Source of the DNA: Treponema sp.
Lineage (GTDB): Bacteria > Spirochaetota > Spirochaetia > Treponematales > Treponemataceae
DNA: 64,000 bases
NCBI GenBank assembly: GCA_022510865.1
Contig: JAFLSQ010000001.1
Location: 1-64,000, forward strand
Direction: 5' to 3'
Position numbers and translations under genes: made by a program. Under the pieces are notes generated by a model. The model made no database searches. It saw nothing but the letters and a program-made list of their open reading frames with translations, and was not told the DNA's origin. This document shows positions 1-64,000 of this stretch, piece by piece; position 1 is the first letter of the stretch; each line of letters opens with the position of its first letter.

Positions 1-21
1 AGTAACGTCACAGAAAAGCAT

Positions 22-49
22 AAAGCCGCGCGGTTGCGCGGCTTTTTTT
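22..49 (+). terminator. Rho-independent terminator
   Basis: AAAGCCGCGC-GGTT-GCGCGGCTTTTTTT: GC-rich stem followed by a T run. Confidence 0.85.
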
Positions 50-164
50 GTCAGTATGCAGAAGCATCATGCGTCTGCTATAGCACCGAAATCAGCAGCC
101 TAACCATCTCCAAGCAAATTCCCTGGCGGATTTTATTTCAGGCTGCCTTCTTTTGTGCAGAAAT

Positions 165-662
165 CTATTTTTTATACAGTTTTGGATACCAATCCGGTCT
201 ATTCGCACCCCAATACGAAGATTCTTCAAATCCCAACACCTCCATTCCGAAAATATAGAGCACTTCATCCTCATAAAAATAAACACAGTTATTATCGGTG
301 TCCATCTCAAGCTGATTAATCATATCTGTGAACGGAGTATCGAAATTGTAGAATTCTGAGCCGTTTGAATAATCCTCCACGTAGTAATAATTAGAATACG
401 GAATGTTATTGTTGTTCTTGTTCACCCATGCATCCCAATTAAAGTCAAATGACTGCGATTTGCCATCGTAAGTAATCGTCAATGTACCGGTCAAATCATG
501 CTCAAAAATCATTTTCACGATGGCTTCCTCATTTCCATTCTTCCATGTTCCTTCCCAAGATGTTCCTGAAAACATTCTTTCGCCTTGTCCACTGCATCCA
601 GCGAACACGAGGAACAGAACCAAAGCACTCGTAACTGTAAAAATTTTTGTGAATCTTTTCAT
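165..662 (-). CDS. Predicted lipoprotein of unknown function
   Basis: Start trimmed to MKRFTKIFTVTSALVLFLVFAGCS (lipobox FAGC); AGGAGG-like SD just upstream; the track ORF 165..719 extends through the promoter. Confidence 0.75.
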   Translation of the reverse strand: MKRFTKIFTVTSALVLFLVFAGCSGQGERMFSGTSWEGTWKNGNEEAIVKMIFEHDLTGTLTITYDGKSQSFDFNWDAWVNKNNNNIPYSNYYYVEDYSNGSEFYNFDTPFTDMINQLEMDTDNNCVYFYEDEVLYIFGMEVLGFEESSYWGANRPDWYPKLYKK

Positions 663-691
663 AAGATTCCTCCTTAAAATAGCATTATGAA

Positions 692-719
692 AGTATACCC
701 CCCCCTCGTATATTGTCAA
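692..719 (-). promoter_or_regulatory. Sigma-70 type promoter with poly-G tract in the spacer
   Basis: Minus strand: TTGACA-ATATACGA-GGGGGGGG-TATACT, 16-bp spacer, ~30 bp upstream of the lipoprotein ATG. Confidence 0.75.
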
Positions 720-862
720 GAAAATTCATCTACCATATCTTGTTTTTTTTAGTGGCACGGACGATTGACGGCACGGGAATCTTCTGCAATACTTACAATA
801 ATATCCGGCAGCAAAAGATGAATTTCATAGAGGATTTATGAAAATAGATTTTAATAAATTGA

Positions 863-1120
863 GTGGCAAGAAAAAAGATAACAACTGCTTTATCAGAAGA
901 GCAAGAAATCTTCCTTGGTGAAATAATGTTTGATGGTTTTCCAACACAAAAAGATATTCTGAATTCTTACTCGAATGATTATAAAAAAATCGCGCAAGAA
1001 CTGAATTCTAATTTTCCTGATTGTGGTGTAAAAGTTCTGAATGAACCGCTTTATTATTCTATGTTTAAGAAAATTGATTTCAATGTGGACAAAAAAGTTC
1101 ACCAGTATTATAAAATTTAA
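863..1120 (+). CDS. Small protein of unknown function (possibly frameshifted relative to an upstream ATG at 838)
   Basis: 85-aa ORF, GTG start without clear SD; ATG at 838 has an SD (GAGG) but shifts frame at an A6 run. Confidence 0.4.
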   Translation: MARKKITTALSEEQEIFLGEIMFDGFPTQKDILNSYSNDYKKIAQELNSNFPDCGVKVLNEPLYYSMFKKIDFNVDKKVHQYYKI

Positions 1121-1137
1121 TTTCCAAGGAGAACAAC

Positions 1138-1740
1138 ATGAACACAAAGGCAATGTACAATCTGACCTACGGGCTTTTCATTCTGACGGCGAAGGACGGC
1201 GGCAAGGACAATGGCTGCGTCGTCAACACGGTGACGCAGGTCACGAGCGAGCCGAACAGAATCGCGGTGGCGGTGAACAAATCGAATTTCACGCACGACA
1301 TGATTATGAAAACGAAAACCTTCAACGTGTCGGTGCTTGCGGAAAACTCCAAGTTCGAAACCTACAAGCACTGGGGATTCCAGAGCGGGCGCGACACGGA
1401 CAAGGCGGAATCGATTTCATTCAAACGCTCGGCAAACGGACTGATTTACCTTGCGGAAGAAACGAACGCATTCATCAGCGCGAGCGTCGTCTCCACCGTT
1501 GACCTCGGAACTCACACGCTCTTCATCGCGGACGTTACCGACTGCGAAATCCTCTCGGATGTTCCGTCCGTCACCTACGGCTTCTACCAGAAGAACATCA
1601 AGCCAAAGCCCGCCGCGCAGGAAAAGAAAAAGGGCTTCATCTGCACAATCTGCGGCTACATCTACGAGGGCGAAACGCTCCCACCAGACTTCATCTGCCC
1701 GACCTGCAAGCACCCCGCCTCGGACTTCGTGCCGCTGTGA
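1138..1740 (+). CDS. Flavin reductase-like domain plus C-terminal rubredoxin (high-molecular-weight rubredoxin)
   Basis: N-terminal flavin-reductase-like sequence; C-terminal CTICGYIYEG...CPTCKHPASDF rubredoxin Cys motifs; SD AAGGAG. Confidence 0.85.
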   Translation: MNTKAMYNLTYGLFILTAKDGGKDNGCVVNTVTQVTSEPNRIAVAVNKSNFTHDMIMKTKTFNVSVLAENSKFETYKHWGFQSGRDTDKAESISFKRSANGLIYLAEETNAFISASVVSTVDLGTHTLFIADVTDCEILSDVPSVTYGFYQKNIKPKPAAQEKKKGFICTICGYIYEGETLPPDFICPTCKHPASDFVPL

Positions 1741-2171
1741 GGTTTTGGCAAACTCTGATGAAAGAAAACGGCATGAAAATCCCCATATTCTCATGCAAGC
1801 AAAAAATTTCTGCGCTGATTTTTCTTGCCGTTTTCTTCCGGGCATTTTCTGTTGCGCACGGCATCACGCTTCTTGACCACACAAAAATCGCAGAGCTGTC
1901 GCGTTTCAGGATAATGGGCGAAATTGAGTTGCGCTCAGAGAAAAGCAGGGAATCGCAGGCGGATTTTCGGACGCTGAACCACAACGGCGGAATGCAGATG
2001 CTCGTGCTCGAAATCATTGGGCACGACGCTCAGAACGATGTGCCCGGCCTGTGGCTTTATGTCCTCACCACCGTCCCGATGTGGGTTGACAGCGGCGAAT
2101 ACATTGACCGGCACACAAAATTCCTGATTTTTCTCCCTGATGATATGCCCGTATTTGATTTTGAGACCTGA
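1737..2171 (+). CDS. Secreted/hypothetical protein
   Basis: ORF with hydrophobic N-terminus; start uncertain (GTG 1737, ATG 1758 or ATG 1773). Confidence 0.5.
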   Translation: MRFWQTLMKENGMKIPIFSCKQKISALIFLAVFFRAFSVAHGITLLDHTKIAELSRFRIMGEIELRSEKSRESQADFRTLNHNGGMQMLVLEIIGHDAQNDVPGLWLYVLTTVPMWVDSGEYIDRHTKFLIFLPDDMPVFDFET

Positions 2172-2191
2172 CCGGCAAAACTAAAATCGTT

Positions 2192-3292
2192 TTATATCCG
2201 CATATTCATCCGCTCGCGCACTTCTTCCAGCGTTTTCACGCCAATCTCGCGGGCACGTGCGGCACCGTCAAGCAGAATTTTCCGGATATACTCGGGGTCA
2301 GACTCAAGTCTCGCGCGTTCCGCACGCAGCGGGCGGAGTTTTTCGTTCAACGCCTCGGTAAGCTGATTTTTCAGCGCGCCGCCGCCACCATCGCCAATAC
2401 GCGCGGCAATCGCCTCGGGTGCCTCGCCGGTACAAAGCGAGATAATCATCAGAAGATTTGAGACTTCCGGGCGGTTCACCGGGTCATAAGTGATGTTCCT
2501 GTCCTGGTCAGTTTTCGCTTTTTTGATGAGCTTCGCGGTCTCGTCCTCAGTCGCGCTGAGCATAATCGCATTTCCACGGCTTTTGCTCATTTTCTGGCTT
2601 CCGTCCAGCCCCAGAACCACCGGAGATTTTGAAAGCAGTGCCTGCGGCTCGGGAAAAACAGGCTCTTTTCCAGCGTCCAGGCAGAATTTCTTGTTAAAAC
2701 GGCTTGCGATTGTCCGGCTCATCTCCAGATGAGGAAGCTGATCTTTTCCGACGGGCACGACGTTGCCTTTGCAGAACAGGATATCACACGCCTGATGGAC
2801 GGGGTAAGTGTACATTCCGGCGTTCACGTTTTTCAATCCCGCGCTCTCAATCTCCTCTTTAACGGTGGGATTCCGGCTCAGCTCGGCGTTCGAGACCAAA
2901 GTCAAAAACGGAATCATCAGCTGATTGCATTCGGGCACATAACTGTGAGGGTAAATAATCACGTCCTGCCTGCTTGGGTCAAGTCCCGCTGCAAGATAGT
3001 CCAGCGTGAGCTGTTTTGTGTTCTCGCTGATTTCCTGATATGCGTCATGGTCAGTGAGCACCTGATAATCGGCAATCAAAATCATTGTGGGAACGCCAAG
3101 GTTGGCAAGGCGCACGCGGTTTTGAATCGTGCCAAAATAATGCCCGATGTGCAGACGGCCGGTGGGACGGTCGCCCGTGAGAACCCGGTATTTTTTGGGA
3201 TTTTTGGTCAAATCCTCCTCGATTTTCCGGCTCCGCTCCAAAGCAGCCTCAAAACTTTTGTTGATGTCTGTGTACTGAATCTCTTCGCCCAT
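2192..3292 (-). CDS. trpS: Tryptophanyl-tRNA synthetase
   Basis: TGDRPTGRLHIGHYFGT and KMSKSRGN motifs; start trimmed to MGEEIQYTD with SD GAGG. Confidence 0.93.
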   Translation of the reverse strand: MGEEIQYTDINKSFEAALERSRKIEEDLTKNPKKYRVLTGDRPTGRLHIGHYFGTIQNRVRLANLGVPTMILIADYQVLTDHDAYQEISENTKQLTLDYLAAGLDPSRQDVIIYPHSYVPECNQLMIPFLTLVSNAELSRNPTVKEEIESAGLKNVNAGMYTYPVHQACDILFCKGNVVPVGKDQLPHLEMSRTIASRFNKKFCLDAGKEPVFPEPQALLSKSPVVLGLDGSQKMSKSRGNAIMLSATEDETAKLIKKAKTDQDRNITYDPVNRPEVSNLLMIISLCTGEAPEAIAARIGDGGGGALKNQLTEALNEKLRPLRAERARLESDPEYIRKILLDGAARAREIGVKTLEEVRERMNMRI

Positions 3293-3533
3293 TTTTTCCT
3301 CACAAATTGTCCTGATGTTTTCAGCGATGAAAAAAAACGATTTTTTTGCTTTGCCGAAAACGCCGTTTGCAGTGAACCAAGAAACGGCACTTGTGCTTAA
3401 AAAGATCAAGTCTATTTTAGTCGCACTTTTTAAGCGTCGCTGTATTTTACACAGAAACAGCGGGATTTTCAACAACGCGGATGTTTTTATAAAGTCACCG
3501 CAGAGTTTTCCGAAAATCAAAAAGAAGGTTTGC

Positions 3534-4148
3534 ATGAAAAAACGATTTTTTATCCCGGGCACTTTTTTTATCATCATTCTGGTTTTGTTTGCGGCCGGAT
3601 GCCGCTCTGTTCCAAGCCAGAAATCACAAGGGCGACCGCTTTCCCGTCAGCTTCTTGGAAAAGGCATTATGAGCGCAAAGCAGCTCGCGTCGTTTTTCAT
3701 CCAGAACAACCCGGATGCGGATTACGCGCATATTCTGAACTTTGCCAGAATTTACATTGATGAGGCGAACGCGGAGGGAATCAACTCTGATGTGGCGTTC
3801 GCGCAGATGTGCCTTGAGACCGGGTATCTGCGTTTTGGCGGACTTGTCCAGCCCGAATGGCACAATTACTGCGGACTTGGCGCGATGGATGCCGCGCACC
3901 CCGGAGAGATTTTTGAGACGGAACGACTTGGAGTGCGCGCCCACATCCAGCATCTTCAGGCCTACGCCACAACAGAGGACGTTCCGCTCAAAAAAGAACT
4001 GATTGACCCGCGTTACAGCTGGGTTCACAAAACCAAACTTGCGGTCACGGTGGATGACCTTGCCGGCACTTGGGCGACAGACCCCGCATACGGTGCAAAA
4101 CTCGATGATATTCTGGAGCGCATGGCTGTCAATCGCGCAAAAAAATAA
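3534..4148 (+). CDS. Lipoprotein with glucosaminidase-type domain
   Basis: Lipobox LFAAGC; SDVAFAQMCLETGYLRFGG...NYCGLGAMD resembles the glucosaminidase/FlgJ family. Confidence 0.75.
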   Translation: MKKRFFIPGTFFIIILVLFAAGCRSVPSQKSQGRPLSRQLLGKGIMSAKQLASFFIQNNPDADYAHILNFARIYIDEANAEGINSDVAFAQMCLETGYLRFGGLVQPEWHNYCGLGAMDAAHPGEIFETERLGVRAHIQHLQAYATTEDVPLKKELIDPRYSWVHKTKLAVTVDDLAGTWATDPAYGAKLDDILERMAVNRAKK

Positions 4149-4847
4149 TCAGCCTATCGTTGTGCCCACATAATCCTTGTCATTCAAAATCGCATGAATG
4201 TTCGGGATGTTTTTTCCGGCGGCGCAAATCACTTTCATTCCAAGCTCGCTCGCTTTTTTGGAGGCAATCGGGTCGAACGGGCAGTTTTTTCCGGGAACCC
4301 ACTCATCGCCGACCATCTTGCGAAAATCCGCCCAGCTGATTGTATCGAGCGGCCTTGCATCAGGATTTTTTCTGGGGTCATCGGTGTAAACTTTCTCGAT
4401 ATTCGAGAGATTGACGATTGTTTTTGCCCCAAAACGCTCGCCAAGGTAAACCGCGTCCGTGTCAGTCGAAAATCCGGGCTTCCATCCGCTTGCAACAAGA
4501 ACTTGGCCGTCAAAACTCAGATTTTCCAACGTCGGATTGTAAACCACGTCATTTTTGCAGTACGCGCCAAAACTGGCCTTCAAAAGCTGCGCGTTGATTC
4601 TGGTCGCCATGATGCCGATCCAGTCCGCAGAATCAGAGTCGGATTTAAAACCCGTGGCCGCGGCAACATCATTGTACGCATTCTGATAAACCCGTGCAGG
4701 CGCACCTCCGCCCGCGACCAAAATAAGCCGGCGAGATTTATCCTCATCAAGCCACGATGCGCACATCTTAACGAATCCGGCAAGAAAATCCACATCCGGT
4801 TTGTCCGGAACGATAATTGAACCGCCCACGCTCAAAACTTTTGTCAT
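4149..4847 (-). CDS. pyrH: UMP kinase, archaeal/spirochaete-type
   Basis: Amino-acid kinase family (VLSVGGSIIVP, LVAGGGAPAR, STDTDAVYLGERFGAKTIVNLSNIEKVYTDDP); start trimmed to MTKVLSVGG. Confidence 0.85.
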   Translation of the reverse strand: MTKVLSVGGSIIVPDKPDVDFLAGFVKMCASWLDEDKSRRLILVAGGGAPARVYQNAYNDVAAATGFKSDSDSADWIGIMATRINAQLLKASFGAYCKNDVVYNPTLENLSFDGQVLVASGWKPGFSTDTDAVYLGERFGAKTIVNLSNIEKVYTDDPRKNPDARPLDTISWADFRKMVGDEWVPGKNCPFDPIASKKASELGMKVICAAGKNIPNIHAILNDKDYVGTTIG

Positions 4848-6562
4848 CAGTACACTCCTTTTACAACTGGAACAGTCCAGTAGCTGCTGTATTTTACCGT
4901 GTTTTCGCTCGCCTCTTCCCAAATGGACTGCAACGCGAAACTTCTTGGCTGCTGCACAATTTTGTTGTCCAGACTGAACGGCTTCAACTGATTCCATCCG
5001 CGCGAAAAAGAAATGTGATGAGAATCCAGATTGCCAAAATAATATTCCCTGCTGTCCGCCGCGATTCCCTCGCTCCATTTTTTGTATTCCAATCCTGCGC
5101 CAATTGCGGGGTCTACCGGAATCCAGCCGACTTTCTCAATGTAGAATTCGCACCACCAGTGGCTCTGCGTCATCAAATCGCGGCAGACAAGAATTCCGGC
5201 ATCTGTCATCGCAGGAATTCCTGATGCTCTGAGCAGAGCGGTGTAAATCACGGCGTAGTCATAAGCATCGCCTTTTTTTCCTCTCAGCAAATCAAGCGGA
5301 TTCGCAGTGTTTTTCCGCAAATCACTTTGAATTCTGAAATTATCGCACATATAATCGTAAATCAGTTTTGCTTTTTTATACGGATTTTTCTCCCGTCCCG
5401 CAATTTCATCCGCAAGCGCGACAATCCGCTCGTCCGCGCTCGGCACAAGCTCATCTGGCCTCATTGCGATTGAATACAGACTGCGGTCGGTCTCTTTGTA
5501 CGCCGAAACCCTGTCCGCTTTCACCTCGGAGCGAATCTCGTAAACCGGAATAATGAAAGTCTGCGAGAAAACGCTTTTTGACGCATCATTTTTGCTTTTT
5601 GCAACCTGATGAATAAGATTGTTCTGGTAGCCGGTAAAAAGTGGCGGCGGAACAACCTCCGTCATCTCGTACTGCTGCTGCGAGACACTTACAGAAGGCA
5701 AGGGGCAACGCAGCGTGATTACTGTGGCGTTTGACACGCTCACATCGGCAATATCGGCGGAATACTGCACCAGAAAGATTTTTTTGTTCGTGTAGCTTTT
5801 TGTGCCCACATCCTGGCTGACAATCAGATTTTTTGGCTCGGATTTTTCTTTCCTGTTGTCTACCAGAACAACGCCGCTGTACGCGCCGTCCGGAACGTGC
5901 AGTCGAATCTCTGTGTCTGACCAGGAAATGTAATCGTAATCATTCTCGCTTGCGGCAATCATATTTTCTGTGAGCACCGGAATGTTTGATAAATCCCCGC
6001 TCTCAATCAGATTGTTGTAGTTCGCGGTAAAATACACTTTTGACTGATTCCGGCTGTCCCCAAAGTTGCTGCCGTTAATCACAAGAACATCGCCAACAGA
6101 GACCCGCTCCGCAGACAAATAACTGATTACGGGCTTGGTCGCAGAAAAATCGGCATTGGTAACGACAGGCACTGGAATATCAGTCTCGTTCGCAAAAATT
6201 GCGGGCGCGGAACGCGCATCGCGCGTTCCGACAATCACAAGGCCGTCACGCACAGAGGCAGGCAGGACAATCCGGATGAGGTTGTCGCTCCAAAAAAGAT
6301 ACGAGCTTGCCGTAAGACGACTGCCCGCAATCTCCACATAACTCATATCGCGCTCATTGCCAAAATTCTTCCCGCTGATTAAAATCACATCGCCCGGCGA
6401 GCCTACAGGCGGAACAACAGAGTCAATCTGCGGCACAGCCTTGCTTTTCACGGAAAAGAGAAAAAACAAACCGATTACAATCGCCAAAATCGCAATGCCA
6501 GTCGCCCATCGCAAAAGCGGGGAACGGCGAAAAGAATAACTTATTTTTCCAGACGAATTCAC
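4847..6562 (-). CDS. Membrane-anchored protein with two IPT/TIG domains and a transglutaminase-like domain
   Basis: N-terminal TM; IDSVVPPVGSPGDVILISGKNFG and ISYLSAERVSVGDVLVINGSNFG; SHWWCEFYIEKVGWIPVDPA transglutaminase-core His/Asp region. Confidence 0.8.
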   Translation of the reverse strand: MNSSGKISYSFRRSPLLRWATGIAILAIVIGLFFLFSVKSKAVPQIDSVVPPVGSPGDVILISGKNFGNERDMSYVEIAGSRLTASSYLFWSDNLIRIVLPASVRDGLVIVGTRDARSAPAIFANETDIPVPVVTNADFSATKPVISYLSAERVSVGDVLVINGSNFGDSRNQSKVYFTANYNNLIESGDLSNIPVLTENMIAASENDYDYISWSDTEIRLHVPDGAYSGVVLVDNRKEKSEPKNLIVSQDVGTKSYTNKKIFLVQYSADIADVSVSNATVITLRCPLPSVSVSQQQYEMTEVVPPPLFTGYQNNLIHQVAKSKNDASKSVFSQTFIIPVYEIRSEVKADRVSAYKETDRSLYSIAMRPDELVPSADERIVALADEIAGREKNPYKKAKLIYDYMCDNFRIQSDLRKNTANPLDLLRGKKGDAYDYAVIYTALLRASGIPAMTDAGILVCRDLMTQSHWWCEFYIEKVGWIPVDPAIGAGLEYKKWSEGIAADSREYYFGNLDSHHISFSRGWNQLKPFSLDNKIVQQPRSFALQSIWEEASENTVKYSSYWTVPVVKGVY

Positions 6563-7242
6563 TCGTTTTTACCCGATACCACCGCTCTGGGAACGTTAAT
6601 TTCCGCAAAAACAGGAAAATCGCCCATTCCCGGAACAGTGATTCTTATAGAAATCGTGTCTTCTTTGAAGTCGGGGCGCAGAACGTTAATTTCGCGCAAA
6701 TTATCAGAAAGTACCTGATTATTTATGGTCTGACCTCGGGAAGAATTCACTGTCTCGTGTATATTACCAGAAACTACGACATTTTTTCCACTGTCAAATG
6801 AAACATTGTTCGCGCTCGCGGAAAAAGAAACAATTGGCGATGAGACCGGCCCGGCACCGGCGGATGCAACAACGTTCCCGGCAGCAGAATCAGTTTTATT
6901 CGCGCGAACCGGAATGAGCAGCGCGAGCAAAGCAGCCGCGGCAGCGGCAATCGGAATGTAAAAACCAGGCCGCGCATAACGTTTCTCTGCGGATTTTTTT
7001 GCGTTTTTGGAATAGGACATTTTAAGCATAAGACGCTCATAACTGCCCTCAAGAAAATGCTCATCAGGAGTGATTGCTTTGGAATCCGCGGTCAAAGAAA
7101 CGTGCAGCGAGCGGATAATCTCAAGCTGTTTTTTGCAGTCAGGACAATTCTGGACATGAGCCTCGTACTGCTTCGCGTAAACTTCCGGCAATTCATTGTC
7201 CAAATAGACAGAGTGAATATCTTTAGTCGGGCAAAAAGACAT
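6559..7242 (-). CDS. Zinc-finger (ZAS-like) anti-sigma factor
   Basis: N-terminal HVQNCPDCKKQLE HxxxCxxC motif, single TM, gene overlaps the sigma-factor gene. Confidence 0.8.
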   Translation of the reverse strand: MSFCPTKDIHSVYLDNELPEVYAKQYEAHVQNCPDCKKQLEIIRSLHVSLTADSKAITPDEHFLEGSYERLMLKMSYSKNAKKSAEKRYARPGFYIPIAAAAAALLALLIPVRANKTDSAAGNVVASAGAGPVSSPIVSFSASANNVSFDSGKNVVVSGNIHETVNSSRGQTINNQVLSDNLREINVLRPDFKEDTISIRITVPGMGDFPVFAEINVPRAVVSGKNE

Positions 7243-7789
7243 TATCTTCTCCTATTATTTTAACAAGCTGCTCACGCGCCCTGAAAATCCTAACTTTCAC
7301 ATTGCCTTCTGTAATGCCCAGCACACGGCCAATTTCCTTGTAATTCAAGCCGGCATACTCGCGGAGCATAAGCACATCCTGTAGGTTTTGCGGCAGTTTT
7401 TTCAAGGCATCTCTTGCTTTTAAAATCGACTCCTGCTTCAATAAATCAGTCTCACCTGATTCCGATTTTCTGGCATCGCTGTACAAAACCTTCTCGTAGG
7501 CTTTTTTCTCGCGATTCCTGCGCTTCACATAATTCAGGGAAGCGTTTTTGACCACCCGAATCAGCCAATATTTGGCATCATTCAATGAGGGAAAAACAAG
7601 AGATTTCTCATTGGCCTTTATAAGCGAATCATGCGCCAAATCCTCTGCGGCTTCCTCGTCATTCACAACACGGTATGCGATTTTAAAAAGCATCTGCATT
7701 GACGCATCGTAAATTTTCTTAAAATCCGCGGGATTGCCGGCATTCAGCGCCACATCATCCAACTTTCCCTCATCTGCTTTTGTAAACAC
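7223..7789 (-). CDS. ECF-type RNA polymerase sigma factor
   Basis: Sigma region 2 (MLFKIAYRVVNDEEAAEDLAHDSLIKA) and region 4 (LPQNLQDVLMLREYAGLNYKEIGRVLGITEGNVKVRIFRAREQL). Confidence 0.9.
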   Translation of the reverse strand: MFTKADEGKLDDVALNAGNPADFKKIYDASMQMLFKIAYRVVNDEEAAEDLAHDSLIKANEKSLVFPSLNDAKYWLIRVVKNASLNYVKRRNREKKAYEKVLYSDARKSESGETDLLKQESILKARDALKKLPQNLQDVLMLREYAGLNYKEIGRVLGITEGNVKVRIFRAREQLVKIIGEDNVFLPD

Positions 7790-7823
7790 GTCAACTCCAA
7801 AAAGGTTACAAAAAATTCACGAT

Positions 7824-9401
7824 TTATGAGCGTTTCCACGCAGGACCGTTCGGCGTATCAATAATAATAACACCACGGGAAGCCAGCTGGTTACGAATCT
7901 CATCTGCCCGCGCAAAGTCTTTTGATTTTTTTGCGGCGGTGCGCTCCGCAACAAGCGCGTCAATCTCAGGGGCCTCCGGGTCATCAGCGTGAGCGTTCGC
8001 GGATGCAAGCGCATCATCCCCGGATTTTTCCGCGATATTCAAAGCCGATTGCTCAGCCAGAACGTCAAATCCATTTTTTATTACGTCAAGGCTAAGAACA
8101 TCGTCCATTTTTAAAATTGAGGCAAGGCAGACGCTCGCCTTCTCGCCGGATTTTCCGCCCGCCTCTTTCTGCATTGCTGCCATTGCGACCGGCGTGGCAA
8201 GGTCATTCTCAAGACCCGCCCGGAATTTCGCGAAATTCTCCGTGTTTGCGTCAACGCCAGCAAGAATATCGGTGAAATTTTCTTTTGTGAGGCCAAGGCC
8301 TTCCTCGTCGTTCGCGCGGGCAATCAGTTTTGCGATTCGTCCGTTCAGCGCCGAGCGTCCGTTTTTCGCGCTCTCCATCGCTTCAAGTGAGAAAATCAGC
8401 TGCTTTCTGTAATGCCCGCCCAGAAGGAAAAACCTGTAGTCAAGCGGAGCGAATCCCTTGTCTTTGAGCGAGAAGCCTTTCTCGGCGGGAAGCGTGGTCT
8501 GCAAGGTGATGAAGTGCCCGCTTGATTTGCTCATCTTGCCGCCCTCAAGAATCAGAAATTCGTTGTGAAGCCAGTAATTAACCCACGGGCCTTTCGCACG
8601 CACCTCGTCTGAGAAACTGCCCTCGCTCTGCGCAATCTCATTCGTGTGATGGACGGGAACGTGGTCGATTCCGCCGGTGTGGATGTCAAAATGCTTGCCA
8701 AGATATTTCATGCTCATCGCCGAGCACTCGATGTGCCAGCCTGGGTATCCGCGCCCCCACGGACTGTCCCACGTCATCGCCTGATTCTCAAATTTGCTCT
8801 TGGTGAACCAAAGCACGAAGTCGCCGGGATTGCGCTTGTTCTCGTCAACGACAACGACGTTCCGCCTGCCTTTGCCCGCGACGAGTTTGTCAAGGTCAAG
8901 ATTCGCGAGCTTTCCGTAATCGGGGAAAGTCGAAATGTCAAAATAAAGATTTCCGCCCGCCATGTACGTGTGACCGTTCGCCTCGATTTTCTGAATCAGC
9001 TCAATCATCTCGCCGATGTGCTCGGTCGCCTTGCAAATCACGTCCGGCCTGCGGATGTTGAGCGCGTCGATGTCCTTCATAAAAGCGTCCGTGTAGAACT
9101 GCGCCACTTCCAGAACGCTCTGATGACGCTCCTCGGCGGATTTTTTCATCTTGTCCTCGCCGTCATCGCCGTCTCCGGTGAGGTGGCCGACATCGGTTAT
9201 GTTCATCACGTGCTTGATGTCGTAGCCCAGCATGGTGAGCGTCTTGTCCAGCACATCCAGAAAAACGTACGCCCGCAGATTCCCGATGTGCGCATAATTG
9301 TAGACAGTCGGCCCGCACCCGTAAAAACCGACGTGACCTTCTGTAATCGGTTTGAAATCCTGAATTTTGTGCCCCATCGTGTTATACAGTTTAAGTGCCA
9401 T
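7824..9401 (-). CDS. cysS: Cysteinyl-tRNA synthetase
   Basis: [57 protein letters not shown]. Confidence 0.95.
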
Positions 9402-9563
9402 TTTTCACCCCTTGACAAACAATTATGCGGATGGGAAAACATGCCACTTCCGGCAGAAAAATCCCCATTTTCGGTATTATACATTTTTCGGCCTGATTTA
9501 ACAATCACTGCAAAGTTGGCCATCACACTTCCAAAGTTCAGATATTCGCACTATAATAAAATC

Positions 9564-10520
9564 ATGCTGAGTTTTCTTGCGTCATCTTTAAGGCTGGCAC
9601 ACATTCCGTTCACGCAGAATGAGCCGCTCGCGCCAAAATCCACATTCAGGGTGGGCGGCACAGCAAAACTGTTCGTAAGTCCGCAAAATCCGCAGGAACT
9701 GTGCGATGTGATTTCTGCCGTGCGCGCTGCACAAGTCAACTACTTTATTCTTGGCGGCGGAAGCAACCTTGTTTTTCCGGATGGCGAATATAACGGCGTG
9801 ATTGTCTCGACAAAGGACATCAATCAGATTTTTTTTGACGCTGATGCAAATCCGCAGGACGGAGAGGCTCTTGTCACCTGCCAGTGCGGAGTTCCGATGG
9901 CAACGCTCGTTGATTTTTGCGCGAAAAAAAATCTTTCCGGCATGGAGCAGTTCGCGGGATTGCCAGGCAGCGTTGGCGGAGCCGTTTTTATGAACGCCCG
10001 ATGTTTTGACCGTTCCGTGAGCGACATAATTTTTTCCACAAAGCATCTGGAATTTCAGGGCAAGAATCCGGTGCAGCGCGAGCGGCTTTTCTCTGCGCAG
10101 GAATGGGATTACAAACGCTCGCCGTTCCAGTCAGAGCAATCAGAGGAATCGCCAAAAATTGTGCTTGAGGCAACATTCCGCCTTGCGCAAAAAACGCAGG
10201 AAAATCACGCGGATATTCTTGCTGAGTGCAAAAAATACATTTCTGAGCGCGTGGAAAAAGGGCACTTTAAATATCCGAGCGCGGGAAGCGTGTTCAAGAA
10301 CAACCGTGCGTTCGGCGCGCCAAGCGGCAAACTGATTGACGAGTGCGGATTAAAAGGCCTGCAAATCGGCGGAGCGCAGATTGCGCCTTTTCACGGGAAT
10401 TTCATTGTCAACACGGGGAACGCCACCGCCAGAGACATACGCGCTCTTGTAGAAAAAGCGCAGTCATCGGTAAAAGAGAAATTCGGCTTTGATTTAGAGC
10501 CGGAAATCGTTTTTGTTTAA
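9564..10520 (+). CDS. murB: UDP-N-acetylenolpyruvoylglucosamine reductase
   Basis: STFRVGGTAKLFV, FILGGGSNLVF, GLPGSVGGAVFMNA, YPSAGSVFKN; ATG chosen at 9564. Confidence 0.93.
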   Translation: MLSFLASSLRLAHIPFTQNEPLAPKSTFRVGGTAKLFVSPQNPQELCDVISAVRAAQVNYFILGGGSNLVFPDGEYNGVIVSTKDINQIFFDADANPQDGEALVTCQCGVPMATLVDFCAKKNLSGMEQFAGLPGSVGGAVFMNARCFDRSVSDIIFSTKHLEFQGKNPVQRERLFSAQEWDYKRSPFQSEQSEESPKIVLEATFRLAQKTQENHADILAECKKYISERVEKGHFKYPSAGSVFKNNRAFGAPSGKLIDECGLKGLQIGGAQIAPFHGNFIVNTGNATARDIRALVEKAQSSVKEKFGFDLEPEIVFV

Positions 10521-10616
10521 GCGGATTGCAAAACTGTGCCAAAATCAAAAATCATACTCATCTGCGCGGCGGGCGTTTTATTGACAAACAGAAAATGAGA
10601 TTTTATACTTGTTCTT

Positions 10617-11801
10617 ATGCTGCAGCTACAAATCATAAACTTCCGCGAAGGCTCGTACCTTACAGTCGAAGGCAAAGCCGACAGTGATTTTTTTTACATT
10701 ATTCAAAAAGGTTCCGTAAAATGCTCAAAATCCAACGGTGCGCGTGAAGTTTCTGTGAATTACGGCCCCGGCGATTTTGTGGGCGTTGTCTCGTGCATGT
10801 CCGGCCAGCTCCAGATTGAGTCCGCGCTCGCCATCACGGATGTAGTTGCAATTTCGGTGAAAAAAGAGCAGTACCCGGAGCTGATAGCGCAGAACACGCC
10901 GATAGCCCTGAAAATCATAAAATCGTTTGCGAACAGAACCCGCACAATGAATCAGATGCTAACGCGGGCAACACATAATTCGGTCGTCACCGATGATAAA
11001 TCGCAGATTTTTAAAGTCGCGCAGTATTATGAAAAAACGAACCGCAGGAACATCGCGGTTTTTGCATATTATCAGTATCTGAAGACCCGGCCTGTTGGCG
11101 AGACGGCCGAATTCGCGAAACAACGCTTTGTCGCACTTAAACCACAGACAAAAGCAGTTTATTACGAGCCTACGGACGAGGCAAGCCGGGAATATCCCAA
11201 AGACACGATGATTTTTGCTGAGGCGCAGAGCGGCTCTGATATGTTCATAATTCAAAGCGGCGAGGTCTCAATCACAAAAGTTGTGAACGGCGAGGAAGTG
11301 ACGCTTGCCGTGCTCCAAAAAGGCGATATGTTCGGCGAGATGGCGCTCATAGAGAACAAGCCGCGCTCCGCGAACGCAATTGCGCATGGCGACTGCATAC
11401 TGATGGTCATCAACCGCTCGAATTTCAATCAGATGGTCGCAACGCAGCCACAGCTGATTGCAAAACTGACGACTACGCTTGCAGAACGGCTCTGGTCAAT
11501 GTACCGCCAGCTTGACAATGCGTCCCTCACCGAGCCGCTTGAAAAAATGGTGGATATTCTTGCGTTGCAGGCCGAAAAGCAGAAAATCGGGGTGAATTCA
11601 TCGAACAACACAATGCAGACGGACTTGACACCCAAAGACCTTGCGAATATGTGCGGATTGCCGAGCAATCTTCATGCGAAAGCAATTTACGAATTCCAGC
11701 AGCTCACAGATTATCGCGGGGAAAACGGCAAGATTTTTGTGAAGGACGTGCAGGATCTCATCAAACAGGCCGCCTTTTACAGAAAAAATAATGCAAAGTA
11801 A
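10617..11801 (+). CDS. Crp/Fnr-like protein with two cyclic-nucleotide-binding domains
   Basis: Two cNBD signatures: SDFFYIIQKGSVKCSKS...GDFVGVVSCMSG and SDMFIIQSGEVSITK...GDMFGEMALIENKPRSANAIA. Confidence 0.85.
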   Translation: MLQLQIINFREGSYLTVEGKADSDFFYIIQKGSVKCSKSNGAREVSVNYGPGDFVGVVSCMSGQLQIESALAITDVVAISVKKEQYPELIAQNTPIALKIIKSFANRTRTMNQMLTRATHNSVVTDDKSQIFKVAQYYEKTNRRNIAVFAYYQYLKTRPVGETAEFAKQRFVALKPQTKAVYYEPTDEASREYPKDTMIFAEAQSGSDMFIIQSGEVSITKVVNGEEVTLAVLQKGDMFGEMALIENKPRSANAIAHGDCILMVINRSNFNQMVATQPQLIAKLTTTLAERLWSMYRQLDNASLTEPLEKMVDILALQAEKQKIGVNSSNNTMQTDLTPKDLANMCGLPSNLHAKAIYEFQQLTDYRGENGKIFVKDVQDLIKQAAFYRKNNAK

Positions 11802-11822
11802 TTTTTCTTCCGATACATAAAT

Positions 11823-12365
11823 ATGTTCCGCAGAAAAAATCTTGTTTTTTTATTCTCGCTGATTTTTTTGCCTCCGCTTTTTTCCGATGATTTGCCAGGT
11901 GGCTACAAGTCAATCCATCTTGGCATGAGCCTTGAGGAGACAAAGGACGCGCTTGTAAAAGACCCAGATTTTGGCTATCACGGCGACCCGGATGTCTCGC
12001 TGCTTCCCGGAACAAACCGTGAGCTAATCGAAACGGACGCGCAGTCCGGGCACGGCTCGAATTTTCTCGGGCGCTGCTATTTTCAGTTTTTTCAGGACGA
12101 GCTTTACATCATCACAATCAACATAAATCAGTCGCGCATGGATTATTATTCCGTTTTCACGACGCTTACGGAAAAATACGGCGAGCCATCCGATTTTGAC
12201 CCGAATTCCGCAACGTGGCGGGACGACAACGTGACAATGAGCCTTGAACGCCCGCTGACCCTAAAATACATTGCCAACGAGACCTACAAAAACACCCAGA
12301 ACTATTCCAATGTGCCGCTCTCGCCAACTGAGATGACGCGCGAAATGTTTCTGGATGAACTGTGA
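11823..12365 (+). CDS. Secreted protein of unknown function
   Basis: Signal peptide MFRRKNLVFLFSLIFLPPLFSDD; overlaps downstream DUF192 ORF. Confidence 0.6.
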   Translation: MFRRKNLVFLFSLIFLPPLFSDDLPGGYKSIHLGMSLEETKDALVKDPDFGYHGDPDVSLLPGTNRELIETDAQSGHGSNFLGRCYFQFFQDELYIITININQSRMDYYSVFTTLTEKYGEPSDFDPNSATWRDDNVTMSLERPLTLKYIANETYKNTQNYSNVPLSPTEMTREMFLDEL

Positions 12366-12373
12366 GGCGTTCC

Positions 12374-12946
12374 ATGAAAATTCAGACAAAGCAGAACAAA
12401 TCAGATTTTGAGGAAGCCGGATTCGCCTGCAAAATCGGGCAAGCGGGCAATCGGTTCTGGCGGAAATCTCAAAAAAAATCAGGCACGCAATTTTCAAGGC
12501 CGATTTTCAGAGCCTTTTTTCTTGCATTTCTGTTTGTGATTTTTTCTGCCGAACTTTCCGCGGCAACAAAAAAACTGCCCGTGAAAACGCTGTCAATCAT
12601 CAAAGCTGATGGCTCTGCGCTCCCGGTGGACTGCGAGATTGCGAAAAAACCGGATGACCGCGCGCGCGGCTTTATGGGGCGCAAGAAAATTCCCGACGGC
12701 ACCGGCATGATTTTTGTTTTTGAGCAGGATCAAATCCTCTCGTTCTGGATGAAAAACACTCCGCACCCGCTCTCAATCGCTTATATTGATTCGGCGGGAA
12801 AAATCCGGGATATTTTTGATATGCAGCCGTTCAGTCTTGCGTCCGTCCAGAGCACATCATCCGTGCGGTATGCGCTTGAAGTTCCGCAAGGATGGTTCAG
12901 AAAAAACGGCGTTTCTGTCGGCGACACGGTCATGCTATCATTCTGA
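12374..12946 (+). CDS. DUF192 family protein
   Basis: VDCEIAKKPDDRARGFMGRKKIPDGTGMIFVFEQDQILSFWMKNTPHPLSIAYID; start ATG 12374 (alternative GTG 12362). Confidence 0.85.
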   Translation: MKIQTKQNKSDFEEAGFACKIGQAGNRFWRKSQKKSGTQFSRPIFRAFFLAFLFVIFSAELSAATKKLPVKTLSIIKADGSALPVDCEIAKKPDDRARGFMGRKKIPDGTGMIFVFEQDQILSFWMKNTPHPLSIAYIDSAGKIRDIFDMQPFSLASVQSTSSVRYALEVPQGWFRKNGVSVGDTVMLSF

Positions 12947-14089
12947 TTTTTCCAATTTCAGCAGTTCGTGCGCGGCAATTTTATCTTTTGGGTCGTATTC
13001 CAGAACAGTCGTGAAATAATTGCGGGCCGCAGTTTTATCGCCCTGCGCCAAAGCAAGATAGCCCAAATTTGAGATGATTTTCGTGCTTTCCGGCTCAAGT
13101 TCAAATGCCTTAAGCAGGCTCGTCCTTGCCTCATCAAACTTTTTTTCCTGAACAAGGCAAAGAGCCAGCTCATTGTACGTGTCCGCATTTGAATCGCCGC
13201 CAAATTTCAAGGCTTCGTTGAACGCCTGGGCCGCGTCCGCATATCGCTCAAGCCGCCGCAATCCCCAGCCGAGCATGAACCAAGCATTCCAGACTTTCGG
13301 ATTGCTCTCCAGAAAATTCCTGATTTCTGCAAGACCTTTCTCTTCCTGACCGGCGGAAATCAAATCATACGCTTTCTGAAATACCTCATCATCCATATTC
13401 TGATTCGTGATGTTATTTATGATTTCCTGCGCCCGCTCTTTTTTGTAGACTCCGTTCTCGCCCATCTCATCGTCGGTGACATCGCAAGTGAGCGCAAGAT
13501 AGGTCTCGAACGCATCTTTTGCCTCGCGGTAACTGTGCTTTTTCATAAAATAAAAGCCCGCGTTGAAAAACGCATCTGGAAGCGGCGGCTCGGCGTTCAT
13601 GGCCTCGCGGTAATAGTCCAAGGCATCGGAATCATAAGCGTCCGCATCCTCAATAAGATTGGAAGCCCTGTAAGAATCCGCGCGCTGGTCAAGGAAAAGC
13701 GCCATATTCAAAATCACGGCCTCGTCATCAGGATCCAGTCCGAGCAAAGCCAGAAAAATCTCCTCGGCAAGGTCAAAATCCTCGTTTTTGGTTTTTAAAA
13801 TCGCAGCCTCGCACAGCTCTTTTTTTATGTCCGGCCTCACCTGCGTTATAATCGAGCGGTAATAATCCAGATGCGCGTTTTTTTTATCATACGCAAGAAC
13901 GGTCAGAATGCCCGCCAGAATCTGCTCCGGCGTGATTTCCTCGGGATTAAAACTGCCGGGCGCGTCATCCACTTTTTTTTGCACAGGAAGTTTGATTGTC
14001 GTGTCGATTTTAAAAGCGGTGTCGGATGCAATAAAATTCTCCGGAATCCCGATGTAATAAATCGACTCCAACGGATTTGAAGCGCTCAT
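12938..14089 (-). CDS. Tetratricopeptide repeat protein
   Basis: Repeated TPR-like units (AWFMLGWGLRRLERYADAAQAFNEALKF...YNELALCLVQEKKFDEARTSLLKAFELEP...). Confidence 0.85.
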   Translation of the reverse strand: MSASNPLESIYYIGIPENFIASDTAFKIDTTIKLPVQKKVDDAPGSFNPEEITPEQILAGILTVLAYDKKNAHLDYYRSIITQVRPDIKKELCEAAILKTKNEDFDLAEEIFLALLGLDPDDEAVILNMALFLDQRADSYRASNLIEDADAYDSDALDYYREAMNAEPPLPDAFFNAGFYFMKKHSYREAKDAFETYLALTCDVTDDEMGENGVYKKERAQEIINNITNQNMDDEVFQKAYDLISAGQEEKGLAEIRNFLESNPKVWNAWFMLGWGLRRLERYADAAQAFNEALKFGGDSNADTYNELALCLVQEKKFDEARTSLLKAFELEPESTKIISNLGYLALAQGDKTAARNYFTTVLEYDPKDKIAAHELLKLEKSE

Positions 14090-14119
14090 GATTTTTTACC
14101 TTGCAGCATTTGCGTCAGC

Positions 14120-15088
14120 CTAGCCCAACGGCTGTGACGGCTGCTTTGTCTGAGAAGCCTGAATTTCTGCGGCGCGGTTCTCGTCCGCACGCTGCTTCAT
14201 TCCCGCACGAATCTCGGCTTTCTTTGCATCCGCCTCTGCCGCCGCCTTTTCCTGGGCAGCCTGATTGGTAAGCTGTTTCTCAATCAGTTTTTTCTGATAT
14301 GACGTGATATAACTGTTGATGTGGAATTTATACGACATGGGGATGTCATCCGCCGAAAACTCAATATGAGCCACAACCACATCCTTTCTGCCTTCCAGAA
14401 ACTCAGCCTTGCGGACAACGCCCGGCAAAGAAAGTTTCTCGTTTGTGTCGGTGAAAAAAAGCCGCAAATCCACAGATTTGTTCTCAAGGAATTTCGGAAT
14501 GCCCACCAGCATGATTCTGGCTCCGCCAAAAGAAATGTCTTTCATCACGCATTTTCTGGGCACACCGCCAATAAAAATGTACGATTCCTCTTTTGGAATT
14601 CCAAGCTGACGCATCGAATTCTCATTCAAAGCGATGCGCTCCTCTTTTCTGTTCTTGAAATTCTCGTTCACCTCGATGAATTCGCCAAGACGCAGGATAA
14701 GCTCATCCGAAGGCCTCTGCGTAAAACCAAGCGTGACAATTGCAAGGTCATTTGACGCAGGATACGGCTTGACCTCCACAACCGTGCAGTTCACAAAAAA
14801 CTGCACAGGCTCGCCGTCATTGCCAAAAAAACAATAGCGCACAGAAATCGGCACACTTCTGTTCTTGTTGATTGCCTGATAAACCCCGCTGCTAGTTCCC
14901 ACGAACACTGTCACCTGCTGCAAAGACGTAGAGTTAATAATGCAAGGCCACTGTCCATCATTACACTTCAAATAAATCTGTCTGGGGTCAACCTTCAGCG
15001 ACTTCAAGTTTGCTTTTGTAAAAACTATTTCCTTATCACGAAAATAATCATAATAATGATTCACGCGATGACTTGCAGCAACATCCAT
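14120..15088 (-). CDS. PilZ-domain protein
   Basis: PRKCVMKDISFGGARIMLVG C-terminal PilZ-like motif, PilZN-like N-terminus. Confidence 0.7.
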   Translation of the reverse strand: MDVAASHRVNHYYDYFRDKEIVFTKANLKSLKVDPRQIYLKCNDGQWPCIINSTSLQQVTVFVGTSSGVYQAINKNRSVPISVRYCFFGNDGEPVQFFVNCTVVEVKPYPASNDLAIVTLGFTQRPSDELILRLGEFIEVNENFKNRKEERIALNENSMRQLGIPKEESYIFIGGVPRKCVMKDISFGGARIMLVGIPKFLENKSVDLRLFFTDTNEKLSLPGVVRKAEFLEGRKDVVVAHIEFSADDIPMSYKFHINSYITSYQKKLIEKQLTNQAAQEKAAAEADAKKAEIRAGMKQRADENRAAEIQASQTKQPSQPLG

Positions 15089-15268
15089 AAATTATAGTTT
15101 ATACCAAGGTCGCAGATAAATCAATAAAAATCGTAAGGCAAAAAGCATTTCTGGAACACGAAAACCGCGTCCAATTCCATGCGGATTTTAACACCTCGCC
15201 TAGAATTCCAGATGTCCGCTTTCACGCAAAAATCGTCCGGGCGCAGAATCCCGCAAAAAAATCGGACA

Positions 15269-15301
15269 AAAAAAACGACGCCACCGAATGATGACGTCGT
15301 T
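15269..15301 (-). terminator. Terminator of the ribosomal supercluster
   Basis: Minus strand: AACGACG..hairpin..CGTCGTTTTTTTT directly after the last ORF of the cluster. Confidence 0.8.
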
Positions 15302-15320
15302 GTATTCTGAAAATCAGAAG

Positions 15321-15596
15321 TTACTCTGCGGCAGTCTCCGCCGCTGGCTCTTCTGCCGGAGCCTCAGCAGACTCAGCCGGTGCGGAAGCCTCCGCCGCAG
15401 CTGATTTTGCCACGCGGGCCTCTGTCCTTGCCTTGTTTTTCAAAACGGCATTGCAAATCTTGCAAATTTTCACAGTCTCGCCATTGATTTCTTTTTCCCA
15501 CAGAACTTTTACAGCATCTTTGCCGCAAATCGCGCAAGTTCCGCGTCCGTGAGCGGGCAACGTCCTGATTCCAGATCCACGATGGTTCTTAGACAT
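15321..15596 (-). CDS. Small zinc-ribbon protein with Ala/Glu-rich tail, function unknown
   Basis: CAICGKDAVKVLWEKEINGETVKICKICNAV (two CxxC pairs); SD GAGGAG; last gene of the ribosomal cluster. Confidence 0.75.
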   Translation of the reverse strand: MSKNHRGSGIRTLPAHGRGTCAICGKDAVKVLWEKEINGETVKICKICNAVLKNKARTEARVAKSAAAEASAPAESAEAPAEEPAAETAAE

Positions 15597-15614
15597 ATCA
15601 AACTCCTCTGTAAA

Positions 15615-16136
15615 TTATTCAGCGGAAGCTTCTTCTTTCTTTTCAGAAGCATCTTTCTTTGAAGCGGCCTTCTTTGCCTTCGGTTCAGCAGAAGAATCCT
15701 TTGGCGCAGCCTTTTTTGCCTTCGGAGCGGCCGCCTTCTTTGCAGCAGGTTTCTCCTCATCGGCAGAAGTGTCTTCAAGCTTATAATCTACCAGCTCAAG
15801 AATTACCACATCCGCGGCATCACCCTGACGGTATCCCAATTTAAGAACGCGGGTATATCCACCGTTGCGTTCTTTCATGCGCGGTCCAATCTCCGTAAAG
15901 AGTTTGTTCAGAATCCTCGCATCCTGAATAAATTTTGCGGCCTCGCGGCGATTGTGCACACTATCCACTTTTGCCCTTGTGATGAGCTTCTCAGCCGATT
16001 TTCTTACCTCAAGAGCCTTAGATTTTGTTGTGGTAATACGCTCATATCTAAAAAGCGATGTTACCATATTGCGTGACATAGCACGACGATGCGCTGATGT
16101 ACGTGAAAGCGGATTAAAACCATTTCTATGATTCAT
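15615..16136 (-). CDS. rplQ: 50S ribosomal protein L17 with Lys/Ala/Glu-rich C-terminal extension
   Basis: [49 protein letters not shown]. Confidence 0.95.
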
Positions 16137-17181
16137 CTGTTTCTTCCTTCTGCTTAGTTATATTTGCAGCATTCTTCAGATGACTGTAGTCTGTCATGCC
16201 AAGAGTAAGATCCCATTCCTGGAGCTTCTCTTTAATTTCCTGCAAACTTTTCTTTCCAAAGTTTCTGGTTTTGGCGATGTCTTCCTCAGTCTTTTTTGTC
16301 AATTCGCCGATTGTACGAATATTTGCATTCTTCAAACAATTTGATGAACGAACCGAAAGTTCCAATTCCTCAACTGGCGTATTCAGAAGAGTCTGAATAC
16401 TCTTGTCGCCCTCGTCACCTTCATCCGAGCCTAAAACATCCTTGTCATTGAAGTTCACAAACACTGCAAAATGCTCTTTTGCAATCTTTGCGGCCTCGCC
16501 CAAGGCATTGTCCGGAGAAATTGTTCCGTCAGTCCAAATCTCAAGAACCAGTTTGTCATAGTCATTTCTCTGAGCGACGCGACAAGGCTCAATGGAATAT
16601 TTTACTTTCGGAACAGGAGTGAAAATGGCATCCATAGGAATTGTACCAACAACTTCAATGTAATGTTCATTTGTCTCAGCCGGCACGTATCCGCGCCCAA
16701 GGTCAACCTGAATCTCAATGTCCAGGTGCGCCCCATCCATCATCGTAAAGACAGTCGCATCTTTAGTCATGATTTCAAGCTGTCCTTCTTTTGCAAAGTC
16801 ATCACTCTTTACAACGCCCGGTCCCTTGAATTCATACTGGATTGTATCCTGCTCCACGTCATCAGGCAGCCTCAAACGAATCATTTTCAAAGAATTGATG
16901 ATTTCCAGCGTGTCCTCAGCAACATTCGGAATCGCATCAAATTCACTGGAAATTATGTGTGACATTCCATTCTCATCGTATGATGTAATACGGATTGATG
17001 TAATTGCATACCCCTGGATTGATGACAGCAGAACCCTTCGCAGGGTGTTTCCCACTGTCGTGCCAAAACCAGTCTCAAACGGATACGCAATGAACTTTCC
17101 GTAATTCGGATTTGTGCTAACGTGTTCAAATGTAATGCCTTTAGGTCGCTTAAAACCTTTGAGCAAATTTTTCCGAGCCAT
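16126..17181 (-). CDS. rpoA: RNA polymerase alpha subunit
   Basis: [28 protein letters not shown]-terminal [21 protein letters not shown]. Confidence 0.97.
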
Positions 17182-17196
17182 CTGAACTCCTTGTTA

Positions 17197-17790
17197 TTAT
17201 TTAGAATAATATTCAACAATAAGATTTTCTTTTACCGCGTAGTCAATGTCTGACCGAGCAGGCAAAGAGACAACCTTTCCAGTGAAATTTTCTGCATCAG
17301 ATTCAAGCCAGCCAGGAACAACTTTGTCTCCGTTCGCAAGAACAAGAGTTTTTATTCCAGAAGAGCGGCTTGCCTCTTTCAGAGCAATCACATCACCAAC
17401 TTTTATCAAGTATGATGGAATATCGACCTTCTTACCGTTCACAGTAATATGACCATGACTGACCATCTGCCTTGCCTGCTGGCGTGTTTTTGCGAATCCA
17501 AGGCGATAAACTACGTTGTCCAAACGTGACTCAAGCAGCTGAAGCAGAACCTCACCGGTTACTCCGGGCTTCTTTGTTGCCATCACATAGTATTTTCTGA
17601 ACTGCTTCTCCAGAATTCCATAAATGAAGCGGACTTTCTGCTTTTCGGTCAACTGAAGACCATACTCAGACTTTTTTGTCCTTCTTACTTCTTTCTGGTG
17701 TCTTTTTGATTCCTTCGTATATCCCATTACAACAGGATTTATACCCAAGGCTTTGCATCTCTTTAACAGAGGCTGTGTGCTTTTACCCAT
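17197..17790 (-). CDS. rpsD: 30S ribosomal protein S4
   Basis: S4 domain: LESRLDNVVYRLGFAKTRQQARQMVSHGHITVNGKKVDIPS. Confidence 0.96.
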   Translation of the reverse strand: MGKSTQPLLKRCKALGINPVVMGYTKESKRHQKEVRRTKKSEYGLQLTEKQKVRFIYGILEKQFRKYYVMATKKPGVTGEVLLQLLESRLDNVVYRLGFAKTRQQARQMVSHGHITVNGKKVDIPSYLIKVGDVIALKEASRSSGIKTLVLANGDKVVPGWLESDAENFTGKVVSLPARSDIDYAVKENLIVEYYSK

Positions 17791-17808
17791 AACGTATTCT
17801 CCTTAGAT

Positions 17809-18189
17809 TTACATGCGTCGAGTCTTACGAGGACGACAGCCATTGTGAGGAATTGGAGTAACATCAGAGATAGATTTTACTCGCAAGCCCGCAGCACCAA
17901 TTGAACGGATTGCGTTCTCGCGCCCCATTCCAGGTCCCTTTACAAATACGTGAACTTCACGCAAACCATAACTCGCGGCTTTCTGAAGCGCGCTTTCAGC
18001 CACAGACTGAGCGGCAAATGGAGTTGATTTTTTTGCTCCACGGAAACCCAGTCCGCCTGACGATGCCCATGCAAGAGCATTGCCCTTCAAATCCGTTACA
18101 GTTACGATAGTGTTATTGAACGTAGCCTGAATGTACACATTCCCTTCGTATACGCTCTTTTTTTCCTTTCGTTTTTTAGCGACAGCCAT
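17809..18189 (-). CDS. rpsK: 30S ribosomal protein S11
   Basis: [40 protein letters not shown]...[10 protein letters not shown]. Confidence 0.97.
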
Positions 18190-18203
18190 TACTTATCCTC
18201 CGC

Positions 18204-18572
18204 CTATGCCTTCTTCTTATTAGCCACAGTCTTCTTTTTACCCTTGCGAGTACGTGCATTGGTACGAGTTCTCTGACCGCGCACCGGAAGACCCCTCTTG
18301 TGACGAAGACCACGATAGCATCCGATATCCATCAGACGCTTAAGATTAAGACCGATTTCTGAGCGAAGTCGTCCTTCTGTCTTGTAATTCGCATCGATGA
18401 TTTCACGGATTTTCGCCAACTCTTCCTGAGAAAGATCGTTTGCCATCTTCATAGGACTAATTTTGGCTTCTTCGCAGATTTTCTGTGCGGTTGCACGACC
18501 GATACCAAAAATATAAGTTAATGCGATGCCAACTTGTTTGTTTGGGATATCAACTCCCGCAATTCGAGCCAT
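18204..18572 (-). CDS. rpsM: 30S ribosomal protein S13
   Basis: [25 protein letters not shown]...[27 protein letters not shown]. Confidence 0.97.
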
Positions 18573-18582
18573 CTGTTTCTCC

Positions 18583-18696
18583 TTAGCCCTGTCTCTGCTT
18601 ATGTTTTGGATTTACACAAATAATACGGATAATTCCGTTTCTTTTGATAACCTTACATTTATCACAGATAGGTTTTACACTAGTTCGTACTTTCAT
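18583..18696 (-). CDS. rpmJ: 50S ribosomal protein L36 (zinc-binding form)
   Basis: Translated by hand: [37 protein letters not shown] (37 aa); absent from the ORF track because of length. Confidence 0.95.
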
Positions 18697-18717
18697 AAAA
18701 GCCCCCATGAGAATATT

Positions 18718-18759
18718 CTACCGAATTATAGACACCTCGCAATGAGAGCAATTCGGTAG
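18718..18759 (-). promoter_or_regulatory. Inverted repeat / RNA hairpin upstream of the alpha operon
   Basis: CTACCGAATT ... AATTCGGTAG perfect 10-bp arms, 22-nt loop, just upstream of rpmJ. Confidence 0.6.
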
Positions 18760-18820
18760 GAGATAATATATCACATATTCCCAGCTCTTTTCTACTGCTA
18801 ATTCACGAAAATTTATCAAA

Positions 18821-20155
18821 TTATAAACTTCGTGACCTGATTTTGCCCTTCTTCGTAAGACCATCGTGATGGTGCATCTTCAGAAGCGCCTCAACCTGGC
18901 TCATTGTGTCCAGATCCACACCAATCATAATGATGAGTGAGGTTCCGCCCATAAGCTGGCTTATTGACTGCGGAAATCCAAACAATTTCTGCACGATTGT
19001 CGGGATAATCGCAATAAGCGCAAGGAACAACGCACCAGGTAATATAAGCCTGTTTAATATTTTTGTCAGATATTCTTCTGTTTTATCTGTTCGCACACCC
19101 GGAATGGAGCCGCCGTTTTCACGGATGTTCTTTGCAATCTCTGTGGGGTTCAGTGTTACCTGTGTGTAGAAGTATGCAAAGAAGATAATAAGAACAACCA
19201 ACAATATATTGTACCATAAACCATTGGGAGTAAGAACCCGCGCGACCGAGCTTATCCATCTTGCGGAATTCTGACCCTGTGCAAATGTCTGAGCAACTGT
19301 CAGTGGCAACGTGAGGATAGAAGAAGCGAAGATGAGAGGGATTACGTTGGAAGAATTGACTTTGAACGGAATATATGTGCTCTGTCCGCCGTACATTTTT
19401 CTTCCCACCACGCGCTTTGCGTAGTGAACCGGAATCTTTCTCTGCCCGGACTCCTCATAAATCACCAAGGCAATGATTGCTATGAACATTATGACAACCA
19501 AGATGACAAATACAAGCTGAACCTCGCCAGTGCCCACTTTCTGAGCCAACTCAACGATGGCATTAGGCAAGCGAGCCACAATACCTGCAAAAATCATCAT
19601 GGAGACACCGTTTCCAATACCACGCGCTGTAATCTGATCACCGAGCCAAACGGTAATCATCGCTCCGGTTGTGACTGTCAGCATGAAAAGCGCCCGGAAA
19701 GCCGCTTTGTTCTCAAGGACAATACAACCAGGAATGCTGTTAGCATAAACAGACATACCCCAGGCCTGAATGATACAGACGACGATTGTTCCTACACGAG
19801 TGTACTGAGCAATCTTTCTTTGTCCGCCATCCTCCTGGGACAGTCTTTTTAGCGATGGGAAAATGATCACAGCAAGCTGCATAATAATCTGCATAGAAAT
19901 GAAGGGCATGACTCCCAGCATGAACACCGAGAAGTTTGAGAATGCCCCTCCAACGAAGAAGTCCATGTAACTAGCAAACGCATTGTTGTTCTGTGCAGCT
20001 AAATCGTCAAAGTATTTAATAAGCACGTTCGCATCAATTCCTGGAACTGTGAGCACACTTCCCAGACGGAAAACGGCCAGAATCAGGAATGTAAAGAACA
20101 AACGCTCCCTTATTTCTTTTACTTTAAACATATTTACAATTGGATTGCCTGCCAT
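18821..20155 (-). CDS. secY: Protein translocase subunit SecY
   Basis: Multi-TM; RLGSVLTVPGID, MPFISMQIIMQL, YFYTQVTLNPTEIAKNIRENGGSIPGVR. Confidence 0.97.
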   Translation of the reverse strand: MAGNPIVNMFKVKEIRERLFFTFLILAVFRLGSVLTVPGIDANVLIKYFDDLAAQNNNAFASYMDFFVGGAFSNFSVFMLGVMPFISMQIIMQLAVIIFPSLKRLSQEDGGQRKIAQYTRVGTIVVCIIQAWGMSVYANSIPGCIVLENKAAFRALFMLTVTTGAMITVWLGDQITARGIGNGVSMMIFAGIVARLPNAIVELAQKVGTGEVQLVFVILVVIMFIAIIALVIYEESGQRKIPVHYAKRVVGRKMYGGQSTYIPFKVNSSNVIPLIFASSILTLPLTVAQTFAQGQNSARWISSVARVLTPNGLWYNILLVVLIIFFAYFYTQVTLNPTEIAKNIRENGGSIPGVRTDKTEEYLTKILNRLILPGALFLALIAIIPTIVQKLFGFPQSISQLMGGTSLIIMIGVDLDTMSQVEALLKMHHHDGLTKKGKIRSRSL

Positions 20156-20168
20156 GTTCTACTCCGCC

Positions 20169-20639
20169 CTACTCTGCTTTCTCTGACGTTTTTACAGTTC
20201 CGCCGGCTTTTTCAATCTTGGCTTTGGCAGATTCAGAAACCTTGTTCACATCAACAGTCAGTTTCTTTGTAATCTCACCATCACCAAGGATTTTCACAAG
20301 CACATCGGCTTTCTTAGAGATGAAGCCTTTTGCGGCAAGCGACGCTCTGTCAACGGTATCGCCATCATTGAATTTTGTCTCAAGCTGGCTCACGTTCACG
20401 CAAACATACTCTTTCTTAAAAGGATAGTTTGAGAATCCCCGTCTTGCAATGCGCCTGTAAAGAGGCATCTGACCTCCCTCAAATCCAACATAAGGAACTG
20501 AGCTTCCAGTGCGTGACTGCTGACCTTTATTACCCTTGCCGGCTGTCGTGCCCAATCCAGAAGATGAGCCGCGTCCGACACGCTTCGGTTTTTTATTAGC
20601 ACCCCGAGGAGCACTCAGAATCGGATTGTACTCTGCCAT
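20169..20639 (-). CDS. rplO: 50S ribosomal protein L15
   Basis: RVGRGSSSGLGTTAGKGNKGQQSRTG; start trimmed to MAEYNPI. Confidence 0.95.
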   Translation of the reverse strand: MAEYNPILSAPRGANKKPKRVGRGSSSGLGTTAGKGNKGQQSRTGSSVPYVGFEGGQMPLYRRIARRGFSNYPFKKEYVCVNVSQLETKFNDGDTVDRASLAAKGFISKKADVLVKILGDGEITKKLTVDVNKVSESAKAKIEKAGGTVKTSEKAE

Positions 20640-20640
20640 T

Positions 20641-20829
20641 TTAAATCTCCTCAACTTTTACCAAATGAGCGACCGCCGCAACCATTCCGCGAACAGACTC
20701 GTTGTCCGGAAGGATATTGGAAGAAGAAATCTTCCCAAGTCCCAGACTTCTGACTGTCGCGACCTTGGCCGGCTTCTGTCCGATTACACTTCTAATTAAC
20801 GTAACTTTCAACTGTTTTGTCTTAGCCAT
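20641..20829 (-). CDS. rpmD: 50S ribosomal protein L30
   Basis: LKVTLIRSVIGQKPAKVATVRSLGLGKISSSNILPDNESVRGMV. Confidence 0.93.
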   Translation of the reverse strand: MAKTKQLKVTLIRSVIGQKPAKVATVRSLGLGKISSSNILPDNESVRGMVAAVAHLVKVEEI

Positions 20830-20831
20830 CA

Positions 20832-21347
20832 TTAACCCCACAATTCATCCAGAGTTTTACCTCTGTTGGCGGCAACTTTCTTTGCGTCCATAAGCTTTGA
20901 GATTGCATCGAACGTCGCACGAACAACGTTGATTGCGGAGTTAGACCCCAAAGACTTGGACTGAACGTTTGTTGCGCCCGCCGCATCCATAATCGCACGA
21001 ACTGTACCACCGGCAATAATACCAGTACCGGAACAAGCCGGCTTAAGGAGCACTTCCGAGCTCTTGTATTTACCGATTATCTCATGCGGCAATGTACCGT
21101 TTTTCATCGGAACGACCACAAGATTTCTCTTTGCGCGATCAATACTTTTTTTGATAGCCTCAGACACATCGTTGGCTTTGCCAAGTCCATATCCAACGCG
21201 CCCTTTTCCATCACCCACAACTGTAAGCGCAGAGAAAGACATTCGGCGTCCGCCCTTCACAGTCTTGCATGTCCTGTTAAGCGTAACGAGCTTCTCAACA
21301 AACTCTTTCTCTCTTGGCTCTTTATCAAAGTTTTTCTGATGTTCCAT
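20832..21347 (-). CDS. rpsE: 30S ribosomal protein S5
   Basis: RTCKTVKGGRRMSFSALTVVGDGKGRVGYGLGKA. Confidence 0.97.
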   Translation of the reverse strand: MEHQKNFDKEPREKEFVEKLVTLNRTCKTVKGGRRMSFSALTVVGDGKGRVGYGLGKANDVSEAIKKSIDRAKRNLVVVPMKNGTLPHEIIGKYKSSEVLLKPACSGTGIIAGGTVRAIMDAAGATNVQSKSLGSNSAINVVRATFDAISKLMDAKKVAANRGKTLDELWG

Positions 21348-21355
21348 AATAACTC

Positions 21356-21718
21356 CTAGAATTCGATACCAGCTTTACGGGCACCATCAGCGAAAGCTTT
21401 CACAACCCCATGGTACAAGTAACCATTTCTGTCAAAAACGACTTTGGCGATTTTTTTCTCCTTAAGTCGCTCTCCAAAAGCCTCACCAAGTTTTGCGGCA
21501 CCCTCCACAGTCGGACGGATTGTCGAAAACTCTTTTTCCAAAGTTGAGATTGAAGCTAAGGTTCTGCCCACAGTATCATCAACCACCTGAACCGAAAGAT
21601 TCCTGTTAGAACGAGTGATTGTCATCCTCGGTCTCTCAGGAGTTCCTGAAACAGTCTTTCTGATATGAATTTTTCTGTGCAGGCGTCTTCTGTCTTTATC
21701 GTTCATTTTTTTCAACAT
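21356..21718 (-). CDS. rplR: 50S ribosomal protein L18
   Basis: [38 protein letters not shown]. Confidence 0.95.
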
Positions 21719-21729
21719 ATAGCTTCACC

Positions 21730-22269
21730 TTATTTAACACCAGTCTTACCGACTTTACGTCTGATAACTTCTGTCTCATAGCGAATTCCCTTTCCTTTAT
21801 ATGGCTCGGGTTTGCGCAACTTACGAATCTGAGAACTGAATTCTCCAACCAACTGCTTGTCGATGCCTGAAACTGTAAGCTTTCCGTCAGGAGTCGCAAC
21901 AACCGTAATTCCATCCGGAATGATTGCAATATAATCACTTGAGTAGCCCAAGTTCATCACAAGCTCTTTGCCTTTTACTTCCGCACGATAACCGACACCA
22001 GTGATTACGAGAGTCTTGGAAAATCCCTCTGAGACACCCTTAACCATGTTGTTGATGAGGCTTCTGTAAAGTCCGTGATAAGCGTTTGTCTGCTTAGCAT
22101 CGTCCTTTGCCGTAAGAATCACCTCTGATCCCTCAACCTTGATGTCAATCTCATTGTGATATGACTGCTTAAGCTCTCCTTTCGGACCTTTTACAGTCAC
22201 AACACCATCAGCGACCGTCACATTCACACCTGCCGGAACAGCGACAGGAAGTTTACCTACTTTAGACAT
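21730..22269 (-). CDS. rplF: 50S ribosomal protein L6
   Basis: [20 protein letters not shown]...[20 protein letters not shown]...[22 protein letters not shown]. Confidence 0.97.
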
Positions 22270-22284
22270 ACTTTCTGCCTCCTA

Positions 22285-22683
22285 TTACCAGATTGTGCAA
22301 ACCAATTCGCCGCCGACCATCTTTTCTTTTGCTTTCTTTCCGGTTGTGACACCAGCAGAAGTAGAAACGATGATTGTGCCGTAGCCGTTATAAACGCGCG
22401 GCAAATCTTTATAGCCAGAATATACACGGCGACCCGGTGTAGAAATCTTCTTGACACCATGAATTACCGGATTATTCTCATCATCATACTTCAAGAAAAT
22501 ACGAAGCGTGTTTTTTCCGTCTTCCTGAACTTTTTTGAAATTCTTGATGTATCCCTCTGTCTTCATAATCTTGACGATTTCAAGCTTGAGCTTTGAAGCG
22601 GGAACATCGACTTTCTCGTGGCGGGCCATAGCCGCATTACGAACCTTTGTGAGCATATCTGCTACTGGATCTGATGCACTCAT
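22285..22683 (-). CDS. rpsH: 30S ribosomal protein S8
   Basis: [42 protein letters not shown]. Confidence 0.97.
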
Positions 22684-22692
22684 TTCTATCTC

Positions 22693-22878
22693 CTACCAAC
22701 TGGATTTTGTCACGCCAGGAAGCTGACCTTCACTTGCCAATTTGCGGAAGCAGATTCGACACATCTTGAACTTTCGCAAATATCCTCGTGGACGTCCGCA
22801 AATCTGACAGCGGTTATACTGTCTTGTCTCATATTTAGGTTTGCGGGCTGCTTTAATTATCATTGATTTCTTTGCCAT
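22693..22878 (-). CDS. rpsN: 30S ribosomal protein S14, type Z (zinc form)
   Basis: [38 protein letters not shown]. Confidence 0.96.
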
Positions 22879-22885
22879 ACTTCAC

Positions 22886-23437
22886 CTACTTGCGGAAAGG
22901 CATATTGAACTTAGTAAGAAGTGCCTTTGCCTCAGCGTCGGTTTGTGCACTTGTTACAAAAGTGATATTCATACCTGCAACTTTCACAATTTTGTCAAAG
23001 TCGATTTCCGGGAATATCAGCTGCTCAGTAACACCAACAGAGAAATTTCCGTGACCATCAAAACCAGTCGCCTTGATTCCGCGGAAATCCTTAATACGCG
23101 GGAATGCGATATTGATGAGCCTGTCAAGGAACTCATACATAATATCGCCGCGCAATGTCACCATTGCTCCTATCTCATTGCCCTCACGCAGCTTGAAGTT
23201 AGCGATACTCTTTTTTGCCTTTGTTTTAACAGCCTTCTGACCTGTAATCTGAGTTAAGTCAGCAACTGCGGCATCAAGGAGTTTCTTATTTGTGAGAGCT
23301 TCACCAACACCCATGCTTACAACAATCTTCTTAATTGCAGGAATCTGCATAGGAGTTGTGTAATTGAACTCTTTTGTAAGAGCCGGTGCGATTTCGTCTT
23401 TATAGACTTTCTTAAGCCGAGGTACGTAATTTTCCAT
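22886..23437 (-). CDS. rplE: 50S ribosomal protein L5
   Basis: [47 protein letters not shown]. Confidence 0.96.
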
Positions 23438-23754
23438 TACAGAACATCTCCACATTTACGGCAAACGCGAAGTTTCTTGTCGCCGTCGAATTTGTAACCG
23501 ATTCTTGTAGCACCGCATTTTTTGCACACGATAGCCACGTTTGAAACATTAAGAGGAGCCTCAATCTCGACAATACCGCCTTGATCCTGCTGACTCTTTT
23601 TTTTCATCGCTTTTTTGACAATGTTCACGCCAGATACAACAACAGCGTCCTTTTTATGAAGCACACTGATGATTTCTCCGCGCTTTCCTTTGTCCTTGCC
23701 GGCAATCACCTGCACATTGTCGCCCTTGCGGATTTTGAACTTCTTTCTTTCCAT
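23437..23754 (-). CDS. rplX: 50S ribosomal protein L24
   Basis: [27 protein letters not shown] (KOW). Confidence 0.95.
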
Positions 23755-23766
23755 TCCAACTTCTCC

Positions 23767-24135
23767 TTAAAGAACCTCTGGAGCAAGAGATACGATTTTC
23801 ATAAAGTCCATATCACGAAGCTCACGAGCCACAGGTCCGAAGATGCGCTTTCCTTTCGGATTCTTGTTGTCGTCAACAATAACGCAAGCGTTATCATCAA
23901 AACGAATGTAAGTTCCGTCCGGACGGCGGTATTCCTTTGCCTGGCGCACAATCACCGCTCTCTCAATCGTTCCTTTTTTGATTGTTGAGGTAGGGATTGC
24001 ATCCTTAATCGCAACAACCACAATGTCGCCGATACCGGCATATCTGCGGTGTGAGCCGCCGATAACCTTGATACACTGAGCAATTTTTGCTCCAGAGTTA
24101 TCAGCAACTTTCATACAAGTCTGCATCTGAATCAT
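23767..24135 (-). CDS. rplN: 50S ribosomal protein L14
   Basis: [37 protein letters not shown]. Confidence 0.97.
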
Positions 24136-24153
24136 AATTCTTAACTCCTTCGC

Positions 24154-24429
24154 TTATCTCGCTCTCTCAACAATCTCTGCAAGACGCCAGCATTTGTGCT
24201 TGCTGAGCGGCCTGCATTCAACAATCCGAACTGTATCACCGATATGGGCATCATTATTCTCATCATGCGCCATATACTTCTTAGTTCTTGTAACATACTT
24301 CTTATAAAGCCTGTCCATCTTTTTCGTCGTGATTGTCACAACAACGGTTTTGTCCATCTTGTCGCTGGTGACAAGACCAACGAACGAACGCTTAGACGGC
24401 TTTGCAGTCTGAACAGTTTTCTCTTCCAC
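24154..24429 (-). CDS. rpsQ: 30S ribosomal protein S17
   Basis: [42 protein letters not shown]. Confidence 0.95.
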
Positions 24430-24439
24430 GGTTCAGCTC

Positions 24440-24652
24440 CTATTTATTTTCTCCGGCAAGTTCTTTCTGCCGGATGAACGTATTCAGACGCGCGATTTCA
24501 CGGCGCATTGTACGTTTTTGCAGTGGGTTGTCTACATGAGAAATAACCATTTTGAAACGGAAATCCATGTACTCTCTTTTAAGCTCATCACGTTTTGCAA
24601 CTAGTTCTTTGTAAGACAGTTCTTTATCGTTCTTTTTCTTTGAATCAGCCAT
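24440..24652 (-). CDS. rpmC: 50S ribosomal protein L29
   Basis: Position plus LSYKELVAKRDELKREYMDFRFKMVISHVDNPLQKRTMRREIARLNT. Confidence 0.93.
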   Translation of the reverse strand: MADSKKKNDKELSYKELVAKRDELKREYMDFRFKMVISHVDNPLQKRTMRREIARLNTFIRQKELAGENK

Positions 24653-24662
24653 CTTATTCCTC

Positions 24663-25082
24663 CTAGTCCTGTGTCGGCTTATAGGCGATTTTTGTTTTTA
24701 CTGGCAGTTTGTGCCCCGCAAGCTCAAGCGCTCTGTGCGCAAGCTTGAGATCCACACCGTCAATCTCAAACAAAATCATACCGGGTTTGATAACGGCAGC
24801 CCAGTGATCCGGAGCACCTTTACCTTTACCCATTCGAACTTCTGCCGGTTTCTTTGTAATCGGCTTGTCCGGGAAAACGCGAATCCACACTTTTCCCTTT
24901 CGCTCAAGCTTACGATTGATAGCAACACGGGCAGCCTCAATCACACGTGCATCAAGCCATGTCGGCTCCATAGCAACAAGCGCAATCTGACCAAAGTCAA
25001 TATAATTGTCTCGCGTAGCGTTGCCTTTCTCATGGCCACGCTGAACCTTACGGTGAATTACTCTTTTTGGACTAAGTGGCAT
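24663..25082 (-). CDS. rplP: 50S ribosomal protein L16
   Basis: [14 protein letters not shown]...[27 protein letters not shown]...[27 protein letters not shown]. Confidence 0.97.
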
Positions 25083-25085
25083 TTT

Positions 25086-25835
25086 CTAACTCCTTGCCTT
25101 TCTAGCAGGTTCAGACCCCTCAGCCTTATCCTGTGAAGTACCCTGACGTGCAGGCCGTCTCGGTTTTTTCACAAGCTGACCAGCATCCTCATTATTATCA
25201 ACGCCATAATTCATGCCGTTGTACACCCACACCTTAATACCGATTTTTCCGTATGTAGTCAAAGCCTCATAAGTTCCATAATCGATATCAGCCCGGAATG
25301 TATGAAGAGGCACCCGACCTTCCTTGTGCTCTTCTGTGCGGCTCATATCTGCGCCACCAAGACGACCACTGAGGCGAACCTTTACACCCTGTGCACCGGC
25401 GCGCATCGCATTGCTCACCGCCTGCTTCATAGCCTTGCGGAATGAGCCACGGCCAACAAGCTGCCGCCCGATGTTCTGCGCAATCAGACTAGCGTTCAAA
25501 TCAGCTCTCTTAATCTCTTTTATCTTAATCTGAACTTTCTTTGTCAGCTGTTTCTGAATGTCAGCGGTAATCTTTTCGATTGACGCGCCTTTCACGCCGA
25601 TAATCACACCTGGCCGGGCAGTATGAATGACGATTGTGACACGCTGTGGATGGCGCACAATCTCAATCTCTGCTATATCGGCATTCTTGCATTCCGGAAG
25701 CTCAGAAATCATCTTTCTGATTTTGATGTCTTCAAGAACCAGATCCGCATACTCACGCGGGTCTGCATACCAGCGTGACTGCCATGTTTTGTTCACGCCT
25801 AAGCGCAAACCAATCGGATTAACTTTCTGTCCCAC
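25086..25835 (-). CDS. rpsC: 30S ribosomal protein S3
   Basis: [24 protein letters not shown] (GTG start at 25835); KH domain [16 protein letters not shown]. Confidence 0.96.
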
Positions 25836-25836
25836 T

Positions 25837-26193
25837 TTATTCCCCCGCCTTCTCGTCAACGATGACGGTAATATGACACATACGCTTCACAAGCTGGTCT
25901 GCACGGCCACGCGCACGGAACCAAACTCTTTTCAGTCTTGGACCTTCGTCAATCCTGATTTCCTTGACGTACAGCATATCCTCATCCAGCTTGCTGTTGG
26001 CATACAGAGCGTTTGCCGCGGCTGACTTCAAAGTTGAGCTGATCAACCTTGCGCCTTTCTGCGGCATATTTGCCAGAATAGCCACCGCTTCAGTATAGGA
26101 CTTCTGATTGATTACGCGAGCAACCGGACGAACCTTTGTTGGTGACGCAATCAGGAATTTTGTAGTGGCTACATAACCTTTTTTCTCAGCCAT
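25837..26193 (-). CDS. rplV: 50S ribosomal protein L22
   Basis: [52 protein letters not shown]. Confidence 0.95.
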
Positions 26194-26207
26194 AATATCC
26201 ACCTGCA

Positions 26208-26492
26208 TTATTTGCCTTTTCCGGCAGTTTTATCTGAACCACCATGGCCATGATATGTACGAGTCGGAGCGAATTCGCCGAGTTTGTGACCGACGAGGTT
26301 CTCTGTAATGTACACAGGAATCCATGATTTACCGTTATACACAGAGATAGTGTTTCCGACCATCTCCGGGATTATTGTTGAGCAGCGAGAATATGTTTTA
26401 ATCATCTTCTTGTCTGCCTCTTTGTTCATTGCCTGAACCTTTTTGTAAAGCGATTTCTCTACAAAAGGTCCTTTTTTAACAGATCTTGACAC
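26208..26492 (-). CDS. rpsS: 30S ribosomal protein S19
   Basis: [19 protein letters not shown]...[47 protein letters not shown]. Confidence 0.97.
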
Positions 26493-26509
26493 GATTATCT
26501 CCTCTGCAA

Positions 26510-27337
26510 CTATTTCTTCTTACGACGGCTAACAATAAACTTGCTAGAAGTCTTTCTTTTGTTGCGTGTCTGGTAACCTTTACAAGGCTGTCCCCACGGA
26601 GTGACAGGGTTGCGACCCTTACCAGCACCTTCACCACCACCAAGCGGATGATCAACAGGGTTCATAGCCATACCGCGAACTGTCGGACGAACGCCCATCC
26701 AGCGTCTATGACCTGCCTTACCAAGCTTAACGTTCATGTGCTCCTCATTTCCCACAACACCGATTGTAGCGTAGCACTTTCCGTTAATCTTTCTCATTTC
26801 ACTTGAAGGTAAGCGAACGATAACATAATCACCTTCGCGACCTGTAATCATTGCGCTCGCACCAGCGGAGCGAACAAGCTGACCGCCCTGCCCCAATGTA
26901 AGCTCAATGTTATGAACAGTGAAACCAACTGGAATTGCGTTCAAAGGAAGCGCATTTCCAACTGTCGGAGCCGCAGTATCGCCGGACATAATTTTCTGTC
27001 CCACCTGCAACCCCTTAGGAGCGATGATATAACGTTTATCACCGTCCGCATAAAAAACCAAAGCGATGTTCGCACTCCTGTTCGGATCATACTCGATGGT
27101 CTTTACAGTTCCAGGAATGCCGTGCTTATCACGCTTAAAATCTATATCACGATAGCGTCTCTTGTGTCCGCCACCTTTGTGACGCACAGAAATCCGGCCG
27201 CCAGCACCGCGTCCGGCATGAGATTTGCGACCTGACACCAAAGTTTTCTCGGGTCTATCGGTTGTCAGTTCATCGCGACGCAAGTCTACACGTCCGCGTG
27301 TACCTGCTGTTATTGGCTTATATACTTTCAGAGCCAT
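26510..27337 (-). CDS. rplB: 50S ribosomal protein L2
   Basis: [51 protein letters not shown]. Confidence 0.98.
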
Positions 27338-27364
27338 TTTCTATCCCCTTAATCTCTACCAGTC

Positions 27365-27649
27365 TCAGACACCTTCAAAGGCTGCGATTGTCTCGCCTTC
27401 GGCGATGCGCACAATAGCCTTTTTATAAGATGCCGTGCGACCGGGTCTACCACGAAGTCGTTTCACTTTGCCAAGCACGTTAACCGTCGTGCAACCAATC
27501 ACTTTTACCTTAAACAGGCGTGTCACCGCCTCTTTAATCTGAGTTTTTGTCGCATCCGGATGAACAACAAACACGTATTTGTTCTGCTCGCGCAACATAT
27601 TGGCCTTTTCCGAAACAACAGGCTTAATAAGAATATCTTCGTAATTCAT
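27365..27649 (-). CDS. rplW: 50S ribosomal protein L23
   Basis: DILIKPVVSEKANMLREQNKYVFVVHPDATKTQIKEAVTRLFKVKV. Confidence 0.95.
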   Translation of the reverse strand: MNYEDILIKPVVSEKANMLREQNKYVFVVHPDATKTQIKEAVTRLFKVKVIGCTTVNVLGKVKRLRGRPGRTASYKKAIVRIAEGETIAAFEGV

Positions 27650-28287
27650 TATTTAGCCTCCTTATTTTCTGCATAAAAATCCGACAGATTTTTTGCCGCA
27701 GTCTCAAGAACAATTACCTTGCGTCCATAAAACAAGTCATGGGCATTAAGACGATTGTACGACAGGAAAGTCAGGTTAGGAATATTCCTAGCCGCCTGCT
27801 TGATTTTCGCATCATCATCTTTCAAGATAAGGACAGTCCTCTCACCTTTTACAAAATTATTGAGGATTGCCACCAAGTCCTTTGTTTTACCGCTCTCAAC
27901 AGTAAAATCCTCTACGACAGTAAGCCTGTCACCCTGAGCGTGAAGGCTCAGAATTGTTTTCATGGCAAGTCGCTTTTCCTTTTTAGGAATGTAGTAACTG
28001 AAATCCCTGGGTTTCGGTCCGAAAATCGTACCACCACCTACCATAATCGGGGACTTCTTATCACCACGACGCGCATTACCGGTACCCTTCTGTTTGTACG
28101 GCTTAGCATTTGAGCCGTGCACTTCCGCACGAGTCTTTGTGCAGGCAGTACCAACACGCTTATTCGCCAATTCATTTGTTATTGCGTAATAAATTACAGC
28201 ATCATTTGCTGGAAGACCGAATACTTTATCATCAAGATTTATAGTACGCAGCTCTTTTCCGGATGTTGAATACACTTTCTTTTCCAT
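27649..28287 (-). CDS. rplD: 50S ribosomal protein L4
   Basis: RTRAEVHGSNAKPYKQKGTGNARRGDKKSPIMVGGGTIFGPKPRDFSYYIPKK. Confidence 0.96.
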   Translation of the reverse strand: MEKKVYSTSGKELRTINLDDKVFGLPANDAVIYYAITNELANKRVGTACTKTRAEVHGSNAKPYKQKGTGNARRGDKKSPIMVGGGTIFGPKPRDFSYYIPKKEKRLAMKTILSLHAQGDRLTVVEDFTVESGKTKDLVAILNNFVKGERTVLILKDDDAKIKQAARNIPNLTFLSYNRLNAHDLFYGRKVIVLETAAKNLSDFYAENKEAK

Positions 28288-28301
28288 ATCCTATCTCCTG
28301 A

Positions 28302-28922
28302 TTACTTCTTTACTGCGGACTTAACGATGAGAGTACAGTTCTTGTTTCCAGGAACGGCACCACAAACCATGATTACTTTAAGTTCCGGGTCAACCTTAAC
28401 GATTTTCAAGTTCTGAATTGTGACGCGCTTGAAACCCATGTGACCTGGGAGCTTAATGTTCTTAAAACTGTGTCCTGGTGTCGTACATGCTCCTGTACCA
28501 CCCGGCTCACGATGGAATTTTGAACCATGAGTAGCGCGGCCACCATGAAATCCCCATCTTTTCATAACGCCCTGAAATCCTTTACCTTTTGATGTGGCAG
28601 TTACGTCCAAGAAACGAGTGCCATCAAAAAGCTCAAGGCCAATGACATCTCCAATGTTCACGTCTTTCTCAAAGTTTCTGAATTCCTTCAGATGACGTTT
28701 TGGAGAAACATTCTCGGGAAACTGTCCGGCATAGGGCTTGTTCACTCTGGACGGTTTCATGTCATCCAGACCAAGCACAACCGCATCATAACCGCAGTTT
28801 TCCTTAGTTTTTTTAGCAACGACCACATTAGGCTCGACCTGGATTACGGTTACTGGTGTCAGATTTCCGCTTTCGTCGAATATCTGTGTCATGCCAACTT
28901 TTTTTGCAATCAGACCTTTCAT
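28302..28922 (-). CDS. rplC: 50S ribosomal protein L3
   Basis: MKGLIAKKVGMTQIFDESGNLTPVTVIQVEPN...KGFQGVMKRWGFHGGRATHGSKFHREPGG. Confidence 0.97.
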   Translation of the reverse strand: MKGLIAKKVGMTQIFDESGNLTPVTVIQVEPNVVVAKKTKENCGYDAVVLGLDDMKPSRVNKPYAGQFPENVSPKRHLKEFRNFEKDVNIGDVIGLELFDGTRFLDVTATSKGKGFQGVMKRWGFHGGRATHGSKFHREPGGTGACTTPGHSFKNIKLPGHMGFKRVTIQNLKIVKVDPELKVIMVCGAVPGNKNCTLIVKSAVKK

Positions 28923-29030
28923 TCTGATATCTCCTTTCAGGATTCTGCGACTCAACGTTCGCAAAACTCCTATATTTTTCAGGCCGCCATCCCAAATCCA
29001 GAGGGACCGTACCCATTATTTCCGCAGAAA

Positions 29031-29339
29031 TTACTGTGTAATAACTACGTCCACACCGGCAGGAAGCTCAAGCTTCATCAGTGAATCCATAACATCCTGT
29101 GAAGGATTGATTATGTCGATAAGGCGTTTGTGAGTGCGCATCTCAAACTGCTCACGAGACTTTTTGTTTACGTGAGGTGAACGCAACACTGTCACCTTGT
29201 TGATTCTTGTAGGAAGAGGGACAGGACCAGAAACCTTCGCTCCCGCCTTCTGTACAGTCTGCACGATGGCTTTAGCACTCTGATCGATCAGTTCAACATC
29301 AAAAGCACGAAGTCGAACACGAATCTTTCCATTAGCCAT
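29031..29339 (-). CDS. rpsJ: 30S ribosomal protein S10
   Basis: [72 protein letters not shown]. Confidence 0.97.
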
Positions 29340-29405
29340 TTAATTTACTCCTTTTCACAACAAAAGGACTGATGAGAAATCAGCCCCTTTGTTTGAAAAA
29401 ATTAA

Positions 29406-30593
29406 CTATTCAATGATTTTTACAACCTGTCCGGAAGCGATTGTGTGACCGCCCTCGCGGATAGCAAGCTTAAGTCCCTCATCCATAGCGATTGGGTGGA
29501 TAAGCTCACCGACAACTTTCACGTTGTCGCCCGGCTTCACCATGTCTGTGCCAGCAGGAAGCTCGATTGTACCGGTAATATCTGTAGTTCTGAAGTAGAA
29601 CTGCGGACGATATCCAGAGAAGAACGGAGAGTGACGTCCGCCCTCTTCCTTTGAAAGAACGTAAATCTGAGCCTCGAATTTTGTGTGAGGTGTGATTGAT
29701 TTCGGCGCGGCAAGAACCTGTCCGCGAACAACGTCTTTCTTCTCAATACCGCGAAGAAGGATACCAACGTTATCACCAGCCATACCCTGATCAAGAGTTT
29801 TCTGGAACATCTCGATGCCAGTTACGGTTGTGTCAGCAGTCGGGCGGATTCCAACAATCTGGACAGCATCGTTCATATTAACGACACCGCGCTCAATCTT
29901 TCCTGTTACTACAGTACCGCGGCCAGAAATTGTGAAGATGTCCTCAATCGGCATAAGGAACGGCTTGTCAGCATCGCGAACCGGATCATCAAACCATGTG
30001 TCCATAGCGGTGAGAAGCTCCTCGATGCAAGCAGTGTTCTCCGGAGTGGGGTCGTTCAGAGCTTTGAAAGCAGAACCTTTGATAATCGGAGTATTCTCAT
30101 CGAAGCCATACTCTTTGAGAGTGTCCTTGATTTCCTCCTCAACGAGCATCAGCATCTCCTCATCGCCGTCAAGCATATCAACTTTGTTAAGGAATACGAT
30201 AATCTTGGGAACGCCTACCTGACGGGCAAGGAGCAAGTGCTCGCGTGTCTGAGGCATAACTGAATCCGGAGCAGAAACAACAAGGATAGAACCATCCATC
30301 TGAGCCGCACCAGTAATCATGTTCTTGATGTAGTCAGCGTGACCCGGACAGTCGATGTGAGCGTAGTGCCTCTTGTCTGACTGATACTCCAAATGACGAG
30401 TATTGATTGTAATACCGCGCTCCTTCTCCTCCGGCGCGTTGTCGATTTCGTCATATTTGAGCGCCTTATCACCATACTTGCTCGCGCAATATGACGTGAT
30501 AGCAGCTGAAAGTGTAGTCTTACCATGATCTACGTGACCGATGGTACCAACGTTCATGTGAGGTTTAGTTCTAACGAACTTCTCCTTTGCCAT
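29406..30593 (-). CDS. tuf: Elongation factor Tu
   Basis: [28 protein letters not shown]...[21 protein letters not shown]. Confidence 0.98.
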
Positions 30594-31028
30594 GTTCTTC
30601 TCCTTGCCGGAACATTTTTCATCCGGCACTGTTATTTTTATGTGTTGCACTTTAAGCCAGAATGAAATGCGCCTTGACTAAGACGCTCTCATTCGCAGAC
30701 ACACTATTCAATAATTGATGATAATGAGGATTTGAAACGGATTAGAAGCCTTTATTCGCTGCGCACCATATTTTCGGAGCGCACAACCCGATTCCACCAA
30801 TCATTATCCTGATTCAGACAACTGGTCTGGATTTTTCGAGCATGGTCTTAAAAAGAAAGACCGGCAGAAACCCAAAAATCAGTTGTATATAATTAACGCC
30901 AACGACGATAATTAACCAAAAATTGAGCCGTGTTTCCTGAAAGCCCGAAGGCTGACTTTACGGAACACCAGATTTTCATCTGTCTGACTCTCAAAGAACC
31001 GCCTGCCGACTGACCGACAAGCCCTATC

Positions 31029-31057
31029 TTTATACAATTTTTAAAAATAAAATTCAA
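31029..31057 (-). promoter_or_regulatory. Predicted sigma-70 promoter for a long tuf leader
   Basis: Minus strand TTGAAT-N17-TATAAA, ~430 nt upstream of the tuf ATG. Confidence 0.6.
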
Positions 31058-31144
31058 TACCAAACGCAATGAATTTTATCAAAAAAAACGGGAGATACAG
31101 AAATCCTGCACCTCCCATCCTGAGTTATGAAATCATCTCAAAAA

Positions 31145-31615
31145 CTACCATCGGTAGTGGGCAAAAGCCTTGTTCGCCTCCGCCATCTTATGCACATCCT
31201 CACGTTTTTTGTAGGCTGTGCCGGTGTTGTTATAAGCATCCAAAAGCTCAGAAGCCAGCGTGTCAGCCATTCCATGACCGTTCCGCTTTCTTGCCGCATC
31301 AATAATCCATCGCATTGCAAGAGCTTCCCGGCGTGACTCGCGGATTTCCATCGGAACCTGATATGTAGCGCCACCAACACGGCGGGATTTTACCTCCACC
31401 ATCGGCTTTACATTGTCCAGCGCCTTGAGCAGGACTTCCAGAGGGTCTTTCTCTGTCTTGTCCTTGAGTTTGTCCATCGCCTCATAAATAATCTTCTGGC
31501 AAGTCTGTTTTTTTCCGTCAAGCATCATGCGGCAGACAAATTTTGAGACAACCTTGCTGTTATATTTTGCATCCGGCAATATCGGACGATCGACTGATTT
31601 TTTATGTCTTCCCAT
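31145..31615 (-). CDS. rpsG: 30S ribosomal protein S7
   Basis: [38 protein letters not shown]...[28 protein letters not shown]. Confidence 0.97.
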
Positions 31616-31627
31616 CTTAATCCTCCG

Positions 31628-32002
31628 CTATGCCTTTGGTCTCTTGGCACCATATTTTGAGCGACCGCGCTTGCGATCCTCAACACCAAGAGTATCTTTT
31701 GTACCACGGATGATGTGATAGCGCACACCAGGCAAATCTTTTACACGGCCGCCTCGCACCAGAACGACTGAGTGCTCCTGCAAGTTGTGCCCAATGCCCG
31801 GAATATAAGCGTTTACTTCAGTTCCATTTGACAGACGAACGCGGGCAATCTTTCTGAGTGCCGAATTCGGCTTTTTAGGTGTCTGAGTCATTACACGCGT
31901 ACAAACTCCGCGTTTCTGCGGGCAAGATTCAAGTGCGGGAGCTTTTGTCCTGTTTGCGGCAGACTTACGACCCTGACGAATTAATTGATTTATTGTAGGC
32001 AT
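31628..32002 (-). CDS. rpsL: 30S ribosomal protein S12
   Basis: [13 protein letters not shown]...[31 protein letters not shown]. Confidence 0.98.
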
Positions 32003-32078
32003 CGCCTATTCTCCTATTTTTGCTCCGGTCAGCACCCCGGAAGAATTTACAAACCCTCAAAATGGGATAGGTTTAACG

Positions 32079-32107
32079 ATTATATTAAATTCAAAAAATG
32101 AATTCAA
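32079..32107 (-). promoter_or_regulatory. Predicted sigma-70 promoter for rpsL-rpsG
   Basis: Minus strand TTGAAT-N17-TATAAT in the rpoC-rpsL spacer. Confidence 0.65.
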
Positions 32108-32208
32108 TACGAATTTCCAGAATTTCAGCGAAATCCCGCAGAATTATGGAATTCGCTCCATAAATCCGCAGGATTTCAGATTTTGCGATGATAAATCACT
32201 GCAAAACC

Positions 32209-36514
<4,306 letters not shown>

Positions 36515-36522
<8 letters not shown>

Positions 36523-39500
36523 TTACGTCCTCCTTGTCAAAACCGGAAGCATTTTTATCAATCAATTCCTGATCACGCTCGGTAAGAGCAATCTGCTTGC
36601 CCTTAGCGTCATAAATCGTGAAATCGAGTGCCAGACCGCGCATTTCCTGAACCAGAACGTTGAATGACTCAGGAATTCCGATTGGCGATGACGGGTCGCC
36701 TTTTACGATGGACTCATAAATCTTTGTGCGGCCGTTCATATCATCAGATTTGATTGTCATCATCTCTTGCAGACAGTTCGCCGCGCCATACGCCTCAAGC
36801 GCCCACACTTCCATCTCACCAAGACGCTGACCGCCGAACTGCGCCTTTCCGCCGAGCGGCTGCTGCGTAACCAGCGAGTACGGGCCGGTTGAGCGCGCGT
36901 GCATTTTGTCATCAACAAGGTGATGAAGTTTCATAAAGTAAATCACGCCAACAAAAATCGGATTCACGAACGGCTCGCCGGTGCGTCCGTCGTGGACAAT
37001 CTGCTTGCAGTCCCGGGGCAATCCCGCTTCCTCAAGTTTGTCGGCAATCATTTTCTGAGACGGCGACTGGAAAACCGGCGCCTCAAAGAACTGATTAAGA
37101 TACTTGCCCGCAATTCCAAGCTCCGACTCCATAATCTGCCCGATGTTCATTCGTGACGGAACACCAAGCGGATTCAGGCACACGTCAAGCGGAGTGCCGT
37201 CCTCAAGGTACGGCATATCCTCAATCGGAAGAATTCGCGCGACGACACCTTTGTTTCCGTGACGGCCGGCCATTTTATCGCCCTCGCGGAGCTTTCGCTT
37301 GTTCGCTATGAGGACTTTCACAACTTTGTCAACGCCAGGCATGAGGTCATCACCTTCTGCACGGCTCATCTGCTGAATGTCGATTACAACGCCTTCAATT
37401 CCGTGAGGAACGCGCAGTGAAGAATCGCGCACTTCCTTCGCTTTCTCACCAAAAATCGAATTCAAAAGTTTGAATTCGGGCGTGGTCTCCGTCTCGGACT
37501 TTGGCGTGACTTTTCCGACCAGAATATCGCCGGAGCGGACTTTCGCACCAATCCGGATAATTCCATCCGAATCCAGATTCGCAACCGCTTTTTCCGCAGT
37601 GTTCGGAATATCACGGGTGATTCGCTCCGGACCAAGTTTTGTCTCGCGAATCTCAATCTGGAATTCCTTAATATGGATGGATGTGTACATATCCTCGCGG
37701 ACAACCCGCTGACTGATGAGCACGGCATCCTCGTAATTGTAGCCGTTCCAAGGAACGAATCCTACAAGAATGTTTCTTCCAAGCGCAAGCTCCCCGTTGA
37801 ATGTGGAAGGACCGTCGGCAAGAATATCGCCAGCCTTAACTTTGTCGCCCACAAAAACTGTCGGACGCTGATGGTTACACGTGTCGTTGTTCGTCCGCTG
37901 GTATTTGAGCAGCTGATATTCGTCCTCAACATCAGAGCCATTGACTTTAACCCTGATGTACTGGCTGGAAACATAAGAGACAACACCGTCCCGCCTTGCC
38001 TTCACAAGCACACCTGAGTCATAGGCGCACTTTCGCTCCATTCCGGTTCCAACGTGCGGCGGCTCCGGGAAAAGAAGCGGTACTGCCTGCCTCTGCATGT
38101 TGCAGCCCATGAGCGCGCGGTTCGCATCGTCATGCTCAAGGAACGGAATCATTGACGCGGAGACAGAAATTACCTGACGCGGCGACACATCGATGTACTG
38201 GACATCTTTCGGGTAACGCTGCGTGTAGTTTCCGCGGTTGCGGCAGGAAATGGTCTCTGTCGGGAATGAGCCGTCCTCTTTGATTCCCTCAACAACCTGA
38301 CCGATGTAATATTTATCCTCATCCATTGCAGAAAGATACTCAATCTGATCTGTGGCCTTTCCGTCCACAACTTTGCGGTACGGAGCCTCAAGGAATCCGT
38401 AGTCGCTGATTCTTGTGTACATCGCAAGCGAGACAATCAATCCGATGTTCGGACCTTCCGGCGTTTCAATCGGGCACATTCGGCCGTAATGCGAATAATG
38501 CACATCACGCACTTCGAATCCCGCGCGGTCGCGCGAAAGTCCGCCCGGACCAAGCGCGTTCAGGCGGCGTTTGTGCGTAAGCTCGGCAAGCGGATTGATT
38601 TGATCCATGAATTGCGAAAGCTGAGACGAGCCAAAAAATTCTTTGATTGCGGCCACAATCGGTTTGATGGAAATCAAATCCTGCGGTTTCATCGTGTCTG
38701 TCTCTTTCATGCTCATGCGCTCTTTCGCAATTCGCTCCATACGCGCAAAAGCGGACTTAAGCTGGTTTGTCATCAGCTCGCCAACAGAACGGATGCGGCG
38801 ATTTCCCAGATGGTCAATATCATCAATCTGCTCATCACCAATGTAGACTTTGATAAGGAATTTCATCGTATTGATAATGTCATCTTTTATCAAAGTGAAG
38901 TCTTTCACATCATCCTTGTAGTCAAACTTTTTGTTCAGCTTGTAGCGGCCGACGCGCCCCAAATCATAGCGGCGCTCAGAGAAGAAAAGCGAGCCTAAAT
39001 CTTTTTCGGCCTGCTCGACGGTCATAGGCTCGCCGGGCTGCAATATTGCGTAGACGGCAGCAAGGCAATCCTCTTTGGTAGGCTCGTTGTCCACGGAGCC
39101 TTCCTTGACATATTTAACTTCCTCGCGCTCAAAACAGTTGATAATCATCTGGGAGTCAAGGGAATTGTTGGCCTCGTCCTTGTTCTGCGGATTTTCCCGC
39201 GTGTCAAAACGGATTACGCAGATATTCTCGATGTTGTTCGCAACAAGGTCGTCAACATCATGCGGATGCAGTTTTGTTCCCGCGTTGAAAAGCCGCTTTT
39301 CCTCGCCATTCTCATCTTTAATGATTACGGCTGATGCCAGAACTTTGTCCACAAGAGCATCGCCCTTCTCCACTTTGATGTCCTCAACATCATAAAAACA
39401 GCGGATTATCTCTTCTCGGGTCGTGTAGCCAAGAGCGCGCAGGAAAATCGTCCCAAGAATTTTCTTTTTGCGGTCAATTTTCGCAAAAATCAGCTCTTTT

Positions 39501-40048
39501 TTCTGGTCAATCTCAAATTCAAGCCAAGAGCCGCGGTACGGAATGATTCGGCTTGAATAGATGCCTTTGTCGTGGCAGAAAATTACGCCGGGCGAGCGGT
39601 GAATCTGCGAGACCACAACACGCTCCGCGCCGTTAATGATGAAAGTTCCGCGCTCTGTCATCAGCGGAATGTCACCCATATAAATATCTTTCTGGAGGAT
39701 TGCCCCAGTCTGAAGGAAATTCAAGTTGATTCGAGCCTTGAGCGGAACGGCATAAGTCTGACCTTTCTGCTTGCACTCAATCTCAGAAAATTTAAGGTTG
39801 TCCCAATCCAACTCATAGAATTCATATTCTAGCGACATATCGCCGTTCGGACTTTCTATCGGAAATGTCGAGTTGAAGACATCCTGCAATCCCTGGTCTG
39901 AAAGCGGCGCACCTTCTTTGATTTTGTCCGCCTGAAGAAAACTTTCATAAGATGATGTCTGGATTGCTATAAGGTTCGGAACATCCATTGCTGCCTGGAT
40001 GTTTTTTCCATAATACTGACGGTTGATTGTTCGAGTTTTTGCGAACAT
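36515..40048 (-). CDS. rpoB: RNA polymerase beta subunit
   Basis: [64 protein letters not shown]. Confidence 0.99.
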
Positions 40049-40147
40049 CAGTTCCCCCTGTCTTTGTAGATTCAGACTGTTTTCTGCTACATACTAGAAA
40101 CTCTGTACAGCACAGAAAAGTCTGATTTTTTGCCTGAATACGACTAA

Positions 40148-40183
40148 AGGGGATACCCGACACGAATGCGCCGGACATCCCCT
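40148..40183 (-). promoter_or_regulatory. Stem-loop in the rplL-rpoB spacer (processing or attenuation candidate)
   Basis: Minus strand AGGGGATGTCCGGCG-CATTCG-TGTCGGGTATCCCCT, ~15-bp stem allowing G-U pairs. Confidence 0.65.
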
Positions 40184-40207
40184 GAAATACAGCCAGTTTA
40201 CGCTGAC

Positions 40208-40591
40208 TTATTTTTTGCTGGCCTTACCACCAGCCTCCTCAATCTTCTTGATGAACTCGTCTGCATCGGCTTTGCTCACGCCCTCTTTAAGAGTCTTGGG
40301 CGCACCCTCAACAAGAGCCTTAGCCTCACCAAGTCCAAGCCCTGTGATTTCGCGAACAGCCTTGATTACAGGAATCTTCTTTGCCGCGTCAAAAGAATCA
40401 AGAGTCACAGTGAACTCTGTCTGCTCCTCTGCCGCCGCTGCACCGCCAGCCGCTGCTCCAGGAGCCGCCGCAACTGCCACTGCCGCTGTTACACCGAATT
40501 TCTCTTCCATTGCTTTTACAAGTTCTGAAACCTCCAGAACTGACATAGATGCGATTGCATCCAAAATCTGATCGTTTGTGAGAGCTGCCAT
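40208..40591 (-). CDS. rplL: 50S ribosomal protein L7/L12
   Basis: EKTEFTVTL-like [44 protein letters not shown]. Confidence 0.97.
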
Positions 40592-40745
40592 ATTGTCTTC
40601 TCCACTAAATTAGTTTATCTCCACCTTGCGGAAACCCGCCCCGGTGGCAGCAGATTTAGCTCAACTGAGCCGTACTGCATTCAGCACCGACAGTCGACAG
40701 CTATGAAGCCTGACGATGCTTTTACTTGTTGTTTCAGAAAGCGTT

Positions 40746-41261
40746 CTAGTTCGCGCCTTCCGCGGATTTTTTATCCGCATACGCCTGCAAAGTCGCCGCA
40801 AGTTTCTGCACAGGGCCGTTCATCGCAGACATAAGCATAGCATAAAGCTGCTTCTTTCCAGGAACCTTTGAGTAAGCCTCAATTTTGGCCGCATCATAAG
40901 ACTCCTTGTTGATGCTCGCGCCTTTTACAGAAAGCGCGGGAACTTCCTGCGCAAAATCATAGAGGATTTTTGCCACCTCGTTTGAATCTTCATTGACCAT
41001 GGCAATAACTGTCGGCCCTGAAAGATACTCAGCGACATTCTCAACTTTGATGGCATCAAAAGCGATTCGCGCAAAATTGTTTTTCACAACTTTAAGAACC
41101 GCATTCTTCTCACGGAGTTTATCACGCAGAGCGGTAATCTGCTCCACGGTAAGCCCGCGGTAATCAGCAAAAATAAAATCATTATACTCAGAAAAGATTT
41201 TTTTTGCGTTCTCGATAGCCTCTGTTTTTGCAGGCTGAACTTTCTTTGCTATAACTGCCAT
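40746..41261 (-). CDS. rplJ: 50S ribosomal protein L10
   Basis: FIFADYRGLTVEQITALRDKLREKNAVLKVVKNNFARIAFD. Confidence 0.95.
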   Translation of the reverse strand: MAVIAKKVQPAKTEAIENAKKIFSEYNDFIFADYRGLTVEQITALRDKLREKNAVLKVVKNNFARIAFDAIKVENVAEYLSGPTVIAMVNEDSNEVAKILYDFAQEVPALSVKGASINKESYDAAKIEAYSKVPGKKQLYAMLMSAMNGPVQKLAATLQAYADKKSAEGAN

Positions 41262-41941
41262 CACTCACCTTCCTTGTAGTCAACCCAGACACCAGGTCCC
41301 ATAGATGAACTAACAGAAACGGATCTCACAAAACCCGCACCGGCCGAGCCAGTCGGTTTTTTGCGGGAAATCTCTGAAAGCAAAGTCCTGATGTTCTCCA
41401 CAACTTTGTCGGCATCCATAGAGCACTTGCCCACCGCGATGTGCACAATGCCGGTTTTGTCCGCGCGATATTCAGTGCGGCCTTTTTTAAGCTCAGCGAC
41501 TGCCTGCGCGACGTTCGGCGTTACAGTTCCGGTTTTTGGGTTAGGCATAAGACCTTTGCGACCAAGAACCATACCAAGACGACCAACGTCCTTCATCATG
41601 TCCGGTGTTGCGACCGCAACATCAAAATCAAGCCAGCCATCCTTAACTTTCTCGATATACTCCTCGCCCGCAAACGCCGCGCCAGCATCCAGAGCCTCTT
41701 TCACCTTGTCGCCCTTGCAGAAAACAAGAACTTTTTTCTCGCCCTTGAACTGATGCGGGAAAACAAGCGTGTCGCGCACAGTGGTGTTTTTCTCAAGACG
41801 AAGCGACACGTGGGCTTCCACAGTCTCATCGAACTTGGCGAATTTCATATCCTGAACCATTTTGCAGGCGGATGTCACATCATACTTTTTTGAGAGGTCA
41901 TATTTTGCGACCGCTGCATTGTATTTTTTTCCGTGTTTCAT
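41261..41941 (-). CDS. rplA: 50S ribosomal protein L1
   Basis: [17 protein letters not shown]...[25 protein letters not shown]. Confidence 0.97.
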
Positions 41942-41942
41942 A

Positions 41943-42374
41943 TTACTGCTCCACCTCTACACCCATACTGCGTGCAGTACCGGCAATAATTTTCTTCGCC
42001 GCCTCAAGGTCATTCGCATTGATGTCCGGCATTTTTGTCTTCGCAATCTCCTCCAAATCTTTCTTTGAAAGAGTCGCAACTTTGTCGCGGAGCGGATTTC
42101 CCGAGCCTTTCTCCAGCTTGCAGGCCTTCTTAATCAGAACAGCCGCAGGCGGAGTCTTAAGAATGAATGTGTAGGATTTGTCCTGATAAACCGTGATTAC
42201 CACGGGGATGACAAGACCTTTTTCCATAGTTTTTGTTCGGTCATTGAATTCCTGAACAAACTTTGGAGCAGAAACGCCGTGAGGTCCAAGCGCAGGTCCA
42301 ATCGGAGGAGCCGGTGTAGCCGCCCCCGCAGGACACTGCAATTTAATCACGGCAGTAACTTTTTTTGTCGCCAT
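41943..42374 (-). CDS. rplK: 50S ribosomal protein L11
   Basis: [38 protein letters not shown]. Confidence 0.97.
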
Positions 42375-42384
42375 TTTGTTTCTC

Positions 42385-42498
42385 CCAATATTGGTGTGAT
42401 AGCGTCACTTTGACGCTGTCTAACGAGGAGCCTATGTCCAACGGACTTGCGCCTCTCCCAAAAACAGGATTAAACGGCCTGCATTTGGGATGCAGACC
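42385..42498 (-). promoter_or_regulatory. Structured rplK leader candidate (nusG-rplK spacer)
   Basis: CCAATATTGG palindrome next to the SD, AGCGTCA-N3-TGACGCT hairpin, and a CTGCAT/ATGCAG hairpin within ~115 bp. Confidence 0.45.
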
Positions 42499-42520
42499 CC
42501 TGATTTTGCATGTATAAAAC

Positions 42521-43081
42521 CTAGGCTTTCTCAGCTTGAAGAAAGTTCACCTCAACAGGCGTGGGCCGTCCGAAAATCTGAACCTCCACAGAAAGTTTCT
42601 CCCTTTCCAGATTGATTTCCTTGATTGTCCCGGTGAACGAGGCAAACGCCCCCTCCGTAATTTTGATGACATCGCCCACATTGAATGACTGGCGGACGTG
42701 AACCTGCTTCTCACCTTTTATGACCCCGGATTTTTGCAACAGATTCTTAGCCTCATCATTTGTGATTGGAATAGGCCTCTGATTGCGGTTTATGCAGCCT
42801 ACAAAACCGGTCACTCCCTGAATGCGGTAAAGCTGTGAGCAAGTATTTTTCCAGCCAAGCTCAGGCAAATCCATCTCCAGCATAATATATCCGGGCAGGA
42901 ATTTATTCGAGCGGATTTTCTTTTTCCCGTCCTTAATCTCCACAAGCTCCTCAACAGGAACACGCACATCCAGAACCACATTCTGGTCAATTTCATTTTT
43001 TTCCAGAAGAGACTTTATTGTGCGCTCGATTTTTCCTTCATAACCAGTGTATGTGTGAAGAATGTACCAGTTTCTAGACAT
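42521..43081 (-). CDS. nusG: Transcription termination/antitermination factor NusG
   Basis: WYILHTYTGYEGKIERTIKSLLEKN...FLPGYIMLEMDL...FNVGDVIKITEGAFASFTGTI. Confidence 0.95.
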   Translation of the reverse strand: MSRNWYILHTYTGYEGKIERTIKSLLEKNEIDQNVVLDVRVPVEELVEIKDGKKKIRSNKFLPGYIMLEMDLPELGWKNTCSQLYRIQGVTGFVGCINRNQRPIPITNDEAKNLLQKSGVIKGEKQVHVRQSFNVGDVIKITEGAFASFTGTIKEINLEREKLSVEVQIFGRPTPVEVNFLQAEKA

Positions 43082-43090
43082 TTTTCCGTC

Positions 43091-43273
43091 CTATCTCATC
43101 ACCAAGCGGAACAGCTGCGTGAAACCAAGATCAAGAAGACCAAGCACCACGGCCACAACAAAAGTAGAGATAATCACAACTTTGATTGATGAAAAAACGT
43201 CCTCTTTTGTAGGCCACACTACTTTTTTAAGTTCTGCTTTGCTTTCTTTGAAGAATTGAAACACTTTAGCCAT
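43091..43273 (-). CDS. secE: Preprotein translocase subunit SecE
   Basis: FQFFKESKAELKKVVWPTKEDVFSSIKVVIISTFVVAVVLGLLDLGFTQLF. Confidence 0.93.
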   Translation of the reverse strand: MAKVFQFFKESKAELKKVVWPTKEDVFSSIKVVIISTFVVAVVLGLLDLGFTQLFRLVMR

Positions 43274-43292
43274 AACACATTCCCTTAAAAAT

Positions 43293-43365
43293 CAGGGCAG
43301 GCAGGATTTGAACCCACGACAGGCGGTTTTGGAGACCGCTGCTCTACCAGCTGAACTACTGCCCT
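43293..43365 (-). tRNA. tRNA-Trp (CCA anticodon)
   Basis: AGGGCAGUAGUUCAGCUGGUAGAGCAGCGGUCUCCAAAACCGC...GUGGGUUCAAAUCCUGCCUGCCCUG folds as a cloverleaf; 3' CCA not encoded. Confidence 0.93.
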
Positions 43366-43403
43366 ATATATTTAAACCGGCTCACGCCGACCAAATACCA
43401 GAT

Positions 43404-43580
43404 TTATTTTGCCTTTGTCTCTTTGTGCAAAATACTTTTTTTACAAAACGGGCAATACTTGTTCTTCTCCAGTTTGCCGGTGATGTTCTTGCGATTCTTA
43501 TAAGTTGTGTAATTCTTTCTCTTACACTCTGTACACTGCAACGCGATAATCTCTACAGCACCCTTTTTCTTGCTTCCCAT
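43404..43580 (-). CDS. rpmG: 50S ribosomal protein L33 (zinc form)
   Basis: Hand translation: [58 protein letters not shown]. Confidence 0.95.
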
Positions 43581-43617
43581 TTTATATAACTCCTAAAAAT
43601 CTTCAATATTTCCGAAC

Positions 43618-43690
43618 AGCCCAAGTGCGGAATCGGACCGCAGACCTCCACATTACCGATGTGGTGCTCTACCAACTGAGCTACTGGGGC
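43618..43690 (-). tRNA. tRNA-Thr (GGU anticodon), with non-canonical T-loop and acceptor mismatch
   Basis: GCCCCAGUAGCUCAGUUGGUAGAGCACCACAUCGGUAAUGUGGAGGUCUGCGGUCCGAUUCCGCACUUGGGCU cloverleaf. Confidence 0.85.
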
Positions 43691-43732
43691 AAAGTGAAAT
43701 CCGCACTTCATTATAGAAACATGCGTTTTAGA

Positions 43733-43761
43733 ACTATAATTTAAGATAAAAATCTTGTCAA
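43733..43761 (-). promoter_or_regulatory. Strong sigma-70 promoter for tRNA-Thr/rpmG/tRNA-Trp/secE/nusG
   Basis: Minus strand TTGACA-N17-TATAGT ~36 bp upstream of the tRNA-Thr 5' end. Confidence 0.8.
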
Positions 43762-43889
43762 TAAATTCGCAAATGAATTCCCCAAATTCATCTGAATTTG
43801 CAGGATTTTATCAGCAAGTTTATCAGACTTTAATAGATATTAAACCGCATGTGTGATATTATTTCAATTAAAACTTGCAGAGGTGCAAA

Positions 43890-44756
43890 ATGAACATCGA
43901 TATGCTGATTGACGGAATTCTCGATTCTTACGACCGCTACGGATTCATAAACCGCTCCGGCAACTTCCCGAACCGGCAGAATGTTGTGGAGGTTTTGTCG
44001 GATATCCAGCTGCTTGTTTTTCCGGGTTTCAGGATTGCAGAGAAAATCGAGTCATCAAACATCAGATATATCACGGGACGCAGAGTCAACAACATCATCG
44101 CAAAACTCACGGGCGAAATTCAGAAGGCGCTCATTTATATCAAAGGCCATGACGATTGCCGTGACCCGAACGATGATGTTACGCAATCGCACTGCTTCAA
44201 ACTTGCGGAAAAAACAGCGTTCGCGCTCATAGAGGAAATTCCGGAAATCCGCAGGCTGATTCAGCTGGACATCATCGCGGCGTTCAGCGGAGACCCGGCG
44301 GCAAAAAGCAACGAGGAAGTCATTCTGTCTTATCCCGGGCTTGAGGCGGTTCTTGTGTACAGGATTGCCCACTTTCTCTGCAAAAACGGCGTGCCAATCA
44401 TCCCGAGGATTATGAGCGAGCATGTGCACGGAAAAACCGGCATTGACATCCACCCGGGCGCAAAAATCGGCGAGTCGTTTTTCATTGACCACGGGACCGG
44501 CGTTGTAATCGGCGAGACCTGCGTAATCGGCAACAACGTGAAGATTTATCAGGGCGTGACTTTGGGCGCGCTCAGCGTTGAGAAAAATATGCAGAACAAA
44601 AAACGCCACCCCACAATCGAGGATGATGTGACAATCTACGCGAACGCGACGATTCTTGGCGGCGAGACGGTGATTGGCAGGGGCAGCATTGTGGGCGGAA
44701 ACACATGGGTCACAAAATCAATCCCGGAGAACACGACGTTCACGCAGGAAAAATAA
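43890..44756 (+). CDS. cysE: Serine O-acetyltransferase
   Basis: DIHPGAKIGESFFIDHGTGVVIGETCVIGNNVKIYQGVTLGAL hexapeptide repeats; start at MNIDMLIDG with SD GAGG. Confidence 0.88.
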   Translation: MNIDMLIDGILDSYDRYGFINRSGNFPNRQNVVEVLSDIQLLVFPGFRIAEKIESSNIRYITGRRVNNIIAKLTGEIQKALIYIKGHDDCRDPNDDVTQSHCFKLAEKTAFALIEEIPEIRRLIQLDIIAAFSGDPAAKSNEEVILSYPGLEAVLVYRIAHFLCKNGVPIIPRIMSEHVHGKTGIDIHPGAKIGESFFIDHGTGVVIGETCVIGNNVKIYQGVTLGALSVEKNMQNKKRHPTIEDDVTIYANATILGGETVIGRGSIVGGNTWVTKSIPENTTFTQEK

Positions 44757-44800
44757 TTTTCTGATGATTTTCACCCGGATTTTCTGGACACAAATCGGTT

Positions 44801-44898
44801 AAAAAAAAGCAGGCTTTCCAACCAGTAACACTAAAAGGAAAACCTGCCGTCCAGCATAGCCAGACATCGGAGAGAGTTTATCAGCTTAATTACAAGCT
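44801..44898 (-). ncRNA. Candidate orphan small RNA (~98 nt)
   Basis: Minus-strand TTGACA-N17-TATAGT promoter (44905..44933), two internal hairpins, terminal GCAGGTTTTCC...GGAAAGCCTGC-T8 terminator; no ORF on this strand. Confidence 0.6.
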
Positions 44899-44904
44899 TA
44901 TATC

Positions 44905-44933
44905 ACTATACTACTAGAAATAAAATCTGTCAA
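44905..44933 (-). promoter_or_regulatory. Sigma-70 promoter of the candidate sRNA
   Basis: TTGACA-GATTTTATTTCTAGTAG-TATAGT (17-bp spacer). Confidence 0.7.
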
Positions 44934-44978
44934 CGGTTATCATAAAAAGAAGTTATCCAACCCGCACAAGGATTTTTT

Positions 44979-46340
44979 ATGGCAAAAAAAAGCGGCTCAA
45001 TCATGTACAAATGCTCAAACTGCGGATATTCTCAGCCCAGATGGTTAGGACGGTGCCCCGAATGCGGAGAATGGAACACCTTGGAAGAGATAATCATCGA
45101 TAAAAACGCGGTGACGGCGGCAGGACGCGGAAGCGAGCAGGCGCAGAAACAAAAGCCTGTTCTGCTTGGCACGGTCAAGGCGCAGCAGAATTCCCGCATC
45201 TCAACCGGAATCGCGGAGTTTGACCGGGTGATTGGCGGCGGCGCGACAAAACGCTCGGCAATCCTCCTTGGCGGCGAGCCTGGAATTGGAAAATCAACTT
45301 TGCTTTTGCAGACTGTGGCGGGTGTCTCCAAAAACGCGGGAGCAAATCAAAATGTGCTTTATGTGAGCGGCGAGGAATCGGCGGCGCAAATCAAAGAGCG
45401 GGCGGACAGGCTCAATTTGGACTGCTCGAACGTGCAGATTCTATGCACAGCGCGGCTTGAGGATTGTCTTGACGCGCTCGATTCTTTAAATCCGGTTTTC
45501 GTAATCATCGATTCAATTCAGACAATTTATTCGGCACAGGCTGGAATAATCCCCGGGACGGTGAATCAGCTCAAATATTGCGCGAACGAATTTATTGCAT
45601 GGGTAAAAGAGCGGGATTCCGTGCTGATTATGACGGCGCACGTAACGAAAGAAGGCGCGATTGCAGGCCCAAAATCTCTGGAGCACATGGTTGATACTGT
45701 GATTTCTTTTGAGCACAACAGCGATGACGTGCGTTTTCTGCACGCCCAGAAAAACAGGTTCGGCTCTGTGGATGAAATCGGAATTTTCAGCATGACAGAG
45801 AAAGGCCTTGCGCCAGTTTCCGACCCGTCATCGCTTTTTCTCACACGGCGGGATAATCAGAGGCCAGCCGGAGTCGCGTGCACGCCGGTTTTTGAGGGAA
45901 GCCGGGTCTTTCTTGTTGAGATTCAGGCCCTGACCGTGCCGGCAAAGGCAAGCACATCCCGGATTTACAGCGAGAAAATCGATTCGGCGCGGGTGGCTCG
46001 GATTGCGGCGGTGATTGAGAAGCGGTGCGGGCTTGTTTTTTCTGATCAGGACATTTATGTGAATGTTGCGGGCGGAATAAGGCTTGCGGAAAGCTCGATT
46101 GACGCGGCCCTGGCTGCGGCACTTTATTCCGCGCGGACAGACCTTTCTGTGGACGCGAACACCGCAGTTTTCGGAGAGCTGAGCCTTGCCGGTGAAATCA
46201 GGGCGGTGGGGAAGGCGCGGCAGCGCATAAAAGCCGCCGAGAATTTGGGCTTCACGAACGTAATCACGCCGGATGACGACGATGGAATGACAAAAGTCGG
46301 CGATATAAAATCACTTGTGAACGCGCTTTTCAAAAAATAG
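44979..46340 (+). CDS. radA: DNA repair protein RadA
   Basis: CSNCGYSQPRWLGRCPECGEWNT zinc finger; LLGGEPGIGKSTLLLQ Walker A; KNRFGSVDEIGIF. Confidence 0.96.
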   Translation: MAKKSGSIMYKCSNCGYSQPRWLGRCPECGEWNTLEEIIIDKNAVTAAGRGSEQAQKQKPVLLGTVKAQQNSRISTGIAEFDRVIGGGATKRSAILLGGEPGIGKSTLLLQTVAGVSKNAGANQNVLYVSGEESAAQIKERADRLNLDCSNVQILCTARLEDCLDALDSLNPVFVIIDSIQTIYSAQAGIIPGTVNQLKYCANEFIAWVKERDSVLIMTAHVTKEGAIAGPKSLEHMVDTVISFEHNSDDVRFLHAQKNRFGSVDEIGIFSMTEKGLAPVSDPSSLFLTRRDNQRPAGVACTPVFEGSRVFLVEIQALTVPAKASTSRIYSEKIDSARVARIAAVIEKRCGLVFSDQDIYVNVAGGIRLAESSIDAALAAALYSARTDLSVDANTAVFGELSLAGEIRAVGKARQRIKAAENLGFTNVITPDDDDGMTKVGDIKSLVNALFKK

Positions 46341-46363
46341 CGGACTTTTTGAGCACACTGTAT

Positions 46364-46433
46364 CAAAACGCGCATAAAAACTGTGATTTTTTGACACAAT
46401 CTTTTAAAAATGCGGATGATTCTGCGCGTTTTG
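46364..46433. promoter_or_regulatory. Long-range inverted repeat, candidate activator site upstream of the hsp20 promoter
   Basis: CAAAACGCGCA ... TGCGCGTTTTG, perfect 11-bp arms about 170-240 bp upstream of the predicted TSS. Confidence 0.4.
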
Positions 46434-46576
46434 TTCACATAACGTACTTTTCAATTTTTTGGAAAACATCGCGTTGCGGGAAATTTCTGGGGATTATTCG
46501 GGCTTAAAATCGGCAAGGCAAAAAAATCCCGAGAAAAAGTAATAAAAATCGCAAAAAAAGCAGAAAAATCCGAAAG

Positions 46577-46594
46577 TTGGCACGAAACTTGCTT
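46577..46594 (+). promoter_or_regulatory. Sigma-54 (-24/-12) promoter
   Basis: TTGGCACG-AAAC-TTGCT, full match to consensus YTGGCACG-N4-TTGCW, upstream of hsp20. Confidence 0.85.
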
Positions 46595-46648
46595 TAAGTA
46601 TGGTGTAAGCCATGGCGCTTACGAAATAAAAATAAAAGAGGTAATACT

Positions 46649-47083
46649 ATGAACGAACTTTCAATTTTCAACACGCTTTTTGACGATGTTTTTGGAGGTA
46701 ACACCTCTGCGGCGGTTATGCGACGTACTGGTTTTACCGCGCCAAAAGTTGACGTAATTGAGGAAGACAATGCTTATACATTGGAGATGGAGCTTCCCGG
46801 AAGAAGCGAGAACGACATCAACATTGAGCTTGACCACGACAATCTGACAATCGCGTCCAAAGAAGAGGATGTGAAAGAGGAGAAAGAGGTCAAAAACGAA
46901 AAGAAGGCGAAGAAATACCTTCTGAATGAGAGACGCTGCACAAGCTTCACGCGCCGCTTCTCTCTTCCGCAGGATGTGGATGCTGATTCAATCGCCGCGT
47001 CCTTCAAAAACGGAATCCTCACGGTTTCCATGAAGAAAAAGGCGATTGCCGCGCCCAAACAGATTGCGGTGATTGCAGGCTAA
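46649..47083 (+). CDS. Hsp20/alpha-crystallin small heat-shock protein
   Basis: PKVDVIEEDNAYTLEMELPGRSENDINIELDHDNLTIAS...FTRRFSLPQDVDADSIAASFKNGILTVSMKK. Confidence 0.92.
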   Translation: MNELSIFNTLFDDVFGGNTSAAVMRRTGFTAPKVDVIEEDNAYTLEMELPGRSENDINIELDHDNLTIASKEEDVKEEKEVKNEKKAKKYLLNERRCTSFTRRFSLPQDVDADSIAASFKNGILTVSMKKKAIAAPKQIAVIAG

Positions 47084-47107
47084 AAGCGGGATTTTCCGGC
47101 TGAGCCG

Positions 47108-47146
47108 AAAAAAAGCGGGTGCTTTGAAAAAGTGCCCGCTTTTTTA
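47108..47146. terminator. Bidirectional terminator between convergent hsp20 and pgsA-like gene
   Basis: AAAAAAAGCGGG...CCCGCTTTTTT. Confidence 0.75.
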
Positions 47147-47160
47147 TTCAAAACTTTGAT

Positions 47161-47757
47161 TTATTCATCTTTAAGCATTTTGCCAAAGTGCACAAGATAA
47201 TCCGCGAACGAGGCATAGCTGCAAATCACGCAGATGATAAAAAGCACGAACGAAGCGGTTTTAAGTCCGCCAAAAAAATCAGGGAGATTATCCGTGCGGA
47301 CCAGCAGCTCAAGGAAAACCGCGTAAAATTCCGCGACAACATACATCACAGTCTTGAATTTTCCGCCTTTCCGCGCCGCCACTGCCACGCCTTTTTTTGC
47401 GGCGACCATCCGCAGAAAATTCTGGGAAAATTCGCGGATAAAAATGAGCATGAGAATCACAAGCGGCATATATGAGATTTCGGGATTAAAAGACTTGATG
47501 AAGCAGATGAATGATGTGAGATGCAGGACGACATCGGCGAACGGGTCGAACATTTTGCCAAAATCGCTGACTTCGTTGCGTTTGCGCGCAAAGTGGCCGT
47601 CAAGATAATCAGTGAATTCTGCGAAAGCAAGGCACGGAATTGCTATGTACATTGAGAGCGCGGCGAATTTTCCCGACCAAATTGGAATAAAATAAAGCAG
47701 GAAAAAAAACGGGGCAAAAAGCACGCGCGTGAGAGTGAATTTATTTGAAAGTCTCAT
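47161..47757 (-). CDS. CDP-alcohol phosphatidyltransferase (PgsA-like)
   Basis: DYLDGHFARKRNEVSDFGKMFDPFADV matches the CDP-OH-P transferase motif DGxxAR...GxxxDxxxD. Confidence 0.88.
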   Translation of the reverse strand: MRLSNKFTLTRVLFAPFFFLLYFIPIWSGKFAALSMYIAIPCLAFAEFTDYLDGHFARKRNEVSDFGKMFDPFADVVLHLTSFICFIKSFNPEISYMPLVILMLIFIREFSQNFLRMVAAKKGVAVAARKGGKFKTVMYVVAEFYAVFLELLVRTDNLPDFFGGLKTASFVLFIICVICSYASFADYLVHFGKMLKDE

Positions 47758-47828
47758 AACTCGTTAAAGTATCTAAAATCTGGGGAGAAAAGTCAATAGA
47801 AAGCGATTGCCATACCAGAACGGCGGAT

Positions 47829-48647
47829 TTAAAATCCCTTGAAATCATGGACGATGCTCACGGCGGATTTTATATCATAACCCCGCATTTCCTGTTTGAT
47901 GATTTGCAGCGCGCGCTCAACCACATCCGGGGAATCTGAGACTCCGTGCAGGATTACGGTGTTGTCCTCGATTGTCACGTGCATATACTCAATGTTCAGG
48001 TGATAATCAAAAGTCAGTTTGTTCAGGACGCGCTGAGCCTCAAGAAGCCGGTCAATCATCCTGCCTCCGTCCTCCTCCTGCTTTACGGTCACTTTCTCCT
48101 CAACAAGGCCGGCAATCAGATTTGCGGCAACCTCAAGCTCCATGCGGGCTGTGTTCAGAACCATGTGGAACATCGCGTCGTCATTTATGTTCACGTTGTA
48201 AAAACTGCTGTGAAAACCGGCGCGGTTCATGTCGCTCTCCTGAATGCGCTGGATTGCCTGCTTTTCCGTCCAGCCGAATTCCGCGCGCAGACGGCCGATG
48301 CGGGTGCGCTCGTCGGCAATGAGGCGGACAGAAATGCAGTTCGGCACGCCCTGAAGAACCGCCCATGCTCCGCGCCCAATGATAATCACGTTTTTTTGCT
48401 CAGCGGCCTCCAGAATGGCGTACTGCGCATAGCACAGATAATCGTCACGGTCGCGGGCAAGCGAGGCAAAAAACCCGGGCTTGCGCTCATCATATTTTGA
48501 GAGTTTTTCGCGGGGAAAGCCAAGCTCAACAATCCGCGCCTCAATCTCTTTGCGGGTGACAAATTTGTACCCCATCCGTTTTGCAAGGATTTCAGCAACC
48601 TCATCGCCATGAGCCGCCACCTGTCTTGAAATTGCAATTATTGCCAT
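47829..48647 (-). CDS. Cytidylate kinase-like protein with C-terminal extension
   Basis: AIIAISRQVAAHGDEVAEILAKRMGYKFVTRKEIE (Cytidylate_kin2-like); VIIIGRGAWAVLQGVPNCISVRLIAD. Confidence 0.75.
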   Translation of the reverse strand: MAIIAISRQVAAHGDEVAEILAKRMGYKFVTRKEIEARIVELGFPREKLSKYDERKPGFFASLARDRDDYLCYAQYAILEAAEQKNVIIIGRGAWAVLQGVPNCISVRLIADERTRIGRLRAEFGWTEKQAIQRIQESDMNRAGFHSSFYNVNINDDAMFHMVLNTARMELEVAANLIAGLVEEKVTVKQEEDGGRMIDRLLEAQRVLNKLTFDYHLNIEYMHVTIEDNTVILHGVSDSPDVVERALQIIKQEMRGYDIKSAVSIVHDFKGF

Positions 48648-48710
48648 AACGTAACCTCTGATTTATAATAAAACTGGATTTTGATTCTGTCAAAATTTTA
48701 GGCGGGAAAT

Positions 48711-49283
48711 ATGAGAAACTATTTTACACAAGATGATGAGAAACTCAAATGGGATGATGGCGAGACCCGGACTTTGCTGAGCACGGTCGTATGCGACATA
48801 ACATCGCGGCACAGCACATCCGCGCTCGGAGTAAGCGGGGATTACATCATTATGAACGCGCCGGACTGGGTTATCGTCATCCCGGAAAAAGAAGAGACCT
48901 TTCTGATGGTCAAGCAGTGGCGTCACGGAATAAAAGCCCTTAGCGTGGAATTTCCCGGCGGAGTCGTGGACAAGGGCGAAGAGCCGGAGGCGGCCGCAAA
49001 ACGCGAGCTTGAGGAAGAGACCGGATGCAAGGCCGGCAAACTGATAAAACTTGGCGAGCTGAGTCCGAACCCGGCTTTGTTCGACAATCACGTGCACATT
49101 TTTCTTGCGCAGGAACTGCAATCCACTGGAACACTGCATCTGGACGAGGACGAATTCATAAACTGCATGGAACTTTCAAAGCAGGAAGTTTTTGATGGGA
49201 TTGGCACGCAACAGTTCCCGCACGCAATGATGTCCACCGCCATGATGTTCTATGTAAGATACAAAAAAAACTGCGGAAAATAA
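48711..49283 (+). CDS. NUDIX hydrolase (ADP-ribose pyrophosphatase-like)
   Basis: GGVVDKGEEPEAAAKRELEEETGCKAG Nudix box. Confidence 0.88.
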   Translation: MRNYFTQDDEKLKWDDGETRTLLSTVVCDITSRHSTSALGVSGDYIIMNAPDWVIVIPEKEETFLMVKQWRHGIKALSVEFPGGVVDKGEEPEAAAKRELEEETGCKAGKLIKLGELSPNPALFDNHVHIFLAQELQSTGTLHLDEDEFINCMELSKQEVFDGIGTQQFPHAMMSTAMMFYVRYKKNCGK

Positions 49284-49302
49284 AGCATTTTATTTTCCGC
49301 AG
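49262..49302 (-). terminator. Minus-strand terminator overlapping the NUDIX 3' end
   Basis: CTGCGGAAAATAAA-N4-TTTATTTTCCGCAG perfect 14-bp stem; T9 tract on the minus strand. Confidence 0.75.
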
Positions 49303-49352
49303 TGCAAATCAGGAATTTCGGAGCCGGCAGAAAAATCCGCAGTTATGCAATT

Positions 49353-50042
49353 TTATTTGCTGTACGGCTCGTAGGTTTTCTTCGGATCGTATGTGCCGCT
49401 TCGTCGCTCGCCAGTGATGCTCGGAATCTGCATTTTCATTCCCGGATGAATCACGTTTGGATTTTCCGGATTTCTCATCTCGGATTTGTTCGCCTGATAC
49501 AAATTTTCCCACAGCAGCGGATTATTGTAGACGTAGGGACGCGCGGAAATGTTCCAGAAACAGTCGTTTGATTCTGCCCATGGCCGCACTATGTAGAATT
49601 CCGGAAGCGGAGTCACCTCATTCACGCCGTCCAGCGCATCAATCACCGCTTTCGCATACTCGTTCGCACTGGGATAATCCTCGTTGGAGAAAGAATTCTC
49701 GGCATTCGTCAGATTTTCTTTCGCGGTCGTGTATGCCATCGGGAAGTTTGTCTGCGCGTCGGCCTCCTCTGCCCACGCAATTTTCTGTTTGGCAATCGTG
49801 ATGTTGTCCTCCGCCTCTTTGCGGGCCATCATCATCTCGATGTACGCTTTTGAAAGCGCGGCGTTCTCCTCGGCCTTTTTGGAATACTCCACCGCATCAT
49901 CATACTGACCGGCATCCAGCGCAATCTCTGCCTTGCGGGTGTACTCGCCCGCAAGTTTATGGTAAGTGTTGTTTTTATAACTGGCCGCAAAAACCGACGC
50001 CGAAACCAAAGCCCCGGCAAAAATCACAAACAACTTTTTCAT
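49353..50042 (-). CDS. Secreted protein with C-terminal LysM-like region
   Basis: Signal peptide; YIVRPWAESNDCFWNISARPYVYNNPLLWENLYQANKSEM...NPNVIHPGMKMQIP. Confidence 0.65.
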   Translation of the reverse strand: MKKLFVIFAGALVSASVFAASYKNNTYHKLAGEYTRKAEIALDAGQYDDAVEYSKKAEENAALSKAYIEMMMARKEAEDNITIAKQKIAWAEEADAQTNFPMAYTTAKENLTNAENSFSNEDYPSANEYAKAVIDALDGVNEVTPLPEFYIVRPWAESNDCFWNISARPYVYNNPLLWENLYQANKSEMRNPENPNVIHPGMKMQIPSITGERRSGTYDPKKTYEPYSK

Positions 50043-51478
50043 ATTTTTTCCTCCTCGGTCACAACTTCACCGGCAGCATTCTCATCCGAATTTTCTTCCT
50101 GCACCTCAGGCTCAATGAACTCACCCTGATTGCCCGGCCTTTCCGCGTTCTCCACCACGGATTCCTCGGGCAAACCGAAGCCGTCATTATCATCGCTTGG
50201 AAATTTGTCCGCAAAAACGTCGTCCTCAAGCTCTTCCAGCGTAACATCCTCTTCGGCAAGAGCCTCCTCCGCGTCATCGGAAGGTTCCGCCGCATCCGCA
50301 AACTGATTTTCAGACTCGTCCGGTAAAATCAGAACGTCCTCAACCTCGTCCGTCTCATCGGCGACAGTCTCCTCTGTCTCGGCGGGCGCGGCAAGGTCAT
50401 CAGCATCCGGCTCAACTGCGGATTCCTCTGCAACGGGCGCGCTCTCAGCCTCGGAGGACTCAATCACTGTCTCGTACTGGTCATCAATATCCGCGGCAAT
50501 CTCAACCTCGGCATCTTCGGGGGACTCATAATCGTCAGCCTCCAGAAGAACCGTATCCTCGCTCTCAATTCCGTCCAGATTTTCGCCTGTGAGCGGGGAT
50601 TCCCTGTCGGCACGGGCCGCAAAGTCCTCGCTTTCCTGAACACGCTTTTTTGCCTCGTCAATCGCGGTCTGCGCAGTGGAGCGTCTTGCCGAGACTTCCT
50701 CGAACAAAGCGGTGAAATCCTCACGGGCAGAAATATAAAGCTCACGCGCACGTTTAGGATTCTGCATCTCATAGAGCGTGTCGCCGTTCTGGAAAGATTC
50801 CGCCGCAACTTTGTAACGTTCTTTCTGCGACACGGCCGCTTTCACGCTGTCCGCATTTTTCTTTGCGGCATAGGCGAACGAGCGCTCTTCCTTGGCAAGT
50901 TTTTTATATGTGACAATCAGCACCGAATTGAAGCCGCTGTACGCTTTTTGCGCAGAATCAAAAATGTTCTTGCTAAGCGGAGCATCGCTGTCCAAAGCGG
51001 CAAGCACTTTTTCAAGAGCCGCTGATGCCTCGTCATAGTCTTTCTGATCATAGCGGGCAAAGTCATTCTCATCGACTTCTTTTTTTGCAGCCTGCGCCTT
51101 CAAAAGATTTGAAATCAGCTCATAACGTGCGATTATATCATCGGCGTTCTGTTTTACAGTGCCGTCTGCCTTGCACTGCTCCAGATAGTCATCGGATTTT
51201 TTCAGCAGGTCGGGGGCAAGCTCGTCCGCGCCAGCTTCCACGGCCGCGTTCCGTGCATTCTCAATTTTTTTAAGAAGCGCGGACTGCTCATCCAAATCCT
51301 CGGTCTCATCATCACTGGCAGGCTCATCATCGTCAAAAATCTCGGCGAACTGCTCATCCTGCTCATCCTCAACAACGGGTGCCTCAAGAACCGGCTCTTC
51401 CGGTTCGGGCGTTGAGCCACAGGAAATGAAAAACAAGGCTGTTGAAATTGACAGAACAGACAAAAATACTCTCTTCAT
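50039..51478 (-). CDS. Acidic lipoprotein, treponemal type, function unknown
   Basis: Start trimmed to MKRVFLSVLSISTALFFISC; very Asp/Glu-rich C-terminal half; TGA/ATG overlap with downstream gene. Confidence 0.7.
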   Translation of the reverse strand: MKRVFLSVLSISTALFFISCGSTPEPEEPVLEAPVVEDEQDEQFAEIFDDDEPASDDETEDLDEQSALLKKIENARNAAVEAGADELAPDLLKKSDDYLEQCKADGTVKQNADDIIARYELISNLLKAQAAKKEVDENDFARYDQKDYDEASAALEKVLAALDSDAPLSKNIFDSAQKAYSGFNSVLIVTYKKLAKEERSFAYAAKKNADSVKAAVSQKERYKVAAESFQNGDTLYEMQNPKRARELYISAREDFTALFEEVSARRSTAQTAIDEAKKRVQESEDFAARADRESPLTGENLDGIESEDTVLLEADDYESPEDAEVEIAADIDDQYETVIESSEAESAPVAEESAVEPDADDLAAPAETEETVADETDEVEDVLILPDESENQFADAAEPSDDAEEALAEEDVTLEELEDDVFADKFPSDDNDGFGLPEESVVENAERPGNQGEFIEPEVQEENSDENAAGEVVTEEEKI

Positions 51479-51612
51479 ACACACCTCTCGATTTATAAAT
51501 AGGAATATTTTACTATATTTTTTACAGCGACACAACGATAATATTAACAATCAAACAAAATATCGGCAGTTCTGGGGAAAAACTCACAGATTTTGCCATA
51601 AAGGAGAGAAAA

Positions 51613-51837
51613 ATGGCGGATGATTTTTCTTTTTCGATTGAAAAAAGCATCGGAACTGTGAGCGAAGGAAAAGGCGGATGGAATTTGGAGCTGAATCTTG
51701 TGTCATGGGGCGGCCGCCCTGCAAAATATGATTTAAGAAGCTGGTCGCCGGATCATCAGAAGATGGGCAAAGGCTCTACGTTCACAAAAGAGGAGCTGGT
51801 CAGCCTTAGAAATCTGCTGAATACTCTGGAATTGTAG
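51613..51837 (+). CDS. YdbC/PC4-like ssDNA-binding family protein
   Basis: SEGKGGWNLELNLVSWGGRPAKYDLRSWSPDHQKMGKGSTFTKEEL resembles bacterial YdbC (PC4 family). Confidence 0.8.
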   Translation: MADDFSFSIEKSIGTVSEGKGGWNLELNLVSWGGRPAKYDLRSWSPDHQKMGKGSTFTKEELVSLRNLLNTLEL

Positions 51838-52804
51838 ACTGAATCTGCGCTCCTTTTTTTATGATAATCTCATAAAGCATTTTCTGCAACAGAATGTCCT
51901 CCAGCTGCGAGCCGCCGCTTCTGATTTCCATGTCTGTGGATGCGAGAACCGCAAGTACCGCAGTTGCCTGCCCCACAGTCCACACACGGGCCGCGCTGCG
52001 GTACTGTTTCTGGAGCATTACGCCGTGAACCGCAGAGTCGCCCTCGTTGTGCCAACGCACAAGATTTCTGAAACACGACGCAAGGCCCGCAATAATCATC
52101 ACAGAAGAATTTTCTTTTGAAAGCCTGATTCGCTGGAGAACCGAAAGCCCTTTCTCAAAACGATTCTCGGCATTTTCGGTGCTGTCGGCAATCTGCGCGA
52201 AAAGCGAGAACGCGTTCTCCTCCCGGTTGTGAGTGAGGACAGATTCCACATCCGCCTCGGTAATCTCATGCTCCTTCGGAAAGCAGATGAAAAACCGCGA
52301 GCATTCGTCCTTAAGAGCCTGTGTGTTGTTCTCGACAAGGTCCAGAATCAGCTCGGCGGCATTCCGCTGGATTTTATAGCCGTTTTTCTGAAAAAATGAC
52401 TGCACCCATGGCAGTTTTTTTTCCTCGAACATCGTCCAGAATTTTTTGCGGTTCTGTGACGAGACAAGTTTCTCAAGCTTTGAGTCAACTGAAATATCGT
52501 CAGAGACAAGGATGAGCGTGGATTCCGGAGCCGGGTCGCCAAGCCAGTCGGCAATCATCTGAATATCGTCCTTTTTTTTGATTAGCTCGGCGTTTTTGCA
52601 GACAACCAGAACGCCGTCAGAAAAAAGCGTGCCGCTCTGCAAAATCGTCATCACCTGACTTAGCGGAGTCTCCAGAAGATAAAAAACGTGCTCGTCCACA
52701 GCCCCAAGTTTCTTTTTAACGGCATTTTTTATGCTGTCCACCGCATCGTTGCGCTCGCCGAATTCAGGGCCTGTGTACAAGTAAACGGGCTTAAAATCGG
52801 CCAT
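51806..52804 (-). CDS. holA: DNA polymerase III delta subunit
   Basis: VYLYTGPEFGERNDAVDSIK; overall HolA-like length and pattern. Confidence 0.7.
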   Translation of the reverse strand: MADFKPVYLYTGPEFGERNDAVDSIKNAVKKKLGAVDEHVFYLLETPLSQVMTILQSGTLFSDGVLVVCKNAELIKKKDDIQMIADWLGDPAPESTLILVSDDISVDSKLEKLVSSQNRKKFWTMFEEKKLPWVQSFFQKNGYKIQRNAAELILDLVENNTQALKDECSRFFICFPKEHEITEADVESVLTHNREENAFSLFAQIADSTENAENRFEKGLSVLQRIRLSKENSSVMIIAGLASCFRNLVRWHNEGDSAVHGVMLQKQYRSAARVWTVGQATAVLAVLASTDMEIRSGGSQLEDILLQKMLYEIIIKKGAQIQSTIPEYSADF

Positions 52805-53415
52805 CAGTATGTGCGGACAATGTTGGACAGAATCCCGACGATTCTTACATCCGTGCAGTAAATGGCAGAGAACGCAGGATTCTCTGGCTGCAATCTCACG
52901 CGCTCGGCCTCTTTGTAATAGCGTTTGAGCGTGATGGCGTTATCTATCACCGCGACAATAATCTGACCGTCAACCGCTGTGCTCGCCTGCTCCACAACCG
53001 CAAGGTCGCCGTCAAGAATTCCGGCGTTCACCATGCTCTCACCGCGGACACGGAGCGCAAAATAACTTTTTCCGGGGCGCACGAACGGCTCGGTAAGATT
53101 CACATAGCCGTCAAGATTCTCCTCGCAGAGAAGCGGACGGCCTGCCGCCACCGTGCCGAGCATGGGAACGCGCCCAACGTACAGCTGCGGGTCTTTTTCT
53201 CTTGCGCCTGCAAGCACTCTCAGCGAGCGGGCTTTTTTCTCACGCTGGGAAAGATAACCCTTTTTTTGCAGGGCCGCAATATGATCCTGAATTGCGCGCA
53301 GTGAAATGCCAAAATGCTCGCTCAAGTCCCGGACTGTAGGCGGATAGGAATTCTCGTCCGTGTAATCCACAATATAATCCAGAACCTGCTGCTGTCTTTC
53401 TGTTATTCCTTTCAT
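52804..53415 (-). CDS. lexA: LexA repressor
   Basis: MKGITERQQQVLDYIVDYTDENSYPPTVRDLSEHFGIS; AG cleavage site GTVAAGRPLL; catalytic S/K region RGESMVNAGILDGD. Confidence 0.95.
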   Translation of the reverse strand: MKGITERQQQVLDYIVDYTDENSYPPTVRDLSEHFGISLRAIQDHIAALQKKGYLSQREKKARSLRVLAGAREKDPQLYVGRVPMLGTVAAGRPLLCEENLDGYVNLTEPFVRPGKSYFALRVRGESMVNAGILDGDLAVVEQASTAVDGQIIVAVIDNAITLKRYYKEAERVRLQPENPAFSAIYCTDVRIVGILSNIVRTY

Positions 53416-53487
53416 AAAATCTACCTCCTGTTGCGGTTGATATAATGCGAAATGAAACACGACACCGTGATTTTTACGGCGCGGGTC

Positions 53488-53760
53488 TCAATCCTCCTCA
53501 AAACGATTGCAGAACAGCTCCTCGATTGCAGAGGCTGCCTCTGACTCATCAGAGCCTTCTGTCACAAGCGTAAGCTGAGTGTTGTAACACGCGCCCATTG
53601 CAATCACACCCATGATTGACTTTGCGTTCACGGTCGCGCCGTCTTTTGTCAGGCTCACATCGCTCTCAAACTTGTTCGCAGTTTGTGCGATGATTGCGGC
53701 CGGCCGCGCATGGATTCCGGCTCTGTTCTGTACAGTCAAAATCTTCTCAACCATTTTCAC
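53488..53760 (-). CDS. ptsH: HPr phosphocarrier protein
   Basis: NRAGIHARPAA (His15 site) and NAKSIMGVIAMG (Ser46 site). Confidence 0.93.
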   Translation of the reverse strand: MKMVEKILTVQNRAGIHARPAAIIAQTANKFESDVSLTKDGATVNAKSIMGVIAMGACYNTQLTLVTEGSDESEAASAIEELFCNRFEED

Positions 53761-53790
53761 ATTTCCTTGGCATCCTGTGCCGTAAAATTT

Positions 53791-54780
53791 TCAGTAAGAA
53801 TCATCATCGTTATATGCATTCTGAGCATCATCAGAAGACTCAATCCACTTAAGGACATTCTGATTGAAATCCTTGGCGGAATTATAACCCATGTTTTTAA
53901 GACGCTCGTTCATGGCGGCGGCTTCTATGATAATCGGGAGGTTGCGCCCCGGACGGACAGGAATCTCAATCAGCGGGATATTCACACCCAGAAACTCCAT
54001 GTATTTTTGCTCCGTGCCAAGACGGTCATAGGCTTTGGCGGAATTCCAGTCCTCCAGCTGGACGATGAGCTGAACCTCTTTCTGGTCGCGGATTGCGCCC
54101 ACCCCGTACAGCGACGATATGTTGATGATGCCAAGACCGCGCACTTCCATGTGATGGCTGATTATTGTGTTCGCGCCGCGCCCCAAAAGCATATTTCCGT
54201 TCACGCACCGAACATCGATTATATCATCCGCAACAAGACGATGGCCGCGCTGCACAAGCTCAAGGGCGGTCTCGCTTTTTCCAACGCCTGAATGCCCGCT
54301 CAGAAGAATGCCGATTCCGTAAACCTCCACAAGAACGCCGTGCAAAGTCTGATGCGGCGCAAAAGTGTTCGAGAAAATTCGCGTGAGGCGGTTTGTGAAT
54401 TCCGCCGACCCAAGGCTTGTCTGCAAAACCGGGCAGCAAGCATTCTCCGCCATCACACGGAATTCATCCGGAGGCTCCATACTGTACGTGAACACGCAGC
54501 ACGGAACCTGCCCGCCAAAAAAAGTCTTGAGGCTGTCCATCGATTTTTCTTTGTGAAGTTTGTTCAAGAAGGCTGTCTCACCGCGCCCAAAAACCTGAAT
54601 CCTGCTGCTCTCAAAAACATCGTAGAAACCAGAGAGCGCAAGCCCCGGCCTGTTAATCTCGGGAATTGTGATTGCCCGCGGCAGTCCGCGCTGACCGGCG
54701 ATGCACCGCAGCTCCAGCGCATCGTGACCGGACAATTCCAAGTTGAGCAAATCCAAAACGGTGAATTTCTTTTTTGCCAT
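53791..54780 (-). CDS. hprK: HPr kinase/phosphorylase
   Basis: LLSGHSGVGKSETALELVQRGHRLVADDIIDVR. Confidence 0.95.
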   Translation of the reverse strand: MAKKKFTVLDLLNLELSGHDALELRCIAGQRGLPRAITIPEINRPGLALSGFYDVFESSRIQVFGRGETAFLNKLHKEKSMDSLKTFFGGQVPCCVFTYSMEPPDEFRVMAENACCPVLQTSLGSAEFTNRLTRIFSNTFAPHQTLHGVLVEVYGIGILLSGHSGVGKSETALELVQRGHRLVADDIIDVRCVNGNMLLGRGANTIISHHMEVRGLGIINISSLYGVGAIRDQKEVQLIVQLEDWNSAKAYDRLGTEQKYMEFLGVNIPLIEIPVRPGRNLPIIIEAAAMNERLKNMGYNSAKDFNQNVLKWIESSDDAQNAYNDDDSY

Positions 54781-54863
54781 ACGTCTAGTATACGCACAAT
54801 AAGATATTTTTTCAACCGGACCGCCCGCTTCCCGTGATTTTTAACCGCCATCCTGCCAGACCA

Positions 54864-54953
54864 CATAAAATGCCGCCGCAACCGCACCGTTCGAATTTAA
54901 CGACCGTTTAAATCAAACAGGTGCGGGCCGGGGAATCCGCGGGACGGTTTTAC
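54864..54953 (+). repeat. Intergenic palindromic repeat, copy A
   Basis: ~90-bp sequence nearly identical to the reverse complement of 60145..60233. Confidence 0.9.
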
Positions 54954-55044
54954 AATCGCACTGAAAATCATCTTTCATAAAAATTCTGTTTTGACTTTAT
55001 GGAATTTTGGGGTAAAATGAAATCATAACAAACAGGAGGATGCA

Positions 55045-55614
55045 ATGAAAAAATCTTTATCATTGTTGATTGTCGCGGCCGTGGCTTTTGCCTCATTGTT
55101 CGCGGCACCAAAGAAATCGCAGTCTAAGCAGCCTGTCGAGCTTGAATACGGAACCGACTACACGATTGAATCAACTTGGTACGGCGAGGAATATTTCCTC
55201 ATCGACCTCACATCAATTCACTTCAACAAGGGCGCAGTGAACACAAATCACGCGGTTATTCTCAGAATTGTGCCCCGCGAGCTAATCACAAAAAATTCTG
55301 TGATTGAAGTCGAGTACAAGATGGACAAATATGACCCGTCAAAATCGGCGCAGGTTTGCATTCAGCCCGCAACTGTGGAAAACACCGGCGCGGCGGACTA
55401 CTCAAAGCAGGATTATCCCATCATCTACAACCAGTTCGAGCCGTCCCAGACAGGCGTTTTCCAGGTTCAGACAAACACACTGCTGAATTCTTCCGTGAAA
55501 GACACGGTAGACGGTTTCCGCATCGTCAACAACGCGGGCACTTACAACGAGTTCACGTGGCAGGACGACTGGGGTTTCACAATCACAAAAGTAACAATCA
55601 GGCCGAAAAAATAA
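55045..55614 (+). CDS. Secreted protein of unknown function
   Basis: Signal peptide MKKSLSLLIVAAVAFASLFA; SD AGGAGG; upstream TTGACT/TAAAAT. Confidence 0.7.
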   Translation: MKKSLSLLIVAAVAFASLFAAPKKSQSKQPVELEYGTDYTIESTWYGEEYFLIDLTSIHFNKGAVNTNHAVILRIVPRELITKNSVIEVEYKMDKYDPSKSAQVCIQPATVENTGAADYSKQDYPIIYNQFEPSQTGVFQVQTNTLLNSSVKDTVDGFRIVNNAGTYNEFTWQDDWGFTITKVTIRPKK

Positions 55615-55633
55615 ATTCGGTAGACTGATTTTC

Positions 55634-55672
55634 AGCCCCGGCGTTCGCAAGGCGGATTCCGGGGCTTTTCTT
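55634..55672 (+). terminator. Rho-independent terminator
   Basis: AGCCCCGG...CCGGGGCTTTTCTTTT. Confidence 0.8.
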
Positions 55673-55705
55673 TTCCACCCCGATTTTTTCTGCTATAATT
55701 CTGGC

Positions 55706-56923
55706 ATGATTTCCCTTTCCTGGACGGATTTCCCGGAGCCTTCTGATGAGCCAGGCCTTGCCCGCGCCTCAAATCTTTTTCCTCCGCTCTTTGATTGCCA
55801 TGCTTTCATTGAGGGCGATAATTATCCCGTCCTGCAAAAATTGCAGGAGAATTTTGCGCAGAAAATCAGTTTCATTTACATTGATCCGCCGTACAACACA
55901 GGAAACTCCTTCACTTATTCCGATGATTTTTCTGTCCGTGGCGCGGGAAAAAATCACGCGGACGCAGACAAGCATTCTGCGTGGCTCAGTTTTATGAGCC
56001 GCCGTCTGCGCCTTGCCCGCAATCTTCTTGCGGCAGACGGCTGCATTTTCATCGCAATAGACCAGGGCGAGCTTTATCCGCTCAAACTTCTGTGCGACCA
56101 GATTTTTGGCGAGGACAATTTTGTGAATGATTTTATGTGGCTTCACGGCAAAGGAAAAAAAGACCGCTGGTCGCGCACGTTGCAGCAGCACACGCTGTGC
56201 TATGCGAAAAACAAAAGTCAGCTGCCTCCGTTCCGCGAGAGTGAGCGCGCAAGATGGGCAAAAACAAACCCGGACGATGATTCACGCGGCAACTGGTTTT
56301 CCGGAAGCATATCGTTCACAGAAAAGCGGTCAAATCCAAATCACAGGAATTTTTATTCGGTCACTGCCCCGGACGGCAGAATCTGGACGCGGCAGTGGTT
56401 TGTTCCAAAGCATGAGATGGACGCGCTGATTGCCAACGGCCGCATTTATTTTGGCAAACCTCCCCGGTTCGGAAAAGTTCCGCGCGTAAAAATTTTCAAT
56501 GAGACAGAGACCGAGGTGATTCCCCGCAACATAATCCAGAAAATTGATTCAACCAGAAGCGCGCAAAATCATCTGGATAAAATTCTTGGCGTAAAGGGCG
56601 CGTTTGAAAATCCCAAGCCTGTTCCGCTGATTGCCCACTTTTTAAAAATTTGCAGGCTTCCTGAATCCGCCGTGATTCTTGATTTTTTTGCGGGGAGCGG
56701 CACAACTTTTGAGGCCGTCTGCGCGGTGAACAAAGAGGACGGCGGACAGCGACGCTGCATTCTTGTGCAGAAAAATGAGCCGTGCAAAAGCAGCGCATCA
56801 AAATCCGCAGGATTTAAAACCATCTCGGATTTGTGCTACGCGCGCTGCCAGAAAACTGCGGCGGAATACGGCACAAAAATCTCAAGGCACGCACTTGTTG
56901 TTCCGCATGAATTGCCTAGCTGA
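55706..56923 (+). CDS. Adenine-specific DNA methyltransferase (beta-class, type III Mod-like), apparently orphan
   Basis: FIYIDPPYNTGNSFTYSDDF (DPPY) precedes ILDFFAGSGTTFEAV. Confidence 0.9.
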   Translation: MISLSWTDFPEPSDEPGLARASNLFPPLFDCHAFIEGDNYPVLQKLQENFAQKISFIYIDPPYNTGNSFTYSDDFSVRGAGKNHADADKHSAWLSFMSRRLRLARNLLAADGCIFIAIDQGELYPLKLLCDQIFGEDNFVNDFMWLHGKGKKDRWSRTLQQHTLCYAKNKSQLPPFRESERARWAKTNPDDDSRGNWFSGSISFTEKRSNPNHRNFYSVTAPDGRIWTRQWFVPKHEMDALIANGRIYFGKPPRFGKVPRVKIFNETETEVIPRNIIQKIDSTRSAQNHLDKILGVKGAFENPKPVPLIAHFLKICRLPESAVILDFFAGSGTTFEAVCAVNKEDGGQRRCILVQKNEPCKSSASKSAGFKTISDLCYARCQKTAAEYGTKISRHALVVPHELPS

Positions 56924-58280
56924 AAAGTCTCCTGCATTCAAGATAAAAGCGTTTCTCATCGGCTTCGCCCATAGAAAAACTTTTTCTGGGAAGCGGGCCG
57001 CGCACCGTGATTGTCTCAAAAAAACTGTCCTTTGCAATCGGAGGAAGCAGGATTCCCACGGCGTTGTCGCGCGAGCCAAGCCTCAGCACCTCATCGCTTC
57101 CGTGGATATAATCGATTTCGGGCGCGGGACCGTCAGAAAAATCGCCCTGCAAAAATGCGTCAATTTCCGGCTGCAAATGAGATACCGCAAGGCCATCGAT
57201 TTTTGTCCGCAGCAGGACGTACTTCTGCGATTCCCCGGTTTTGTACGTAAAACCAAAATCCGTGCGGGAAGATTTCACAAGATTCTCCAGCTCCGCGGAT
57301 GACTGAACCTGGCTTGCAGTTCCGCCCAATTTTTGCGCAAGATGATTTATGAGCGTCTCGGCGGATGCATTGAAAATCACGCGGTGAATCGGCTCAAAAG
57401 TCAGGCCATCATCATAAATGCTCACAATCTCAACAAGCGCGTAGCGAACCGGGCAGTCCGTAAGCTCTTCTGCGGATTTTTTCTGCTGCGCCTTGAATTC
57501 ATCCCAGACCGCCTTTGCGGTTGCCAGCGAATGATTGCCGTCGCCCACCGCAAAAAGAAAAACAGAGCCGTCATCCGCCTGATTTTCCTGCGCGATTTTT
57601 GCGACCGCATCCGCTACAGAATCAAGCGCGGTATCGTCCTCAACCGCCCACCCTGTGATGTGCCCGCCATTGCACATCAGCTCGCCGTTGTAAAGCGGAC
57701 TGTTGTTTTTTACAAGCGAGCCAGTCCGTCCAACAAGCAGATTATTTTTGTCATTCACAAGAAGCATTATGTGCGGAAGTTCCAGCGGCGCGCCCCTGCG
57801 GATTTCCATCCTTGGCGGAATGCGCTCAACAATCGTTGCCTCGGTAGCGCGGATGTTCGCGCGGGAAAACGGCTTCCACTCGTAAGTCTCCAAATCAATC
57901 TGGGCGACAAGCCCTTTTCTTGTGCGCCCGAACGCGGTTTTTCGCTCCAAGTAAACCATGCACTTGCGCGGCGCGTCAAAAATGCCCGAATCCGGGTGGC
58001 AATCGGGGAGACCGCCAAGATAATCGGCCATAGTCCTGCGAATCTCTGCGATTTTTCTGGCTTTGTCCGGCGAATTCAGGTAAACTTCCGGCAAAATCAA
58101 ATTCAAGGTTGACGGCTTTCCGGCGGCGCACGCCTCGGCACGGCTCCAGTAATCCGCGTCCTGCGTGTACTGGTCGCACGCAATCACCGGCCAAGTGCCC
58201 ACATCAATATTTTTTGGCAAAAGGATTTCAGGCACGCCAATCCCAAAAGAATTCAGTTTTTTCTCGCAATGATTTTTCAT
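56916..58280 (-). CDS. DUF1015 family protein
   Basis: GIGVPEILLPKNIDVGTWPVIACDQYTQDADYW...FAVGDGNHSLATAKAVWDEFK; start trimmed to MKNHCEKK. Confidence 0.8.
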   Translation of the reverse strand: MKNHCEKKLNSFGIGVPEILLPKNIDVGTWPVIACDQYTQDADYWSRAEACAAGKPSTLNLILPEVYLNSPDKARKIAEIRRTMADYLGGLPDCHPDSGIFDAPRKCMVYLERKTAFGRTRKGLVAQIDLETYEWKPFSRANIRATEATIVERIPPRMEIRRGAPLELPHIMLLVNDKNNLLVGRTGSLVKNNSPLYNGELMCNGGHITGWAVEDDTALDSVADAVAKIAQENQADDGSVFLFAVGDGNHSLATAKAVWDEFKAQQKKSAEELTDCPVRYALVEIVSIYDDGLTFEPIHRVIFNASAETLINHLAQKLGGTASQVQSSAELENLVKSSRTDFGFTYKTGESQKYVLLRTKIDGLAVSHLQPEIDAFLQGDFSDGPAPEIDYIHGSDEVLRLGSRDNAVGILLPPIAKDSFFETITVRGPLPRKSFSMGEADEKRFYLECRRLFS

Positions 58281-58325
58281 AAGCCAAGTATACAGGCAAG
58301 ACGGAATTTGTGCTACAATAAAACT

Positions 58326-59744
58326 GTGGCAAACAGAATAAGTCAGACAGCCTCGCAAACTCAGTCGCAGCGTCAGCGGATTTCCCAGCGTCAGATTCAG
58401 GCGCTGCAATTCCTTACGATGAGCACGGTTGACCTGCGTGACGCGATTTACAAAGAAGTGAGCGCGAATCCTGCGCTGGAAATTGTGCGGGACAATCGCA
58501 ATTCCGGCGAATTCCAGTATTCCGCAAAAGGCGCGTCGAATCAGATGCTGGAGAACAACGCGGACAGAAACGAGTCGCTGCAACATCATCTTATGCATCA
58601 GCTGAATTCCATGAGCCTTTCTGATGATGAGAGGATGCTCTGCCAGAAACTCATTTATAATCTGGATGAGAACGGATGTTACGGCTCGCTTCTTGCCCCC
58701 GAGACGCTGATTGACAGGACGCGCCCCCTGCAAAATCAGAGAATGCTGGCGCACTGCATTGATATGATTCAGCGGATGGATCCGGTGGGAACTTGCTGCC
58801 GCACGCTGGAAGAGAGCCTTTTTGTCCAGGCGCAGTTGAGCAATCAGGCGGATGACCTCACCCTTTTTATTCTGGACGGTCACATTGAGATGCTGAACCC
58901 GCCGGAGCCTCAGCGCATTCTGAAAAAACTTGCGGATTTTAAAACCGAGTGGCATAAAAAAGCGTTCGCCCCGGAAATCGCGCTGGACAAAATCACGCTT
59001 TCTCTGGATGCGGTGGAAAAATCACTGCGTCTCATCCTGAGCCTGAACCCGCGTCCTGCGCAGGGATATTCCGTGGACTCCCGCTCGGAATACGAGAAAC
59101 CCGATGTGATTCTGAGCGTTGAGCGGCAGGACGGCCGGCTTGCATCCGATGAGATATGGCGCGGACTTGTTGGCGGCGATGATTCCTGCCATTTTCAGAT
59201 AAAATACGCTTCCGGCGCGCTTCCAGAACTGCGCCTTGCCCCCGATTTTTCTTTTGATAAAGAGAATTACGCGCGCGCAAAGGCGTTCATTGAAAATCTT
59301 GCGTACCGCGAGAACACCCTTGTCCTGCAATGCTGCTATATTGTGAAAGCCCAGCGGAATTTCTTTCTGCACGGCCCCGGCAACCTGAATGTGCTCACAC
59401 GGCGCGCTCTGGCGCAGTCGCTCGGGCTGCACGAGTCCACGGTTTCCAGAATGTCTGCGCGGAACAACAGCAAGTACATCCAGACAGAATACGGACTTTT
59501 TCCCACAAGTTATTTTTTCAGTTCGGGCGTGTCGGCGGCGGACGGTGCGGAAAAAGTCTCGGCAGAAAAAATCAAAAAAAAGATGGCGGATTTGCTCGCC
59601 TCAAACCCGGATTTATCTGACCTGGATTTGACGCAGCATCTCAACGGCGAGGGCATAAAAATAGCGCGGCGCACTGTGGCAAAATACCGCGCTCAAATTG
59701 GAATAAAAAACTCGTACTCGCGCAAAAATCCGTCAGGATTTTAA
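58326..59744 (+). CDS. rpoN: RNA polymerase sigma-54 factor
   Basis: Q-rich region I (QTQSQRQRISQRQIQALQFLTM); C-terminal RpoN box ARRTVAKYRAQIGI; GTG start. Confidence 0.93.
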   Translation: MANRISQTASQTQSQRQRISQRQIQALQFLTMSTVDLRDAIYKEVSANPALEIVRDNRNSGEFQYSAKGASNQMLENNADRNESLQHHLMHQLNSMSLSDDERMLCQKLIYNLDENGCYGSLLAPETLIDRTRPLQNQRMLAHCIDMIQRMDPVGTCCRTLEESLFVQAQLSNQADDLTLFILDGHIEMLNPPEPQRILKKLADFKTEWHKKAFAPEIALDKITLSLDAVEKSLRLILSLNPRPAQGYSVDSRSEYEKPDVILSVERQDGRLASDEIWRGLVGGDDSCHFQIKYASGALPELRLAPDFSFDKENYARAKAFIENLAYRENTLVLQCCYIVKAQRNFFLHGPGNLNVLTRRALAQSLGLHESTVSRMSARNNSKYIQTEYGLFPTSYFFSSGVSAADGAEKVSAEKIKKKMADLLASNPDLSDLDLTQHLNGEGIKIARRTVAKYRAQIGIKNSYSRKNPSGF

Positions 59745-59749
59745 ATCCG

Positions 59750-60040
59750 CTAGGATTTCTCCTGAATCTTGTCTTTCTCCTTTTTGATTTTGTTGTCGAG
59801 CACGTCCATCATTTTGTTCAGCGCGGCTCCAAAATCGTAATCCTCGCCGGTCACGTGAGCCTGCATCCCCCACTTAAAATTCACGGTGGTATCAAAAGAA
59901 TACGCCTTATCGTGCTTAATCTTCATCAGAAGGTCAACAATCAAATCATCGGCATAAGAAATCCGCTTGAGTTTGGTATCTATCATATCCGTCTGCTTCT
60001 GATCGAGCGTGAAGCCCACAGCGTTGATTGATGGTGTCAT
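59750..60040 (-). CDS. hpf: Ribosome hibernation promoting factor / RaiA family
   Basis: Start trimmed to MTPSINAVGFTLDQKQTDMIDTKLKRIS; AHVTGEDYDFGAALNKMMDVLDNKIKKEKDKI. Confidence 0.8.
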   Translation of the reverse strand: MTPSINAVGFTLDQKQTDMIDTKLKRISYADDLIVDLLMKIKHDKAYSFDTTVNFKWGMQAHVTGEDYDFGAALNKMMDVLDNKIKKEKDKIQEKS

Positions 60041-60144
60041 AATTTTCTCCTTGGTTTGATTCTGGCAAACCGCCCTCATCAAAATATACCACGCAATCTG
60101 CTAAAAAACAAATTTATATTTCAGCGGATTTTTAAACCTGCCCC

Positions 60145-60233
60145 GTAAAACCCACGCGGATTCCATGGCCCGCACCGTTTGATTTAAACGGTGGTTAGAT
60201 TCGAACGGTGCGGTTGCGACGGCACTTTTTATG
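60145..60233 (-). repeat. Intergenic palindromic repeat, copy B (inverted relative to copy A)
   Basis: Contains CCGCACCGTT...AACGGTGCGG perfect 10-bp arms; ~90% identical to copy A on the opposite strand. Confidence 0.9.
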
Positions 60234-60335
60234 CCTGCGGGCGTGTCGTGAAAAACCAGTGGAAAACATCGGCAAACGATGAAAATCCTTGGAAAAAAAC
60301 GCAGAAAAGTAATCGAAAATCTTTGAAGTTTTTAT

Positions 60336-60364
60336 TTTACAAGTGCGCAAACAGGGGTTATAAT
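60336..60364 (+). promoter_or_regulatory. Predicted sigma-70 promoter
   Basis: TTTACA-N17-TATAAT upstream of the ORF at 60424. Confidence 0.65.
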
Positions 60365-60423
60365 TAAAATCAGTCGATGTGAAAAAACCACCGTTTTTTT
60401 TACATCATAACTCAGGAGGAATT

Positions 60424-61383
60424 ATGAAAAAAATCTTAACTGCAATTTCTATGATTGCGGTGCTGGCAACAGCGGCGGTCGCAGAAACTTTCGTTTTTGA
60501 TGTTACCGCAAGCTCGCAGGGGAAAAAAATTGCCGTTCCTTACAACTCGTATGGTCCCAACTATCAGGCAAATGCTAATTTTACTCCGCTTGTCAAGGGC
60601 AAGAAACCAAAGAAGGGCGACACGGTTGAAATCTACGCCAAAGGAACATCAGACATTGACCTTCCGTACATTCGCGTCGATTTGGTTGACACAAGTGCAG
60701 CCGCAAATTACTGGACGGTTCTGACACCGGACAGTCAGAAAGAACAGCTTGGCGTGACGGGAATTAAAGCGGGAACACCGTTTGAAATTCACATGACTTA
60801 CACATTGGACAAAGATGTTAAGGGTGCGATTGAATTCATCATGGCTTATGATGACGGCGACCGCGCGGCGGAATTCGGCAAAGTGAATAAAGCTGCCACT
60901 CTCACATTCGAGCAGGTTGTAAAATCAAGCGATTTCTCAAAAGTCAAGACGCGCAAACCAAAGACAATCAAAGTGAATGTAACAGACGCAATCAAACTGA
61001 TTGAGATGACTCCCGCAATGGACAATGGGCAGATAGTCTGGTATCAGGCAATCTTCTCTATCACAGAGCTGTTCAAGGATGACCTGCCGATTAAAGGCGA
61101 CAAGATTACCCTCACATACAAGGGAACCGCAGACATCGCCATTCCGGAGCTGAAACTCACACTTGTTGAGAACACAGCGGCTGTCGGCTGGTGGCGTGAC
61201 CTTGTTGCAGATGATTTTGATTCAAAATTCTACACTTGGGCAAAGGACATTGAGCCTGGCAAAGTGTTCAACGCAAGTGTCACAATTCCAATCAATGTTT
61301 CTGTTGAGGAAGGAATTTCCATTCAGATGTTCTATGAGCCGTTTGAAGGCTCGAAAGGAACTTTCATTAAGTTCGCAAAATAA
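60424..61383 (+). CDS. Secreted protein with two internally repeated domains, function unknown
   Basis: Signal peptide; KKGDTVEIYAKGTSDIDLPYIRVDLVDTSAAANYW vs IKGDKITLTYKGTADIAIPELKLTLVENTAAVGWW; SD AGGAGG. Confidence 0.75.
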   Translation: MKKILTAISMIAVLATAAVAETFVFDVTASSQGKKIAVPYNSYGPNYQANANFTPLVKGKKPKKGDTVEIYAKGTSDIDLPYIRVDLVDTSAAANYWTVLTPDSQKEQLGVTGIKAGTPFEIHMTYTLDKDVKGAIEFIMAYDDGDRAAEFGKVNKAATLTFEQVVKSSDFSKVKTRKPKTIKVNVTDAIKLIEMTPAMDNGQIVWYQAIFSITELFKDDLPIKGDKITLTYKGTADIAIPELKLTLVENTAAVGWWRDLVADDFDSKFYTWAKDIEPGKVFNASVTIPINVSVEEGISIQMFYEPFEGSKGTFIKFAK

Positions 61384-61401
61384 ATCAGCTGAATAGACAG
61401 C

Positions 61402-61433
61402 AAAAAGGCTGCCCGAATGGGCAGCCTTTTTAT
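61402..61433 (+). terminator. Rho-independent terminator
   Basis: AAAAAGGCTGCCC-GAAT-GGGCAGCCTTTTT. Confidence 0.9.
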
Positions 61434-61514
61434 TTCCCGCCGATTTCAGCACGTGATTTTCAGACCGCAGTCTGCAATCAGCAGGGCTTGCAAAAACTGG
61501 CTTAAAATCCAGAA

Positions 61515-62690
61515 CTAGTGATGGAACAACCGGATGCCGTTGAAGCACATGACCATGCCGTAACTGTCCGCCGACTGAATCACAAGGTCGTCGCGCACAG
61601 AGCCTCCCGGCTGGGCAATCACCGTCACGCCGGATTTGTGCGCGCGGTCAATGTTGTCGCCGAACGGGAAAAAAGCGTCACTGCCAAGGGCAACATCCGT
61701 GTTTTTTGAAATCCACGCGGCTTTCTGGTCGCGGGTGAAGACATCCGGGCGCACCTTAAAAATCTTCTGCCACTTGCCGTCCGCAAGCACATCATCATAT
61801 TCCTCGCCAATGTACACGTCAATGGCGTTGTCGCGGTCGGCGCGTTTGATTCCGTCCACAAACTGCAATCCGAGCACCTGCGGACTCTGGCGCAGCCACC
61901 AGTTGTCGGCCTTCTGCCCCGCAAGGCGCGTGCAGTGGACGCGGCTCTGCTGCCCAGCCCCAATGCCGATTGCCTGCCCGTCTTTCACAAAGCACACAGA
62001 ATTTGACTGCGTGTATTTGAGCACAATCAGCGAGATGATGAGATTGCGCTTGTCGTCCGAAGAGAGCGTCTTATTTTTTGTGACGATGTTCGACAGTGCC
62101 GATTTCTCATCGATTTTTAAAAAATTGTGCCCCTGCTCGAATGTCACGCCAAAAACCTGCTTGCGCTCCAAGTCAGCGGGAACATAATCCGCATCAATCT
62201 GAATGACGCAGTAATTTCCACCTTTTTTCGCCTTCAAAATCTCAAGCGCTTTCTGCGAATAGCCCGGCGCAATAATTCCGTCCGAGACTTCTTTTTTAAT
62301 CAAAAGCGCGGTGGACTCATCGCACTCATCGCTCAAAGAAATGAAGTCGCCGAACGAGCTCATTCTGTCCGCACCGCGCGCACGCGCATACGCGCAGGCA
62401 AGGGCGGTAAGCTCCACGCCGTCAGTAAAATAAATCTGCTTTAAAGTTTCGCTTAAAGGAACGCCGACGGCCGCACCCGCGGGACTGACGTGCTTAAAAC
62501 TTGTGGCGGCAGGAAGCCCGGTCGCCTCTTTAAGCTCTTTCACAAGCTGCCAGCCGTTCAGCGCGTCCAGAAGATTGATGTACCCCGGCCGTCCGTTCAA
62601 AACGGTGATGGGAAGCTCGCCGTTTTCCATAAAAACCCGAGCCGGCTTCTGATTCGGGTTGCATCCGTATTTCAATTCAAGTTCTTTCAT
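61515..62690 (-). CDS. AICAR formyltransferase, stand-alone PurH C-terminal-type domain
   Basis: LKYGCNPNQKPAR, SFKHVSPAGAAVG, GIGAGQQSRVHCTRLAG; no N-terminal IMP cyclohydrolase domain. Confidence 0.88.
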   Translation of the reverse strand: MKELELKYGCNPNQKPARVFMENGELPITVLNGRPGYINLLDALNGWQLVKELKEATGLPAATSFKHVSPAGAAVGVPLSETLKQIYFTDGVELTALACAYARARGADRMSSFGDFISLSDECDESTALLIKKEVSDGIIAPGYSQKALEILKAKKGGNYCVIQIDADYVPADLERKQVFGVTFEQGHNFLKIDEKSALSNIVTKNKTLSSDDKRNLIISLIVLKYTQSNSVCFVKDGQAIGIGAGQQSRVHCTRLAGQKADNWWLRQSPQVLGLQFVDGIKRADRDNAIDVYIGEEYDDVLADGKWQKIFKVRPDVFTRDQKAAWISKNTDVALGSDAFFPFGDNIDRAHKSGVTVIAQPGGSVRDDLVIQSADSYGMVMCFNGIRLFHH

Positions 62691-62865
62691 ATCAACATAG
62701 TAATGCAAATCAGGATTTTTGGGTAGAGGCGCAGAATTTTTGACTGGCGATTGCCTGCCTGATTTTCAGCCCCGCTTTTTCCCGCTGATGACAACCGCCT
62801 GTGATTTTTGAGCCACGCGCGCTTACATCACAAAAAATCGCCAGAGCGCAGTCCGCAGGAGTTTA

Positions 62866-63519
62866 TCACTGGTTGATTGTTCCCGGAGTTCCCGTGCTGT
62901 CTGGCGGACTGGTGTTTTTATCCAGCTGCTGGAAAATCCGTTTGGCAATGGCACTTATGGTGTAGATTATGAATTCCGGGCCGATGAACGCGCCCACTGC
63001 GAGCGTCACACGATTCCAGAAAATTATTGCGATTTCCAGAGCCACAAGGACGACAAGAAAAATTGTCCTGCCAAAGTACTGGACGCAAATCCCGAGCGAG
63101 TTTTTTATCATGTTTTTGAGGGTGTTGTCGTAGCGGGCAATCAGCGGATAAGCGTACAAATTTGTGGCAATCACAATCGCGGTGAAAAAAATCGCGCCAA
63201 GAATCGCGATAAAGCCAATGCCGTCCGCTTTTGCGACAACCTGCCAGATTAAAAATGCGGCGTAAACGCACGGTGCGGTAATCAGCCACATGAAAGTGCC
63301 CTGACGGAAATTCGCGCGGAACGCCTTGACGAACATCCGGGCAACATAGCCTTCTTCCTCGTCAACCATTTTGAGCGTGACGGAGAAAGCCGCGCAGGTT
63401 GCCGCGCCCACGGTAAAAACCGGCAGGCTGAATACGAGCCAGAGAATGTTCAGCACGAGCACGTCCATCGCGCGGTTCATAAACCGCCAGAACCCGCCGT
63501 TGATATTGAAAAGTCCCAT
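62866..63519 (-). CDS. DUF624 (YesL-like) membrane protein
   Basis: Multi-TM; FNINGGFWRFMNRAMDVLVLNILWLVFSLPVFTVGAATCA. Confidence 0.8.
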   Translation of the reverse strand: MGLFNINGGFWRFMNRAMDVLVLNILWLVFSLPVFTVGAATCAAFSVTLKMVDEEEGYVARMFVKAFRANFRQGTFMWLITAPCVYAAFLIWQVVAKADGIGFIAILGAIFFTAIVIATNLYAYPLIARYDNTLKNMIKNSLGICVQYFGRTIFLVVLVALEIAIIFWNRVTLAVGAFIGPEFIIYTISAIAKRIFQQLDKNTSPPDSTGTPGTINQ

Positions 63520-63542
63520 GCAGAAAATCTATCAGAATTTAA

Positions 63543-63579
63543 AATAAAAAAACAGGCGGAAAGCAAGTTTCCGCCTGTT
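63543..63579 (-). terminator. Minus-strand terminator
   Basis: AACAGGCGGAAA-GCAAG-TTTCCGCCTGTT perfect 12-bp stem, T run on the minus strand. Confidence 0.85.
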
Positions 63580-63599
63580 CTGCAAGAAAAATCGCTGGT

Positions 63600-64000
63600 T
63601 TAGTTTGTAGCGGCTCTTTCTGCGGCTGCGCGTTTCTGCGCCTGCTCTGCGTAGAACGCCTCAAGGTCATCCCAACCGTAGGCTTTGCAATCAGAAATCA
63701 TTTTTGCAACGATTCTGTCGTAGTCCGCGTCAGAGGTTGCGTAAATCGCATTCCAAGAAGAAGTTTTGATTGCCTCGCAGACCTGTGTTTTCTTCATGTC
63801 AAGCTCGGTTGGAACCGGCTGGGCTGAATACAGTGTTCCGGGTGCAAGCTGATAGTTAAACTTCTGGAGGTATGCGTCCGGATTCGCCGCGCCTGCCCAT
63901 TCGCGCCAAGATTTCTCAATCGCGTACTGCGCGTCTTTTAGCTCTGAGGGCCAGAAGTAGCGGTTGTAAGTCTCGCCGTCTGTAAGCGGGTTTGTGGCAT
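63600..64000 (-). CDS. C-terminal part of a probable extracellular solute-binding protein (truncated by window edge)
   Basis: Open frame to the window end (...PLTDGETYNRYFWPSELKDAQYAIEKSWREWAGAANPDAYLQKFNYQLAPGTL...DYDRIVAKMISDCKAYGWDDLEAFYAEQAQKR); adjacent to YesL-like gene. Confidence 0.6.
   Translation of the reverse strand, partial: ATNPLTDGETYNRYFWPSELKDAQYAIEKSWREWAGAANPDAYLQKFNYQLAPGTLYSAQPVPTELDMKKTQVCEAIKTSSWNAIYATSDADYDRIVAKMISDCKAYGWDDLEAFYAEQAQKRAAAERAATN

Follow-up and report, generated by a model that had tools for sequence, protein, structure and literature searches.

Several surface-protein promoters that are tuned by a run of G have been described. In Treponema pallidum, tp0126 (an OmpW homologue) carries poly-G between its -35 and -10 boxes and is expressed best with a 17-nt spacer (Giacani et al. 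2015, in PMC7864442). In porA of Neisseria meningitidis, poly-G lies wholly within the -35/-10 spacer and its length sets the transcription level (PMC7864442). Promoter poly-G also occurs at the T. pallidum surface-protein genes tprE/G/J and tprL with lengths that vary within isolates, and tprE/G/J are transcribed with eight or fewer G's (PMC7864442). At tprL, the G run is not in the spacer; it covers part of the -10 region, beside the transcription start site (PMC7864442). The simple sequence repeat (SSR) phasomes of Campylobacter, Helicobacter and Neisseria comprise numerous G/C tracts in each genome, and these are often found at genes for surface structures. These phasome tracts lie mostly within coding sequences.

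The promoter described here was found in a window of 64,000 nucleotides, the whole stretch of DNA that was analysed (a gut treponeme, Treponema sp., GCA_022510865.1, contig JAFLSQ010000001.1, positions 1 to 64,000). Its minus strand reads CTTGACA-ATATACGA-GGGGGGGG-TATACT at 720-692, as established by direct reading and pattern match (Table 1). Both hexamers are near-consensus. An earlier note on this DNA had proposed a TTGACA/TATACT promoter ahead of a lipoprotein start codon, with a G8 run confined to a 16-bp spacer, and this description was exact; the predicted lipoprotein downstream was also borne out by its signal peptide and lipobox. As in tp0126 and porA, the homopolymer is wholly between -35 and -10 with a spacer near 17 (TTGACA-8nt-G8-TATACT, 16), and the promoter serves an exported-protein gene (SD, ATG and lipobox Cys23; export predicted from sequence). 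With tp0126 it shares a treponemal setting and a gene downstream for an outer-surface protein, here a predicted one. However, tp0126 is one outer membrane protein gene that was tested experimentally, whereas the window case is a lipoprotein gene served by one of 10 copies of the same promoter design. Likewise, porA is a single proteobacterial porin gene with no shared promoter family. With tprE/G/J and tprL the locus has in common poly-G in treponemal promoters of surface proteins. A tprL-type placement of the window G8 is ruled out; the tract ends before the -10 box. The earlier note had cited tpr genes of T. pallidum and some Neisseria surface-protein genes; the published analogues with poly-G exactly between the two boxes are tp0126 and porA, and tprL is not among them. 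Like the SSR phasomes, this genome has many G/C tracts, but its leading recognisable class is that of promoter-spacer tracts. Phase variation by frameshift within a coding sequence does not fit this locus, where 35 nt separate the end of the tract from the SD-supported ATG.

Table 1. Features of the poly-G promoter and its downstream gene, in window coordinates
Feature	Position	Strand	Remark
-35 hexamer TTGACA	714..719	-	Consensus; C at 720 precedes, as in related promoters; read directly
Non-G spacer part ATATACGA, 8 nt	706..713	-	Read directly
G8 homopolymer, proposed slippage element	698..705	-	Read directly
-10 hexamer TATACT	692..697	-	Abuts the G tract directly; read directly
Predicted transcription start	685	-	About 7 nt past the -10 box; inferred from the -10 position only
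Shine-Dalgarno AAGGAGG	669..675	-	6 nt ahead of the ATG; read directly
ATG of lipoprotein gene	660..662	-	29 nt downstream of the -10 box
Lipoprotein gene P0001, 165 aa	165..662	-	Translation
Signal peptide with lipobox FAGC (residues 20-23; Cys23)	594..662	-	Translation

The lipoprotein had no Pfam, NCBIfam or convincing PDB match, and its single-sequence structure model is unreliable (mean pLDDT 43.7). Its leader is similar to those of congener lipoproteins driven by poly-G promoters, for example MKKFAKLSAVLAAMVIALAFAGC in L323. On the other hand, it is without a clear orthologue. The best relatives are weak matches whose similarity is largely confined to the signal peptide. None of the three highest-ranking has a poly-G promoter, which was counted against the switch proposed below. 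Two weaker relatives possess one, L323 in the strict form and L325 with one extra base before a -10-like sequence.

On its own, a run of G8 is nothing unusual for the window, since dinucleotide shuffles gave a mean of 0.50. The full promoter-embedded pattern appeared in none of 100 shuffles. The earlier note's remark that no other G/C homopolymer was this long stands for the window, whose only G/C run of at least 6 is this tract, but fails for the genome, which contains 37 runs of G8 or longer. Their lengths are not monotonic: 12 runs are exactly G7, followed by 5 of G8, 19 of G9, 7 of G10, 3 of G11, 1 of G12, none of G13, and 1 each of G14 and G15. Because of this peak at G9, the long runs look maintained and not like the tail of a random distribution. 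Ten of the 37 tracts lie close to the end of a contig, some 500 bp away at most (G000 contigs C25, C59, C64, C88, C91, C96, C112, C119, C129 and C135), where about 2.3 were expected (binomial P 8e-5). Possibly, tract heterogeneity or low coverage of poly-G broke the assembly at these places.

The genome was examined by pattern search and by reading the stretches around all 37 tracts. Ten of them share the design CTTGACA-N4-10-G8-15-TANNNT (the window locus, L031, L035, L039, L041, L042, L043, L044 at 4343, L045 and L058), and the reversed pattern gave none. A script rule assigned the ten genes to 6 lipoproteins, 2 other signal-peptide proteins and 2 others. The leader of L043 is masked by N in the assembly; it adjoins L042, has the same upstream sequence and is readable as ...VFGAASC. 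It was moved by hand to the lipoproteins, and the resulting counts of 7, 2 and 1 were used in the Fisher tests for this genome. The remaining gene, L044, encodes a 201-aa protein without a signal peptide. With L043 hand-placed, 9 of the 10 promoter genes are exported against 11 of 57 window genes (Fisher P = 3e-5).

Other tracts of this genome are arranged differently. In L054 (contig C96 319-347, minus strand), the promoter has poly-C in its spacer (CTTGACG-TTATA-C9-AG-TATAAT) and a lipoprotein gene follows. Such mirror promoters (L328-L342; e.g. CTTGACATACCCCCCCCCATTGATATAAT) were also seen in 8 of 146 congeneric genomes. In L060, a G12 (tract 324-335) is inside the signal-peptide codons of a lipoprotein. 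The congener loci L310, L312, L317, L318 and L295 also have G8-12 there, and across the set including L060 some genes are in frame and some apparently out. Such tracts are likely to confer translational phase variation of lipoproteins. About 13 more G/C tracts stand at a near-constant distance from a TATAGT/ACTATAC motif, mostly without TTGACA; many of them are close to the 3' end of a gene or separate two convergent genes. They are arranged as CTATAC-N4-14-G9-11 (L033, L037, L038, L046, L051, L052, L057 and L062) or as G8-10-N8-TATAGT/G (L040, L050, L053, L055 and L059). The motif CTATAC-N4-8-G8+ is common to seven tracts of this genome. It was ruled out as one promoter class; several inspected matches in other species are inside lipoprotein signal-peptide codons.

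The design recurs widely in relatives. A search of 146 congeneric species with the strict pattern gave 117 matches, spread over 40 of these species, and the reversed control gave none. At the order level, 33 of the 72 genomes in this family carried the pattern, whereas among 127 genomes of other families 5 did. The finished chromosome of T. succinifaciens carries 11 copies (6091T, 2,731,853 bp; PMC3156407). Of the 111 distinct promoters retrieved, 73 stand ahead of a gene for a lipobox protein, 24 ahead of one for a signal-peptide or membrane protein and 10 ahead of other genes; the remaining 4 have no readable gene. Exported or membrane proteins thus account for 97 of the 107 promoters whose gene is readable. 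Under the same rule, only 11 of the 57 genes in the window fall into this group (3 lipoproteins and 8 with a signal peptide or transmembrane segment). The rule is a regular expression and not a trained predictor, and the counts are uncorrected for relatedness. A set of non-poly-G promoters meant as a control contained three members only. In the 111 promoters, the non-G part is 4-10 nt and the G tract 8-15 nt, a -10-like hexamer follows the tract, and the SD and ATG are mostly 28-55 nt downstream. Loci of the T. succinifaciens group (L285, L286 and L287, and L208, L240, L256, L257 and L259) have a nearly identical promoter, leader and signal peptide (MRKFAKISAVLAAMVLALAFAGC) with differing mature parts, which suggests a shared 5' cassette among these lipoproteins. 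The same promoter pattern was also seen in Clostridia, Bacilli, Streptococcus (including S. suis, L153) and other taxa (L066-L180), often before exported proteins. The named matches outside spirochetes are a mixed set: some resemble genuine poly-G promoters for exported proteins, and others may have arisen by chance, given the great size of the collection.

Tract length differs among near-identical promoters. It is G10, G9 and G8 in L243, L282 and L255, G13 and G9 in L185 and L186, G9 and G8 in L228 and L271, and G11 and G9 in L232 and L275; the paralogues L042 and L043 of this genome have G8 versus G15. Among 21 selected close pairs, spacer length had changed in 14 over about 16 bp, versus 73 indel events in 3613 bp of flank. 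Per base, the spacer changes in these selected pairs are only about twofold commoner than the flank indels. Some pairs hold the spacer constant by exchanging C for G (L254/L283), and others have identical spacers (L241/L252 and L208/L256). The between-species comparison therefore supports hypermutability of the tracts without proving it, because the excess is only about twofold and some trades of C for G keep the spacer constant; both points were counted against the switch. So was the length of the window tract, since G8 is near the short end for high slippage rates. A spacer of 17 is under-represented among the 111 promoters: it was observed 8 times, whereas shuffling the two spacer parts independently predicted 19 (P about 0.0008, with relatedness uncorrected). 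This leaves two readings, namely that most copies were caught in a weaker state, or that the optimum here differs from 17. The deficit was likewise counted against the switch, as a simple view that 17 is best predicts otherwise unless weaker states were sampled. Tract length and non-G length correlate negatively (r = -0.19 overall and -0.71 in this genome), but the correlation was given no weight, since spacers above 20 could not match the search pattern in the first place.

Taken together, transcriptional phase variation by spacer slippage is very probably the best explanation for the G8 promoter, as the earlier note had proposed. It is supported by an anatomy that recurs with zero control matches, by the bias to exported genes and by near-identical promoters with differing tracts. 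On this view, the promoter is of the sigma-70 type and the G8 in its spacer is a simple sequence repeat prone to slippage. Slippage during replication would add or remove G's and thereby shift the -35/-10 distance, which is 16 as assembled and 17 with one more G. The altered spacing would change the efficiency of initiation by RNA polymerase, and expression of the lipoprotein would differ reversibly among subpopulations. Since the assembled spacer is 16, G9 (17 bp) is the predicted stronger state. At least 10 promoters of this Treponema genome, the window promoter included, would be switches of this kind. They belong to a promoter class that recurs across the genus of T. succinifaciens and elsewhere in the family, where most of the genes served encode lipoproteins or other exported proteins. 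We infer that the tract switches within the population, that transcription is affected and that the lipoprotein is surface exposed. Its presumed role would be in evading immunity, phage or predators.

Three other readings were weighed. The G-rich spacer could belong to a static class of lipoprotein promoters, in which it tunes promoter activity or is bound by a regulator, without its length acting as a switch. Such a class would agree with the conservation of the non-G part, the -35 box and the tract within clades, with the clustering of tract lengths at 8-10, with the pairs that keep identical spacers and with flank indels that are not rare. We regard it as unlikely, because tracts range from 8 to 15 in one genome and differ between near-identical promoters. 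In addition, pure runs of G8-15 are slippage-prone, as established for T. pallidum and Neisseria, and 76% of 17 further G8+ tracts in T. pallidum are clearly length-variable (PMC7864442).

The two remaining readings are much weaker. Chance or an assembly artefact, meaning an accidental G8 near a promoter or an error in homopolymer length, is very improbable. Although a bare G8 is not rare at the window composition (0.5 expected) and assembled homopolymer lengths carry errors, neither point accounts for 117 real versus 0 control matches in 146 genomes, for the absence of the promoter form from the 100 shuffles, for the strong bias to exported proteins or for the copies in the finished T. succinifaciens chromosome. 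A translational switch is the least credible of all. It would start from a TTG at 719 that opens a 184-codon ORF through G8, so that slippage shifts the frame of the lipoprotein, and the frame 165-719 is indeed open through the tract into this gene. However, this TTG belongs to the -35 box and has no SD before it, whereas a strong SD and a signal peptide mark the start at 662; the -10-like hexamer and downstream SD/ATG of the 111 promoters also argue against it.

The mechanism of promoter-spacer slippage is already known from T. pallidum and Neisseria. In the open-licence literature, whose silence is weak evidence, we found no description of the promoter set for T. succinifaciens, gut treponemes or T. 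denticola poly-G tracts. What the searchable literature did not contain is a genus- and family-wide set of lipoprotein switches in gut treponemes. We tentatively put forward a broader model for the Treponemataceae, which is possible but rather less likely than its alternative. In this model, the one promoter class (CTTGACA, 4-10 nt, G8-15, TANNNT) would act as a combinatorial switchboard: in the richer genomes, some 5-18 lipoprotein promoters would slip independently of one another. Most copies would be one or two bases off the 17-bp optimum at any time, in keeping with the deficit of 17-bp spacers, and each cell would show few of its surface lipoproteins.

The finding is notable for its scale, as a repeated promoter design serves lipoproteins across a genus that has harmless gut species among its members. 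The cultivable T. succinifaciens DSM 2489 (biosafety level 1), with its 11 copies, would make tract variation and its effect on expression directly measurable, which is hard in T. pallidum. The overall result suggests that treponemes other than pathogens also switch their surface.
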